Shown piece by piece: positions 1 to 64,000 of a DNA stretch of 64,000 nucleotides; position 1 is the first letter of the stretch, and the number at the start of each line of letters is the position of its first letter. The stretch lies in NCBI GenBank assembly GCA_963855995.1, contig OY979718.1:37215059-37279058 (forward strand). Reading direction: 5' to 3'. The notes below the pieces were generated by a model. It saw only the letters and a program-made list of their open reading frames with translations, searched no databases and was not told where the DNA came from. The stretch comes from Muricea muricata. Taxonomy: Eukaryota > Cnidaria > Anthozoa > Malacalcyonacea > Plexauridae. Made by a program: the position numbers and the translations under genes.

Positions 1-350
1 AATCCATTTAACTTCGACCAACTACAGGCCTAACAAGAAATGCTCGCTTCGTGGCAGAGCAGAGCGAGGGCGACTGTAAAACTTGCCGTACACGAAATAC
101 GAACACATGATCAGAAATCCGCATTTCTATAGGCCAATACAGTTGCCATGTGAATACTCAATTTGAATAATTTTAATTGCTAATGTAGGCCACAGATGTG
201 TTATTCTTTGGTGTCCTGTTGGTCTGTTTTAATTCCCAAAGGGAAACTTGGAGCTTATTGTCGGATTCCGACAGCTAGAATTACTGCACATTAGAGAATT
301 GCACATTTCTAACGAACTGATTGGAAAAAGACAATGGTTTGTCGGTTTGC

Positions 351-634
351 AATAGACCGATCCCGGCTATGCTTGATTGACCGGCAAAACAATGGGCAGT
401 TTTCCCAATGTGATACAGAATGTCCGATCAACAAACTTAAATTTATAAGAAGTTCAAGCTGTTATCTATTCTTTTGCAAATGTACCTTTAGAATGCTTGA
501 TTATAGGACCGACATTTGCAAATTTTTAACAATCGAGGTTTTTTCCACGCTGTATATCGAAAACAAATTTTAGCTTGTCCGACGTAGCAACAGTAACTAG
601 GGAGGGAGAACAATAGATGCGGGATCGGTCTATT
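351..634. mobile_element. Short TIR element inserted in the left arm
   Basis: The ends are inverted copies of AATAGACCGATCCCG. The segment is missing from the corresponding place in the right arm (about 4715-4735), which therefore acts as an empty site. It is about 284 bp long with no coding capacity, so it is probably a MITE. The family is not recognised and the target duplication is not clear. Confidence 0.65.
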
Positions 635-1511
635 TTGAGCGGTGGTAGAAAATAGCGGTTCCCAGATCATGAATGCTAAAACCCAATTTAAACGCATTTC
701 GAACTTTACAACGAGACAATACAGTCTAATCAATTTATGTATATATACAGTATGCGCTCTAATTCTCCACTAGTTGTGGTGCAAAATCAGAAATGGACGT
801 GTGCGCAAAGCTTAAGGTTCAGATTCGTTTCCATTCTGTGATGCAGTCGATTATCTAATATAGTGCGTTTTAATGTATTACTGTCAAAGTCTTAAAATCA
901 TAAGGTGAGTCATTTTTAACGGATATGGGTAAGGCAAATCTCACCTTTCTTTCTTTTTTTGCCATTAGAACTAGATTTAAATTTCATTTCGTGTTACACA
1001 TCGCTCTATTTAACCCCAACTGCATGTAGTTTCAACCATGTAACCTCAACTCTTACGCTAGTACTAAAACCAAGGACCTAACCATCATTTTACAAAGAGT
1101 ATTGCTGTTCTTCATGGAATTGTAAACAAAATTTTTACGTGTTTGTTGTATGTCAGCTAGTACGAGATACACAGAAAATAATGAGAAAAGGTGTCCCACA
1201 AAAAAAAAATTATGAAGGAACAATCAAATGTTTTCTGCTCATCAAACTCTTTGCTGCAATTCAAGATAAGAACTTTTGGCAATGTCACTAGTAGGCGGCA
1301 AAATAAAAAAAATTCATTCTGAAATATCTCATCAACAAAGCACTGTAACAAAAAGTATAAAAGAACTTGTAGTACAGTTTTAAATGTTCTTGCATATCCT
1401 GCAATAATTTTTTGCCTTCATAACCACTTTAAGGTCAGGAAATTCAAATGCTGAATATATGTCTCGTCATGACGTTGCTGGAACAACTAATAAGTAATAC
1501 GAATGGTCTAC

Positions 1512-2105
1512 TTATCCCATATGTGTCATGAAAGCGGGCTTCTGATTGGTTCTCAGCAGGTAAGTTTTTTTCGAACTAACCTGCTTTTTCCGAACTTACC
1601 CGCTTTTCTCTTTTATCGATAAAACCGGCTTTCTAATTGGTTACAAAAACCCGAACTCACCTGCTTGCTGCTTACGCTGCCGTCCGCCTCAAACTGCTCA
1701 ACAACAATGGCGAACAAAATTTAGCTGATGATTAAACCTACACTTTAAAGAACATTTTTGGGCTAAAGACGTCACAGAAACCAAGCAAAAAGAAACGGAA
1801 AATTGTAAACTAAAGATAATAGAGACCCTGATAAAGAAATATTAAGAGACCAATAATTTTAAGAAGAGAAAATGTTGACAAAATACATCGGCGACTCAGC
1901 GAGCCTCGGAAAACAACACAAGAAGATAAGTTTAGTATGGGATAAAAACCCAACTTACTTGCAGGTTCGGTTGGTTCGGGATTAACGCACCTCGGGGTCT
2001 GACAGCTGTCCGAACCTACCTCGCTTCGCTCGGTAGGTTCGAACAGCTGTCAGACCCCTCGGTGCGTTAATCCCGAACCAACCTCCCTGCAAGTAAGTTT
2101 GTTAT
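1512..2105. mobile_element. 594-bp insertion carrying a long hairpin
   Basis: It is absent from the right arm, where the flanking sequences run directly together. It contains degenerate inverted segments and ends in the long hairpin at 1952-2099. Its left end TTATCCCATA reappears inverted inside the element near 1936-1947. It has no coding capacity and looks like a foldback element. Confidence 0.6.
1952..2099. repeat. Foldback hairpin with CTTCG loop
   Basis: Two arms of about 70 bp are near-perfect inverted copies around a short loop, TCGCTTCGCT (2021-2030). It is one of several hairpins of this design in the window (26.7, 28.5, 48.5, 60.5 and 60.8 kb). Confidence 0.85.
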
Positions 2106-2209
2106 AAAATTAACCACTTTGCGCTACACAATGACGTGACGCCTAAACCAATAGTCTACAAGTTCAAAAATGAAGTTGAAAATTATTTTTCAGCAATTTT
2201 CGATCTATT

Positions 2210-3165
2210 TTAAAGCCACATTGAAACAGACCAACAGGTACTTCACACAAAAGCCTGTACCACTAGACCACTAATTCTCGCATGTGCGCTACTAGACCAC
2301 TAATTCACGCATGTGCGGCGAAAGGTAAATTATTGACTTTTGCAAATTTTTCTTCATTTTAAGTCGAAATTTTTCAAAAGACTCCAAGTTAATAACTTAC
2401 ACTCAGCATTGAAGCATGAAAGAGTGGTCAAGTGGGATAAGCTGGTCAATCAAGGTCCCCTCTCCAATAAGCGCCTCCCCCTCAAAAGGTCCTGAAATGA
2501 ATAAGTCCCCCCCGGGGGCTAAATAGGGAGAATAAGGTAATCAAAACAAACCCTGTAGCACTACACCACTCTTTCAGGCTTAAAGGTACGATGTGAATTA
2601 TTGAGTTAAATCATTTTTTTTCTTTATTTTAATTTAGTGCAAAAGTTTAGTGCCAAAATAAGTGCAAATGAAGTTAGCGAGATTTGATCCTGGTCTGCTG
2701 GCAATTGATACTAAATCCTGCACCCCTTTCACCACTCTTTCATGATTGATGAAATGATGTAAATTATTTACTTTAATCAATTTTTTCCCTAAAATTTAAT
2801 CCAAAATGTTTGCAAACAACTTCGGCGAGATTTGGACCAGACAAACTGGTAATGCACACCAAAGCGCGTATCAGTTCACCACTCGTTAATTCTTAACGAT
2901 GAAAATTATTGACCGCTTAAACATTTTTTTCTTGTATTTAAAGTCAACTCGATTGCATACGACTTCATGGGGATTTGAAGCAGCCAGACCAGTAATTCAG
3001 ACCAAAGCCTGCACCACGGCAACACTCATCCAGAGATGTTAATTATTGACTTTAACCAATTTTTTCATTATTTTAACCTGAAATGTTTGAAAAAAGCTTA
3101 ATGAAGATTTGAACTAAATTAACTGCTTATTTACCCTACAAAGCCTGTACTAGTAGTGCAGAGTT
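2210..3165 (-). repeat. Degenerate tandem units with tRNA-like halves (SINE-like)
   Basis: Units of roughly 130-170 bp repeat with a shared layout: a stretch like GAGATTTGAACCAG, then CCTGCACCACTTCACCACTC, then an AT-rich stretch TTATTGACTTTAACCAATT. On the minus strand this reads as AGAGTGG..., then a box-B-like GGTTCAAATCTC, as in tRNA-derived SINEs. Copies are strongly diverged. The tRNA origin is inferred from the box A/B spacing only. Confidence 0.5.
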
Positions 3166-3195
3166 AGGTTTAGGTTCAGGGTTAGGTTTAGGTTC

Positions 3196-3473
3196 AGGGC
3201 TAGGGCTAGGGCTAGGGCTAGGGCTAGGGCTAGGGCTAGGGCTAGGGCTAGGGCTAGGGCTAGGGCTAGGGCTAGGGCTAGGGCTAGGGCTAGGGCTAGG
3301 GCTAGGGCTAGGGCTAGGGCTAGGGCTAGGGCTAGGGCTAGGGCTAGGGCTAGGGCTAGGGCTAGGGCTAGGGCTAGGGCTAGGGCTAGGGCTAGGGCTA
3401 GGGCTAGGGCTAGGGCTAGGGCTAGGGCTAGGGCTAGGGCTAGGGCTAGGGCTAGGGCTAGGGCTAGGGCTAG
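3196..3473. repeat. Perfect (GGGCTA)46 hexamer array
   Basis: About 46 uninterrupted copies of GGGCTA. Flanks at 3160-3195 and 3474-3543 hold mixed variants such as GGTTAGG, GGTTCAGG and GGGTTAGGG. The unit is a one-base variant of the metazoan telomere repeat TTAGGG. It lies inside the loop of the inverted repeat, not at a chromosome end. Confidence 0.97.
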
Positions 3474-3544
3474 TGTTAGGGCTAGGGTAGGACTTGGGCT
3501 AGGGCTAGGGTTAGGGTAGGGTTAGGACTATAGGGTTAGAGTTA

Positions 3545-3790
3545 AGGTTCTGCGCTGTAAATTATTGTCTTTAGCAATTTTTCGTTTGTTTTAAATCAAA
3601 GACCTCAACGAAGATTTTAACCAAACTAACTGGTAATTTTTGCATGGGATGTGAATTATTGATTTTAATTAATTTTTTACTTCATTATAGATTTCAGCAA
3701 GACTTGAACTTGTCGGACAGAAATTGACCAGCTTATCTCATTTAACCACTCTTTTATGCTTCAATGCTGAGTGTAAATCACTAAATTATT
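3545..3790 (-). repeat. Further tRNA-like tandem units
   Basis: Continues the unit structure of 2210-3165 on the other side of the hexamer array. The best-preserved tRNA-like unit is here: the minus strand shows AGAGTGGTTAAATGAG (box-A-like, near 3740-3755) and GTTCAAGTC (box-B-like, near 3693-3701). Confidence 0.5.
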
Positions 3791-5063
3791 TAGAAAAATT
3801 TCCACTTAAATAATTTACCTTTTGCTAAGTATGGATGTATTAGTAGTCTAGTTGTAAATTAACATTCTTGCACTTGTGGACTACTGGTTCAGGCGTCAGG
3901 TCATGGTGTGGCGCAAACTGGTTATTTTGTAGACCATTCGTATTTCTTATTAGTTGTTCCAGCAACGTCGACCATGACTTTACTGACGATACTTTTTTGT
4001 TACAGTGCTTTATTGATGAGATATTTCAGATTGAATTGGTTTTTTTTTTGCCGCCTACTAGTGACATTGCCAAAAATTCTTATCTTGAATTGCAGCAAAG
4101 AGTTTGATGAGCAGAAAACATTTGATTGTTCTTCATAATTTTTTTTGTGGGACACCTAGCCTTTTCTCATTATTTTCTGTGTATCTCGTACTAGCTGACA
4201 TACAACAAACACATAAAAATTTTGTTTACAATTCCATGAAGAACAGCAATACTCTTTGTAAAATGATAGCTAGGTCCTTGGTTTTACTACTAGCGTAAGA
4301 GTTAAGGTTACATGGTTGAAATTACATGCAGCTGGGTTTAAATAAAGCGATGTGTAACATTAAATGAAATCTAAATCTAGTTCTAATGGCAAAAAAAGAA
4401 AGAAAGGTAAGATTTGTCTTACCCATATCCGTTAAAATCGACTCACCATATGATTAGATAAGACTTTGACAGTAATACATTAAGACACAGTATATTACAT
4501 AATCGACTGCATCACAGAATGGAAACGAATCTGAACATTAAACTTTGCGCACACGTCCATTTCTGATTTTGCACCACAACTAGTGGAGAATTAGAGCGTA
4601 TAGTGTATATATACATAAATTGATTAGACTGTATTGCCTCGTTGTAAAGTTCGAAATGTCGTTTAAATTGGGTTTTAGCATTCATGATCTGGGAGCCGCT
4701 ATTTTCTCCCACCACTCGAAATCGCAAACAGACAGACCATTGTCTTTTTCCAATCAGTTCGTTAGAAATGATGCAATTCTCTAATGTGCAGTAATTCTAG
4801 CGGTCGAAATCCGACAATAAGCTCCAAGTTTCCCTTTGGGAATTAAAACAGACCAACAGGACACCAAAGAATAACACATCTGTAGCCAGCATTAGCAATT
4901 CAAAATAATTCACATGGCAACTGTATTGGCCAATAGAAATGCGGATTTCTGATGATGTGTTCGTATTTCGTGTGCGGCAAGTTTTAAAGTCGCCTTTGCT
5001 CTGCTCTGTCACGAAGCGAGCATTTCTTGTTAGGCCTGTAGTTGGTCGAAGTTAAATGGATTT
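3720..5063. repeat. Right arm of the 5-kb inverted repeat
   Basis: Reverse complement of the left arm, ending exactly opposite window base 1. It lacks the two insertions of the left arm and so preserves both empty sites. Homology stops at 5063; beyond it the sequence is unrelated. Between 3905 and 4300 and between 4510 and 5010 several frames of 60-80 codons are open, but they are mirrored imperfectly in the other arm and have no recognisable product. Confidence 0.88.
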
Positions 5064-5139
5064 CTTGCCCAATCTCCGAAATAAATTTGAGAAAGAATTG
5101 TTCAAAGTCAATCCTTGAGCACAGCTGGAAGTCTGCATT

Positions 5140-6210
5140 GAGGTATGGTGTTCATACTTTGTTTAAACTGTTGTTATTTAGGCTAGAAAAGATCAATGCT
5201 TTTCTTTGAAATTTGCGACCGAAAGTCGCTTCGTTTTGTCCAGCCAAAAGTTGTTGAATTTTGCTTTGATTTTCGATATATATTTCATGTTTGTCTGTAC
5301 CGAAATAGTTGAATGAGGTATCCGTGGGGTTTTTGAACTAATTTTGGCGTAAATTTGTCATTTTCGAGCGAAGATATGGTAAAATAGTTCAACCTCGTAG
5401 TCACTTGCAGCTTAAAAGACAAGCGACGACGCCTTCATCAAATGTAAAACATAACCTTGACAAAGATTTGTTGCTTCTCAGTTTTGAAGACAACTCGAAG
5501 GTGTGCATTTTTGTACTTTGCTGTACGAACTGTACATTTCGAGTATAAACATTCAAAATTTCTTGTCGAATCGACGGGGGCGCGTTCGGATTTACTCTTT
5601 GCCTTTGAATTTTTAAAACCTTTGTCTTGTTTAATCGTTGTTTTGAACTAGTGGAGAAATGAGTTTTGAGCTTGTGTGAATGCAGTGATACTAAATTTGT
5701 TTTAAAATTTGTCATTCTAGACTGAAGACGCAGTAAATTCTGCTGCAAGCTAAATTCCACTTTTGAGCTCGTATTTGAAACAAATTCAACAAGAACTGTT
5801 GATTCTCAGCCGCAAAAGAACATTCGAAGGTGTGTATTTTTATACTTTGCAAAAAAATGTATACGTTTCTCAACCAAAATAAATGCTAAAAAGTCGGCTT
5901 CACGCTCGGCTATGATGTATTCTTTGAATTGTAAAATCTTCGTCTTGTTTGTTCGCTTTCGTCGCCTTGAAATGAGAGAGGTGCATCAGAGTTTCAGGAA
6001 GCTAATTGAAGCTAATTTTTGTTTTAAATTTGTTGTTTTAGGCAGAAAATGTGGAAGTCGTTCCGGTACGTGGCAGCAGACTCGTCATGCAACTAAGCAA
6101 GCAAGCGGCAACTTCCTAATTCCAGTTGGAAACAAGAAAAAATTCAACAAATACTGTAGCTTCTCGGCCTCGAAGAATGCTCAAAAGGTATGTATTATTA
6201 TTGGAATTTC
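5140..6210. repeat. Three degenerate tandem units of about 340 bp
   Basis: Segments starting near 5450, 5785 and 6145 share a core (GCTTCTCAG..TCGAAGAA..TTCGAAGGTGTGTA) and a following stretch resembling CTTTGAATTTTTAAAATCTTCGTCTTGTTT. Open frames here (for example 5912-6214) run across the repeats and show no protein family, so I treat the region as non-coding. Confidence 0.5.
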
Positions 6211-6214
6211 ATAA

Positions 6215-7856
6215 TAGGAGTCGCTTTGCGTTGGCCAAAAAAAAATGACAGTTTTATCAAGCAATTTGTCGTTTTAATTGAAAAAATTTACTTTAAATTT
6301 TTGGTGCAAGCAGTCGGGAATGTCTTCTTTGATGAAGCATGTTTGGTATCACATTGGGGATTTTCATCACGTGCTAAATTTGAAAACATGATCGAATTTT
6401 TTCAACTTCGTCTTGTCGGACGCTCGTTCCTTTTTGCGTTATACCAAGTATAGCTCATTTGTTATGATCCATGAATGTACCGCAGGGGCCTAGCAACGGG
6501 AATAGGCGGGGTGTCTGGACCCCCAGTTTATAACCCTAGCATAAACTTTTACCCAAACCCTAACACTTACGCAAATCCTAATTTTGTGTGGCCAGGTATT
6601 GTTTCCTCCTCTTTGTTCAAAACAAGATTTATAATTTGTTGAAAACCAGGTAGAAATGAAGGATGGGGGAGACAACATACAAGGCAAATAAAATAACTTT
6701 CGTTTCTGCCAAATTTTCTAATCGTCATGGCAATTCTACAGATATGTTTCTTAAACATCTTACGGAACGTTTTTATTTTTTACGTTAGTGCGCAAAATGC
6801 ATGAATAGACGTATGGACATCTGTTGGGCAGGGTATCCGCGTGTACTAGATAATGGACCCCCTCTTCCACTCGGCTGGGAGCCATCTGATGTACTGTTCT
6901 TTGACAACTTCGCTGCCTATTTCATTTATCTATAACAATTTTTCTATATTTTCTATTTTCAGATTGATTGTGTGTGAATGAAAACACCTGTCGCCGAAAA
7001 ACAACCTCCGGCCCTATACTGCAGTAGGCAGTCACGCTTTTTACACCTGCACAATTTTTGTTTTGATTGCCCGTTTTTGAAATTTTATTTTTACATACAT
7101 TCATGACACGTGACCTTAAGGACGGAAGAAGTTGAGAGCCCCACTCAACTGCATGCCTTCCAATTGTCAGATTCCGTTTGTATTGTACCATTTTACACCT
7201 GAGCAGCATCTATGCAGGCTTTTAATAGTTGTTTTCAATTATATTTTTGTACTTCGATAGTAATTTGAAAAAGCAGTTATTGCATCGAGAGCCTGACTAA
7301 TATATAGTGGTCCTAATATTGACGTGTGTAAAAAAAATAGGTACGTAGCGCGTACATAAGGCAAGTCACGTTAGCAATGGAATTGCAACTTATTATTTTT
7401 CCAAGGTCTCTTCGAGGCATTCATTCATTCGACATGAGCAAGCAGTACATGTAAAAAGAAGACGCCACTTTTTGGGTGTACTGTTTGTGGGTGTCGGGTG
7501 GCTGAAGTGTTGTAGGTATTTTGGGATGTCTAATAAAGTTGCAATACATTGTTTGATGCTGTTTCTATAAAGGGCAGCTAGCTGAAAGTTCCAGCTTCTT
7601 CAAATTTGGCAAGAATATTTGATTGTTGGTAGGTATTTAGGAGGACCTTCGACAGGCTTATCCCTGTTGTGACGTCACCAAAACATTGTTAATGAGGTGA
7701 AAAATTAATCCAAGATGGCAGACAGTTTGTTGACTTAGGTGAGAATATCTCCCGAAGGAAAACAGACATAAAAATTTTGCAATAGACTTCTATTTATTGT
7801 TTTAGAGTCTCTTTCAAATGAGACAATAAAATTTTTTGTTGCCATTTCCCTTTAAT
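6215..7856. other. No gene seen
   Basis: No recognisable coding, RNA or repeat structure beyond short chance frames. A small patch near 6535-6585 has AACCCTAACAC-like runs, and the rest is AT-rich unique-looking sequence. Confidence 0.4.
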
Positions 7857-9430
7857 AACAATTAGAAATAAAATTTGATTACATAAGTTGAAAAACAATA
7901 ACATGCATAAAATTGTAAGCTACTAGGCTGTAAATAGAGGCCCAATTATTGAGTCATTTATGTAATTTAAAGTAATTTATCATAATTTAAAAGTAATACA
8001 TTCGTGTGAAAATACAGTACATTTACGCTTGTAACATAAATATTTTGGTGTAATTGAAGGGGGGGGGGGGGGGTGTCCCTGCGGTTTAAACTTTAAAATA
8101 TGGTGGTGGAATGCGGTTAGGACTTTGGTAAGCATTTGACTAGCGGCCACAATAGGGCGAATTGATAATTGAAAATAAAATTTGATTATTTACATAAGTT
8201 AAAACAATTTACAAGCATAAAATTGTAAGCAAGGATAGGGTAAATATTAGGTTTTCCTGTAAATAGGTGTCCAATTATTGCATGCATTATTTGTGCAATT
8301 GAAAGTAATTTATCATAATTTTAAAGTAATTCATTTGTGTGAAAATACAGTATATTTAAGCTTGTAACATAACTTTTTTGGTATAGGGGGGCTCCCTGCG
8401 GCTTGAAAGATGGGGGTTGCCCTGCGGTTAGGAATTTGGTAAGCATTTCATTAACGGCAAAAATATGGCGAAGCAATATGGCGAATTGATAATAATTGGA
8501 AAAAAAATTTGATTACAAGTTAAAACAATTCACATACATATATTTGTAAGCTAGGAAAGGCGTAAATATTGGGTTTTTCTGTAAACAGATGTCCAATTAT
8601 AGCATGCATTACTTGTGTAATTTAAAGACATAGTAATTTATTTTAACTTAAAAGTAATTCATTTGTGTAAAAATACTGTATATTGAAGTTGTGACATAAT
8701 TTTTTGGTATTGGAGGGAGGGGGGTACCTGCGGTTTGAAAAATGGGGGTTGTCCTGCAGTTAGCAATTGGGTGAGCCTTTCATTAGTAGCAATAACATGG
8801 CGAAGCAGCATGGCGATATAATTTGTAACGATATGGCGAATTGATAACAATTCAAAATAAAATTTGATTTATAAGTAAGTTAACAAATCTACATGCACAA
8901 AATTGTAAGCTAGGATAAAGCATATTTAGGCGCAATATTATGTTTTTCTGTAAATGGGGGTCCAAATTATTGTAGTTATTATGTCATTTCAAAGTAATTC
9001 AATATAATTTTAAAGTAGTTCTTTAGTGTAAAAATACGGTATTTTTATGTTTGATTTGTTACATAAATTCATTAGTATAATGGCGTAGGGCTGAGGCTGC
9101 AGTTTGTGGGGGGGGGGGTACCCCTGCGGTTAGGAATTGTATGTAAGCCTTTAATTAACGGTAACAATATGGCGAAATATTTCATAACAATATGTCGGTT
9201 AATCTGTTTCAACGAATTGGTCAATAACGAATTAACAATTAGAAATAAAATTTGACAACAAATTGCGTGTGCATAAAGTTGTAAGCTAGAGATAAGACTT
9301 CAGGTGCAATAAGTATGTTTGTCAATTGGGGGAGGGGCGATTATTGTAGTATTTATTAATTTTAAAGTATTTGTGTAAAAATAGAATGTTTTAATTAAGT
9401 TTGTAAGATAAATTTATTGGAATAATAAAC
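7857..9430. repeat. Tandem array of 310-390-bp units
   Basis: Each unit starts with AATT-GAAATAAAATTTGATT (at 7857, 8167, 8493, 8849 and 9237). It continues with a conserved block (CATGCATAAAATTGTAAGCTA, then a purine run with up to 15 Gs, then CCTGCGGTTAGGAATT..GTAAGC and ATGGCGAATTGATAA). The four full units are 310, 326, 356 and 388 bp, so they lengthen towards the right. The fifth is partial. No coding frame persists across units. Confidence 0.9.
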
Positions 9431-9914
9431 CTGTAATACAAAATGTTACGTAAAGCTTTCGGGTGATACGTGCATCTTTGTGTAAAATTACTCCTATAAT
9501 GCAGTGTAAGTAAAGTTAGAGGAGTACTTCGTAACTTAAAAACAGCGGCCGTGTTAGGAATGAATCTAATGCTGTTCTTGAATTGGTTTCCCAGAAATTA
9601 CCCGGAACTTTTAGAATTGATTTTCACGCTATCCCATGTTAAATCAAAGTCACCAGTTTTTCAACTTGCATGCTTGCATGAAAAATTTCATGGGACCTTG
9701 GCTTATGAGCAGTAATGTTTCATGTCTGGGTTAAACTCCTAGAACGCTGTCCCTCAGTGAGGGATTTCTAGATTTAAGTTGGTGCATTCAACATGGGAAC
9801 GGTTTATTTACAATAAGCATCGTTCATTTTTGTGACATTCATGTTTGGATCACCTTCAGAAAGTAACACACAATTTTTTTGTCCAGCAGCCGGTTGTTAC
9901 CAAGTTAGCTTAAG

Positions 9915-10205
9915 TCAGTATAAACTCAAAATTAAGAACTGATTTTCTAAGCCAGTTGATGTGTTGCTATTCCAGGAGGACATACTGCAGCTCCAGCTAG
10001 AAATCCTTTTGAATTCTGCCCCTGTCGCATCACCATTCGTATTTTGCAAGAGAGTTTCTTGTGAAGGACTTTGTCGCGAAATGAAACCTTTACAGATTTC
10101 GGTGCGCATGATTATAATTTGCCAATCAGAGAAAACGTAACAATTTTGCTGTTGAATCCTGTGGTTTTCCCGATACCTCACATGGGCGTCTCGCTGACTG
10201 GTGCA
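9915..10205 (-). CDS. Unrecognised open frame after a good splice acceptor
   Basis: On the minus strand a pyrimidine-rich tract ends in CACCAG next to 10205, followed by an open frame of about 96 codons to a stop at 9915. It could be a downstream exon of the cysteine-cluster gene at 10433-11098, because it lies on the same strand 230 bp away. The reading phase does not fit the most obvious donor, and no domain is recognisable. It could equally be chance. Confidence 0.2.
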   Translation of the reverse strand, partial: CTSQRDAHVRYRENHRIQQQNCYVFSDWQIIIMRTEICKGFISRQSPSQETLLQNTNGDATGAEFKRISSWSCSMSSWNSNTSTGLENQFLILSLY

Positions 10206-10432
10206 TAAAAATTGTAAGAAAAATAAAACCTTAATTTGTTTTAAACTTATCATCACTATAAACTTAATAATATTCAGCAAGAAAAATATAGCGTGTTGTA
10301 CTCGTATCAGGCTGTGTATTTTTTGGTTTTCTGAAATATATAAACAATCTTAGGTTCATTTACTTGGGCCTAAGATTACGATAATGTCACAATGTCGAAT
10401 TTTATTTCTTTTTTGTGCTGTGTCAGGAATAT

Positions 10433-11098
10433 TCAACAACAAGAAATGGCAGCACAAAAATAATTACAGTGAAGCTTCCACATCTCAAGTACGTGAAATT
10501 TGTTTCTTTTAGCGTGGACGGATTTCGCACAATCGAAACAAAAATAATGACGAGGTCCACAGTACTCGCATCGCGTTGTAGCGTTATTAAAACAGTTGAC
10601 ACACAGCTGGCTGTTCTCTGGAAGATGTTGTTCTTCTATATAGGGGGATAACATATCGTCTCGTACTTTTCCCCAGTTTTCAGAAGTGCTTAAAGCCCGT
10701 TTTCCACTTCAACCGTACCGTAGCGAAACGTTGCGTATTCTATTGTGTCCATATCATTAGTTCTGCCTGAGTGTTCACGAAACAATGAAATACGCGACGT
10801 TTCGCTACGATACGGTTGAAGTGGAAAGCGGCCTTAAGACACGTTTTTCGTGCGCTGTTGCAAAAGGTGGGGAAAGGTCGTTTTCTTCAAGCAAAGGGGC
10901 ATCTTGTTCAGCTATATTTTCGTTTCCGCCGACTTCTGGTATACTTTGCGAAGAGCTCGTTTGAGTATCCACTTTCAATGGAATTGAAACTGTTGATGCT
11001 TTCCTATCCCTTCCAATATTTTTTACTTTCAACACAGCTGGTTTTAAACGATGCGTTTTAACACACATAGCGCAGTATAATAACTTCACATCATACAA
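10433..11098 (-). pseudogene. Cysteine-cluster exon like those of KDZ transposases, split by a MITE
   Basis: The minus strand encodes a cysteine-rich module (C-x2-C, then C-x2-C, C-x2-C and two histidines, ending VLEMWK) at 10470-10600. Upstream is a stretch LYDVKLLYCAMCVKTHRLKP at 11045-11105 and an acidic, serine-rich linker. This layout resembles the CxC cysteine clusters N-terminal to the KDZ (Kyakuja-Dileera-Zisupton) transposases. The exon is interrupted by a 140-bp TTAA element. If the element and one TTAA copy are left out, the two halves are in the same frame with no stop, giving about 173 codons. A possible acceptor (ATTCAG) lies at about 11120, so the coding exon may start slightly upstream. 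The transposase catalytic part is not in the window. The family call is by motif memory only. Confidence 0.5.
10694..10833. mobile_element. 140-bp TTAA MITE (piggyBac-like)
   Basis: Nearly the whole element is one hairpin: GTTTTCCACTTCAACCGTA pairs with its inverse next to 10830. It is flanked by TTAA at 10690-10693 and 10834-10837, the target duplication of piggyBac-type elements. It interrupts the cysteine-cluster exon. Confidence 0.85.
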
Positions 11099-11124
11099 TC
11101 CTTTACAATCCTGAATTTATACAG

Positions 11125-11624
11125 TGATATTATTGGTCAATATGTTTTATGAATATATAATAGGCTATTCGGATCGATGACAACGATGATCATTTTAGAT
11201 GGCTTTCACACAGTGGTCTAAATTTAGAACTACTGGGTATTACCCATTTAGATCATGAGAGTAGGGTGAAGTATTTACCATACTTTTTTTCACTTCTTTT
11301 TTAACAATGATACCGTCGAGAGGACTTTAAGCACATTTTACAAACCAGTTGATAACTCTTCAAAGTCCTTTATAATATAACAAGCATCACTTTCGGTGAA
11401 ATGGCAGGCTGGATTGGACCCCAAACATGTTTACATTACATGAAAACTTTCGGAGAAGAAAAGTGCCATCATTCTTCGCCATGTGTTTTTTTTTAATAAT
11501 TTTTCGATCAATTCAGACACAAAAACCATCAACATTGCTTTTAAAAGGTTGCATATCATTTACATTTGTAACTAACAAATATACAGTGTATTTACTAAGC
11601 TGGAAATTATAGATAAGGATACAC
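11125..11624. other. No gene seen
   Basis: AT-rich sequence without recognisable features. A 61-codon open frame at 11427-11612 shows no family resemblance. Confidence 0.35.
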
Positions 11625-11887
11625 TAGTTAACCATAGATATTAGAAAAAGGGATGGATTGGCAACTCTTTTGTTATCTATATTTTATCTTCAGTTGAGCA
11701 CACCGGAAGCAAACATTGCCCAACTTGTATGGTAATTATGCTCATGAACTCAATTTCGTTTATGCGCATAATTACCATAGTGCAATGTTTGTTTCCGGTT
11801 TATTCAAAATAACTGAACCGAAGATCGTGCATAGTATTGAATAGCGTTGCCAATCCATTCCCCTTTCTAATATCTATGAGTTAACTA
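11625..11887. mobile_element. 263-bp MITE with long TIRs
   Basis: TIRs of about 40 bp start GTTAACCATAGATATTAGAA and run to GGATTGGCAAC. A second inner inverted pair (CCGGAAGCAAACATTG / CAATGTTTGTTTCCGG) makes most of the element self-complementary. TA borders both ends, which fits a Tc1/mariner-type target duplication. Confidence 0.8.
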
Positions 11888-12309
11888 AATGGCTAATTCA
11901 TTCTTTACGTACCGAAAAGAAATTTTATTTTTTGGTTAGACTTCCTGGTTTTCATTACATCTTATTACGTGCTCTGGCGATGGTGTGGACAAGTTTAAAT
12001 GAGATTTAAAAAGAAACGGGTTTCTATGGTGTGGAACATGCTCCCATAATTGTTGTCCATCCCATTGCATATCGCTAGATGGTTACCATCTCCTTTATAC
12101 CATACTCCTGTCCCAGAACACCTCACGCAGGGATCACATGCCGCCAAAGAAAATATTAACTATTTCACTGCATCACATTTATTCGCCAGAAATATACAAC
12201 CCTATCACATGTTATTTTCATCCTAGTTGGCGAAATGATAATATTGTCAATTTCTTGCACCCTAAAAAAACTGCATGTCTGTAGTGTGCATACATGTAAT
12301 TGATCTAAG

Positions 12310-12529
12310 ACTACGTTTACGCTACTCTGGATCGGTTTGAAAACGGCGCAAAAAATTAACAAAACGGTGTTTCGTGTTTACACCGCATCGGAGCGGATTT
12401 GTTCGAAAACGTCACTTTTAATTTACCTCAGCAATACGACCACGCTTTCTAATCGTGGTCGGAACGAAGATGGAGTGCTGGCGTTCTGTAAACACAAACG
12501 CCGTTATTTTTTGGTGCGCATACGAGCGT
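12310..12529. mobile_element. Truncated foldback-type element
   Basis: Begins ACTACGTTTACGCTACTC and contains GGATCGGTTTGAAAACGG, a type of terminal sequence normally mirrored at the other end. The mirrored end is missing, and the piece abuts the solo element end at 12530. Confidence 0.4.
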
Positions 12530-12696
12530 CAACAGCGCCATATTTTTTCAGTCATGTGACTAACATCAAATATCAACATCGTAAAGATCTTCCCACAACT
12601 TTGCTTTGATGTTCGTAAGTTTTAATGAATAGCAATGCTTGTTTTGAATTCGTACGACATAAATATCTTATAAAACTAATATCGTGGGTCGCAGTG
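12530..12696 (+). mobile_element. Solo terminal fragment of the 1.6-kb long-TIR element
   Basis: Matches the right ends of the elements at 24445-26016, 37766-39100 and 55050-56548 (TCAGTCATGTGACTAACATC onward), including the terminus GGGTCGCAGTG followed by TA at 12697-12698. The rest of the element is missing. Confidence 0.8.
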
Positions 12697-12837
12697 TACT
12701 CTTGTAACCGGTGGCGGCTTAGATGCTCGTATAGTGCTGTGGTGGCCCACATATTAATATCGTTTCATTTAGTTTTCAATTTATATTCACTGGTAATATT
12801 GTCGGTTTTTTAGACTCCCAAAGTAGCTGCATATCTA

Positions 12838-13568
12838 CAGGGTGTCCCAAAAAGAACGGAGTCCAAATTGATTGCTGAGTGAAAATACTGAAAATTTGAT
12901 CATATAGAGCGACCATTTTTTAGTGTAATGGCTTGTTCATTTTCCTTTCGAACAAGGTATTCCTTGTGTACTTTAAGCAAGTAATAAGACCACAGGAACA
13001 ATTTTAGAGCAAATGGTCAATTTGAGATGGTGTCACATGGCTAGTATTGAGACTGGCTAATGTTCACTTAATGTTTAACAGGAAACGTAATTCTCCTTGT
13101 TGAAAATTATCTTATACTAATTAACAGAATTACACAAAATATCGATAAAGCATATGATTTTTTCTGATTGAGTTTCCCTTGATCGAAATTAAATGCATTT
13201 CACCACATTTTATGGCTTAATGCATGAGATAATGATTATAGTACTTTCTTTTGAGCTGTCTTAAGACAAAATTTATTGCACGCTCCCCCAATACACTTTT
13301 ATTACAGAAGATCAACAATTGAGTCACGAAAAACAATTAAAAAATGAGATGAATGTTCAGCTTCCAAATATGAAATCCAGATAGCCACTTTGAATACAGA
13401 TTGTGAACATGTGACGCTATTAAAATCGCTCAAATTTCATAGACAACCTATCCAATGAAAGCTGAATAAACACACATTTAAACCAGAACAAACCCTAGTT
13501 TCACTGCTTAGGAATCTTTTCAAAATTTAAACTTGAATGCAGAACTCCGCTTTTTTTGGGACACCCTG
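12838..13568. mobile_element. 731-bp Tc1/mariner-type non-autonomous element
   Basis: The TIR starts CAGGGTGTCCCAAAAA and continues into a diverged CGGAGT block. The right end is the inverse. TA lies on both sides (12836-12837 and 13569-13570). The terminal sequence and TA duplication are typical of mariner-like elements. No transposase frame remains. Confidence 0.9.
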
Positions 13569-13569
13569 T

Positions 13570-15960
13570 ATATGCGTATATGTAATTAATCTATGCACTA
13601 GGTGAATTTGAAAGTTTCTATGTTTTGCCTGGTTGATTACACGTTACAAATTAAAAAAAATAGCCTTCATCGGGATCTTGTTAGAGAAGTAGATACAAAT
13701 ATAATTTGAAGAAACATGCTGTCATCAGTTTCAACTTATGCAGTGGACATTTCTGTAAATATTTTATGGTTTATACTGATAACTTTGAGAGTTCTGCCGG
13801 GAGGGTCTTATTCTTGTTTTCCCAGCAAAACGTTTGACTGAATCATATTATTTAAAACTGCACAAATCCTATTATTCCAGTGATCGTCTTGCTCAAATTT
13901 TATTCATTTTTTATGTTGATTTATCTGATCAATCGGTAGTTCCTGTGCAGTGAGTACTATTTTCCCCAGCCGATAACAGGCAATTCCCAGCATTTCAGAA
14001 ACCTCAATTCCGTCGTTTCAATCTTCTCAAATTTTCTTATATTAAAGGTTTAGTGAGGTAGAATGTTCGTTATATTTATTCCAAGGAATATACGAAGGCA
14101 CAACAAAATCATGAAATAACAAATTCGATCGACATTAAACGCGAAGACCAAGGCCTTTTGACGGGGGAATCAAAAACGTTTACGTTGTTTTTGGTAGAGG
14201 AAGATACTGTTTTGCGTGTGTTTGACTGCACTGGAAAACTAGCAGCGTTAATTTGAGATATAATCAACCCTTGGGACACTTTTATCACGATTCGTTTCAT
14301 CACCGGACCATACACCAGACCCCTTGTTCCCCCCTCCCCTCTAGCCTCCGCCCTCGGCTTTTCTTTCCAAGTCTTTTTAGTTGCTCCAGATTCATCCACT
14401 TGCTTGCGCACAGTGTCGGGTTTGTTCGTCGGCAGTCGGAAATATCCAAACTTTCCTCTAAACATGAACGAAGCTCTGAAACTTTCAAGATATTTCAAGC
14501 AATCCTGCCTTTATTTCAAGGTAATATGCTTTATTTTCTGTCAGTATTTGTAGAAGAGCATCTAGATCCCATATATAGATAAGTTTTGTGAACAATCGAG
14601 CCGAATTCAGTAAAATATTTGAACATGTAAAGTTTGTATTTTGCGCATGTGAAACCTTGATCCCCTATGATATTTGGTCGTTTCGTGCCGTAACCGTTTT
14701 GTCCCATAGTAATTTGTTCTTTGATTTGTTGTTGTTCAAATCTTCTGAAAAACAGTTTGTCAAATATTTATCCAATCCACATACTAGCAAGGGTTGTAAT
14801 ATGAGGAAAATCCCTGCCAACTTACAACTGATACAAAAAGTTTGTATCCAAGTCAAACTTGGTTAAGCAAAATAGACACTGTATACTAGACAATGTTCTA
14901 AGATTTCTCATGTAATCTAGATTTGAACAAATGTTCTAGATTTTTTATTACTTCGTCATTTAATATTTTTAAAATGAGAAAGTCGACAAAAGGCTTTCGG
15001 GACAAAATGTTAATGGTAGCGGATGACGTGGATGGGGGACAAAATGGCCATAAATCATCTTCAATTAACCCTGGTTGACACCATGGACAGTTAAAGAAAT
15101 AGATGGGAAACTCATGTTTGCACGTGATGTTTTCAGTGTGCTGAATTTGCTGATAGCATTATAACCTGGTTTCAAATTATGACATCACTGATTTAATTAT
15201 GAATGCACTTTTCACAAATAATACAGCTGAATATTTTGTATCAAAAAACATTAAATTTGACTATGCCATTCTATTATGAAATATCTAAGTATTCCCAATT
15301 GATTTTGGCAAATATTTTAAGAACAGTTAAAACTGTATCCCAAATTAGTTCAATCAATGGTTGTTTTGGAATGCCATTTTTGTAACAACAAAAGTAAAAA
15401 TTCAAAACAAAGATATGAAGCGTTTACCTCAAATACTTTGTCGTGGCATAGGCATGCTTGTAAAACAATAAAACCAATTTAAGCTTAAATATTACTGTTT
15501 GAAATTGGAAAATATATAGCAAAATTAAGAAATACCGATTGCCATTCGCAATCACCCATCACTTCACGAATTGCATCTAGATTTCAACACTGACGCCAGC
15601 TAGTGTTCCATCCATTGCTTCAACTCGAGGAAATAAGCATGAGGGTAAGCACTATAGTAACATTCGCATGTATGGATAAACACAAGATAAGCGTGGAAGG
15701 ATAAGCACAAGAAAAGGAAAATTTTGCTTTCTTGTGCTTCTACTTGCACTTGCACTTATTCTTATACTTTAGATGAAATTTACCATTACCATTCATGTTT
15801 GGTAATGGGAAACTAATTAGGTCTTATTGATAAATAAAGCATACATAAATTCCAGCAAAGTTTATGTATTTTTGAGATGTGATGTTATGTTACAAATTAA
15901 GTGTGAATGTTTCCCATTTCCAGCCATTTAAAGTTAGTTGTTTGAAAGAACTAAATAGTA
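13570..15960. other. No confident gene
   Basis: Mostly AT-rich. The minus strand at 14109-14498 has a 129-codon open frame in a locally GC-rich patch (14320-14450). Its product is basic and low in complexity (KSRGRRLEGRGEQG in an alternative frame), and I cannot assign it. The patch at 15640-15790 has degenerate repeats of AAGCACAAG and TGCACTTG that are partly mirrored. Confidence 0.35.
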
Positions 15961-16145
15961 TTTAACAATTATTCGCGGAAGGCGAAGTGATTATTTGTAA
16001 ATATTCACCTCAACTTTGTTTTGACTTCATCTCGATGGAATTTTCACCAATAATCACTTCATTTAACAATTATTCACCGAAGAATTGGTGATTATCGTCT
16101 TGGTGAATATTCACCAATAATCACTGAGCCTGAGGTGAGTAATTG
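15961..16145. repeat. Foldback repeat with AATTATTCACC blocks
   Basis: Repeated and inverted blocks (TTTAACAATTATTC, GGTGATTATCG, GAATATTCACCAATAATCAC) make this a short, partly self-complementary element ending CTGAGGTGAGTAATTG. No coding capacity. Confidence 0.6.
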
Positions 16146-16329
16146 CTTTAGTATGATCACATAGGGAAAAAATTACAAAAATATGTTTCATATTTAAAAG
16201 CACTATCTGTCACATTGACAAAACGATTGGTGGCCATAGTGTGTCATAATCACCCCTAGAGTTGTGGTGTGCCCAGATTGAATAAATCTGTCCCTCCCCC
16301 CTGTTGCCCTTCATGCATGAGATGGTGTA

Positions 16330-16503
16330 TGAGGGGCTTTGGTAGTGAATTGTTTAAACCACTTGCCTTGCATCTCATTGGTGACAGAAGCAATGCTCAT
16401 TAGGGTCAACTTAATATGATTTGAACCCTTTCCTCATCTAGTCAATGCTCTACCAAAAGTCATGGGTTTCTCTAAGTATTCTGGTTTCTTCCCGCAGGAA
16501 ATA
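16330..16503 (+). repeat. Older SINE-like copy
   Basis: Contains the block GGGTTTCTCTAAGTATTCTG followed by GTTTCTTCCCGCAGG, a diverged duplicate of the block in the next copy. The upstream part (TTTGGTAGTGAATTG...) may be a decayed tRNA-like head. Confidence 0.45.
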
Positions 16504-16513
16504 ATGTGGGAAT

Positions 16514-16855
16514 TCTGTGGTGTAGTGGTCAGACCACTCATCTTTCACCTATAAGGTTCCGAATTTGATCCCCAGTAAGGTGGATATGAATTCAGTCCTC
16601 ATGGGAAAAGAGTATAGTCAACGCTCTAGTGAAAGTCTTGGGTTTTCTCTGGGTACTCCAGTTTCCTCCCTCTGGAAAAGTTAACAGGGTGGGATAGGTA
16701 ATACAGGCCTACAGTAATTGGCTCATGCTGTTGTGGTGACCCTGCTCCTGTGGGTAAGCTACTGTAAAAAAAACAGTATATGTGCACAGTGATTGGTATA
16801 TATTGTTGTGGTGACCCTGCCCTTGTTGCGAAGCTAAATAACATATATGCCCTCT
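16514..16855 (+). repeat. tRNA-derived SINE-like element
   Basis: The head has box-A-like TGGTGTAGTGGTCAGACCA (near 16518) and a box-B-like end TTTGATCCCC (near 16563), about 50 bp apart as in tRNA-derived SINEs. The body carries GGGTTTTCTCTGGGTACTCC and GTTTCCTCCC, a conserved block familiar from metazoan SINEs. The tail holds two imperfect repeats of TGTTGTGGTGACCCTGC. The exact SINE family is not determined. Confidence 0.6.
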
Positions 16856-17733
16856 ACAAAATGATAGTTAGAAATGTCTGGTCAAATTTGTATTTGCTGA
16901 TCATATATTTTGACATTTTTGTAGGTTTTCTGTAAATTGCATTGGATCCAGCCGATCAGTCATGAAGAAGTGAACACTGTTGATGAAAAGTGTGGAGAAG
17001 GTCTTAATATTTTCATGTTTTATTTTTAATTGAAGTGCTTCAAATATTTCTTGGGTGATTTTCCTGTCACACACAAGACATTGCTATTTATTTTGGTGTC
17101 ACAAAATTTGAATGCCTGTCAAACGTTGCGGCACTAGCTGTAACTCTCTGAAGCTAACTGAATCAGGGTTGGTAACTTAGCTTTTTTGTGGCTAAATAAT
17201 TCAATTTTAGCTTTTTTATTACTTTTTTGGCCTTGACAATTTGCTTGGCCATTTTGCTTTATTTTGGCTTTTTTGTGAGTGACAGGAATTAAAGTAAAAA
17301 ACTGTTGATTTGCAAACACATTCATGTGATATGCACTATTTTATGTATGCATTCAACTTAAAATTATTTTGTTTTATGCAAAAGTTCATGCAAAAGAGCC
17401 AATTTTAAACCATGCAAATTTTTTTTGCCTACCTGCATAAACCCAATATACAGGCATGAAAACTATGAACACCAATGGAACTGACATGTCATGTGTGTGA
17501 GCGGAGAGGAGTCTAAACATATGATTTCCACAATAAGTGGCTATGTTTATATTTTGAAAAAAATGCAAGTGCACTTTTTTATCCAGCACCAAAAGAAAGA
17601 CAATGTTGAATGTTAATGTTAACATTATTATTTCATTATTCTACAATGAGTAGGACATCGAGCAGAATTCAAAGTCAACAAATTGCTCTTTATTCAAAAA
17701 CCTAACAATTTGTGTAAAATAGTATTCTGTTTC

Positions 17734-18458
17734 TAGTGATTGACCGATAGTACAAACATCGGTTTTACCGATAGCCGATTTTTTTTCATCACTCGTACCC
17801 GATACCGATACCGATTTTTAATGATGTCATAATGTTATCAGTTGATCAAATCAAGGTGACGTCACTCATTTTGATTTGAATTTTAGATTATGTTTTAGAC
17901 GATATTGGACACAAAAAATTTTTTATAGTTCAAGTTAAATTAAAACTGTAGTATGTTAACGATGTATAATTTTAGTCTACTACACGAGAAAAATAATTTC
18001 GCTTCGCAATTTTTTGTTATCATTAGCTATTACTAGCTGATTTACCTACAAAATCATTGGTAAAAAATATTGGTAAAAAACAATTTCGCAACAACGAATC
18101 ATAATAGAAATACGAAATATCTTGAATTTGTAGCTCAGAACGTTGCCTAGGGAGTGAAAGAGAATAATCGTATTTCAATTAATAAAAGTAATGAATTGAA
18201 TATGTGACATGCATTCGCAAAAGAATACTGATAAAACGTGACATTTGCTTAGGGTAAAGTTATGGTTTTACCCTGAGTCCCTAGCAGATACAAAATATCT
18301 GTATTTCCACGCGCGATGCATATAATTTGTACTGCGTGAATTTTCTCAATTATCGGTTTCACACAATCGGTAAATATTTACAAAACTACCGATACTGATT
18401 GTCTACCGATATGGCAAATATCGGCCCGATAACGATACCGATTATCGGTCAATCACTA
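17734..18458. mobile_element. 725-bp hAT non-autonomous element
   Basis: TIR TAGTGATTGACCGATA at both ends, with several ACCGAT sub-repeats just inside. A perfect 8-bp target duplication TCTGTTTC flanks it (17726-17733 and 18459-18466), as expected for hAT. No transposase frame. Confidence 0.95.
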
Positions 18459-18943
18459 TCTGTTTCTAAAAAATTATTATTACTAAATGCATGATTGGTT
18501 TATTTGTAGGTCCTATTTGAAAAAACCTCAAGTTGGCCTCAGTGATTAAACAATTGGGTTTGTCATGGTTTGACTTTGTGGTATTTTACTGACTTAACAT
18601 AAAGGAGATTGAGGCAGTTTTATCAGAAACAATTCTCTAGAATTTTAATATGGCTATTAAATCCACTGTTGTTGAATACATAGTTTAGTCTGCTTAGACA
18701 TAAAAAAACAGTTATTTAAGTTGATAAAAAAGCATTTTAAAAACACATTTTTTTGTTTCCTGGTTTACCATCTCAATCTTCTTTTGTATGTTTTGTAAGT
18801 CATCTTTCAACTTTCAGTGTTGATCTAAGTTTGGAAAGTTCAGTTTGAAAATCACAACAGTTTTAGTTCTGACATTATTTGATAAACTTTCAGAACCACT
18901 CAAGTACACAAAACGTAAAAGTTAAAATTGAAAATACATTTAA

Positions 18944-19599
18944 GGTGGCTCGATACAGTTTTCAAAAAATTAAGCTATAGTTTACTTAACACCTTTAATT
19001 TTCATGCTGTTAAATTTAAATAAGTCCGTATTGAATTGTTCATGTATTATAACATATTTTATTTCAAATTATGGCAGTTTTGATGGCCAATACTCAGTTT
19101 CTATGGCAACTCATGCATATGAAATTTACTCAGAAACGATGTATTTTGCTGTGAACACCACATAGTAACATTGGGCAAAATTTAAAGAATTCTGTAAAGC
19201 CAATTTTTTTTAACTACAAAAATACTGTTTTCTTGAAAAACATTTTTTCACAGAAAAGCATTTTTTTATTTTATAATGTATAATGCAAGACTTTTTTGGT
19301 ACGATAGTACGATACTGCATACAAAATTTGAAGAAAGATCACCGGAGAGGTTAAGGAGATATATCACATTCACATACTGTTTTAAAAATTGAATTTTTGA
19401 ATGACACTAGCAATTAGTGAATCCACATGGAGTTTGCATTTTTATGTGCGAGATGGCATCAGCATTTCACACGACATGCAATATTCGATGTTTTATGTAT
19501 CTCTTTGTTGTAAACATGATTTATAAGAAGATTTGTGTGAATAACATTAAACCTAGCGCATGCCATTTTTATTTGTGAGCATTACTATATCGAGCCACC
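18944..19599. mobile_element. 656-bp TTAA element (piggyBac-like)
   Basis: TIR GGTGGCTCGATA at both ends and TTAA on both sides (18940-18943 and 19600-19603). The inside is AT-rich and non-coding. A second, left-truncated copy lies at 45044-45601 next to the kinase pseudogene. Confidence 0.9.
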
Positions 19600-19603
19600 T
19601 TAA

Positions 19604-21502
19604 TTTGCAGTGCTTCATGCTAATTTATCTGTGAAACAAATTGTGATTTTGTAACAGAGCTTTCCTTCTTTAAGATTAACTACTTGAAGTCAAAATAACT
19701 GGCATGTTATCTTTACCTCATTGCAAATTGGAACGTTTTTGGAATTGAGATGAATTGAAGCAGTTGAACTTTGTAGGAAAAACAAAACAGTTGAAGTGGA
19801 GGAAACTTCCTTAACTAACATAACAAGGAGAACCACAACTAGACAACTAAATTCTGTCGGCTATGTTTTGCATTGTAGCAAAGAAAAGATGGAAAATTAA
19901 ATGCTATCACAAGGGAGCTCTAACAGTATTTCAACAAATCAAACATTAACAGCAATGCTATATTTCAGATTTTACCCATTTCTTAGCATGAAAAATTTAG
20001 TTTGTTGTATATCAGATCTTTTCTATGAAAAATAAAATGGTCCAGCATTAGATAAGGTAAATTAATATAAATCAGTTGCAGACTTTGATTTTATTAATAG
20101 CATTTGTGCAATTACAGTACAAGATTTTTTCTTTAATCTTCAAATTTTTTTCCTGAACTTTTCATGTTGTCTGGTTGTGGTAAATTAGTGTTTGGCAATT
20201 GAAATATTTGTTTAAAATTTCTATTCCATTTGCTTCAGTTCAAGTTTACTTTTCAAATAGTTCTAGTTTGTAACCATAATAATATTACAAGAAAACAGGT
20301 TCACGCGGCTTTTTAACATGGTCTTTTCAATTCAACAAGTGAAGATATACTTCAAGAAATTTGTTTTTAACCTGACAATGTTACCTTTCAAAATTAACTA
20401 AATTCCATTTCTTAATAAGGATTCCATCTTCAGTTCTCACTTCTCAATACCAGACCAGTGTAAATTATCTGTTTTGACTTTTTAATTTGTTTTCTTTAAC
20501 ATTGAAACTACGAGATTATAAAAGGCGACAAAGCATGAAAGTCAATAATGTGGCACACATTTCTCTTGATTATTGATAATTGCTGTACATTTTGCACTTT
20601 GACAAATCCTGGTTTACTATTAAGTAACTTCAGTAGTAGCTGGGCAGTCAAAGAGTTGTTTTTCCGCTTTTGTCTCTATGAAAAATAGCATTTGACCCAA
20701 TAAAGAAAAACAAAATTATGTCAACCAAATTATCATAATTTGTGGAGAAAGCTTCTGTTCTTGTGAACACCAGAAGAAATGAGGTGTCTTAGACTTTTTT
20801 AATATTCTTCGCTAAAAAAATTCATACAGTTGTGTAGTGAAATGTCTAAGGAATTTGTTTTTAAAATAACGCAGTGCTCTACACAGTATCCGAAAATGTT
20901 TTCGTTTTTACTCTATGTAGTCTGGATTTTTATTTCGAAAATGAAGTTAGAATATTTAACAATTCAACATTGTCAGGTTGGAAACACAATCAGAAAAATA
21001 TATAGCTCGGAGCATTAAAATTTCATACCCTTTTTAATTTCGTATTTTTGCATAAATCATTGTCTCTGTGATTTTTCGACATATCCAAGTTTGTTAGACC
21101 TGGTAAGCCTTACCATCCTTTTGAGCCATATATTTTTTGTGATTGTAAAGCAACTCGGCGTTGTATGCTGGACGGTTTCTTTGCAAAACTCTGAAAACTT
21201 TTCATTTCATGATTATAATATATCTCGAAGTTTTTTAGACACAGTGAAAAGACACAGGACTTGTTCCTTCACTTGTGTTCTGTCACTTGTGTTAAGTGCA
21301 TTGTTTACTGTCGTGTTCTGTTTTCTTGTATTATTATTTGAATGAGTACAAGTTTGTGGTAGTTAATCTCTTTTTATTGTTATTCAAATTGTAATCTTTA
21401 CAAATTCTTTTTAATAAATTGTTTACAAAATTTACATGTGCCCCCTTTTAATTAAAAATTCAATTCCCATGGGAATTGAGAAATTTAATAAAAAAAATCC
21501 CC
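19604..21502. other. No gene seen
   Basis: AT-rich sequence without recognisable proteins. Open frames at 20830-21018 and 21091-21345 are short, hydrophobic and without family resemblance. Confidence 0.4.
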
Positions 21503-21620
21503 CTACCCTGGCCAGCTCCCCAAGTGCTACTTCCACCTAAGTATAAGTACTTGCACATATAGTGCAAGTACTTTTACTTATTTAGGGTGAAAGTAGCACT
21601 CGGTGAGCTGGCCAGGGTAG
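21503..21620. repeat. 118-bp foldback MITE
   Basis: CTACCCTGGCCAGCTC at the left is mirrored by GAGCTGGCCAGGGTAG at the right. Inner arms AGTGCTACTT..ACCTAA and AGTACTTGCAC are also mirrored, so the whole piece is one hairpin. Confidence 0.85.
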
Positions 21621-21624
21621 CCGG

Positions 21625-24440
21625 CGAAGAGAAGACCAACCTTGCAAATGCTAATGCAATTGCTAAGTTGATCTTCCCTAAAGAGCAGCCGCGCATACCT
21701 AGCAAATGAAAACAACAAACATTAGTGACTTAAGTACTTAGCATGCAAATTTCATTCCCAAAGCCAAAATGACAAGTGCCCCCCTCTGATCCTACCAACT
21801 TCCTACCTGCCTCAGTTCTAAGCTGTCTTCCTCGGTTCTGAGCTCCTGCATTCCATTCGTTACTCTCACTTTCCTCCCCCATCGCACAGTCACTCACAGC
21901 TGATAAACCCACATGCACCACCACCACCCCGACTGCCACCGAAAATCAAAAGAATTAAAATTTTGATAAAGTATGAATTTTGAATGTATTTATTTGGGTA
22001 TTTTAGGTCAAACCCAAACAGAAAAAAGTCAAATGTAAAAACATCAAATGTCGTACATAAAACAGGTGAGAATTTGAGAATTCTACTTAAATTTCCTTGC
22101 AAAATACAGAAAACTCAATACGCATTTTTTCCAGTAAATAATAATAATCATAGACTAATTTAGCTGATGTTGATACTTGCGTGGAAATGAAGATAGCATA
22201 CTTTCAAAAATTTTAGTTCTTTAATAAACCTAGCCCCATGCAACTTACACACGGCTCACACCCTCGCAGTCCATACATTTAGCTAATAAATTACGTTACA
22301 AACAAAAAAAGCAAAATAAAATGATAAATTACGTTATCTCTAGCTACTTAAACCCACTTAGACTGATTATTTGGTTGATTTTTCAAACGTAAAACCTTAG
22401 CTGAAAGGGCATGGGCTTTTCGTTGTGTTTACTGGTCTGAAGTAAATTTAATCCTGATACTTACCAAATAATACCAAATTCTAAGGCTGGGTCAAATAAG
22501 CGTGAGAATTATGCGAAAATGAAAAGCATTTTAAAACGTGAAACTCAACTCCAGTTGTTTTTACATTACGAGTCATCTATAGAAATATAAAGCCTTATTG
22601 ACCGTAGTTGACATGAAACTTTAATGTTCCTATAGTTAGTACAGTTACTCTATATAGTCCAAAGGCATCGAAATATTTTAAAACTTTACCGCAAGTCTCG
22701 TACTTATTTAACCGAAACGCCTTTATTTGCATGGTACGTCGCAGCTGCTCTCAAACAACTTCCGTTATTTCCTTTAGTGCACACAAACAATGGCTTAATT
22801 GTCCAATTGTTTCTGTTTACCAAAACAAACCCGAAAGCACCAAGATACTTATCATATTTATAATCAAAGAGGATTCTCGTTAGGTCAAGTCTCCACCATG
22901 AATTTGAATATTACCATGGTAACCAAGCATGTTGTATTCCCTTGGGCATATAAAAAGGCCAAAAAATACATGCAATGATACTATTTTTTACATGTATCAA
23001 TGAAGTTAAGTAAGAAATAGTAAAATAGTATACTCCCTTGAAAACTGGCAAAAAATCTCAAGTCTTATTTCCTTGTACGCATTGTTTTAAACTTGTATTG
23101 TGTAAATTCATCTTGATATTTTATCCTAAGTTACTGCTTTTTCTTTTTTCACAACGAGAAACAACGATTATTTTGACGAGAAAAAAATAAAATTTACCGA
23201 AATCCTCTTTGATTTGTAAAGAATAAGTATTTTGTTTTCTACTAACTTGTAAATTACCACTACTTTTTATTACGATCTTCTCATTCTTGTGGATTGTCAT
23301 TGTTTTGTGGCCAATGTCGTCCAGGATCGTTCAAGCTCACACCCCGTCATCTTTGGAAATGAAATAATCGTATCCGTTAGATAATTCGATTCAATTACAA
23401 AATATTCTTAACAGAATCATCTTGTATTTATGTTGCTTATTTTGAATAGCAATTACTGTTCCTATTAAATATGTCAATTTGTATTCAAAATTGTAGGGAA
23501 ATATTTCACGTTAAGCATTCGTGCCAACTACTCGTTAAAATTCAATCATTTACAATTAAAGGTTAGAAGGAAGGCGTAGCTTCAGCTTTATCAACGTGGA
23601 AGGTGGTATTTTATCTGAGAATAACAGCTTGATGTCTATATACACCAATTTTGAACTTTATTGTTCTTTATTGTTCAATAAATACTGGAACGATAACTTC
23701 AGGTGAAAATCCTCATGTTTAAGCAAACAATAAATTTCAACGACCATATGTTGGGTGAACAATAAAGTTTAACGACCATAAGATTGTTGTAAAGTGCCAT
23801 TTTCCCTAGCAATTTCCCAATTTTTAAAAATACTGTATTGATTACTTTTACATCTAAGTGAAAACATCAAATCTCGGTACTTGCTTGGTGTCAACCGTGC
23901 CAACAGAAGCAAACGATATGGCGAAAAATTTCAAAACAACGTCTTATTCTAAATAATTTTATGATTACCTGGACAACTATTATACAGTTTGCTTAAATGT
24001 TGCTTACTTCTCTAGACGATTTGATTTTGGGCTATTTTGGATATGTATGTTACGTCACAAGCAGGGCGCGAAATTATATTTCCTGCCTATTTTCAACACA
24101 ATATTCATCGGCAATATTTTAAGCAATCTTGTAGCGATCTTCCATGGGAGGTTTTTGAGGCTGGGAAAAAGTCCAAAAGAATGCACAGACTTCGCTACAT
24201 TCCACTACTGTGGGATCCAGTGCACTATGCAGGTGCACAATATTTAAACAGGTTGAAGATGGCTTAAGCCTGAAAATGGGCATTTGTTTTATATCCCTTT
24301 GATTAGTGCATAGGACGTAGCTTAATTAGCACGTACGTAGGACGTTTGGATGTACTAGCTACATTATACCAATATTACTGAAACAAAGTAATTATAGATG
24401 TCTTTGTTATTGTCGGCTTAATATCTACATATCAATGATC
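21625..24440. other. No gene seen
   Basis: No recognisable coding or RNA gene. Near 23650-23790 there are scattered repeats of TTATTGTTC and CAACGACCATA. The overlapping open frames at 24037-24267 have no identifiable product. Confidence 0.4.
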
Positions 24441-24444
24441 TATA

Positions 24445-26016
24445 CAGTACGAACCATGGTAATAGTTTTATAAGATATTTATCCAGTACGTATTCAAGAT
24501 GAGCATTGCTATTCATTAAAACTTAGGAACATCAAAACAAAGTTGTGAGAAGATCTGTGCGATGTTGATGTTTGATTTTAGTCACATGACTAAAAAAATA
24601 TGGCGTTGTTTCATATTTGAGGTGGACCACGCTATTAGTTTCAAAAATATGATAACACGATAAGACGTCCTTTTTAACTTAATTAATGGGAAGTGGAAAC
24701 GACATTCTTTAACTAAAAACAGCATAGGTAACAACAAGAGTATGTTTTAGTTAGAAAATAAATGAGCTTAGTGCCATAGTTTGTGGATTTTTCAAAGAAT
24801 ACGTGAACGGAGGAAAAGAGGGATTCTGGACTTCTAAAATGGATAAGAATGGGAGGTATTAGGCGTTTGAAGGAAAACTGTTCGTAAATTATCATGATCA
24901 ACGTCTGCCAACATTTTGAGAAAGTTTGCTTTGCCATATATCTTCAAAACTGGCAATGATGGATTCCTGGTAAGCATTAATGATTCTAAAAACATGACTT
25001 AACTACAGTCATGAAAGAAATGTTTGAAACTGGATTAAGCAAAAAGTGCATGAAAGCACAACGGAATTTTCATGTTTTGACAGTCAAGTCGAGATCAATA
25101 TATATGATAATGCTGTAATGCTTGGAAAAGGAACTTCTGCTGAATGGTTTTAGGTACCTGCCAGAGAAGTGGTAAAACGATTATTTAGATCCGCGTTATT
25201 AGCGACTAACATGTCTTCATATTTACCTAAATGTGCAAAAGAGACCTCTGATCCCTATTCCCGCTGTTACCAGCGGAACTTTACCACTTTTGTTGACTCC
25301 TTAGCCTCGCCGGTCACATAACATAACATAATTGAATATCAATAATCTAACACATGCATGCATTTTCCAAGCTTTGTGATGCTGATTTCGTCTGCCTGTC
25401 AAAAGGACAAACTTCCGTTGTCTTTCAAGCATTTTTTGTCTCAATCTAGCTCCAAACGTTTATTCCACGACACCAGTGGAGGTACTTTTAGAATTATTAT
25501 TTCTTACCAGGAATCCATCATTGCTAGTTTTGAAGATGTATGGCAAAGCAAACTTTCTCAAAATGTTGGCAGACGTTGATCATGATCATTTTCCTTCAAA
25601 CGCCTAATACCTTCTATTCTCATCCATTTTAGAAGTTCAGAATCCCACTTTTCTTCCGTTCCACGTATTCTTTGAAAAATCCTCTATCACACCAAATACG
25701 TTTATTTTCTAACTAAAACATACTCTTGTTGTTACCTTTGCTGTTTTTGGTTAAAGAATGTCGTTTCCACTTCCAATTAAGTTAAAACGACGTCTTATTC
25801 GTCTGTTATCATGTTTTTAAAACTAATGGCGTGGTGCACCTCAGATATGGAACAACGCTATGTTTTTTCAATCATGTAACTAACATCAAATATCAACATC
25901 GCACAGATCTTCTCACAATTTTGCTTAAATGTTCGTAAATTTTAATGAATAGCACTGCTCATTTTGAATACGTACGGCATAAATATCTTATAAAACTAAT
26001 ACCAGGGTTCGCACTG
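24445..26016. mobile_element. 1.57-kb Tc1/mariner-like element with very long TIRs
   Basis: The left end CAGTACGAACCATGGTA and right end GGTTCGCACTG are inverted copies, with TA outside each (24443-24444, 26017-26018). The inverted arms extend about 640-670 bp (about 24445-25080 and 25350-26016) around a 270-bp centre. An open frame of about 73 codons (KRLFHDTSGGTFRIIISYQE) lies in the right arm. It recurs, with frame changes, in the other copies. No DDE transposase is visible, so the element is probably non-autonomous. Confidence 0.88.
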
Positions 26017-26355
26017 TACATTACTTGTGCAAACTAACACTAAATTTCGCTTATATAACATCGCTATATGAAAAAATAAAAAAAATCAGTCGTCAATCAA
26101 TGGGAAATATTACTATGTTAAGACTCACTATGTTACCTTCATTCCGATTGGCCTGAAAATGATAGAGCTTTAGGTTCAGCTGTGCTTCTTGAATTATCAA
26201 AATTTGCTAATTTTTTATAATTATCTGACATTTTCCCAAAGCCTGGCGATTCCTCCCATAGAGGATCACGAGCTCTGGCTCTGACCTTGCAATTTAACCG
26301 TTCACCATTTGGTTGAGGTGGCTAACGTGGCTAACCCAGCTTGTGACGTCACTAA

Positions 26356-26500
26356 TGACTACTAACTTCCCGACGAAGGGCCTTCGCTCGAAAGGTTGTC
26401 TGGAAAACACTGACATGGAGACACTGACACGCTGACACTGACATGGAAAACGCTGACATGGAAAACGCTGACATGGAAAACAAATAGATAACATTTTCCG
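26356..26500 (-). repeat. 15-bp minisatellite inside a mobile element (copy 1)
   Basis: On the minus strand, after ACGTTGTCTG-type flanks, copies of TTTTCCATGTCAGCG repeat, next to shorter GTCAGTGTC variants and the end block TGTTTTCCAGACAACC. The same minisatellite in the same context occurs at 28650-28802 and 47959-48153. Confidence 0.85.
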
Positions 26501-26637
26501 GTTGTCTGTTCAGTTATAGATACACGGTATAACGTTGTAATGTGGTAAGAAGAAAAAGTGGACGCTGAGGCGAGTGGGTCACCGATCTTCTTACCACACT
26601 ATGACGTCTACTGTGCATGTATAACTGAACAGACAAC
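26501..26637. repeat. Foldback hairpin joined to the minisatellite
   Basis: The outer arms GTTGTCTGTTCAGTTATA and their inverse enclose an inner pair GGTAAGAAGA / TCTTCTTACC. Related copies lie at 27759-27886 and (right half only) 47836-47940. Confidence 0.85.
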
Positions 26638-26654
26638 GGCAAAATGTTAGTATA

Positions 26655-26815
26655 GGTAATAGTATAATTTCGAGTGCAATTACGGATAAACAAGCACGAG
26701 TGAGTTTTTAAAAACTGCAAAATAGCACGAGTCCGAAGGACGAGTGCTATTTGCGGTTTTTAAAAACTCACGAGTGCTTGTTTTCCGTAATTGCACGAGA
26801 AATTATACTATTACT
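26655..26815. repeat. Foldback hairpin with CCGAAGG centre
   Basis: Near-perfect arms (about 75 bp) run from GGTAATAGTATAATTTCG to its inverse. The turn is GTCCGAAGGAC. Contains AAACAAGCACGAGTGAG in both arms. Confidence 0.88.
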
Positions 26816-27049
26816 TATTAATAATATAAAAAGGAAATGTCCAATCAAACATTTTGTACCTACAACTTCGCATTATGCAAGTGCACTCATTCTCGAATTT
26901 CTTCGCTTAAAAAATTCATGTTTACAAAAGCCATGGCTAAAAGTTTTATGAACAAAGTTCCAGCATACTTTAGAGTTTGTTTTGTGATCATAATTGTCAG
27001 AGAAGAATCCCAAGTTGTGTTGAAATTTCGACGAAATCTTTAAGCAAAC

Positions 27050-27295
27050 GTGAAAATTCGGCCGCCATATTTTTGGTTTTTCAGCGAGTAAATCCCATCG
27101 CTCAAAGAGCTTATTACAGATTTTTGCACTGTTGTTACAGATTTTTGCACTGTTGTTACACATTTTTGCACTGTTGTTACAGATTTTTGCACTGTGTTAC
27201 AGATTTTTGCACTGTTCTGGGTGATGTTTGGGATTAACTGCACTCGAATCAACCAATCACAGCCCAGAAGCATTTCCTTGTATATTATTATCTAT
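27050..27295 (+). repeat. Element with a 21-bp minisatellite (copy 1)
   Basis: About five tandem copies of a 21-bp unit beginning TTACAGATTTTTGCACTG (27114-27215). The 5' flank GGCCGCCATATTTTTGG and 3' flank AACCAATCACAG..CATTTCCTTGTATAT also flank the same unit at 62664-62721, so the array travels inside a larger element. Confidence 0.8.
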
Positions 27296-27758
27296 GTTAA
27301 TAAAAAAGTTTAAAGAAAGTTCGAAAGATGCGATTATCATGAACATTCCAATGGTCGGTTCCGGACGTTTCGTATTTAGGCATGCGCAGAAAGTACGCGT
27401 AGAACGGACTTTATATAGTTTTTAGCCATACTATTACTAACTGGTAAATAATACTTTTAAATATTAATTCATTGACAGTACAGTGGTATTTTTTTAGGTA
27501 ATTTTTATATAATAATCAGAGAACAGTCTGGACTTTCATTGGTCGAGAACCTATGGCGATATTTTAATAAACAGCCAATCACAGACATTTCAAAATTATT
27601 AGCTGGCAATGGTGTACTTTATTTTGTAGAGATCACGATCACGACAAATGGCGTGCGAAAATCTTTTGGTGGCATGCACTATGGGGCTGCACAAGAAAGC
27701 CTTCTTTGCAAAGCAGTTCAACTGTTTTACTGTATATAGCAAATAAATAACATTTAGC

Positions 27759-27886
27759 AGTTATCAGTTCAGTTATAGATGCATGGTAGAGGCAGCCCAT
27801 GTGGTAACAACATCAGTGGGCCACTTTTTTGTTCTTACCACATTATAACGCATCATACCGTGTGTCCATAACTGAACAGACAACAG
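27759..27886. repeat. Foldback hairpin related to 26501-26637
   Basis: Shares AGTTCAGTTATAGAT and its mirror ATAACTGAACAGACAAC, plus the inner GTGGTAACAACA / TGTTCTTACCAC pair. Confidence 0.75.
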
Positions 27887-27889
27887 CAA

Positions 27890-28490
27890 AATACTATTGT
27901 TTATTATATAGTTGACAGTAAGATACTGAAAATACATGCACCGTAAGATATTTTCCATATTTTCACTAGTGAAGATATCGATCACGTGATCGTGATTTCC
28001 CGCCAATAATTTTGTATTTTCAAAATGGCGATGTTTGTAACAGCAGCGAACCAATTTTCACCTCTGTTTATAGAAAAAAACTAAATGTTTGTGGCGAAAA
28101 ATGGAAATAATACGAGAAAACACTAAAATGATGAACAGGTATTGTTTTAGTTTAAATAATATTGAAATAAAGCCATGTTTTTAGCATTATTGATCGAAAA
28201 TTAATATTACTGACACAGATTGCACAGATTGGCAAGTTTTCGTAAACAAAAATGGTGGAATGTGCGAAAAGTTTGATGAACTTCACGAAGAATTATAAAG
28301 TATTTTGGAGGACAAGGACGTTGGAAACACAAATATTTAAAAAATTAAAAGGAATTTTCTGTACTTCTCGTTATAAAAATAAACAAAGAACTGGCTATTT
28401 TGTATTTTAGAGCATCATATTCACGAAGTTATGTTCAACTTGAAAAACTTAAAAGTTTATTCTTACGGAAGTTTTTGATTTTCGGTATAA
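27890..28490. other. No gene seen; promoter-like motifs
   Basis: Around 27970-28060 there is GATCACGTGATC (E-box core) and TTTCCCGCC (E2F-like), then AAAATGGCGATG opening a 19-codon frame. There is no longer coding frame, so this may be a promoter relic or chance. Confidence 0.25.
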
Positions 28491-28632
28491 TATATCATTT
28501 ATTGACCCTCCGCTCGGGGGATTCAGTGAAATATTTCCTTCAGTGATATTTCCCTCGGGCTAAAGCCCTCGGGAAATATCATCACTTCAGGAAATATTTC
28601 ACTGAATCCCCCTCGCTCCGGGTATATAAATG
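28491..28632. repeat. Foldback hairpin
   Basis: Arms of about 68 bp (TATATCATTTATTGACCC... mirrored by GGGTATATAAATGATA) around GGGCTAAAGCCC. Lies 20 bp upstream of the second minisatellite copy. Confidence 0.88.
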
Positions 28633-28649
28633 ATAATTATATTATGTTA

Positions 28650-28802
28650 ACTTGCCATGTCAGCGTTTTACATCTTCCGTGTCAGCGTTTTCCATGTCAG
28701 CGTTTTCCATGTCAGCGTTTTCCATGTCAGCGTTTTCCATGTCATTGTCAGCGTGTCAGTGTCAGTGTGTCAATGTCAATGTGTCAGTGTTTTCCAGACA
28801 AC
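28650..28802 (+). repeat. 15-bp minisatellite (copy 2)
   Basis: About five copies of TTTTCCATGTCAGCG then GTCAGTGTCAGTGTGTCAAT variants, ending TGTTTTCCAGACAACC. Three overlapping open frames across the array are by-products of a repeat unit divisible by 3. Confidence 0.88.
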
Positions 28803-28804
28803 CC

Positions 28805-29767
28805 GCTCGAAACGTCAAATTCTGTTTATATCGTTTCAGGTAGTGAAAGTTCCTTTATTTTGTGCTTTCGGCTGCACTACCCTGACTGGAAATGTTAGTT
28901 CGAGATGTTACTGTCTGTTACCATATCAATTTATTTGCAAAATTTGGCACAGGTTCACGAAGCAAATAATTTGAAAGAAGAACTGACAAAGAAGCGACTT
29001 ACTACTTTAAATCTATCTTTGGATCGTCGTGGCTTCGATTGGTGTCGTTTCGTCACGCTGTTTATGGTTTCATCTGGTTGACACTCTCTCTTCGTAGAAC
29101 ATCATGTCGGTCCAGTAGGTAACAAGCTCACTCGTATCCCGTTAGCCATCATAAAATAAGGAGAAAATTAATGTTACAAAATATTTCAGAATATTGGAAA
29201 CTAGACAAAGATTTGATTGTAAATGACTTTGACAAACCGTACATTATATTAGTATTTGCATCTTGACATCTGATGGACACGGCTAGTGGTTCAATTCTTA
29301 GATCGATATCAATTCTTTCTCATCTTGTTGTGTCATTTTTTGGTGGTTGGTGTATTCACTTTGACATCCTTTGAAAAAATCAACAATTACAATGTTTAGA
29401 AATCTGTTCACAAGATAAGCAAAGACAGCTAGCTTAATAAGTATTAGAGAGGACTAAGTAATTAATACTTAGCGTTGCATGTCCTAGAGGGTAATCGACG
29501 GACAACACTCCTAAATCACTTAAAACCGCGGACAAATATATTTATGCATTTATATCTATATTCTATTTTGTTTTTGAAGTGGGCAGTATATATTTTATTC
29601 AGGCCCACTTAAGCCCAAGATATGTTTTAAAGAAACTAAAAAAAATATTTGACCACGTAAGTTAGAAGACTAATACGGGCGCCCAAGAGTAACAACAATT
29701 TTCTCAATCTGGGTTAGACTTTTTGATTAGATAAATAACGTTTACGAAAATAAGAGAGTAATAAAAT
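28805..29767. other. No gene seen
   Basis: AT-rich, without recognisable proteins, RNAs or repeats. Confidence 0.35.
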
Positions 29768-30062
29768 ACCAAATGGTGTTCTGATCAAGATAGCGTCATA
29801 CATGTGCGGGAGATGTTGAGATATTTGGGGAAAAATTGAACCACGGGAATTTTGTGAACATGAATCCCATGTATGTCGCTGTCCTTCCTAGGAAACTGTT
29901 TGGTAATTGTTGTATGAAAAATTACAGTAAAACACAAGCCAACGCCAGGAAATTTAAACTTTTACTGTAGAATTGTTTGATTCTGTACATTAATAACCAA
30001 GTGGCACAATCGTCAGAGCAAGCAATTGTCACCTCTGAGGTCGTAGACTCAATCCCCACTTT
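29768..30062 (+). repeat. SINE-like unit with tRNA-like head, inverted relative to 36575-36838
   Basis: The part at 30001-30060 reads AGTGGCACAATCGTCAGAGCA (box-A-like) then GGTCGTAGACTCAATCC (box-B-like). The 230 bp upstream match the reverse complement of 36640-36838 (for example CCCATGTATGTCGCT). Same family as the copy at 36.6 kb. Confidence 0.65.
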
Positions 30063-30237
30063 AGACTCGTGACACTCATGCAAGGAGTTAGTCAATAACT
30101 GATGTGGTATGAAGGAAGGGTTTCCTGCCCTTGGAGGAGTATTCGTGGAAAGAAAGAGGCAAAGAGAAGAAAGAGCAGATCGTAGTAAAGAAAGGGGACA
30201 TTTTAGGTTGAGATTAAACCTGAGCCTGAAGTGCAGG

Positions 30238-30384
30238 AATCATGAAATTCAGACTTGCAGCTCAAATCAAAGGCAGTTTATTAAAGGTCATGTAAACACT
30301 CGTTGAGTCAGTGCTCTCACATGACCTTAGCTCGGAATCGCCTTTGAATTTCAACTGGAAATCTGAATTTCCATGTTTCGTGAT
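30238..30384. repeat. Imperfect foldback hairpin
   Basis: TCATGAAATTCAGA..AAGGTCATGT is mirrored by ACATGACCTT..TCTGAATTTCCATG. Confidence 0.65.
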
Positions 30385-30849
30385 AGATTGCAGTGTATCA
30401 TTGGACAGAAGAGGTTTTGAAAAAGAAGAAAAAAGAAAAAGTAAGTTATGACAAAGTTTATAAAAAGTTATTGACACAGCAGTTGATACTGCACTTAATA
30501 CATATAATAATCATCATTATTATCATAAACTCTATTAAACCCCATGGAGTGGGTCTTGTCTCGATACATCATAATAATCAACAATATCATTTTAAATTCG
30601 TAGACTGGGTGTGGTCTTACTGGATACGTGATTGCCAAAAATAATTGTTGATCATGAAAGGAACGTTGAGAAAAGAACTTTACAGACAGAGGGCTTAATT
30701 ATTTTTTCCACGTAAATTACTGAATCGCTCGGGGTGGGGAGGGGGTGTAATAGTGAAATTACAATGATACTAACTATGCACTAAATCCTCTTGAAAGTCG
30801 TTTTTGGCTGTGGTATGACGCATCACAGTTGTCACGTGGTTGTCTCACA
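30385..30849. other. No gene seen
   Basis: AT-rich; includes an ATAATAATCATC-like low-complexity stretch near 30505-30530. Confidence 0.35.
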
Positions 30850-32822
30850 ATATCTATAATGTAAAGTTCAATATGTTAGATATGAAAAATAGAAACATTT
30901 CAAATGGCAGCAAATACTTTAACTTCCTAAAGAAAATTAAACAGTTGTGGAGCTATATGACGCAGAATTGTGATAAAAAATTATTTACCTGAAAAAGGTT
31001 CCGTTTTAATCGCGTCTCCGGTGTTCCATTTCGAACGTTACTCTTACCGTTTAACTACAGAGAGCAAGAGAAATAGAACTAGGTCATATTATTGCATTAA
31101 AGTGAATTTTATTTAATTACAGAACATTGAGATTACGACCTGGTGTGCTGTCCGGATTTTTATCAAAAAGGTAACATTTAATAACTAAAATATTTACCGT
31201 TTAAATACGTAGCATTTTTAAAGTCAATACTTACGTGTTTAACGAATACCCAATATTGTTGAAACCCCACTTCACTAGAACGATTTTGGTTGCATCTTTG
31301 AGATTGGAGAAGAAGACGACGCCATTTTGATTTTGAATTTCTTCGTCTACGGGAACATATATATGGCAATTTTTGCCCCATTTCTTCATCATTTTAGTTC
31401 GATTTTCGTCCACATACTTTCTTTCGTGTTTTCGCCATTTCTATGTAATAAATTCGTGTTTATTCTCGTTGTTTAAGGTACTTTTAAAACCCGTCGAAAA
31501 CCTTGTCGTGGCAGACATATTTTCCCGAAGCTTTCTCTTGGACTGAGCAGGAGCGAATGACGTCAAATCACGATTGTCCGCCGCCAAATTCCCGTATGTG
31601 TAGTAATTAAATATCTATATACGAAGCTAAAATGTGCTTTTTATGGCCCAAATGAAGCGATTTTACCTTTATTTTTAGCCCAGATGTCTCTTCTACTTAT
31701 TTACTTCTAGTTTATTTAGTTAATTCACCAAAAAACGCCTGTAAGGGGCGTTTTTCTATATTTTTTTATTTGCATGATGATGAGAAAGGAATGACTCGTT
31801 CGAGTTTTCATTGGCAAACATCTTTCCCTCCGTGGCCAAAAGGTAAAGATAGCTATCTTCCGACTTGCCTACGTCGTCTGACTTTAGTTTTGGGTTGATC
31901 GCGGACCGGTCAAGTCCGACTGTGGTGTTGGTGAAAATTTAATTGTTCGCTCGCTCAGTTGGACAGACCGGTCCCCGATCCAGGTAAAACTCAAGTCAAA
32001 GCTGGGCGTGGAGTTCAGGAAAACACTAAGCAGTACCGCGAGGCCAGAGAGGAAAACGTTATTTGACCAGTGTTTTTAACTAATATTTAAGCAAATTTCT
32101 TTAACTTCACTGTTGGGGACAGGTCTGTGGGGTTGGTGCATTGAAGACTTCTCGTCGTCATTTCTCTTCGTTTAAGAAGACAAGTTGTCTTCCTCGAGAA
32201 ATAGCGACGAGAAAACTTTCAAGCACCACTAAACCACTTCATTGTAAAAGCACAATGTAGTGGTTTAGCTAAACCACTGCATTGTGCCTCTTACATATGG
32301 CTAACTTCTTCCCAAAGGTTACGGTACAAGAAGCATGGATGCGCAAATATGCGCAAACATTTTATATCCTTTAAAGCAAGTGTTTTCTTTCAGGAAAGAG
32401 TCAAAACGACAATGCTTACTAAAATCAAAGCCGTGTGGTCATATTTTAAGTTGTTTAACTATGTTTAACGATCTTTTATGGCAAGATCTTTGCAAGAAGG
32501 AAAGTCGAAGTGTGCAAACCTTATAATTTTTGTCTTTTTATACTTTTCGTGGGCTTTTCTTCTTGATCGAGCTTTGTATGCCATTACGTTCAGTGTCCTT
32601 GATATAGGAGTCATTTATTTATGGCCTTGGGTTTAATTCCTAAACACTGAATGGCTGTCTTCAGCTCTTTCAAGTAATGAGATAACAATGCAACCAAATG
32701 GCACTACGTTGTCACGCTTTAATGCAATGTGTCAACACGGAAAACATGTCAAAACAACGACAGGCAAACCCATGGTATATTGTTTCAGCCTTAACGTCGA
32801 ACCTGGGATTCAATTTCTCTAT
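30850..32822. repeat. Left arm of a 4.1-kb inverted repeat
   Basis: Matches the reverse complement of 33368-34965 over most of its length, with indels (extra sequence at about 31010-31070 and 31430-31790 on this side). It contains two internal palindromes: GAAGACTTCTCGTCG..CGACGAGAA (32145-32210) and an exact one at 32250-32287 centred on TTTAGCTAAA. Confidence 0.9.
31231..31450 (-). CDS. Possible exon in the inverted-repeat arm
   Basis: The minus strand has an open frame, with a start at 31411-31413 and protein-like content (KKWGKNCHIYVPVDEEIQNQ, then GVVFFSNLKDATKIVLVKWG). It ends at a textbook donor GTAAGT (revcomp of ACTTAC at 31228-31233). The other arm (34460-34630, + strand) keeps the sequence but has a stop codon and a weaker donor. 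No family recognised. It may be a captured exon or chance. Confidence 0.25.
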
Positions 32823-33367
32823 CATTTCTATCGTTGTTTCTCGTTGACCGGAACCTATTGATCCTAAGAAAGACACAATTAAGATATTGAGTTCATTACC
32901 AATATGCGGGAAAGTTTGCGACTCACAGCTTGTACATAACCATGCATTTTTTAGATTATCACAAATAAAACTGCAGAATAAACTATAGACATAGTTCTAA
33001 AATAAACTTATCACTCTTCGGGAAAACAGTTTTCTTTACCTATCAACGAGAAAGATTGATGCTCACAACTTGTAGCTATATAACTAGGTGTTTTATAGTT
33101 TATAAAGTAAACAGGAAAACAGTCCTATGAACGAGAAAACCTGAAGCTCACAGATTGCATATGACCAGGCATTGTAAAAGTTATACCACAAGTAAACTGC
33201 AGATCAAAGTACATGCATGTCGTTGTCTTAAAAGTTAAAACAAACCTATTTATTACTCTTCAGGAATACAGTCTCCTATCAACCAGAAAGCTTGACGCTC
33301 GCAGCTTCGCCTTGTATGTTACCATGCATTTTATACGTTATATCAGATGTAAACCATTACATGACAG
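32823..33367. repeat. Tandem repeats in the spacer of the inverted repeat
   Basis: About four degenerate units of roughly 120 bp share CTATCAACGAGAAAG, GATGCTCACAGCTTGTA, ACCATGCATTTTATA and CAAGTAAACTGCAGAT. They fill the loop between the two arms. Confidence 0.75.
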
Positions 33368-34965
33368 AAATTGAATCGCAGGTTCGGCGTTAGGACTATA
33401 AGAATATACCACGTTTTTGTCTGTCGTTCTTTCGACGTGAGTTCCGTGTTGACAAATTGGTTACAGCGTGACAACGTAGTGCCATTTGGTTGCATTGTTA
33501 CCTCATCATTTGAAAGAGCTGAAGACAGCCATTCAGTGTTTGGGAATTAAACCCAAGGCCACAAATAAGTGACTCCTATATCAAGGACAATGAACGTAAT
33601 GGCATATAAAGCTCAATCAAAAAGAAAGGCCCACGGAAAGTAAAAAAAGACAACAGTTGTTAGTTATGCAGTTTTTAGTTATGTATTACAGTTGTTAGTT
33701 ATGTATTGCAAAGACCTTGGCATAAAAGATCGTTAAACATAGCCAAAAACTGGCATGACTACACGACTTTGCATTAGTGAGCGTTGTCGTCTTTGACTTC
33801 TTCCTAAAAGAGAACACTTGCTTTAAAGGCTTTAAAGTGTTTGCGCATCATTGCGCACCCATGCTTGTACCGTAAGCTTTGGAAAGAAGTCCGCCATATG
33901 TAATTGCTAAGCCACTAGACTGTGCTTTTACAATGTAGTGGTTTAGTGGTGCATGGAAGTCTTCTCGTCGCTATTTCTCGAGGAAGACAACTTGTCTTCT
34001 TAAACGAAGGGAAATGACGGCGAGAAGTCTTCAATGTACCAACCCTTCAGACCTGTCTCCAACAGCGAAGTAAAGGAAATTTGCTTAAATATTAGTTAGA
34101 AACACTAGGCAAATAACGTTTGCCCTTTCTGGCCTCGCGGTACTGCCTAGTGTTTTCCTGCACTCCACGTCCAGCTTTGACTTAAGTTTTGCCTGGATCG
34201 GATACCGATCTGTCTAACTGAGCTAGTGAAGAATTAAATTTTCACTAACACCACATGTTGACGTTGGACTTGACCTGCCCGCGATCAACCCAAAACTAAA
34301 GTTAAAACGATGTAGACAAGTCGGAAGATAGTTATCTTTACCTTTTGGCCACGGAGGGAAAGATGTTTGTCAATTTGCCACTTTAGCTTTGTATATAGAG
34401 ATTTAATTACTACACATACGGGTATTTGGCGCCGGACAATGGTCATTTGATGAAAGTACGTTGACGAAAATCGAACAAAAATGATGAAGAAATGGGGCAA
34501 AAATTGCTAAGCATATGTTGCCGTAGACGAAGAAATTCAAAATCAAAAAGGCGTCGTCTTCTTCTCCAATCTTAAAGAGCAACCAAAATCGTTCTAGTGA
34601 AGTGAGGTATCAACAATATTAGGTATTCGTTAAACGCGTACGTAAATATGCTTTCAGTAAAAATTCTACGTATTTAAATGGTAAATATTTTAGTCATTAA
34701 ATGTTACCTTTTTGAAAAAAACCCGGACAGCACACCAGGTCGTAATCTCAATTTTCTGCAATTAAATAAAATTCTCTTTAATGTAATATGACCGAGTTTA
34801 TATTTCTCTTGCTTACCTTTTTCAGGTAAAATAATTTTTTATCAATATTCTGCGTCAGTTAGCTAAACAACTGGTTAATTTTCTTTAGGAAATTAAAGCA
34901 TTTGCTGCCATTTTAAATGTTTCTATTTTTCATGTCTAACATACTGAACTTCACATTATAGATGT
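33368..34965. repeat. Right arm of the 4.1-kb inverted repeat
   Basis: Inverse of 30850-32822, beginning AGAAATTGAATCGCAGGTTC. It lacks the exact palindrome of the left arm but keeps GTAGTGGTTTAGTGG near 33935. Confidence 0.9.
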
Positions 34966-35765
34966 GCAACAAGTCTGCAGACAAGCCGTCAAAAAGATGT
35001 GCTCCAAACTTGTTGACAACTTGTAACAAGCTTGACGAAAATATCAGACTTGTTACCAGGCTGTTCTAGCAACTCTGATACAATCCTGTTGTAGCAAGTT
35101 TGTTACAAGATTGACAACACAAGGCTGTAACAATATTGTTATATCGTGCTGTATCAGTCTTGTTGGAAAAATCTTGTAACAGGTCTGATAGTCAACAGCT
35201 TGTTCCAAACTTGTTCCAACAAATTTGGAACAAGCAGTGCGAATACATCTTGTCAACAACTTGTGAACAGACTTGTTACAACTTGTTTGCAGGTCTGTTG
35301 CAACTTGTGCGTTTTTACGTGTGTACACGCGTAAAAACGCTTAAGTTGTTACAAGTCTGCGAACAAGTTGTGACAAGTCTGTTCCCAAGTTGTGTTCGCA
35401 CCGCTTGTTTCTAGTTTGTCGTGACAAGTTTGGAGCAAGTTGTTAACAACTTGTAACAAGCTTGATGGCATTATCAGACTTGTTACAAGGCTGGTCTAAC
35501 AAGTCTGATACAGATATGATACAACAAGAATGTTACAAGTTTGACGACACACGGCTGTAGCAATATCGTTATATCATGATTGTAACAGGCTTGTTGGAAC
35601 AACCTTGTAACAAGCCTGACAATATCAACAAGGTTGTTGCAAGTTGTTAACAGCTTGTTCCAAACTTGTTGACAACTTGTAACAAGCCATGCAAACACAA
35701 CTTGTTGACGGCTTGTTTGCAGACTTGTTACAAGTTGTGACATTTTTACGTGTGTATAACAACAA
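34966..35765. repeat. ACTTGTTACAAG-rich tandem/inverted repeat
   Basis: Variants of TTGTTGACAACTTGTAACAA recur throughout. The motif is itself palindromic. A central hairpin GCGTTTTTACGTGTG / ACGCGTAAAAACGC lies at 35307-35340, and a matching CATTTTTACGTGTGTA ends the block. Open frames on both strands (several of 90 codons) are by-products of the repeat. Confidence 0.88.
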
Positions 35766-35769
35766 ACCA

Positions 35770-36838
35770 TTTTCTAAATCTTTCACAATGTGTCATGGCA
35801 AGGTGACCAATCAGGTTCAACCATGTCATTTAAATAGTTTCCTGCTTAGATAAATAAGTATCATTCTGTCACATGCAAGCAAAAGCGTCTGACCTCCACG
35901 ACAATATATTTCGAAATTGCCACCAATCCCACCCTTCAATGATTTTGCACCATTTTAGCATTAGTTTAATAGAATTGAATAATTGGATATAAACATGTAA
36001 ATAGTATATGTCTCACTCGGTCAGCATCATTTGCATGGTATGTTACTCATGCAAGGTTAAAATGAGGTATTATGGGATAGTTAATATGGTTAATTGTAAT
36101 ATAAATAGATGAGTAAAATAAAAGTACAAAAAACAAATAAATAAATTTTTTCTTTGGTTGATGGGGATGGACTGCTCCCAAAGGTCACCCTCGACCCCAT
36201 AGACTCACATAAAACAATGTATTATATATATATTTTATAGTAATTAATTATGAGGATTCACTTCCCCTTGCATGTTAAAGTAAATAATGACCATCACGGG
36301 GATCTACTACCCCTTGGACATTTAGAGTGCCCATCTTGGGAAGCTACTACCCCATGGGCAAAGTCCAACATGGGAGAGCCATTACCCCCTGAGGACATAG
36401 CTATATCATAATCATAATCCTCGAGTAGTGAGTCTGTGGGGATGCATTTTGACCAATGTTTTTTTATATAAGAATCGAAGCATTTCTCTCCATCAACCCT
36501 TCTCCCACAATATCGTGTATGTGTCAGTGGTTTAATAATTGCTTTATGATATTTGCCTGATGATTGGTACATTAAGATTGAACCTACGACCTCAGAGGTG
36601 ACAAGCGCTTGCTCTGACGATTGTGCCACTTGGTTATTACTGTGCAAGATCAAACAATCCTACGATACCTTGTATCTCACTTTATTTTTTATTACAGTTT
36701 TCTAGGAAAGATAGCGACATACATGGGACAATGTTCACAAGATACTCGGGATGTTTCCCGAAGTTCAGTTTATTCCCAAATATCTCGACATCTTGCGTGC
36801 ATCTATGACGTTATCTTGCATGATCAGAAAACCATTTG
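35770..36838 (-). repeat. SINE-like composite element, minus strand
   Basis: Reading on the minus strand: a 5' block shared with 29768-30000, a tRNA-like head (36575-36634: GGCACAATCGTCAGAGCA, GGTCGTAGGTTCAATC), then a body with GAGAAATGCTTCGATTCTT, a GGGGTAGTAG-type block and an end AATGATTTTGCACC (inverse). The body matches 46660-47540 in the opposite orientation. Confidence 0.7.
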
Positions 36839-36902
36839 TTATTAACTCAGCATATGATATAAACTCAGCATTCCTTGAACCCCTCCAAAATTACCCCAAA
36901 CT

Positions 36903-37570
36903 ATGTCCAAGCACCAAAATGCAGTGACAAACCATCACGTTCGCCATGTTACCATCGAATCTGTGGAGAGGAAACTAAGAACAATCAAAGAGTTCAAAGC
37001 ACTTGGACCAGATGATATCCCAAATTGGTTGCAGAAAAACTTCAGCTATCTTCTTGCTGAACCAATATCTTATCTAATTAACTCCTTCTTCCAAAAACAA
37101 TGTTTACCTACGATATGGAAAATGCCAACGTCATTCCCATATTATTATTATTATTATTTTATTATTTAATAATCTTTATACAGGATGAAAAACTTCAGTA
37201 TTTACAAATATAAACGAGTTAGAAATGCAAAACTGCTATCCTTGTTTGTCCTGTATTTTGACCAAGATAATAAAACATGCGCATTATGAGTAAATTAAAT
37301 TATTAACTAAGAAATCTTACTAAAAGTTAAGATTGAAAATGGTCAAAAATAAGTGACCTAAACGTTTTAAAATCTTTACCAAGAAACCAACACATTAAAG
37401 AATTTAATAAGGACCTTCGGCCGATTTCTCTGATCCTCCGCCGACTTTGTCCAAGATCGCTGAAGAATATGTTGTGCAAGAACATGTAAAACCTGCCGTT
37501 TTGAAACATTTTAGATCCGACCAATATGGCTGTGTTCCCTTTTCATCTACCACACATGCCCTAATATACC
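36903..37570 (+). pseudogene. LINE reverse transcriptase fragment
   Basis: The first part reads KALGPDDIPNWLQKNF and later PTIWKMP, the N-terminal motifs of non-LTR reverse transcriptases. After an insertion (37138-37410) it resumes with DLRPISL and, after a frameshift, QYGCVPFSSTTHAL, the next conserved boxes. The catalytic YADD box and the endonuclease are absent. It is a truncated relic of a RTE/CR1/Jockey-type element; the clade cannot be fixed. Confidence 0.8.
37138..37410 (-). mobile_element. Short retroposon inserted in the LINE relic
   Basis: Begins on the + strand with (ATT)n and reads in the minus direction as a sequence ending ATAAAGATTATTAAATAATA then (AAT)n. This is a typical microsatellite-tailed 3' end of a 5'-truncated retroposon. 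It separates two adjacent RT motifs. Confidence 0.55.
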
Positions 37571-37765
37571 CATCATCCACCGGATAGCGATTTTATTAAC
37601 TGCCGCAGAAAGGCATATGCCATAAAAAGCAAGGATATTGACCTTGCAAGAGATAAAAAGTGACTTCAACTCCAAAATGCTAAAGTTTAATACGGGTTTT
37701 ACTCGTTATGAAAAAAGTTTAAGAAGTTGAAAGTTTGAAAGGAATTTGAGAAAATATCTATCAGC

Positions 37766-39100
37766 ATAGGTAACAACAAGAGAATGTTTTATTAGTTAGA
37801 AAATTAACGAACTTGGTGTCATACATAGTTGAAGGATTTACGTGGAGGATTTACGTGGAGGATTTGCGTGATTTACGTAGAACGGTGGAAAAGAGGAATT
37901 CTGAATTTCTAAAATGGATAAGAGTGGGAGGTGTTAGGCGTTTGAAGGAGAACTGTTCGTAAATTATCATGATCAACGTCTATATATCAACATTTTGAAA
38001 AAGTTTGCTTTGCCATATACCTTCAAAACTAGCAATGATGGATTCCTGATAAGCAATAATAATTCTAAAAGTACCTCCACTGATGTCGTGGAATAAACGT
38101 TTGGAACTGGATTGAGGGAAAAAAGTGCTTGAGAGCACAACAGAAGTTTGTCCTTTTCACAGGCAGACGAAATCAGCATGATAAAGCTTGGAAAATGCAC
38201 GCATGGGTTAGATTACTGATGTTCAATGATGGTATATGTGGCTGCCGAGGCTAAGGAGTCAACAAAAAAGTGGTAAAGTCAACGAGTTCTGCTGGTAACA
38301 GCGGAAATAGGGATCAGAGGTCTATTTTGCACATTTAGGCACATATGAAGACATGTTGGTTGCTAATAATACGGATCTAAATGATCGTTCTACCACTTCT
38401 TTGGCAGGTACCTAAAACCTTTCATTAGAAGTTCCTTTTCCCAACACTAGGGCATTATCATGTTGATCTCGACTTGTCTGTCGTGTCTGTCTCGACTTGT
38501 TGTGCTTTCATGCACTTTTCGCTTAATCCAATTTCTTCCATGACAGTAGTTAAGGTATATTTTTAAAATCATTATTGCTTACCAGGAATCCATCATTACT
38601 AGTTTTGAAGATATATGGCAAACCAAACTTTCTCAAAATGTTGATAGACGTTGATCAGGATAATTTACGAACAGTTCCCCTTCAAACGCCTAATACCTCC
38701 CACTCTTATCCATTTTAGAAATCCAGAATCCCTCTTTTCCACCGTTCCACATAATCTTTGAAAAATCCTTCAACTATGACACCAAGCTCGTTTATTTTCT
38801 AACTAAAACATGCTCTTGTTGTTACCTATGCTGTTTTTGGTTAAAGAATGTCGTTTCCACTTCCAATTAAGTTAAAAACGACGTCCTATCGTGTTATCAT
38901 ATTTTTAAAACTAATAGCGTGGTCCACCTCAAATATGGAACAGCGCCATATTTACGTGACTAACATCAAATATCAACATCGCCAGGATCTTCTCGCAACT
39001 TTAATTTGTTTTGATGTTCATAAGTTTTAATGAATACAATGCTCATTTTGAAAACGTACGGCATAAATATGTTATAAAACTAATACCATGGTTCACACTG
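37766..39100. mobile_element. Long-TIR Tc1/mariner-like element, left end truncated
   Basis: Same family as 24445-26016. The right arm is complete to GGTTCACACTG plus TA (39101-39102). The left arm starts inside, at AGCATAGGTAACAACAAGAG. It contains tandem GTGGAGGATTTACGTGGAGG near 37840-37870 not seen in the other copies. Confidence 0.85.
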
Positions 39101-39102
39101 TA

Positions 39103-42100
39103 GGTATGAGGTTTTATTTCAGTGACTTAATAGTCGGCTAGGCTGTTGTTGTTGTTGCTGTTGCCAGATATTTCCACTTATTATATATTGTTTTTCTATT
39201 TAAATAGAACCATAAGTAAGCCTTATCTGACTACAAGTTTCAAGTGCAAACTGATTCCATAATTTGTGCATTTGTAATTTGACCATCTTCTGCTCTGGAA
39301 TTTGAAGTAGATCGACTATCGAAGACATGTACGAGATTTCAAGCTAAATTCTGTTTTCCATTTCTCTTTGCTTTCAATAACAATGTGGGCTGCATGGTCA
39401 GAAGAGAGAGAGAGTGGATATGCTATATTACTACACCATTTTGGTAACGTAGCAAACACATTGTTGGCGAGATTAATAGTTTAGCGAGATTAATAATTTC
39501 CATTTAGTCGTGAATATATCAAAGTGACCGATGCGATAGAGTACGGACGTGACTGAGACAACATGTTAACGCTACAGTGTAGTAGAATGTTATTTAACTC
39601 AATGGACGATCGCTCTGAAGACAGTATCAATGCCTCGGCTACTTTTATCATCACAAACGTTGAAGCAAAAGTGTATTAACTGTATAAGAACATGTCGTTT
39701 TAAAGCTGTCTTCTTCTTCGCTTTGATTAACTCTAAAGTTAATAGGTGGATTAATTTTGTGTCCTTCAAAACGAAGACTTGCCGAAATGATTCCACTTAG
39801 TGTTTTAGTCATATTCACATGCAACTCCTAATGGGCGGCACTTGCCTATGTATAATATAATTCTACATCACGAGTAGACGTCGGTGTCAGCTTTCTATAG
39901 TTTAAAGTTACGCGTAGTTGCATCATATTCAAGACAGTTAATAATTTTAATTAGTTAAAACAACTGTAATTGAAAAACTCACCGAACAAATACAATACCT
40001 TGAAGTAGTTGAGTACAATTGTACGATGTATAATCCAAAGGAGCCGTGAAATTAAGAGTTCTATATATAGGGACATATTTGTATATGGGAGGGTATCTGT
40101 CATGCTAAACCTTGGGACTTTACTAAGCAGATAAAGCATTGAAGTATAACAAAATTGAAGAGAGATATCGAAAGCCCTATAGGTTTTGGCTGGGTATATA
40201 TAATTTTGATACGTAAAAACTTCGTTTGTTTCGTATGTTTTTCAGGCAAAAAAATTACCTCATGAGTTTCGAATAACTGTTTATTTATTAGCATCTGATG
40301 CTGATTGTAACAAGGTCATCCTATGTAGGGTTTTGGCCTATGCTTTAGCCTATCAGTTTAGGAATTGAAAAATGATATTTGTAGCATGGGTGACTATAAA
40401 GTTTTCTTTTTCAAACAACACTTATATTCTACATTGAAATTGAAAAGACTTATTTAGATTTAGATGGGTAAATATATTCATATCCAGAAGGTAGAAAGAT
40501 AAATGAAAAATTCCTGAAAACAGTATTTTACGAACCTTCTCTCATCAAACCACGTCATATCCTTGATCAGTTCCAATGGAAAATATGTACGAACATATGT
40601 CAGCATTTAGTAGTGTTGATGCTACAATTTCAAATCATATTGTCAGGCCTTGGGAGTTTTGTCATAGACTTTTCAGCGAGTTGTAAATGACGTGGTAAAA
40701 TTGACATTTTAATTGAGATTATTTTTTTAAGCAAGTAATTCAAAATTAGCAAACATTCTATACAAACGTTTACGCTAATTACCGCTGCAGTGAGCGAGCC
40801 TGCAGTGAGCGAGCAAGGCAGCAATCCTAATTATACAAGTGTACTCGCTTGGTAAGTTGATTACTCTAACCACAACAATTATGTTTGTTATTTATGACGT
40901 GATATGTGCTTTGCTACACGGCTTTAATAACCGCTGCCCTGATCGCCGACCACAATGCTATGAGCGATTTACAATAAACAAATTAATTATGCGAACACGT
41001 TTGCTTTCTTTTAATCACCGAATTTAAATTCGAGTGATTCACTGATTCGACCTCGACTACATAAATATCGTAGTAAGTGTAGTTCTATACAATATACAAA
41101 TTATGCCAATAAAAACGCAGCTGCCAGTCACCAGTGTGTTTAAAAATCACTTCTTCTCAAGAATATGCATGAATCAAGCTCCAAGGGAATACAAATTGTA
41201 GTAAAATAGGAGAAACAAAAAAATACCGCATACACCGACTGCAACTTATTCCGTCAAAATTGGGATAGTTGGTCACTTTGCTCACTTTAGTCATTTGTAC
41301 AAGGCGCATTGCATTTTGAATGACAAAAGGTTGTTTTAAATACATTTGAATTTTGGTTAAATGATGACAAAGTATATCGACGATATAGCCTCTTGCAGGC
41401 ATCTCGTAGTTCGCCTATTCCTGGGGATATTTACTTAGACTATCAGTTATTCCGGAGTGTGGTTATTTGCATACCTCGATTTGTAACTACGTTTGATGTG
41501 TTTGATATTAATGTCTGGTCAAATCAATAGATATTTCATTCCAGTTAGGCAAACATATCCTTCAATGCTGTGATAAAAAGTTATTAAAAATATTGAAAAC
41601 TTGCTGCAGTCACATTTGCAATTTTTATATAGTTTACAAAGAATTAATTAAGTTTAAAGTATATGTACTCATTACTTATTTGAATTTGTCATTCTACTCT
41701 GTAGATAAAGTTTCATATACCAACTGGCATTTAATAGTTTTTGCTGGTTTAATTATTTATGTAGCATAGTTAATAAATAATAGTAGAGTCATACTAGTAT
41801 ACTATTGCAAGTGCTGTAATTTGATTGGTTACTCTACTCGCTATCTATTCCTCGATAGATAGGGAGTAGCGAAACAATCATCATCCTATCGAGATTTCTT
41901 TTAAAAAATTGCTTGAAAATCAAATTTTTTGTTGAATATTCCATGTTTGACCTCTGATTTTTGTAAAACAATTAGATTCTAATTGTTCTAATTGTTCCAA
42001 TCTAATTGTTAAATAGTAAACAAGGTTTGTGCATGACTACGAGATATGTTAAAACAGAATAGAGATAGATGTTTTATTGACTAGGGTTGCAGCCGTATAA

Positions 42101-42290
42101 GGCTGAAATAAATTTAGTCTTACATATAATAAGATATCAAGCTAAAACTATTTAAAATGTAGTTCTAATACTGAAGGATAATTAGATAGATATGTAGGCA
42201 CAAAATCTAGTATGTAAAAGGTTTAAAAAAACTACTAGCCATAAATATGACTTGGAATAAAACTATTTATAATATATGGACAAGGGTGTT
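39103..42290. other. No gene seen
   Basis: No recognisable coding or RNA gene. There is a small (AG)n at 39403-39414, a direct repeat GCAGTGAGCGAGC at 40791-40815, and a short hairpin at 41822-41880 (ACTCTACTCGCTATCTAT mirrored by ATAGATAGGGAGTAGCG). Confidence 0.4.
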
Positions 42291-42818
42291 TTTTGTGGAG
42301 AACTAAAACACTCGTAGAATCGATACGTCATTACATCCGGGACCCGAGTGGCGTATTTTCCGTATATAACGCTCGAGAGTGGCATATAGATAAATTCCCG
42401 TCCTTTTTTATTGTTGTCGTTTTAAAAATGGCCGCCAATTCAAGGTTTGTAGAGTTGAACAAAAGGACGAAACAAGTCGATGCCAGTAAACATTTTAAAC
42501 TTTTAATGTATTTATAATGTATGTAGTCTTTCTTACATGTTGTGAGGTATGTTGTGTTTTGTATCTGGTTTTACGGTCTACCGTTTTGGTCAGAAAACTG
42601 TTTTTCACTATTAAAACGTTAATTTTTATCGTCATTGAGTATCATTGTGTTACTTTAAAAGTCCATATAATAAATAGAACATTACATGGCAGCTGCGTTG
42701 GTAGCATCGTAGCTGCGTTGGTACATGGTAGCATCGTAGCTCATTCGCTGCGCTCACTCGTGAGACGCTGTTCTTGCCACTCGAATATAAAATCCATATC
42801 TTCATTAGGATTAGTTCA
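42291..42818. other. Unassigned stretch with promoter-like start
   Basis: A 74-codon open frame (42293-42517) contains a well-placed AAAATGGCCGCC at about 42425, but what follows is short and has no family. Near 42690-42760 CAGCTGCGTTGGTA and GTAGCATCGTAGCT are repeated. Confidence 0.25.
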
Positions 42819-43406
42819 TTAGGATTGGTTGGTGCGAAAATGAGCTAACAGGATTCGACGGTTGTTGGATTGTGGGTTGTTTGATTGGCATTGGTTGGTG
42901 CAAAAATGAATCAACAGGATTGGACGGTTGTTGGGTCGCAGGATCGTTAATAGGCATTGGTTGGTGCGGAAATCAACCAGCAGGATTGGACAGTTGTTGG
43001 GCTGTGGGTTGGTTAATTGGCATTGGCTAATCGGAATCGGTACGCTGATGGATTGACTTAAAGTTGGTGCTGACATACATGGTTGTTCCTTTAAATAGCT
43101 AGCTTTCCCATTGTTGTTGAACTGAAATATCGGTTCCGAAAATGGTGCAGACTGAGCGAACGCCTGTGGATAAGATTGTCTATCTTCTGTATGTCCTAGC
43201 CTTGGAAAAGTTTTAACGTGGTCGGTAGAAGGATGTTTTCGTGTTCCTCCTCGCTTTCGGGGCGCTTGGTTTGGCTTCCGTCCTCGACCTCTAGGCATAC
43301 CATAAGTGACCGCGCTGCTATAACTAACTCCTCCTGTTTTGCGATGCTTCGTTACGGGCCATTTTAAGTATGTCTCCAGCCGTTGGAGCTTTAGGCTTAC
43401 AGCAAC
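42819..43406 (-). pseudogene. C-terminal part of SWIM/MULE-like protein with AT-hook-like tail
   Basis: The minus strand continues from the SWIM finger (interrupted by the element at 43407-43609) into VAVSLKLQRLETYLKWPVTK. It then reaches a basic GMPRGRGRKPNQAPRKRGG motif that resembles an AT hook, as often found at the C-terminus of SWIM-bearing transposase-like proteins. The last 65 codons are encoded by three 66-bp tandem repeats (about 42834-43030) rich in Asn, Pro and Gln. Frame remains open to 42819. Confidence 0.5.
42834..43031. repeat. 66-bp minisatellite, three copies
   Basis: Three units each begin TTGGTTGGTGC and end GGCA. The length is a multiple of three, so the minus-strand frame stays open across all copies. 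Confidence 0.9.
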
Positions 43407-43609
43407 CAGTGGCGGATCCAAGGTAAGTCAAAATAAATTATAGCAGCTCAATTTTAAATTCAAAATAACTTTATAACAATGTCATAGGTTATGAATTTCA
43501 AAAGAATAAAATCTAACCAATGAAGTTGCTTTGAAGGTATTTTAAAATGTAAAAATATCCTAGAATGAGCTGTGGTAATTTATTTTGACTTACGCTAGAT
43601 CCTCCACTG
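43407..43609. mobile_element. 203-bp hAT5-like MITE with 5-bp target duplication
   Basis: The TIRs start CAGTGGCGGATC and continue through GTAAGTCAAAATAAATTA for about 50 bp. The flanks are GCAAC at 43402-43406 and 43610-43614. A 5-bp duplication with such ends is reported for hAT5-type elements. It sits just after the SWIM finger codons. A right-truncated copy in opposite orientation is at 52488-52657. Confidence 0.88.
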
Positions 43610-44160
43610 GCAACTGCATGTGCGCACAGTGATAGAGAGCTGTAGCCTGGACAATCCTGACATTCGCACTTGCCATTTGCCATGAAAACCACAACATGTG
43701 GAGCTCAGTCATTCTGGGTTGAAGCTCAGTCATTCTGCCCCAACGCCATGGCGAAACGCTAATGTGTTGGAACGCCTCTCGAAGTTGGTACTGCCCTTTA
43801 CCTTCTGCGGCAAGTTCAATTTCTTGTTCTTGCGTGTCGATAAGTTCTTTCAGTGTTTGTGCAAAAACATATTCGTCAACTTTACCCCCAGTCTTCCGCT
43901 TTACAAAATCCTGGATCACACCGTTTGTCCTTTCGGATCTGTTTGTGGTAAATCTTTCTGGAGGACATCCTAATCCGGCCCTTTCGCGTGCTGGACGAAT
44001 AACACTCTCTACAAATTCCTTTGCTTTGTTTTTAAGAAACTATTCGTAAAATTCAGCTCCTTTTTCTTGGGCACCAGACCATTTCTGCTTGAGCAGTTTC
44101 ATTTGTTGTTCAAAATCACTAAGATTACTTGCATCAGAAAGCACGAACTGAAAAATATTA
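43590..44160 (-). pseudogene. MULE-type transposase-like fragment with SWIM zinc finger
   Basis: The minus strand reads FVLSDASNLSDFEQQM from 44148 and continues in one frame through ERFTTNRSERTNG (about 43965-43930) to 43720. The ERTNG-type motif and what follows resemble the C-terminal half of MULE-type transposases. An in-frame TAG lies at 44040-44042. A 21-bp tandem duplication at about 43701-43741 accompanies a frame change. In the new frame, CECQDC..CAH (43618-43665) forms a SWIM zinc finger (CxC..CxH). The DDE core is not present. It lies directly downstream of the kinase-like part. Confidence 0.55.
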
Positions 44161-44170
44161 ATTTCTGGAT

Positions 44171-44954
44171 TCAATAGGCATGAGCAGTCCACAAGCCCAT
44201 GTCAGCCCGCTTTAACTCCTCAAGAGTAGCATTTGCAACCTTCCCACAATGAAAATCCGGAGCAATAAAAACTGGTGTGCCTCGATCAACACGCTGGGTG
44301 TGCGATGCGACGAGTGTTTGAGTTTGAATGTTAGCATCCTTGCTTTCACCGAAATCCACTAATTTTGCTTGTACGGGCTCATCGCTAAATATTTCTTTAA
44401 CCCGATCAGCGTCGTCTGCAACTCCTGCGTAGTGCTGGTTTGTAACTAAAATATACTCAGGTTTGAGATCACGGTGGGCGATACCGTTACTGTGCAGGAA
44501 AGACAGACAGGCTGATATCATTAGAAATTTGAAGCGGTAATTTCTCGAAGGACATGAAATCACACTCTTCGTCGAATTGCCAAAGATTTCCAAGCGAGCT
44601 GCATTTTTTATCCATTCCAAATGGACGAAAATCAAAGCAAAGGTACTCAAGCATTATGGCGTAAGGATCATTACAAAAAGCAATAAACTCGACGATTTAT
44701 CGTGGTTTTTCACCTTAACTATGCGTGTCTTCTTCAAAAAGATTTTCTTGCTTTGTCGTTCTCCTGATCTAAGACGCTTTACAACAATATCTCGGCCATT
44801 GTATTTCCCATGGTATACAATACCCAAAGAACCGCCACCGACTTTTTGTTTATCCGAGACATCTTTCCATAAAAAATGCGGAATATCTAAATCTTGTGCC
44901 TGCTTTGATGCTTTCGTATCGCATGGACAGAATGGGAAATTTAAACTCTGCCAT
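44171..44954 (-). pseudogene. Protein-kinase-like pseudogene
   Basis: From a start at 44954 the minus strand shows, in order, a glycine-rich loop (GGGSLGIVYHG, about 44840), the ATP-binding lysine in DIVVKRL (about 44780), HRDLKPEYILV (about 44470), DFGESKD (about 44350) and GTPVFIAPD (about 44275). At least three frame changes (about 44930, 44690 and 44500) separate these parts. The Asn that normally follows HRDLKPE is Tyr, so activity would be doubtful even without frameshifts. The domain stops after the subdomain VIII/IX region and runs into the transposase-like part. TATATA lies about 20 bp upstream of the start. Confidence 0.75.
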
Positions 44955-45043
44955 ATTCACACAGCTGTGATATATAGAGGAAGCTTCGTTCGAAGAAACT
45001 TTATACTACCAACGAACGTAAACAACAAGCTTTCCCGAATTCT

Positions 45044-45601
45044 TAATTTTCATGAATTACAGCAATGCAGTTGCAATGGCAACACTTGCGTATGAAATTT
45101 ACTCAGAAACGATGTATTTTGCTGCGCAAGTCTGAAAGAAGCACGGTGACTCCCAACTTTTTTCTTCGCATCATGTTACAAACACCATAGACTAACATTG
45201 TGCAAAATTTAAAAAAATTCTACAACGCCAATTTTTTTTAAACTACGAAAATACTGTTTTCTTGAAAAACATTTTTTCCACATTATAGAATTTTTTTATT
45301 GTTTGTATAATGCAAGACTTTTGTGCTACCATACTGCATACAAAATATAAAGATTAGGTCACCGTGCAAAATAAGGAGATATATCACATTCACTTTTAAA
45401 AATTGAATTTTCTAATAATGTCAGCAATTAGTAAATCCGCATTCAGTTTGCATTTTTTTACGCGCGAACTGGCGTCAGCATCTTACATGACTTGCAATAT
45501 ATCTACTTGTTGTAAACGTGATATATAAGAAGATTTGCGTGAATGACATTAAATTTGGCGCATGCTGTCTTTATTTGTGAGCATTACTATATCGAGCCAC
45601 C
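45044..45601. mobile_element. Left-truncated copy of the 656-bp TTAA element
   Basis: Matches 19060-19599 to the right terminus ATATCGAGCCACC, followed by TCAA in place of TTAA. It carries about 60 extra bp near 45125-45180. It begins about 90 bp upstream of the kinase start. Confidence 0.8.
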
Positions 45602-46659
45602 TCAATCCATTTTATCATAAAACACACAAAATTCGTCAAGTAGAAGCTTGTATATGTTTTCAAATGATACAAAATTGATGAAACTCATAAATAATCGTTT
45701 CTTACAAGGTGAACGAACGTAGTTTCGATCATTTGAAACCATCGTATCAGTAACAATTATAACGGAAAATATCGCGTATTAAACTACAAACATCAAGGCA
45801 AACACAGACCGAGCGCGATTTGGTAACGTGACGCGAATTTCGAATTTTCAACGTCGTATAAATTCGTCGTTTTATAATTTTCCACTTTTCTCAATCGTTT
45901 GGAAACATATTAGCAACTTGAACCATTTGGCATGCAAGCCTTGCGAAATTTTTTTCCATTGGCGCTTTTGGTTTGAAAAAAAAAATTGCGTCGCGTTTTG
46001 TAATCGCATTCGGTCTCGATCTGTGGGTCTCCACGTTACAGACGTGGACAAACCCGTGAAAATGTTTGCGCGCAATAATTAGTGCTTGCATGCAAATTTC
46101 TCTTTACCTAGCTAGTCTATATTGGTGAACCGATTGGGGTTTTTTTGCCATACCGCTACCGCCCATTTATTAATAATTGCATTAGGTATGGGTTCAAATC
46201 AACGAATATGCAAGCATGCACGGCGAATGTAGAGTCTAGATGTTGTTCTGAACTCTGAATTAGTGTTTATACTATGTACTAAAGTCCACTATTTTAGTGC
46301 TTTCTTTATATTAATATATAAGATTAACACTAATTCGATGCTTCGTATAACGGGGAAACGCCCGCTACACAGGCTGCCATAACCTTTGTTAACTATATTA
46401 CTATTATTAACGGCCATGTAATAGCTTTCAATATTCATAGATGGTACAATGGTATTGTGCGATGATTTTTTATGTATTAATATAGACTTTTTATGTAACA
46501 ATATAGATTTCATTGGTCTAGAACCGTGATCTATTGGGAGATGCCATTTTAATAAGCAGCTATTTCAAAATTATCAGGGGCTGGTTGCTCGAAGCCCGTT
46601 TAGCGTAAACGGTGGATAAGTCAAAATTAAATAACACTCTTATATCACTCGTTAAACAA
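45602..46659. other. No gene seen
   Basis: No recognised family. An 84-codon frame at 45828-46082 is unassigned. Confidence 0.35.
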
Positions 46660-47540
46660 TTATTAATGAACCAATCGTCAGGATCCGGAAATATTCGGAG
46701 ACAATTAAGAAACCACTATGACACACACACAATGTTGTGGGAAAAGAGTTGATGGGGAGAAATGCTCCGATTCTTATATATATATAAACTGTGGTCAAAT
46801 TGCCCCCCCCCCCCACAAACTCACAATTACAGCATTATAATTATGATATAATTATGTCCTCAGGGAGTAATAGATCCCCCATGTTGGACCTTACCCAAGG
46901 GGTAGTAGCTCCTCGTGATGGACACTCTAAATGTCCAAGGGGTAGTAAATCCCCGTGATGGTCATTGTTTACTTAAATGTCCACGGGGTAGTAGATCCCC
47001 GTGATGGTCATTGTTTACTTTAATGTCCAAGGGGTAGTAGATCCCCATGATGGTCATTGTTTACTTTACAATACATTGGTTTGTGTGAGTCTATGGGGTT
47101 AAGGGTGACCTTTGGGAGCACTACATCCCCAACAACCAAAAAGATTTTTCTTTTTCTTTTTTCTGAAATATATTTTTTTACTACTATTATTATTGACAAC
47201 AACAACTATCCTATAATATTTCATTTAACGCTGCATGAATTGTATTCTTGCAAGTGATGCTGACAGAGTGTATCACAGAGTATTTACATAATTATATCTG
47301 ATTATTTAATTTTAACGAGTTACGCTAAAGTGGTGCAAAATCGCTGAAGGGTGGGATGGGTGGAAATTTCAAAATCTCTTGCTGCAGAGGTCAGATGCCT
47401 TTGGTTGCATGTGGCAGAATGAAGCTTACTGATCCAAACAGGAAGCTATGTAGACTAAATGGTGCAACCTGATTGGTCCAATTTTCCCAGATACATACAG
47501 AGGGATTTAGACAATGGTTTTTTGTTACGACAGTTTGTGC
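46660..47540 (+). repeat. SINE-like element body with 48-bp minisatellite
   Basis: Matches the reverse complement of 35770-36560. It contains a run of Cs at 46803-46813 and three to four copies of a unit TGTCCAAGGGGTAGTAGATC..GTGATGGTCATTGTTTACTT (46890-47075). The other copy has fewer such blocks. Confidence 0.75.
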
Positions 47541-47835
47541 TAAAGGCACGTGTATGATCATGCGTTTCCCGGACTGACCTTTAAACTCCATTAGACTTTG
47601 CACAACTTTACTTCTGGCCCTTCGCTTGTTTCATTAACTTAAGATTATAGTGCTGTTACACATATAAACTTGCTACTTAAATATTTTGCAGTAAATATGT
47701 AGTTGTAAGTAAGCTTAATCATTCTATTAAGGTTCAAAGCTTTTAGTTTGGTTGTTGAATGAATCTATAAACTTGGTTTCTAATTTGAGCTTAACCACCG
47801 TTTAAGCTAAACCGGCTTCGAACAACCGGCCCCAG

Positions 47836-47945
47836 GTAAGAAGATCGGTGACCCACTCGCCCCGGCGGCCACTTTGTCTTCTTACCGGCACATTATAACA
47901 CGTACGCCATATCGTGTATTTATAACTGAACAGACAACGGGAAAA
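47836..47945 (+). repeat. Half of the foldback hairpin
   Basis: Carries GGTAAGAAGATCGGTGACCC and TATAACTGAACAGACAACGG, as in 26501-26637, but the left outer arm is missing. Confidence 0.7.
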
Positions 47946-47958
47946 TGTTATCTATTTG

Positions 47959-48153
47959 TTTTCCATGTCAGCGTTTTCCATGTCAGCGTTTTCCCTGTCA
48001 GCGTTTTCCATGTTAGCGTTTTCCATGCACATGTTAGCGTTTTCCATGTCAGCGTTTTCCATGTCAGCGTTTTTGTCTTTTGATATCAGCATTTTCCATG
48101 TCAGTGTCAGCGTTTCAGTGTCTCAATGCCAGTGTGTCAGTGTTTTCCAGACA
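47959..48153 (+). repeat. 15-bp minisatellite (copy 3)
   Basis: About eight units of TTTTCCATGTCAGCG and variants followed by GTGTCAGTGTTTTCCAGAC, in the same order as copies 1 and 2. Confidence 0.9.
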
Positions 48154-48447
48154 CCCAAATGCGGGACCGTTTCACAGGAATGAGTCATTTTGAATTATTA
48201 TATACTGAATGTCAAAGTTCATTTATTCCTGTTTCTTATTGGTTAAGAACGTATCACGTGATAGTGGAGAAATTCTACTGTCTCCCTGGCAACGTAGCTA
48301 AGCGGTGGACATTACTTTTATTCACCGGTAAATAACAAATCCACAGAGCCTCACGGAGCCATGTCAGGTAAAAGGTAATCCTTTTTACACATGTCTGATT
48401 GATTTGTGGTACTTTTCTTCTCTTTTGACACTCAGTATATAATGAAA

Positions 48448-48590
48448 TACTTATTGACTGAGACCTCGGGAAAGCAGTATGTTTTGTGGACCCTCGACTG
48501 TCGATGTTTCCCTCGGCTTCGCCTCGGGAAACATCGACAGTCTCTGGTCCACAAAACATACTGTTTCTCTCGGTCTCAGTCAATAAGTGT
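48448..48590. repeat. Foldback hairpin with CTTCG loop
   Basis: Arms of about 66 bp from ACTTATTGACTGAGACC to its inverse around GGCTTCGCC. Confidence 0.9.
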
Positions 48591-49242
48591 TAATTATCCA
48601 ACCGTGTGTCTTCATCCATCCGTGTCGTTGAACAGTAAATAAATTGTCGTGAAATTAGTGAAGATAAAATAGCAATTTGCGAGAAAACTGCGGGTCTACA
48701 GTGTGGGAACTCTTCGCATTTGAACTCAGCGTGCTTCAAAGTGTTGGTAAAAGTATACTAGTTCTAGACATGCACTACAAAAATCATTTTCACATTTTCA
48801 CACTTTTCACTTTTGACACTTTTCGAGTGCATAACATACGGCTTATACTGCCACATTATTACGCGTTTTAAACCTTCTAACAATTTTTATTCGTAATCAA
48901 CTGCATCGATTGGATTTCAAAACAAATTTGACAGCCGGAATGCGAATATATAAAGAACTCACACCCTTATCCAATTAACGCTTTAGTTATGCCCGGGTGT
49001 AGACCGTTGTTTATCGTGCAACGTGTGTAGCAAGTTCATAATCTACATTTAATGTTCATTTTTGGACGTAGGTTATGACCTGTTAATGGTAATAGAGATT
49101 TTTATCTCGATTCTCGCACATTCCTTCACGCATGTTGTCTGCGTGACCTGCTAGCATTCACTGTTGAAACACAAAGAGGTTACAGTCAGAACGTAAAATT
49201 GTAGCGGGAGCTAGTGTCTTACTCCTTAGTGCCCAAAAAAGA
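48591..49242. other. Upstream region of the GTPase gene
   Basis: No repeats recognised and no clear core promoter. It presumably holds the 5' UTR and promoter of the gene starting at 49243. Confidence 0.35.
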
Positions 49243-49489
49243 ATGGCCATGCAGCGATGGAGTATGTCTCCAAGCCACGCAACTCTGCCGGGTAAATTTA
49301 TGAGAGGAAAACTTCGCCATTCGAAATCTGATCAGGACATACGACTTTCGACCTCGAACACCCATTCCGCGACGAAACCAATCAACGTCAGGAAAGACAC
49401 CCTAAAGTTCGACGTTGGACATGCGAGAGTTCCCTTTCAAAAAGAGTATAACCTTGTCCTTCTTGGACAGGCATCTGTTGGAAAATCAG
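49243..49489 (+). CDS. GTPase exon 1
   Basis: Codes residues 1-82 plus one base. It holds the N-terminal extension and P-loop, and ends AAATCAG with donor GTACGA. Reading on into the intron would give a longer frame to 49617, but the downstream exon matches make the splice the better choice. Confidence 0.9.
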
Positions 49490-52400
49490 GTACGATTGTT
49501 AGCAATAGCGTAGCCTGCCCGACGATTTCGTCTTTGCAAAATATCTTTTTGTCCATTGGCAAAGAAAACAATCAATTCGTAAAGAAATGCATATTAAGGA
49601 TAAATAAATACAGTTGAAACTGGCAATGCGGGACCAAATTTTTGGGCTGCCTACCCTACTGATTGGCAGCAATATAACCAGCAAATATGAACTGTTCATA
49701 AGAATGTTTCTAACCGTGTAAAAAGCAGTTAAGAGAAATACTTTTATTCTCGCCGATAAACACAGAAGCCTAACCTTAGAAAGATTTGCTTAACTTGTGT
49801 AACATGATAATTACTGTAATATCAATAATTCATTCACTCCTGTCTAGAGCATGGAAGCTCGGAACACGTATATAGTTTCATTGAGTCATTAGTTAATTTT
49901 GTAAACTAAATATAAGCAGGGTGTCTCGAAAAAATTGTAAGAAATCTTCAACCTGTCACAGCGTGCCTAATTTATTATTCGATCTGTTACCTCGTTTTTG
50001 TTGATCGTAGTAACTAGGATTTTATAGCTGTTGAATGACACGTTTTCCGTGCTGTTTGGAGCAAAAGTGAGCAAATGTGAAATGGCATATTTTCACATCC
50101 GCGTTTAATTAAAACAATGCTTATAACAAAAGCAATTATAGCATTCATGACTTGTGACAGTTTTTCGGACGATAAGCGCTCGATCTTTGTGGCATTCGGA
50201 CACTCACCAGGCGTACTTGGTAGTACTATGTAGCCTAGTAGCTATATGCTTGCAATTCACGTCAGAAAGCGCTGGGTCTAGCCTCAATCTCAACGATTAC
50301 AGCCAGGAATTTTTAATATGACTCTTATTTGTTTATTTTGTGCTTTTTAATGCCACAAAAAGACATTCTCGTTACGGTGCTGTAAATGCGCAATGACATG
50401 CTAAAATTGGATTGTCTTTATTACCCTGTATATATGTAGCTATCTCATCCAAGTTTTAAAATCTTATGTCGCTAACTATGACGATTATGAAATGCTAGTG
50501 TTTGTTGATCGATCAAAATGTAATCGAATCATTATGCGCTCAATAACTGTAAAAAACTTAGGGGTGACGTGCCGTAGAATTAACATCACAAGAACGTCAA
50601 AGCGCCGGGAACGAGGCAAGGGGTGAGGGTTAAAAAAATTCCTAGAAAAGTTATGCAAGCGATTTTTGTTGAAACTTTTAGCCGCGTACCGGCTTGAGCG
50701 AGCCCAAATACAATACAATGAAATTTAGTGAGCGTTTCGCTTTGTATTCAGTTAAGCTTGACCTGCGATTGGTTGCTGTTTCGCGCTTAACAAAGTCCCA
50801 GTTTTGATTGGCTAGAAGAGAATTATTCAGTATTCACGTGTACTAGTCACTTGCATGCGCTAAATTATGCACTTTGGAACGAGTCTGGCGTATATATCTG
50901 ACATGATGACAACGTAATTGTCCCGCATGCAGGGTGCATGTTTGGTTTTGCCAAAAACAAAGACATTGTAATCTGTAATCTAATCAGAACGTTTCCTCAT
51001 TAACTTCATTTTATTAATAGCTTACAAAATCTACGTTGTTTGTTTTTAATTTGCCACGTGATTGCTAGAAGCAGATTAAAGCCTAGAAAAAAATGGCATT
51101 GACTTGAATTAAGGTCGTACCTTTTCTGCAATGTCTATATTAGTATATATTTCATTTTTTTCTGTATGTTGATTATTGAATACAGAATTTCCGTTCTCGG
51201 ACAAAACTAAAAATCAGGATGTATATTAACCATGACCAAACAATAGTACTCTAAATTCACCGCGGTGGCCTTTGTTTTACATCTAACGACCGGGGCAAAT
51301 GGGAAGTTGATAGAGCTGTAAAAAGTTGGGAATTGGTTAAGAATCAATACTTTAATTGCATCCGACATTCGTGGTCTAGGGTTAGGGGTTTGTCAAAACC
51401 TAATGCGACTTTTGTGCACCACAATGACTCTGATTTTCCGCTCTGGAAGCACCCAGTAATTTAAGTAGTTTCGTTTTGAAAGTTTTGGACTGACAAAAAC
51501 TTCTTTTAATATATCTTATATAAGTAGTTAACGTATGCATGGCCTTTATGAAAAACCTTTTCAAGTAGGCTCCTAGCCCGTGCTAGAATAAATCTAAAAG
51601 CAAACAAAAAATCTTTAAATTGATATATCTGTGGGCGAATTTTAAACAATAAATAAAAGAAAATGAAGTACCGAAGAATTCCGTTAGCATAGCAATGCCA
51701 AATGCAAACTCAAAATGTGATAGCTCATCAACGTTGTCCGACACTCTACAACGAGGTGCAAGTAAAAGATAGCCATGCATGTCCTTTATTGCCTTAACTT
51801 TTGTTATCACTCAGACAACTAAGTTAGATAAATGAAATGTCAAATTATATATAGGTAAGTATATAAGTGCTTTTAAGATGTCTTAATGATTGATCGTCAG
51901 TCAATATAAGGTTGGCATTTTTTTAAAATAATCGGGATACAGTCTACAGAAAGGCATGCGCATGATTTGCACGTTCGTCGTTTATTATTAGAAACTTTTA
52001 GACCACAGTATTAGGAATGGACAGCTAGTAGGGCCACTCATTTGAAGTTTGTGTGTCCATGCATATCGCATTAGGCATCTCATTACCATCATGGCAGCCA
52101 GTTAATTGCATATTCTGGCCAAAAGGAACGCTGAACTATAGCTGGTGGAAGCCAGTAAGCCGCATAATAATAGGGCGACGTGTTGCTCTGCTAAGTGGCC
52201 CTACCGTCCTTTGCTATACTGTGTATTAGAACGCAGGCATTTAAATATTAATCATTAACCGTGATTTCATGACCATACAATTCCCACTGAATATCAAACA
52301 CTGAAATATGTCTGACGATCAAACACTGTGTCAATGCTCTTTTACAATACACAGGTAACGATTGTTTTTACTTTTAGCACACAATCATTAGCACATAACA

Positions 52401-55400
52401 ATGGTTAATAGGGCTCATCGATTGCACGCAACAATTCTTTATTGCATGCTTCATTTTAGAAGCTATTTCAACAAGTAGTACTCGTTTCAGTGGCGGATCT
52501 AGCGTAAGTCAAAATAAATTACCACGGCTCATTCTAGGATATATTTACATTTTAAAATACCTTCAAAGCAACTTCATTGGTTAGATTTCATTCTTTTGAA
52601 ATTCATAACCTATGACATTGTTATAAAGTTATGTTGAATTTAAAATGAGCTGCTATACTCGTTCTGCGTGTTTGATCACGGTATGTGTAATCTCGAGGGG
52701 CTTCGGTCGGCAATTTTGGTCATTTCAGTTATAATAAAATATCGCATGGCTGAAGCATTTAAAAGTTGATAATTGAAGAGGAGATAACTAAAGTTTGCCG
52801 TTTGCTATGCAGTGAACGTCAGTTTAAAAGAAGCCACGGGCATGCAGGCATTGCCCGTGAGGATGGTTTGCACAATGAGCGGTCAGTGAGGATCGAAGGT
52901 TCATAATGTTACACATTATACATAATAAACTCCAGCTGCTAAACATGACAAAACAAAAATTATTTAATAGTCAGATAACGGTCTATTCCAAAAACCATGT
53001 CTCTTTTCTAAATAAATTACCAAGTTTCATTCCAATCTTCAATTTGGAAAGCTCAACTTTACAGCATTTTGAGAAAGGTTTGCAAACTTTGAAATGTTGC
53101 TAGGAGGAAAGTTGATCTCTGGGTCTCTACGAAGCCCAGTTTTTACAAGTTAGTCGTCATCTCAGCCATCTTTTGTTTGACATTATTGGGGGAAGGGTAT
53201 ACATAATCACCTACAAATACATTGCTGTCGACTCATTAAAAAAAACCCGGATGGCATGTTGTTAATATAGATATATATAAATATTAAGTGGAACTTCTTG
53301 ATCGTAATAAAAGTTCGAGATTTATTTTCACGCGGTCTTAGTGATGCTTCTTACTGATTTTAAGCTTTCAAGGTGCATAAATCTGTCTAAACAAGGGAAT
53401 TTTGGTGTAGACATGCAAATTAGATGGGCTATTAAGATATCTAGTACATATCGTATGCTACCTCGTTCCCAGACGCTTACAGATAAGCGCTCAAAAGAAG
53501 GTGGAATGTTGAGAGAAGATTGCGGAGCGCCTTTAGTAGGAGATTTCTTCGACGTACTTATATTCAACTTTAGTATAATTTCTTTAGTAATTAATGGTGG
53601 CCATTTTTAAAAGCAAGCCAACTAGTAAATAATGCCTTATGTTTACTGATCAGGCAACCAATCAAAATGGTCGAAAGACCAAAATTAACAAATGGAGAAA
53701 AATTGCATTAATACAAAGTCAAAGAATATAAAAAAACTTTGATGTTAAACTATCTTAAGGTAATAGATCGTTTGCAATTGCGATTTATTTTATCATTCAC
53801 TTTATAGTATACTCAATTGTGATTGGTTAATTTGCCTACAAATAACTGCCTGCAAATATCGATTTTGCTGCAAATAACTGGTGCAAACAGTTTACTGAGC
53901 ATGCGCACTTTGAAAATGATTTGTCAGCACGAATTAAAAGATATCGTTCTTGTTTTAAGAATGTAAACATGGCTCGTTTTGCCAATTTGCCCGAAAACGA
54001 ATTGTCCTGTTTACTACAAGATAAAGACGGAGAAAATACAAAAAAAGCAACCAAGGTTGCTTTGACCTTATTTCGTAGTTACCTTAAAAGAAAAAGGATT
54101 GAGCAAAGCCGAGTTGATCACGATGTTTGGGTAATATTTAACGTTGTGTAAGTAAAATTGAATTATACTTTTTTCTCGTTTGACTGTTCTTGTATTTTTA
54201 TTATACTTGCTACCCATAAAAATTTTTGCTATACTGATCCGTGAATGATAAAACAATTGCTGAACTCGGCTATCGCAAAATATTGTGATTTACCATTTAC
54301 CTACACTATTTTGCAGAAGGTGCAAAATAACATGACATTCAGTATTGACATGTGATGATACAGTTTACATGATACTTTTTATAATTTTTAACATTTCTGT
54401 TGCAAATTTTAATTTTGTTTTTTACCCTTCTTCACTTCGTCCTATAAGATAGCTCGCATATTTTGATCAAACCACTTTTTTTTGAAAATAATAAAATTTT
54501 TTGAACAAAATTGATGCAGACATAGCAACTTTAATTTTTAATTAAAAACGCTACATGAACCGGTCCCTGGTCAACATCTCCAAAGATCTCGTCGTGCGCC
54601 ATGACAGTTACACGATCGGCCAGGCACTAGCCTTCGCACACACATCCCATCGTCCTTTGCTCGCTTATGCCGCAACATAGTACGTCATGTAAACTGTTTC
54701 AGCGCACAGGGGGAGGAGACAGGACGGTCTGCAATTTAGGGAAATAATTATTTCAGGAGCAATACATAATTGTTTCTGAAAGACATCCTGCAATCTTGAG
54801 GGCAAAATTTTTGACATTCTCTGGAACATTGTAAGAAGCAAAGGAAATCACCACCGTATCGTTGTCTATAATGTACGGTAATCTATAATTTAATGTCAAA
54901 TTTTACGCTAAATTTTACGCTAAAATAATTTCTTTTGAGAAGCAATATAACAAACTCAAAATTTGCTTATTACGAGCATACAAAACACCTCAAAGTGTGT
55001 GTAAAAAACCAGGCTTGCAACACGCATTCAGTTTTCAACACACTTTGGTGTGATCTTTAGAGAAGATCTTTACGATGTTAATATTTGATGTTAGTCACAT
55101 GACTGAAAATATATGGCGCTGTTCCATATTTCAGGCGGACCAGGCTATTAGTTTTAAAAATATGATGACGCGATAAGACGTCGTTTCTAATTAATTGGAA
55201 GTGGAAACGATATTCTTTAACCAAAAACAGCATAGGTAACAACAAGAAAATGTTTTAGTTAGAAAATAAACGAACTTGGTATCATAGTTGAAGGATTTTT
55301 CAAAGACTACGTGGAACGGCGGAAAAGAGGGATTCTGGACTTCTAAAATGGATAAAAATGGGAGGTGTTAGGCGTTTGAAGGAGAACTGTTCGTAAATTA

Positions 55401-58400
55401 TCATGATCAACGTCTATCAACATTTTGAGAAAGTTCGCTTTGCCATATATCTTCAAAGCTAACAATGATGGATTCCTGGTAAGCAATAATAATTCTAAAA
55501 ATACCTCCACTGGTGTCGTGAAATAAACGTTTGGAACTGGATTGAGGCAAAAAAATGCTTGAGAGCACAACGGAAGTTTGTCCTTTTGACGGGGAGACAA
55601 AATCAGCATGATAAAGCTTGGAAAATGCATGCATGGGTTAGATTAATTATTCATATTCAATGATGGTATGTGACAGGCGAGGCTAAGGATTCAACAAAAA
55701 AAGTGGTAAAGTAAACGAGTTCTGCTGGTAACAGCGGAAATAGGGATCAGAGGTCTCTTTTGCACAATTAGGCGCATATAAAGACATGTTGGTTGCTAAT
55801 AATACGGATCTAAATGATCGTTCTACCACTTCTTTGGGAGGTACCTAAAACCTTTCATCAGAAGTTCCTTTTCCCAGCATTAGGGCATTATCATGTTGAT
55901 CTCGACTTGTCTGTCGTGTCTGTCTCGACTTATTGTGCTCTCAAGCACTTTTTTATGCCTCAATCCAGTTTCAAACGTTTATTCCACGACACCAGTGGAG
56001 GTACTTTTAGAATCATTATCGCTTACCAGGAATACATCATTGCTAATTTTGAAGATATATGGCAAAGCAAACTTTCTCAAAATATTGATAGACGTTGATC
56101 ATGATAATTTACGAAGAGTTCTCCTTCAAACGCCTAATACCTTCCATTTTTATCCATTTTAGAAGTCTAGAATCCCTCTTTTCCGCCGTTCCACATATTC
56201 TTTGAAAAATCCTTCAACTATGACACCAAGTTCGTTTATTTTCTAACTAAAACATTCTCTTGTTGTTATCTATGCTGTTTTTGGTTAAAGAATGTCGATT
56301 CCACCTCCAATTAAGTTAAAAACGACGCCTTATCGTGTTATCATATTTTTAAAACTAATAGCATGGTCCGCCTGAAATATGGAACAGCGCCATATATTTT
56401 CAGTCATGTGACTAACATCAAATATCAACATCGTAAAGATCTTCCCATAACTTTGTTTTGATGTTCGTAAATTTTAATGAATGGCAATGCTCATTTTGAA
56501 TGCGTACGGCATAAATATCTTATAAAACTAATATCGTAGGTCGCAGTGTAGATAAAACACTGATTTGATTATACAACAGATCATAGCTAATTTCTAAGAA
56601 ATATATCTATCTGCCTTGCCTGCTAAAGTTTGCACAACGTTTAATTTCCTTTTTACAGAGCTATATAAACCCAGGCTGAAATCACTGCAGCCAAGCAAAA
56701 GTTATTTATGAATATGATCATTTAATTGTGTTTATACTGGAGAATTCTGCTCGCATGCACAGATACGCCAAATAGATATGTCGTGTTAATCAATGATTTT
56801 AGACACCCTACAACGAGGTGCAAGTAAAAGATAGCCATGCATGTCCTTTATTGCCCTAACTTTCGTAATCATTCAGACAACTAAATCAGATAAAAGAAGT
56901 GCGAAACCAAGTTATATATAGACAAGTATAATTTTCAGAGAAATTAATGATGATAATGACTAACAATTTGCTTGTCAAAACAAAATTGTCAGGCTGACTT
57001 CGCCAATTATACTGCGCCTTTTCACAGCAGTTGTATTTCCCATTGCAAAAATGCGAATGATTGTTTTATCATCTTAAAAATTCAAGTACTAAAAGCGAGA
57101 ATTCCAAATGTGATAGAACACGACCACAGGTGATTTTTTCCGATCATTTTGGACACGATAACAATATAGGAAGCGAGAACTCAAGTGGACACTGAGAGGA
57201 GTGTGCTCAAACTGACGCAATATATATACGCCTCGCAAGCAAGACTTACTTTTACTCAATCATAATAAAAAACCTGCAACTCTGATATCTTAACTTTAAT
57301 CTGAAAGGCATTTTTTTAGTCAACTATTGAATGAAAAAGTGATTGTTAATGAGTGAGGCAAGATTAGGGGATATTCAAGGGAAAATTATATATGGATACA
57401 AGATACTGAAGAATTAAGGATCTTAGACTTAGACTTAGAATTAAGGATTTTCAACATTTTGTAATATTTTAGATCATCGATGTTCTATTTTGCATAATCA
57501 TGCATAGTTTTGTCATTGTAGGGATACAATCATTATAGTAAATAATTTTAGGGATACTGGATTTGTTAGGAAATAATGAAAGGGGATGGGGATACAGAAA
57601 TCCACGCCCCAATAGGGTTAACTATTCGTACAACGGATTCAAATCGTTTTAGGTTCGTGTTCTATTCGTGTTAACTTACGTTCCTTTGTGTTAATTTGTT
57701 TTAAAGCCATGTATGCATTTAATCGAAAACGGACATCTGTTTATCTCAGTTTTAATTATTTTATTCTTTTTAGCAATTTTAGTCAGATTTTCTACAGGGC
57801 GATTTATTCATGAATACCATCCAACATTAGGTGAGTAAAGATTATGCATGTCACCAACAATCGTGGACAAAACCTGTTGAGAAAATTTACAGACATGTAC
57901 AATTTTGGTCCTATAAGAATGAATTTATGCCTTTTATTCACTATAACCCCCCTTCCCCCTGGACAATGTTGGATTTAGTTCGCATGTAACGAGAGGTCAA
58001 TATATACAACATTGAATGGGGAAAAGGGGGTTCACAAAGCAGTGTAAAAATTATTGTAAGCAGTTGATAGTGTTTTTTCTAAATTTTCTTAACAGTTTTG
58101 TCCACGATTGAAGTTTAATGTTATTTTGCAAAAAAGTATGATCCATTATAGTGCATCATTCTGGGAGGTTTGGCATGCCAAAAATATTTTTTACCATTCG
58201 GAGCACGAATAAGTAAAATTATTTCATTTTTTGGTAACTCCAGTCATGACTGTGTTTTCATACTTGGATTTTTTTAAAGAAGCAGTAAATAAGGTGTTTA
58301 AAATTATTATGCAACTACCGTTTCATCTATGAAAAAGATATAAATCCCGGACATATCCCAGAGGAAAAGGTTTGCTACATAAGAATAATGAAAAAAAGTG

Positions 58401-59702
58401 ACAAAATTAACCATAGCCAAAGTTCTTCAACATGAAAAACACGAGGCATGTGACAGTCAGTCAATAAGGACATAATTAGCATGCTCAGCCACAATTCAGG
58501 AAGTTAAACGATTGTCAATTGAGGTAAATGTATTGACAAATTGTAAAAACCCCAATAGCATTAAGCAAACAGATCTTTGAAGTTTTTACTATGTCAAGAT
58601 TATCTCGGGCTACTTGTTCCAATGACTTATGATAACCCACTACCACCCAGAAGTATTCGAACTCTATGGGGAAAAGTACAGGAAAATGAATTTTATGAGT
58701 TCGCCAAATGCTGGATCTTCTCCCACTATTGTCCTGCAGTTCGAGTAAGTCATCGGTACGGTAGAGGGGGAGTCTGGCCAGCCATCAATGATATTATGTT
58801 ATAGAAACATTTCATAAACTTAGAGATTATAAAAGAATAGAGGGGACAAATTGCGAGACAAACTGAACAAATCTAATGAGGGCCAAACTTAAGTCATGTA
58901 TGTATATCGATGAAGCATACTGTTTTGTCAATTTTTTCTTGTTTTTATGACCATGATGCACACAAATAGTGACTGTAATGGGAAAATATGTTGTAGCTTT
59001 CTCGTTTTTGGAATTTTAGGTGCAGAAAGCCAGATTTTTGTGCAAATATAGTTTTTCATACGTTATCGTGTTCTATCGGTGCCCTTGCAATTGTATCCCA
59101 CTGTTAAATCTGCCTTCTCTCGTGTTGAGAACTCTCAAACTGCTCATGATCTAATTGAAAGCAACAAGATAAAAATTATGTTTCTCACTTTAGAGATGAC
59201 GTATGAGATGCTGGCTGATATTGATGAAGATACAGCCTTGTTGCGAATTTTTGACACAGCTAATACGGTAATGTGATATTGCTGAAACTTAACCTATAAA
59301 CAAACACTGTCGGTACTAGTCCTTCTCTTGCAGACAGAACCAGTGCATTTAACAGAAGGTCAAGGCTTTCTAGTGGTGTATTCCATAGACAACAGACTGA
59401 GCTTTGAAACGGCAAAGCAACTAGTGAAATTAACCAAAGAATTCAAACGCTTGCGACGAGTGAATCCATCGGTTGTACTGGTTGGAAACAAGCTGGACTT
59501 GGAACATCTTCGTGTGGTTTCGAAAAGAGAAGGAAGAGTATTTGCAATACGAAATGATTGTTCCTTCTTTGAAACTTCCGCTATGGATGACGTGAACATT
59601 TGCACAACTTTTCACGAGGTTGTACGACAAATACGAGGAGGAAGCAAGAACCGATCCACACTAAGTCGAAAGCCGTCGTTTACAAAACTGTTTTCAAGAT
59701 GA
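49243..59702 (+). CDS. RERG/RASL-like small GTPase, four coding exons
   Basis: The joined exons give 248 residues. Residues 1-70 are a basic, Ser/Thr-rich extension longer than in typical RERG or RASL proteins. G1 is GQASVGKS (75-82). Switch I keeps the key threonine (HEYHPTLE, 95-102). G3 reads DTANT (122-126) where Ras has DTAGQ, so both the glycine and the catalytic glutamine are replaced. G4 is NKLD (178-181) and G5 is ETSA. The C-terminus ends KPSFTKLFSR without a CAAX box, as in other RERG/RASL members, so lipid anchoring is unlikely. All introns are GT..AG and phases match. Intron 1 is 8.3 kb with several mobile elements; intron 2 holds a Tc1 relic. The start at 49243 (AAAGAATGG) is the first ATG, with a second at 49249. 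A candidate poly(A) signal AATAAA is at 60217. Family placement within Ras is inferred; the G3 departure makes it divergent. Confidence 0.9.
49917..50430. mobile_element. Possible decayed mariner-like element
   Basis: Starts GCAGGGTGTCTCGAAAAAAT and ends TTACCCTGTATA. The ends are only weakly inverted, so this is tentative. Confidence 0.3.
50431..52487. other. Intron 1 sequence without recognised genes
   Basis: Contains one partner (51738-51851) of a 115-bp duplication whose other copy is at 56807-56921. No coding frame has a family resemblance. Confidence 0.4.
51738..51851 (+). repeat. Duplicated 115-bp segment, copy 1
   Basis: Shares ACAACGAGGTGCAAGTAAAA and ATAGCCATGCATGTCCTTTA with 56807-56921 in the same orientation. 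About 90% alike by eye. Confidence 0.85.
52488..52657. mobile_element. hAT5-like MITE, one end lost
   Basis: Same element as 43407-43609, opposite orientation. The left TIR CAGTGGCGGATC is complete. The other end stops about 45 bp short of its terminus. Lies in intron 1 of the GTPase gene. Confidence 0.85.
52660..53880. other. Intron 1 sequence without recognised genes
   Basis: AT-rich. The open frames at 52906-53103 and 53341-53610 show no family. Confidence 0.35.
53969..54130 (+). CDS. Single 5' exon of a DUF3504/KIAA1958-like protein
   Basis: ATGGCTCGTTTTG opens MARFANLPENELSCLLQDKD and continues NTKKATKVALTLFRSYLK, then a donor GTAATA at 54131 after exactly 54 codons. This pattern matches the start of cnidarian proteins with a DUF3504 (Crypton-derived recombinase-like) domain, as I remember them. 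Following exons are not seen in the window, so it is probably a partial duplicate. An NRF1-like GCATGCGCA lies about 75 bp upstream (53898). It sits in intron 1 of the GTPase, same strand. Confidence 0.45.
54135..55049. other. No gene seen
   Basis: AT-rich intronic sequence. A moderately GC-rich patch at 54550-54720 has no assignable product. Confidence 0.35.
55050..56548. mobile_element. Long-TIR Tc1/mariner-like element in intron 1
   Basis: Third copy of the 24445-26016 family. The right end GGTCGCAGTG plus TA (56549-56550) is intact. The left arm starts inside the family TIR, at about 55055. Both arms again carry the HDTSGG..FRIIIAYQE frame (for example 55814-56098). Confidence 0.88.
56807..56921 (+). 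repeat. Duplicated 115-bp segment, copy 2
   Basis: Partner of 51738-51851, 5 kb downstream in the same intron. Confidence 0.85.
57774..57830 (+). CDS. GTPase exon 2
   Basis: 57 bp after acceptor TCTTTTTAG. It completes GKSAILVRF and codes switch I, ending before donor GTGAGT. A second AG 8 bp downstream (57782) would drop residues after the P-loop and shift from the family pattern, so the first acceptor is preferred. Confidence 0.88.
58577..58804 (+). pseudogene. Tc1-like transposase fragment in intron 2
   Basis: Reads AKCWIFSHYCPAVRV and GGVWPAINDIML, matching the minus-strand relic at 61548-61955 (AKCWMFSHYCPQVRV, PAIND). These lie after the second catalytic region of Tc1/mariner transposases. 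Catalytic acids are not present here. It ends at a stop in the same place as the other copy. Confidence 0.6.
59194..59267 (+). CDS. GTPase exon 3
   Basis: 74 bp, acceptor TCACTTTAG, donor GTAATG. Codes the end of switch I through the G3 motif (IFDTANT). Confidence 0.88.
59334..59702 (+). CDS. GTPase exon 4
   Basis: Acceptor CTTCTCTTGCAG. Codes residues 127-248 with G4 and G5, and stop TGA at 59700-59702. Confidence 0.92.
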   Translation, partial: TEPVHLTEGQGFLVVYSIDNRLSFETAKQLVKLTKEFKRLRRVNPSVVLVGNKLDLEHLRVVSKREGRVFAIRNDCSFFETSAMDDVNICTTFHEVVRQIRGGSKNRSTLSRKPSFTKLFSR

Positions 59703-60074
59703 GCATTCTTCCTTACGAATGATGAAGTTTCAGAAATAACACAACGTTCCATTATATGATAATCACAAGTTGTACATTCGTGCACAAATATTTGTGAAGC
59801 CGAAAACACATGCTACGCAAAAATAAGGATGTGACATTCCGGGTTTTTCCACTTTTAAAATTGATTAAGTTAACGATGTATATAGATGCAGAATTTAATA
59901 ATCAGAAATTGGTATTATGGCTATCATAATTATATGATCTATAATAGCTTGTATTTTGTATCTGGCATAGATTACAGAGTTTTCTGGATACCACCACATG
60001 AAAAGATACCTGATTACATTAACAATGAATGCCACTAAGCCTAAAAAGTGCCTAGTGCATCTAATTATAATTAC

Positions 60075-60159
60075 GGAGGCGAGTTACCCGACTAAGTGAG
60101 CTAAAAAGCGCCTTATATGCATTTTCGACATATGCAACTTAACTGGGTAACTCGCCTCC
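60075..60159. repeat. 85-bp foldback
   Basis: GGAGGCGAGTTACCC is mirrored by GGGTAACTCGCCTCC, with GCATATG-like inner pairing. Lies in the 3' flank of the GTPase, before the candidate poly(A) signal. Confidence 0.85.
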
Positions 60160-60216
60160 TAGTAACAAGCACCTACGCTATTTTTCTCCAAGTTCCCATA
60201 GCTAAAGATTGAACCG

Positions 60217-60222
60217 AATAAA
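60217..60222 (+). terminator. Candidate polyadenylation signal
   Basis: AATAAA about 515 bp after the GTPase stop. Another lies near 60362. Position only; no other support. Confidence 0.3.
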
Positions 60223-60459
60223 AAGTAAAGTATACCTATCCCTTCACTTTTGAAAACAGCGAGAATTGCAAATTTGCGCCTGCTGCAATATGGATGATTA
60301 TTTTATATTTGAGTCGGTTTTCTTTGATGTACCGCGGGCTGTATCTCAGATACAGCCCTTGAATAAATAATTAGATCAAACTTGTGGAAAAATCTCGACG
60401 AATTTCGACTTAAATTGTTTAAAGTCGAAAGATTCTATTAGAAAACCTCCTCAAAAATA

Positions 60460-60588
60460 AAATAAGTGAGAGTTAAATACCGAGAAGGAGGGCTGTATGT
60501 CATATACAGCCCTCGGACGCTGCGCGTCCTCGCGGGCTGTATATGACATACAGCCCTCCTTCTCGGTATTCAACTCTCACTTATTTTC
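60460..60588. repeat. Foldback hairpin
   Basis: Arms from AAATAAGTGAGAGTTAAATA to its inverse around GGACGCTGCGCGTCC. A related half (GCGGGCTGTATCTCAGATAC) is at 60333-60360. Confidence 0.9.
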
Positions 60589-60779
60589 TGAAGAACAAAG
60601 AATATGGCTAACACATGCACTGCGTTTAAAGTTATTATGCGATTGTTAATTTTTTTATTTCTAATGTGATTTCTAAAATAAATTGTCAAATCCTTCGCAC
60701 AATCATTTGCAATGGTACTTTATTTGTTATATAAATATTTATTCGGATTACATCGTATTGGTACGTATACCAATGCTGA

Positions 60780-60900
60780 CGTTATATGTAAACAACGAGT
60801 TTGAGTGTTTCATCAGGGGATCCAAACACGAAAAAACGGTATTGTTTTCGAGTGTTTGGTTCCCCTGATGGAACACGAGAAACGAGTTGTTTACATAACA
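60780..60900. repeat. Foldback hairpin
   Basis: GTTATATGTAAACAACGAG..CATCAGGGGA is mirrored by TCCCCTGATG..TTGTTTACATAAC. Confidence 0.88.
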
Positions 60901-60904
60901 TCTC

Positions 60905-61545
60905 AAACGAAAACATTTCATTGGCCTATGAAAGTAATTTGTTTTGTCTTTGTGAACAATGGTGATAAGTATTCTACTTCCTGCTTTTGTAAGTTAATTT
61001 CTATAGTCCATTGAAAGACAGAAATGTGTAGGGCGTGTAGAATTTATTACGGACCTTGATCATTTGAACATGAGCGAAGAGGGAGTAATTAGAATGAATT
61101 TGTAATTAGAATTTCAGTTATTAGATGAAAACCGTTTTTGAACTAACAACAGTGATGGTATTTGATTTCTAGCGTGTTTCCTTGCGGTATCCAACGTCAA
61201 TCATGAGACGAATTAGGGCGAGTTCATTCGCTAATTTGCTCATGAATTATTAATGAGTTGGAGATATCATGTATCGACATTACTTTGTCAACTAGCATTC
61301 CATAGTTTATCGTTGGAGCTATATACTGTCTCCAAAGCAACATATACTTTCTACTTGATGATCAATCACAGGTTTATGATTGAGTTTAAATCCCCTAAAG
61401 AAGGTGACCACGCCATCAGCTTGTCATTGATAATTCCTTCATATAATACCACATCTTGCTAGCCAATGCATGTTTAGTGTATCTTGAGGCGTTGGAAAAA
61501 AACAGTATCATGTATAAAAAGAAGAATATTTTGTAAGCACAGGTT
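60905..61545. other. No gene seen
   Basis: AT-rich spacer between the hairpins and the Tc1 relic. Confidence 0.35.
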
Positions 61546-61547
61546 GC

Positions 61548-61955
61548 TTATTCCAATGAGGTTGAAAGTGTTCGTTTAGAAATGCGCAATAACTCTAGGA
61601 GTCGATCTTCCCACCATGTTTGATCCGAAATGGTCCTATAACACAATATCATTGATGGCTGGTCAGAATATAACTCCTCCTCTAACGTGCTGCTTACTCG
61701 AACTTGAGGACAATAGTGGGAGAACATCCAGCATTTAGCGATCTCATCTGCTCCCCACAGTACAGTACGACATTCATCAGTGAATATAACATGGGAGAAA
61801 TCTATTTTCCTGTACTTTCTCATCATTTTCAATATTTTAGACTTTTTCTTTCGGGTTGAGAGGTTGCCTTGTCTTGGACGTCTGGGTGGTTGTGGTTGTG
61901 CTCCCAATGGTAAAAAATATTGAATTTTTGACAACCAAAGCTTAAATACCCTCAA
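61548..61955 (-). pseudogene. Tc1/mariner transposase relic
   Basis: The minus strand reads KIDFSHVIFTDECRTVLWG, with the FTDE motif carrying the second catalytic Asp, then AKCWMFSHYCPQVRV. After a frame change, PAINDIVL follows, with a TGA where Trp is expected. Upstream RRPRQGNLSTRKKK and a further open frame at 61942-62172 may be decayed N-terminal parts. The C-terminal D/E region is not recognised. Confidence 0.7.
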
Positions 61956-62174
61956 AAAACCAGCATATATTGAAGACCTTTAGGTCAAATTTATTACACG
62001 GTTGGCTGCAAATATGGTGCAACAATGAATAATTAGACAATAACGAAAGCTGTCTATGAAACGAAATATTGTCAAGTATATTTTTCTCATTGCATTGGAA
62101 AGATAAATAAAATTCACTATGTAACTTCTTTTCTAGAATTTTTGTAACTGTCTTCCTTGTCGAGATATTCAACT

Positions 62175-62559
62175 TGTATATTCAACTTGTCGAGATATTC
62201 ACCTGGATATGTAATGTGATGTCACACGTTGTATCCTTTGCATATTCAAGAATGCAGAATATCTCTAAAAGGAAGGGAGCAGTAAAAATTCTAGAAAAAA
62301 GTGATAGTGTGATTCCAAGGGATCTTTGAAATGTAACCAAGACAATACTTGAAAAATTTTCGTTTCATAGGCACAAGACTTGTTTAGGCTAGAGTGTTGC
62401 AACCGTGCATTGCAATTGCAACAAACAGCACTTTTTTATTGACATTTTAAATTCCACCTTGTTCCTTGTTTCTTTTTTTTTACTTTTCGATGTCTGAAAT
62501 GGGGCTAATAGTGATGTACTTTATTTAAATAAATAGAGTTCGTTAAGAACCCAGACAAA
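62175..62559. other. No gene seen
   Basis: AT-rich spacer; short direct repeat TATTCAACTTGTCGAGATAT at 62166-62200. Confidence 0.35.
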
Positions 62560-62790
62560 TTTGGCCGCAAACGCTCTCAAATTTCACCGCCATGTTTGTT
62601 TTTTTTGTTAAAAAAATTTGCACCCCCGTTTTTCTACGTCAAATTTGATTGGTTTTTCTGTAGTTACAGATTTTTGCACCGTTGTTACAGATTTTTGCAC
62701 CGTTGTTACAGATTTTTGTACTCCTATTCGGGATTAGCTGCATTGAAATTGACCAATCACAGTCCAGATACCTTTCCTTGTATATCATTA
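62560..62790 (+). repeat. Element with the 21-bp minisatellite (copy 2)
   Basis: Three copies of the TTACAGATTTTTGCAC unit (62664-62721), with flanks shared with 27050-27295 (GGCCGC upstream; GACCAATCACAG and CCTTTCCTTGTATAT downstream). Confidence 0.8.
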
Positions 62791-62794
62791 ACAA

Positions 62795-63885
62795 GGAAGC
62801 AATACTGCCATTTTTGTGAATACACATAACAGTATCAGAGTATTATTTTTGTTACGTTTTGTTGGAGCTCTCTTGGGAGTTGGATGAGCAGGTCTCTGGG
62901 GAGTTGCATCGATATTTATGTATTTTTCGTTACGATGTTATATACAGGGAGGGCATGGATAGCAATAATTGTAAAATCGACGTGAGTAATTGAATAACAT
63001 GTGGTGGCAACATGCAAAGGCTCCTGCCTATCAGTACAACGCAACAGTACAATACGTTCACAGACAATTAATTAACTTTTCGGCTGATGAGCCGTGGAGC
63101 TGAGATTAGCTAAGCGCGGCCCTCGCACTTAAGACGTGGCAATATGCAAACTTTTTAAGTCTGTGGAAATACCTTTATTAACACACTTGGAACATAATAC
63201 ACGATCAGCAAACGCAAATTTTATGAGCGATCGCGAGCTTCACAACTTAGTTGTGACAGCATCCGTAATCTAGAACGAAATGCTTGACTCCTTGACGCAA
63301 TGCCCAAATGGTCTCATGATCACGGGCTAGGCAGCATTCGTGCTAAACGAGATGCTATTCCGAACGAATAAATCTTGGAAACGGTTAGACCCAAGATCTC
63401 TTTCTATCGTTACCGGTTCAAAAAGATGCTTCTGATATTTAAAACCAATTGCCAATTGTTTCCATTAAGTTGAAGTCTATTCCAGAGAGACCAGTTCACG
63501 ATGGTCAGGATGACTACGCGGGTTTTGAAATTCTTTGCACGACTTGAGATAGTTTTACCGTCGACGAATTTTCACCCAGATACGTCCGTTACTTTGAGAG
63601 CGTTATAAGCAAAAAGAGCCAGGGGATGAATTTCGTTACTTGAGGCACCCCATCTCTGGTATTCTCGTAACATTCCCCTGGTTCAGCATCACAGCACAAT
63701 GGTACGCAATTCGTTTTTTATTTCTTGAATAATGTTTCCGTTGTGTTTCCACTTCTAGTATACTCATGAAGAACAAAAAAAACGTCCCATTGAATCAAAT
63801 GTTTTACAGCGAAGATTTTATGCGTTATCTATGGAGTGAGTTTTCCCAGCCTCTTGCATTTTCGAGCTAAGCTGTAAAGGGTTTG
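62795..63885. other. No gene seen
   Basis: Less AT-rich than its surroundings but without a recognisable product. Confidence 0.35.
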
Positions 63886-64000
63886 GATAAAACGCGGAAC
63901 CGGAATGACGGAATGGCGGAACGGAACGGAAAAGCGGAACGGAATGGGAATAAAACGCTGAACGGAATGAGGATAAAATGCGGAACGGAATGCGGATGAA
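63886..64000. repeat. GGAACGGAAT-type tandem repeat at window edge
   Basis: Irregular units of GCGGAACGGAATG and GATAAAA recur from about 63890 to the last base, so the array probably continues outside. Confidence 0.8.

Follow-up and report, generated by a model that had tools for sequence, protein, structure and literature searches.

A kinase-transposase locus in the coral Muricea muricata is probably a dead internal-deletion derivative of a Mutator-like transposon carrying a protein kinase and a predicted papain-like peptidase

The locus described here is, with a probability of about 0.85, a dead internal-deletion derivative of a Mutator-like DNA transposon of approximately 15 kb that carries a kinase, a papain-like peptidase and a MULE transposase, the kinase and peptidase being putative element-encoded helpers. 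It lies within a 64,000-nucleotide stretch of the Muricea muricata genome (C3:37215059-37279058), referred to here as the window, and its relatives were sought in the whole genome (453 Mb, 74 contigs; contigs are denoted by C and loci by L, each with a number). Direct observation covers the order in which the parts lie, its inverted ends and 9-bp target-site duplications, the multiplicity of copies and the conserved catalytic residues of the element. From 5' to 3' the full element would consist of a protein kinase, a papain-like peptidase domain, linker exons, and a transposase of the MULE DDE type that bears a SWIM finger and an AT-hook-like tail.

A first-pass annotation of the locus had described a kinase-like part, a transposase-like part, a SWIM finger and an AT-hook-like tail, head to tail on one strand with almost no spacer. 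All four parts are present on the minus strand in the order and place described, but the near absence of a spacer reflects a deletion: the kinase and transposase parts are close together because approximately 5.6 kb present in the C25 copy has been lost at 44157/44158 (Table 1). The kinase is read from two frames (44956-44654 and 44653-44171, minus strand), of which the second matches Pfam Pkinase with an E value of 1.6e-11 and the first with 0.062 (0.0048 for PK_Tyr_Ser-Thr). It is damaged by a frameshift, by a Tyr in place of Asn in the HRDLKP-x-N motif, and by the change of APE to APD with loss of the Glu. The transposase-like frame (44039-43590), the SWIM finger (CxCx11CxH, inside the frame 43704-43513) and the AT-hook-like RGRGRKP (inside the frame 43427-42819), all on the minus strand, gave no significant match in Pfam, and a search of the window against Rfam returned 0 matches. 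Between the SWIM finger and the AT-hook-like tail sits a 203-bp MITE-like insert, which is found at 97-99% identity in at least 29 further genomic places (40 of 952 candidates scored). The kinase, peptidase and transposase functions of this copy are gone.

Table 1. Features of the degraded element and of the second copy in the window (window coordinates; a dot marks features given no strand).
Feature	Position	Strand	Remarks
5' terminus of degraded element	48135..48156	-	GGGTGTCTGGAAAACACTGACA read inward; 1 mismatch to terminus pattern
5' terminal region	47835..48156	-	15-bp minisatellite array (47958-48073); 76% identity to inverted 3' end of C25 copy
5' leader region of element	45605..46577	-	83-84% identity to C1:42.9-Mb copy
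Kinase exon, broken	44158..44954	-	start codon (MAEFKFPILS) at 44954; remainder removed by deletion
Internal deletion junction	44157..44158	-	~5.6 kb missing vs C25:318323..323908
MULE transposase fragment, catalytic Glu region (TTNRSERTN)	43719..44157	-	93-95% DNA identity to C25, C1:30.0, C1:66.3 and C1:42.9 copies
Second internal deletion	43701..43719	-	~258 bp missing vs L071 2625..2884; scar repeats AGAATGACTGAGCT
SWIM zinc finger part (CECQDC...CAH)	43610..43701	-	
MITE-like insertion, 203 bp	43407..43609	.	ends CAGTGG.../...CCACTG; 5-bp duplication GCAAC; empty site in L071
Transposase C-terminal part	42819..43406	-	AT-hook-like RGRGRKP (~43272-43292); three 66-bp repeats (42824-43026)
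Second copy, same element family, non-autonomous	26394..28803	+	both inverted ends and 3' region
9-bp target-site duplication, left copy	26385..26393	.	CGCTCGAAA
9-bp target-site duplication, right copy	28804..28812	.	CGCTCGAAA

Pieces of the 2,136 bp of the locus match four other loci (C25, and C1 at 30.0, 66.3 and 42.9 Mb) in the same order and on the same strand at 79-96% DNA identity, which excludes a chance origin for the parts in the window. In these four relatives the kinase part (query 1-798) lies apart from the MULE part (797 on), and the junction at 44157/44158 is therefore a deletion. The earlier idea that a kinase exon had been fused to a transposon at this point is consequently not supported, and TTTTTCAG is rejected as a splice acceptor of the parent: the C25 relative has TTTTTCAA there, encoding I-F-Q, in an uninterrupted transposase frame of 578 aa. 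In the full-length element, it is plausible that splicing over introns joins kinase and transposase, at a junction different from the one first proposed. The first-pass annotation had named as counter-evidence relatives in which the two parts always stand separately, with the junction unique to this locus; of the matches scored, none but the window has the exact junction, but both parts co-occur elsewhere.

The kinase-MULE arrangement recurs across the genome. We found a MULE match within 16 kb at 38 of the 68 kinase places tested (window included), against approximately 0.6 expected under uniform chance. The MULE match lies downstream on the same strand in 38/38 of these, as a kinase-bearing mobile element, one of the possibilities first raised, would have it; two kinase places share one MULE place, and the distance from kinase to MULE is 4-8 kb in 28 of the 38. 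The count draws upon 68 of 121 kinase rows, leaving out weaker rows and those that repeated a place by overlap or on the opposite strand, and upon 124 of 131 MULE rows, the best candidates having been scored so that both lists are lower bounds. No MULE match was found nearby at 30 of the 68 kinase places, and 87 of the 124 MULE places had none of these kinase matches nearby, so that some MULEs either are without a kinase or have one that has diverged beyond recognition. Kinase and MULE protein distances are correlated (Mantel r 0.65 for 18 elements, with 0 of 9999 permutations as high), and remain so after near-identical elements are collapsed (r 0.53, 9 of 9999, 12 elements). At C1:40.99 and C63 the kinases group one way and the transposases another, and their distances disagree with respect to C4:12.8; the discordant groupings suggest that modules may have been exchanged between MULE lineages, and they argue against simple joint descent.

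Both parts were found enclosed within a single bounded unit at C1:66350737-66365975. Inverted ends bound this unit of 15,239 bp, and ATTTTGGAA flanks it on both sides as a perfect 9-bp duplication; the kinase match lies at 66360467-66359674 and the MULE matches within 66353908-66352514, the interior having been read except for two stretches. With a relative that encloses both parts between inverted ends and a target duplication, there is strong support for reading the window locus as what remains of a kinase-bearing mobile element, and the repeated kinase-MULE order together with the 15.2-kb unit places the kinase in a Mutator-like transposon family.

The window kinase copy extends beyond the range originally annotated to a 5' terminus at 48156, and its 5' terminal region resembles the ends of the second window copy. 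No 3' terminus of the kinase copy was found within the window, the 3' end having been lost; a match at 27.3 kb was considered for this role and rejected, because it is part of the second copy, which has a partner end and a 9-bp duplication of its own. Inside that copy neither a kinase nor a MULE match was seen. The terminus GGTTGTCTGGAAAACACTGACA, or a near version of it, is common to four ends, which belong to the C25 copy and to both copies in the window, forming the terminal inverted repeats of a MULE by its occurrence in inverted pairs, and is followed in all three copies by a minisatellite with a 15-bp unit. At no more than 1 mismatch the terminus pattern occurs at 11 genomic places, the reversed control at 0. 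The C25 copy runs off its contig, and the flank of the end on C69 is the reverse complement of the C25 flank; the two ends, on two contigs, have matching 9-bp flanks (TCTTAACGA), and contigs C25 and C69 probably abut inside one transposon copy, an assembly break. Target-site duplications of the approximately 9 bp characteristic of MULEs were found in three elements: ATTTTGGAA, CGCTCGAAA, and TCTTAACGA, the last across two contigs.

The MULE part of the relatives matches PF10551 at an E value of 4.2e-4, with scores of 21.1 and 15.5 bits that fall under the Pfam cut-off of 27.6. In the alignment the catalytic D, D and E are found in 26/26, 27/28 and 28/30 rows, the Cys in 23/25 and the His in 21/26. 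The CxxH motif is a feature of the MULE DDE transposase, and the relatives have both this motif and the MULE domain of such an enzyme, though with the PF10551 score under the cut-off.

Pfam kinase matches in other copies reach E values of 2.5e-39 and 7.2e-39. In the kinase alignment the Lys is kept in 28/29 rows, the HRD Asp in 29/30, the Asn in 27/30 and the DFG Asp in 30/30; near-duplicate loci were left out of these counts, the window contributes two rows (L001 and window) that are the source of both Tyr-for-Asn changes, and L019 and L020 are identical in the compared frame. The relatives have a protein kinase domain in which K, D and D are kept, and the window copy is without the Asn and the APE Glu. 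The best matches in the PDB are MNK2, IRE1 and ULK1 with E values of approximately 1e-16 to 1e-12, so that no family name can be assigned to the kinase. L011 showed no start motif, and comparing its full frame with that of L010 yielded nothing. In L012 the kinase frame ends early, and the next frame resembles a retrotransposon on inspection by eye.

In the relatives, the kinase frame runs on into a C-terminal domain with an invariant Cys and Asp-x-His; kinase and domain are in one frame in L018 (C4:12.8) and L010 (C1:40.99), of 630 and 635 aa respectively. Genomic matches to this peptidase-like domain make up 57 rows, equal to 43 places, of which 32 have a kinase within 4.5 kb on their upstream side, 6 have no kinase but do have a MULE match downstream, and 5 have neither (all 57 rows were compared with 63 kinase and 10 MULE entries picked from the match lists). 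No such domain was found in the C11 copy within the 10 kb read.

Splice sites, read by eye from genomic sequence, bear on whether kinase, peptidase and transposase are parts of one gene. A GT donor can be read after the peptidase domain, apparently in phase 1, in 10 of the 10 copies listed (six sequence groups). In L071 the path from there would lead through an acidic VIILESSSES exon (phase 1 to 0) and then one of 44 nt (0 to 2), before entering the first MULE exon (2 to 1) and finally the main one; in L072, phase 2 is possible both for the end of the kinase exon and for the start of the first MULE exon. In L071, L072 and the C4 copy, no ATG precedes the conserved stretch of that exon, and candidate exon b of the C4 copy does not fit an in-frame path. 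The splice phases and a first transposase exon without a start codon suggest one putative kinase-peptidase-transposase gene. We put just short of even odds on the fuller proposal of a single-gene animal DNA transposon, in which one protein would be kinase, deubiquitinase-like peptidase of viral type and DDE transposase at once, and would bring phosphorylation and ubiquitin editing of its own to the transposition complex or to host silencing. The alternative, which competes with the one-gene part alone, is that two or more separate genes on one transposon, kinase-peptidase and transposase, have promoters of their own and are not spliced to each other. This too is quite possible, though somewhat under an even chance: the unspliced frame meets a stop 4-11 codons after the peptidase domain in the ten copies listed, and in plant MULEs the Ulp1 gene is one of three coding genes, according to the available part of PMC13317346. 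Against separate genes stand the GT donor after the domain in all ten copies, the phase-compatible path in L071 and L072, and, in three subfamilies, a first MULE exon whose conserved part has no start codon ahead of it.

The nature of the C-terminal domain was approached through its conserved residues and a structural model. The Cys, Asp and His were kept in 19/19, 17/17 and 17/17 rows of a first alignment, and in a second, Asn15, Cys17, Asp146 and His148 were invariant in 13/13 rows, two of these rows being near-copies. A first fold from seven sequences (pLDDT 57.5) had no convincing match and was set aside; an AlphaFold (AF2) model from thirteen sequences had a pLDDT of 81.7 and a pTM of 0.81. 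The top Foldseek match of the latter was 2j7q (M48 USP; E 1.6e-3, prob 1.00, TM 0.44), no match of this model reached E 0.001, and rows 3-8 were MCF-like effectors and the PaTox cysteine protease-like domain. We take MCF to have the same fold as the M48 protease and the PaTox domain, and the catalytic triad of M48 presumably corresponds to the Cys and Asp-x-His arrangement. From the model, the domain is predicted to be a cysteine peptidase of papain-like fold, similar in structure to the herpesvirus M48 deubiquitinase. It is unlikely to be some other fold, such as a structural portion of the kinase, in which a Cys and an Asp-x-His happen to be conserved. Such a fold would suit the lack of a convincing relative in sequence profile searches of Pfam and the PDB, and the top structural match goes no further than the E value and TM given above; it does not suit the makeup of the best eight Foldseek rows, which are all M48 protease, MCF-like effectors or the PaTox domain, nor a model in which the Cys is at the start of a helix and the Asp-x-His follows a strand. 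Ulp1 in Pfam gave no match to the domain at E values up to 5 (seven members scanned). Viral contigs searched with one peptide pattern yielded nothing, and the 24 phage records with matches were below 60% identity, none covering 80% of the query.

Median dN/dS was 0.65 for the kinase (40 pairs with dS of 0.03-1.2, hairpin copies included), 0.40 for the C-terminal domain (6 pairs) and 0.69 for MULE (29 pairs), and L018 and L019 differ by 4 synonymous and 10 nonsynonymous codons; recent copies therefore drift under weak constraint. Transposon copies often drift. Longer-term constraint may be read from the catalytic residues conserved across subfamilies. The weak constraint among recent copies would also fit a kinase that is mere cargo, a host gene captured by chance and carried passively in the manner of a Pack-MULE, and MULEs are prone to acquiring host gene fragments according to the portions available of PMC6446971 and PMC6431247. 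We nevertheless consider cargo quite improbable, because the kinase is found with divergent MULE lineages and co-varies with the transposase, because its catalytic residues are kept between copies approximately 40-50% alike, and because the relatives hold a transposase inside the same unit as the kinase, unlike Pack-MULEs, which are captured gene fragments without one. That a kinase pseudogene merely came to lie beside an unrelated transposon relic is next to impossible, for although the exact junction is seen in the window alone among the matches scored, the same order is found at 37 other kinase places and inside a unit with a target duplication, and the 38 of 68 paired places rule out chance neighbours.

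For the Mutator-like element carrying its own kinase and peptidase, we propose that the transposase would move the unit by cut and paste. The kinase and peptidase would act as element-encoded helpers, possibly within one spliced polyprotein with the transposase. These helpers may change phosphorylation and ubiquitin-type marks on the transposase or on host silencing and repair factors, and so favour transposition.

The element shares with Mutator-like elements such as MuDR, Phantom and Ghost the 9-bp target duplication, long inverted ends, and a MULE domain with a SWIM finger, but adds a kinase and a papain-like peptidase upstream of the transposase, perhaps fused to it. Extra domains given for MULEs in the available text of a 2019 survey include OTU (Hydra), SET and FAR1, and minisatellites are given there for Rehavkus and aphid Phantom elements (PMC6446971); OTU is also mentioned for Helentrons in the passages seen of PMC6431247. 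The word 'kinase' is absent from the main text of the survey and from those passages. No MULE with a kinase was found among titles and abstract beginnings of openly licensed papers, Repbase being outside that scope and an earlier description being possible; the combination of kinase, protease-like domain and transposase was likewise not found in the literature searched. Ulp1 occurs in plant VANDAL MULEs, where the KIU and Kaonashi elements resemble the coral element in joining a MULE to a ubiquitin/SUMO-type cysteine peptidase, one strongly conserved in eudicots; as far as the available part of the source goes, these are plant, non-TIR elements of Ulp1 type with no kinase mentioned (PMC13317346), whereas the coral element is bounded by TIRs, has a predicted M48-like fold and no Ulp1 match, and carries a kinase. 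MuDR-6_HM of Hydra is another cnidarian MULE, listed with a deubiquitinase-type domain ('Ovarian Tumour Gene'); compared by description, this domain is OTU and no kinase is listed in the accessible text (PMC6446971), in contrast to the coral element. The M48 USP (2j7q), with a similar predicted arrangement of Cys and Asp-x-His, has no profile-detectable sequence similarity to the coral domain and shares 10% identity over the structural alignment.

Five loci (L021, L024, L028, L029 and L030, at C3:12.9, C5:6.6, C1:118.9, C1:110.6 and C1:76.6 Mb, respectively) are convergent inverted duplications of the 5' part of the element with the kinase exon. Their arm pieces measure 0.5-1.36 kb at 91-98%, and four of the centres match that of L024 at 93-99% over approximately 350 bp. 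Since the centre is common to all five, they seem to go back to a single hairpin derivative that spread in the manner of a mobile Mu killer. In the list of kinase matches, eleven pairs on opposite strands were picked out by eye, and all are convergent. Mu killer of maize is likewise an inverted duplication of part of a MULE, comparable to these hairpins elsewhere in the coral genome; in the portion of the source available it duplicates mudrA (PMC3440606), whereas the coral hairpin holds the kinase exon, at five places outside the window.

Two further observations concern the window and the assembly. Window positions 3159-3530 hold approximately 56 AGGGCT units beside a short CAGGGTTAGGTTTAGGTT array, resembling an interstitial telomere-like repeat. 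Contig C74 carries cox1, a nad1-like frame and a MutS gene, and looks mitochondrial; mitochondrial mutS is an octocoral hallmark, which makes an octocoral host probable. The cox1 frame of C74 stays open when read with the standard code or with codes 4, 5, 9 and 13, and Arg at AGR sites, as in other Cox1 sequences, favours code 4.

The hairpin derivatives provide a natural setting in which to test animal self-silencing, and transposon kinases may explain some of the divergent kinases that gene predictors may count in such genomes. A kinase and a predicted deubiquitinase-like domain kept in one transposon family would provide a direct route to how selfish DNA edits host post-translational control.
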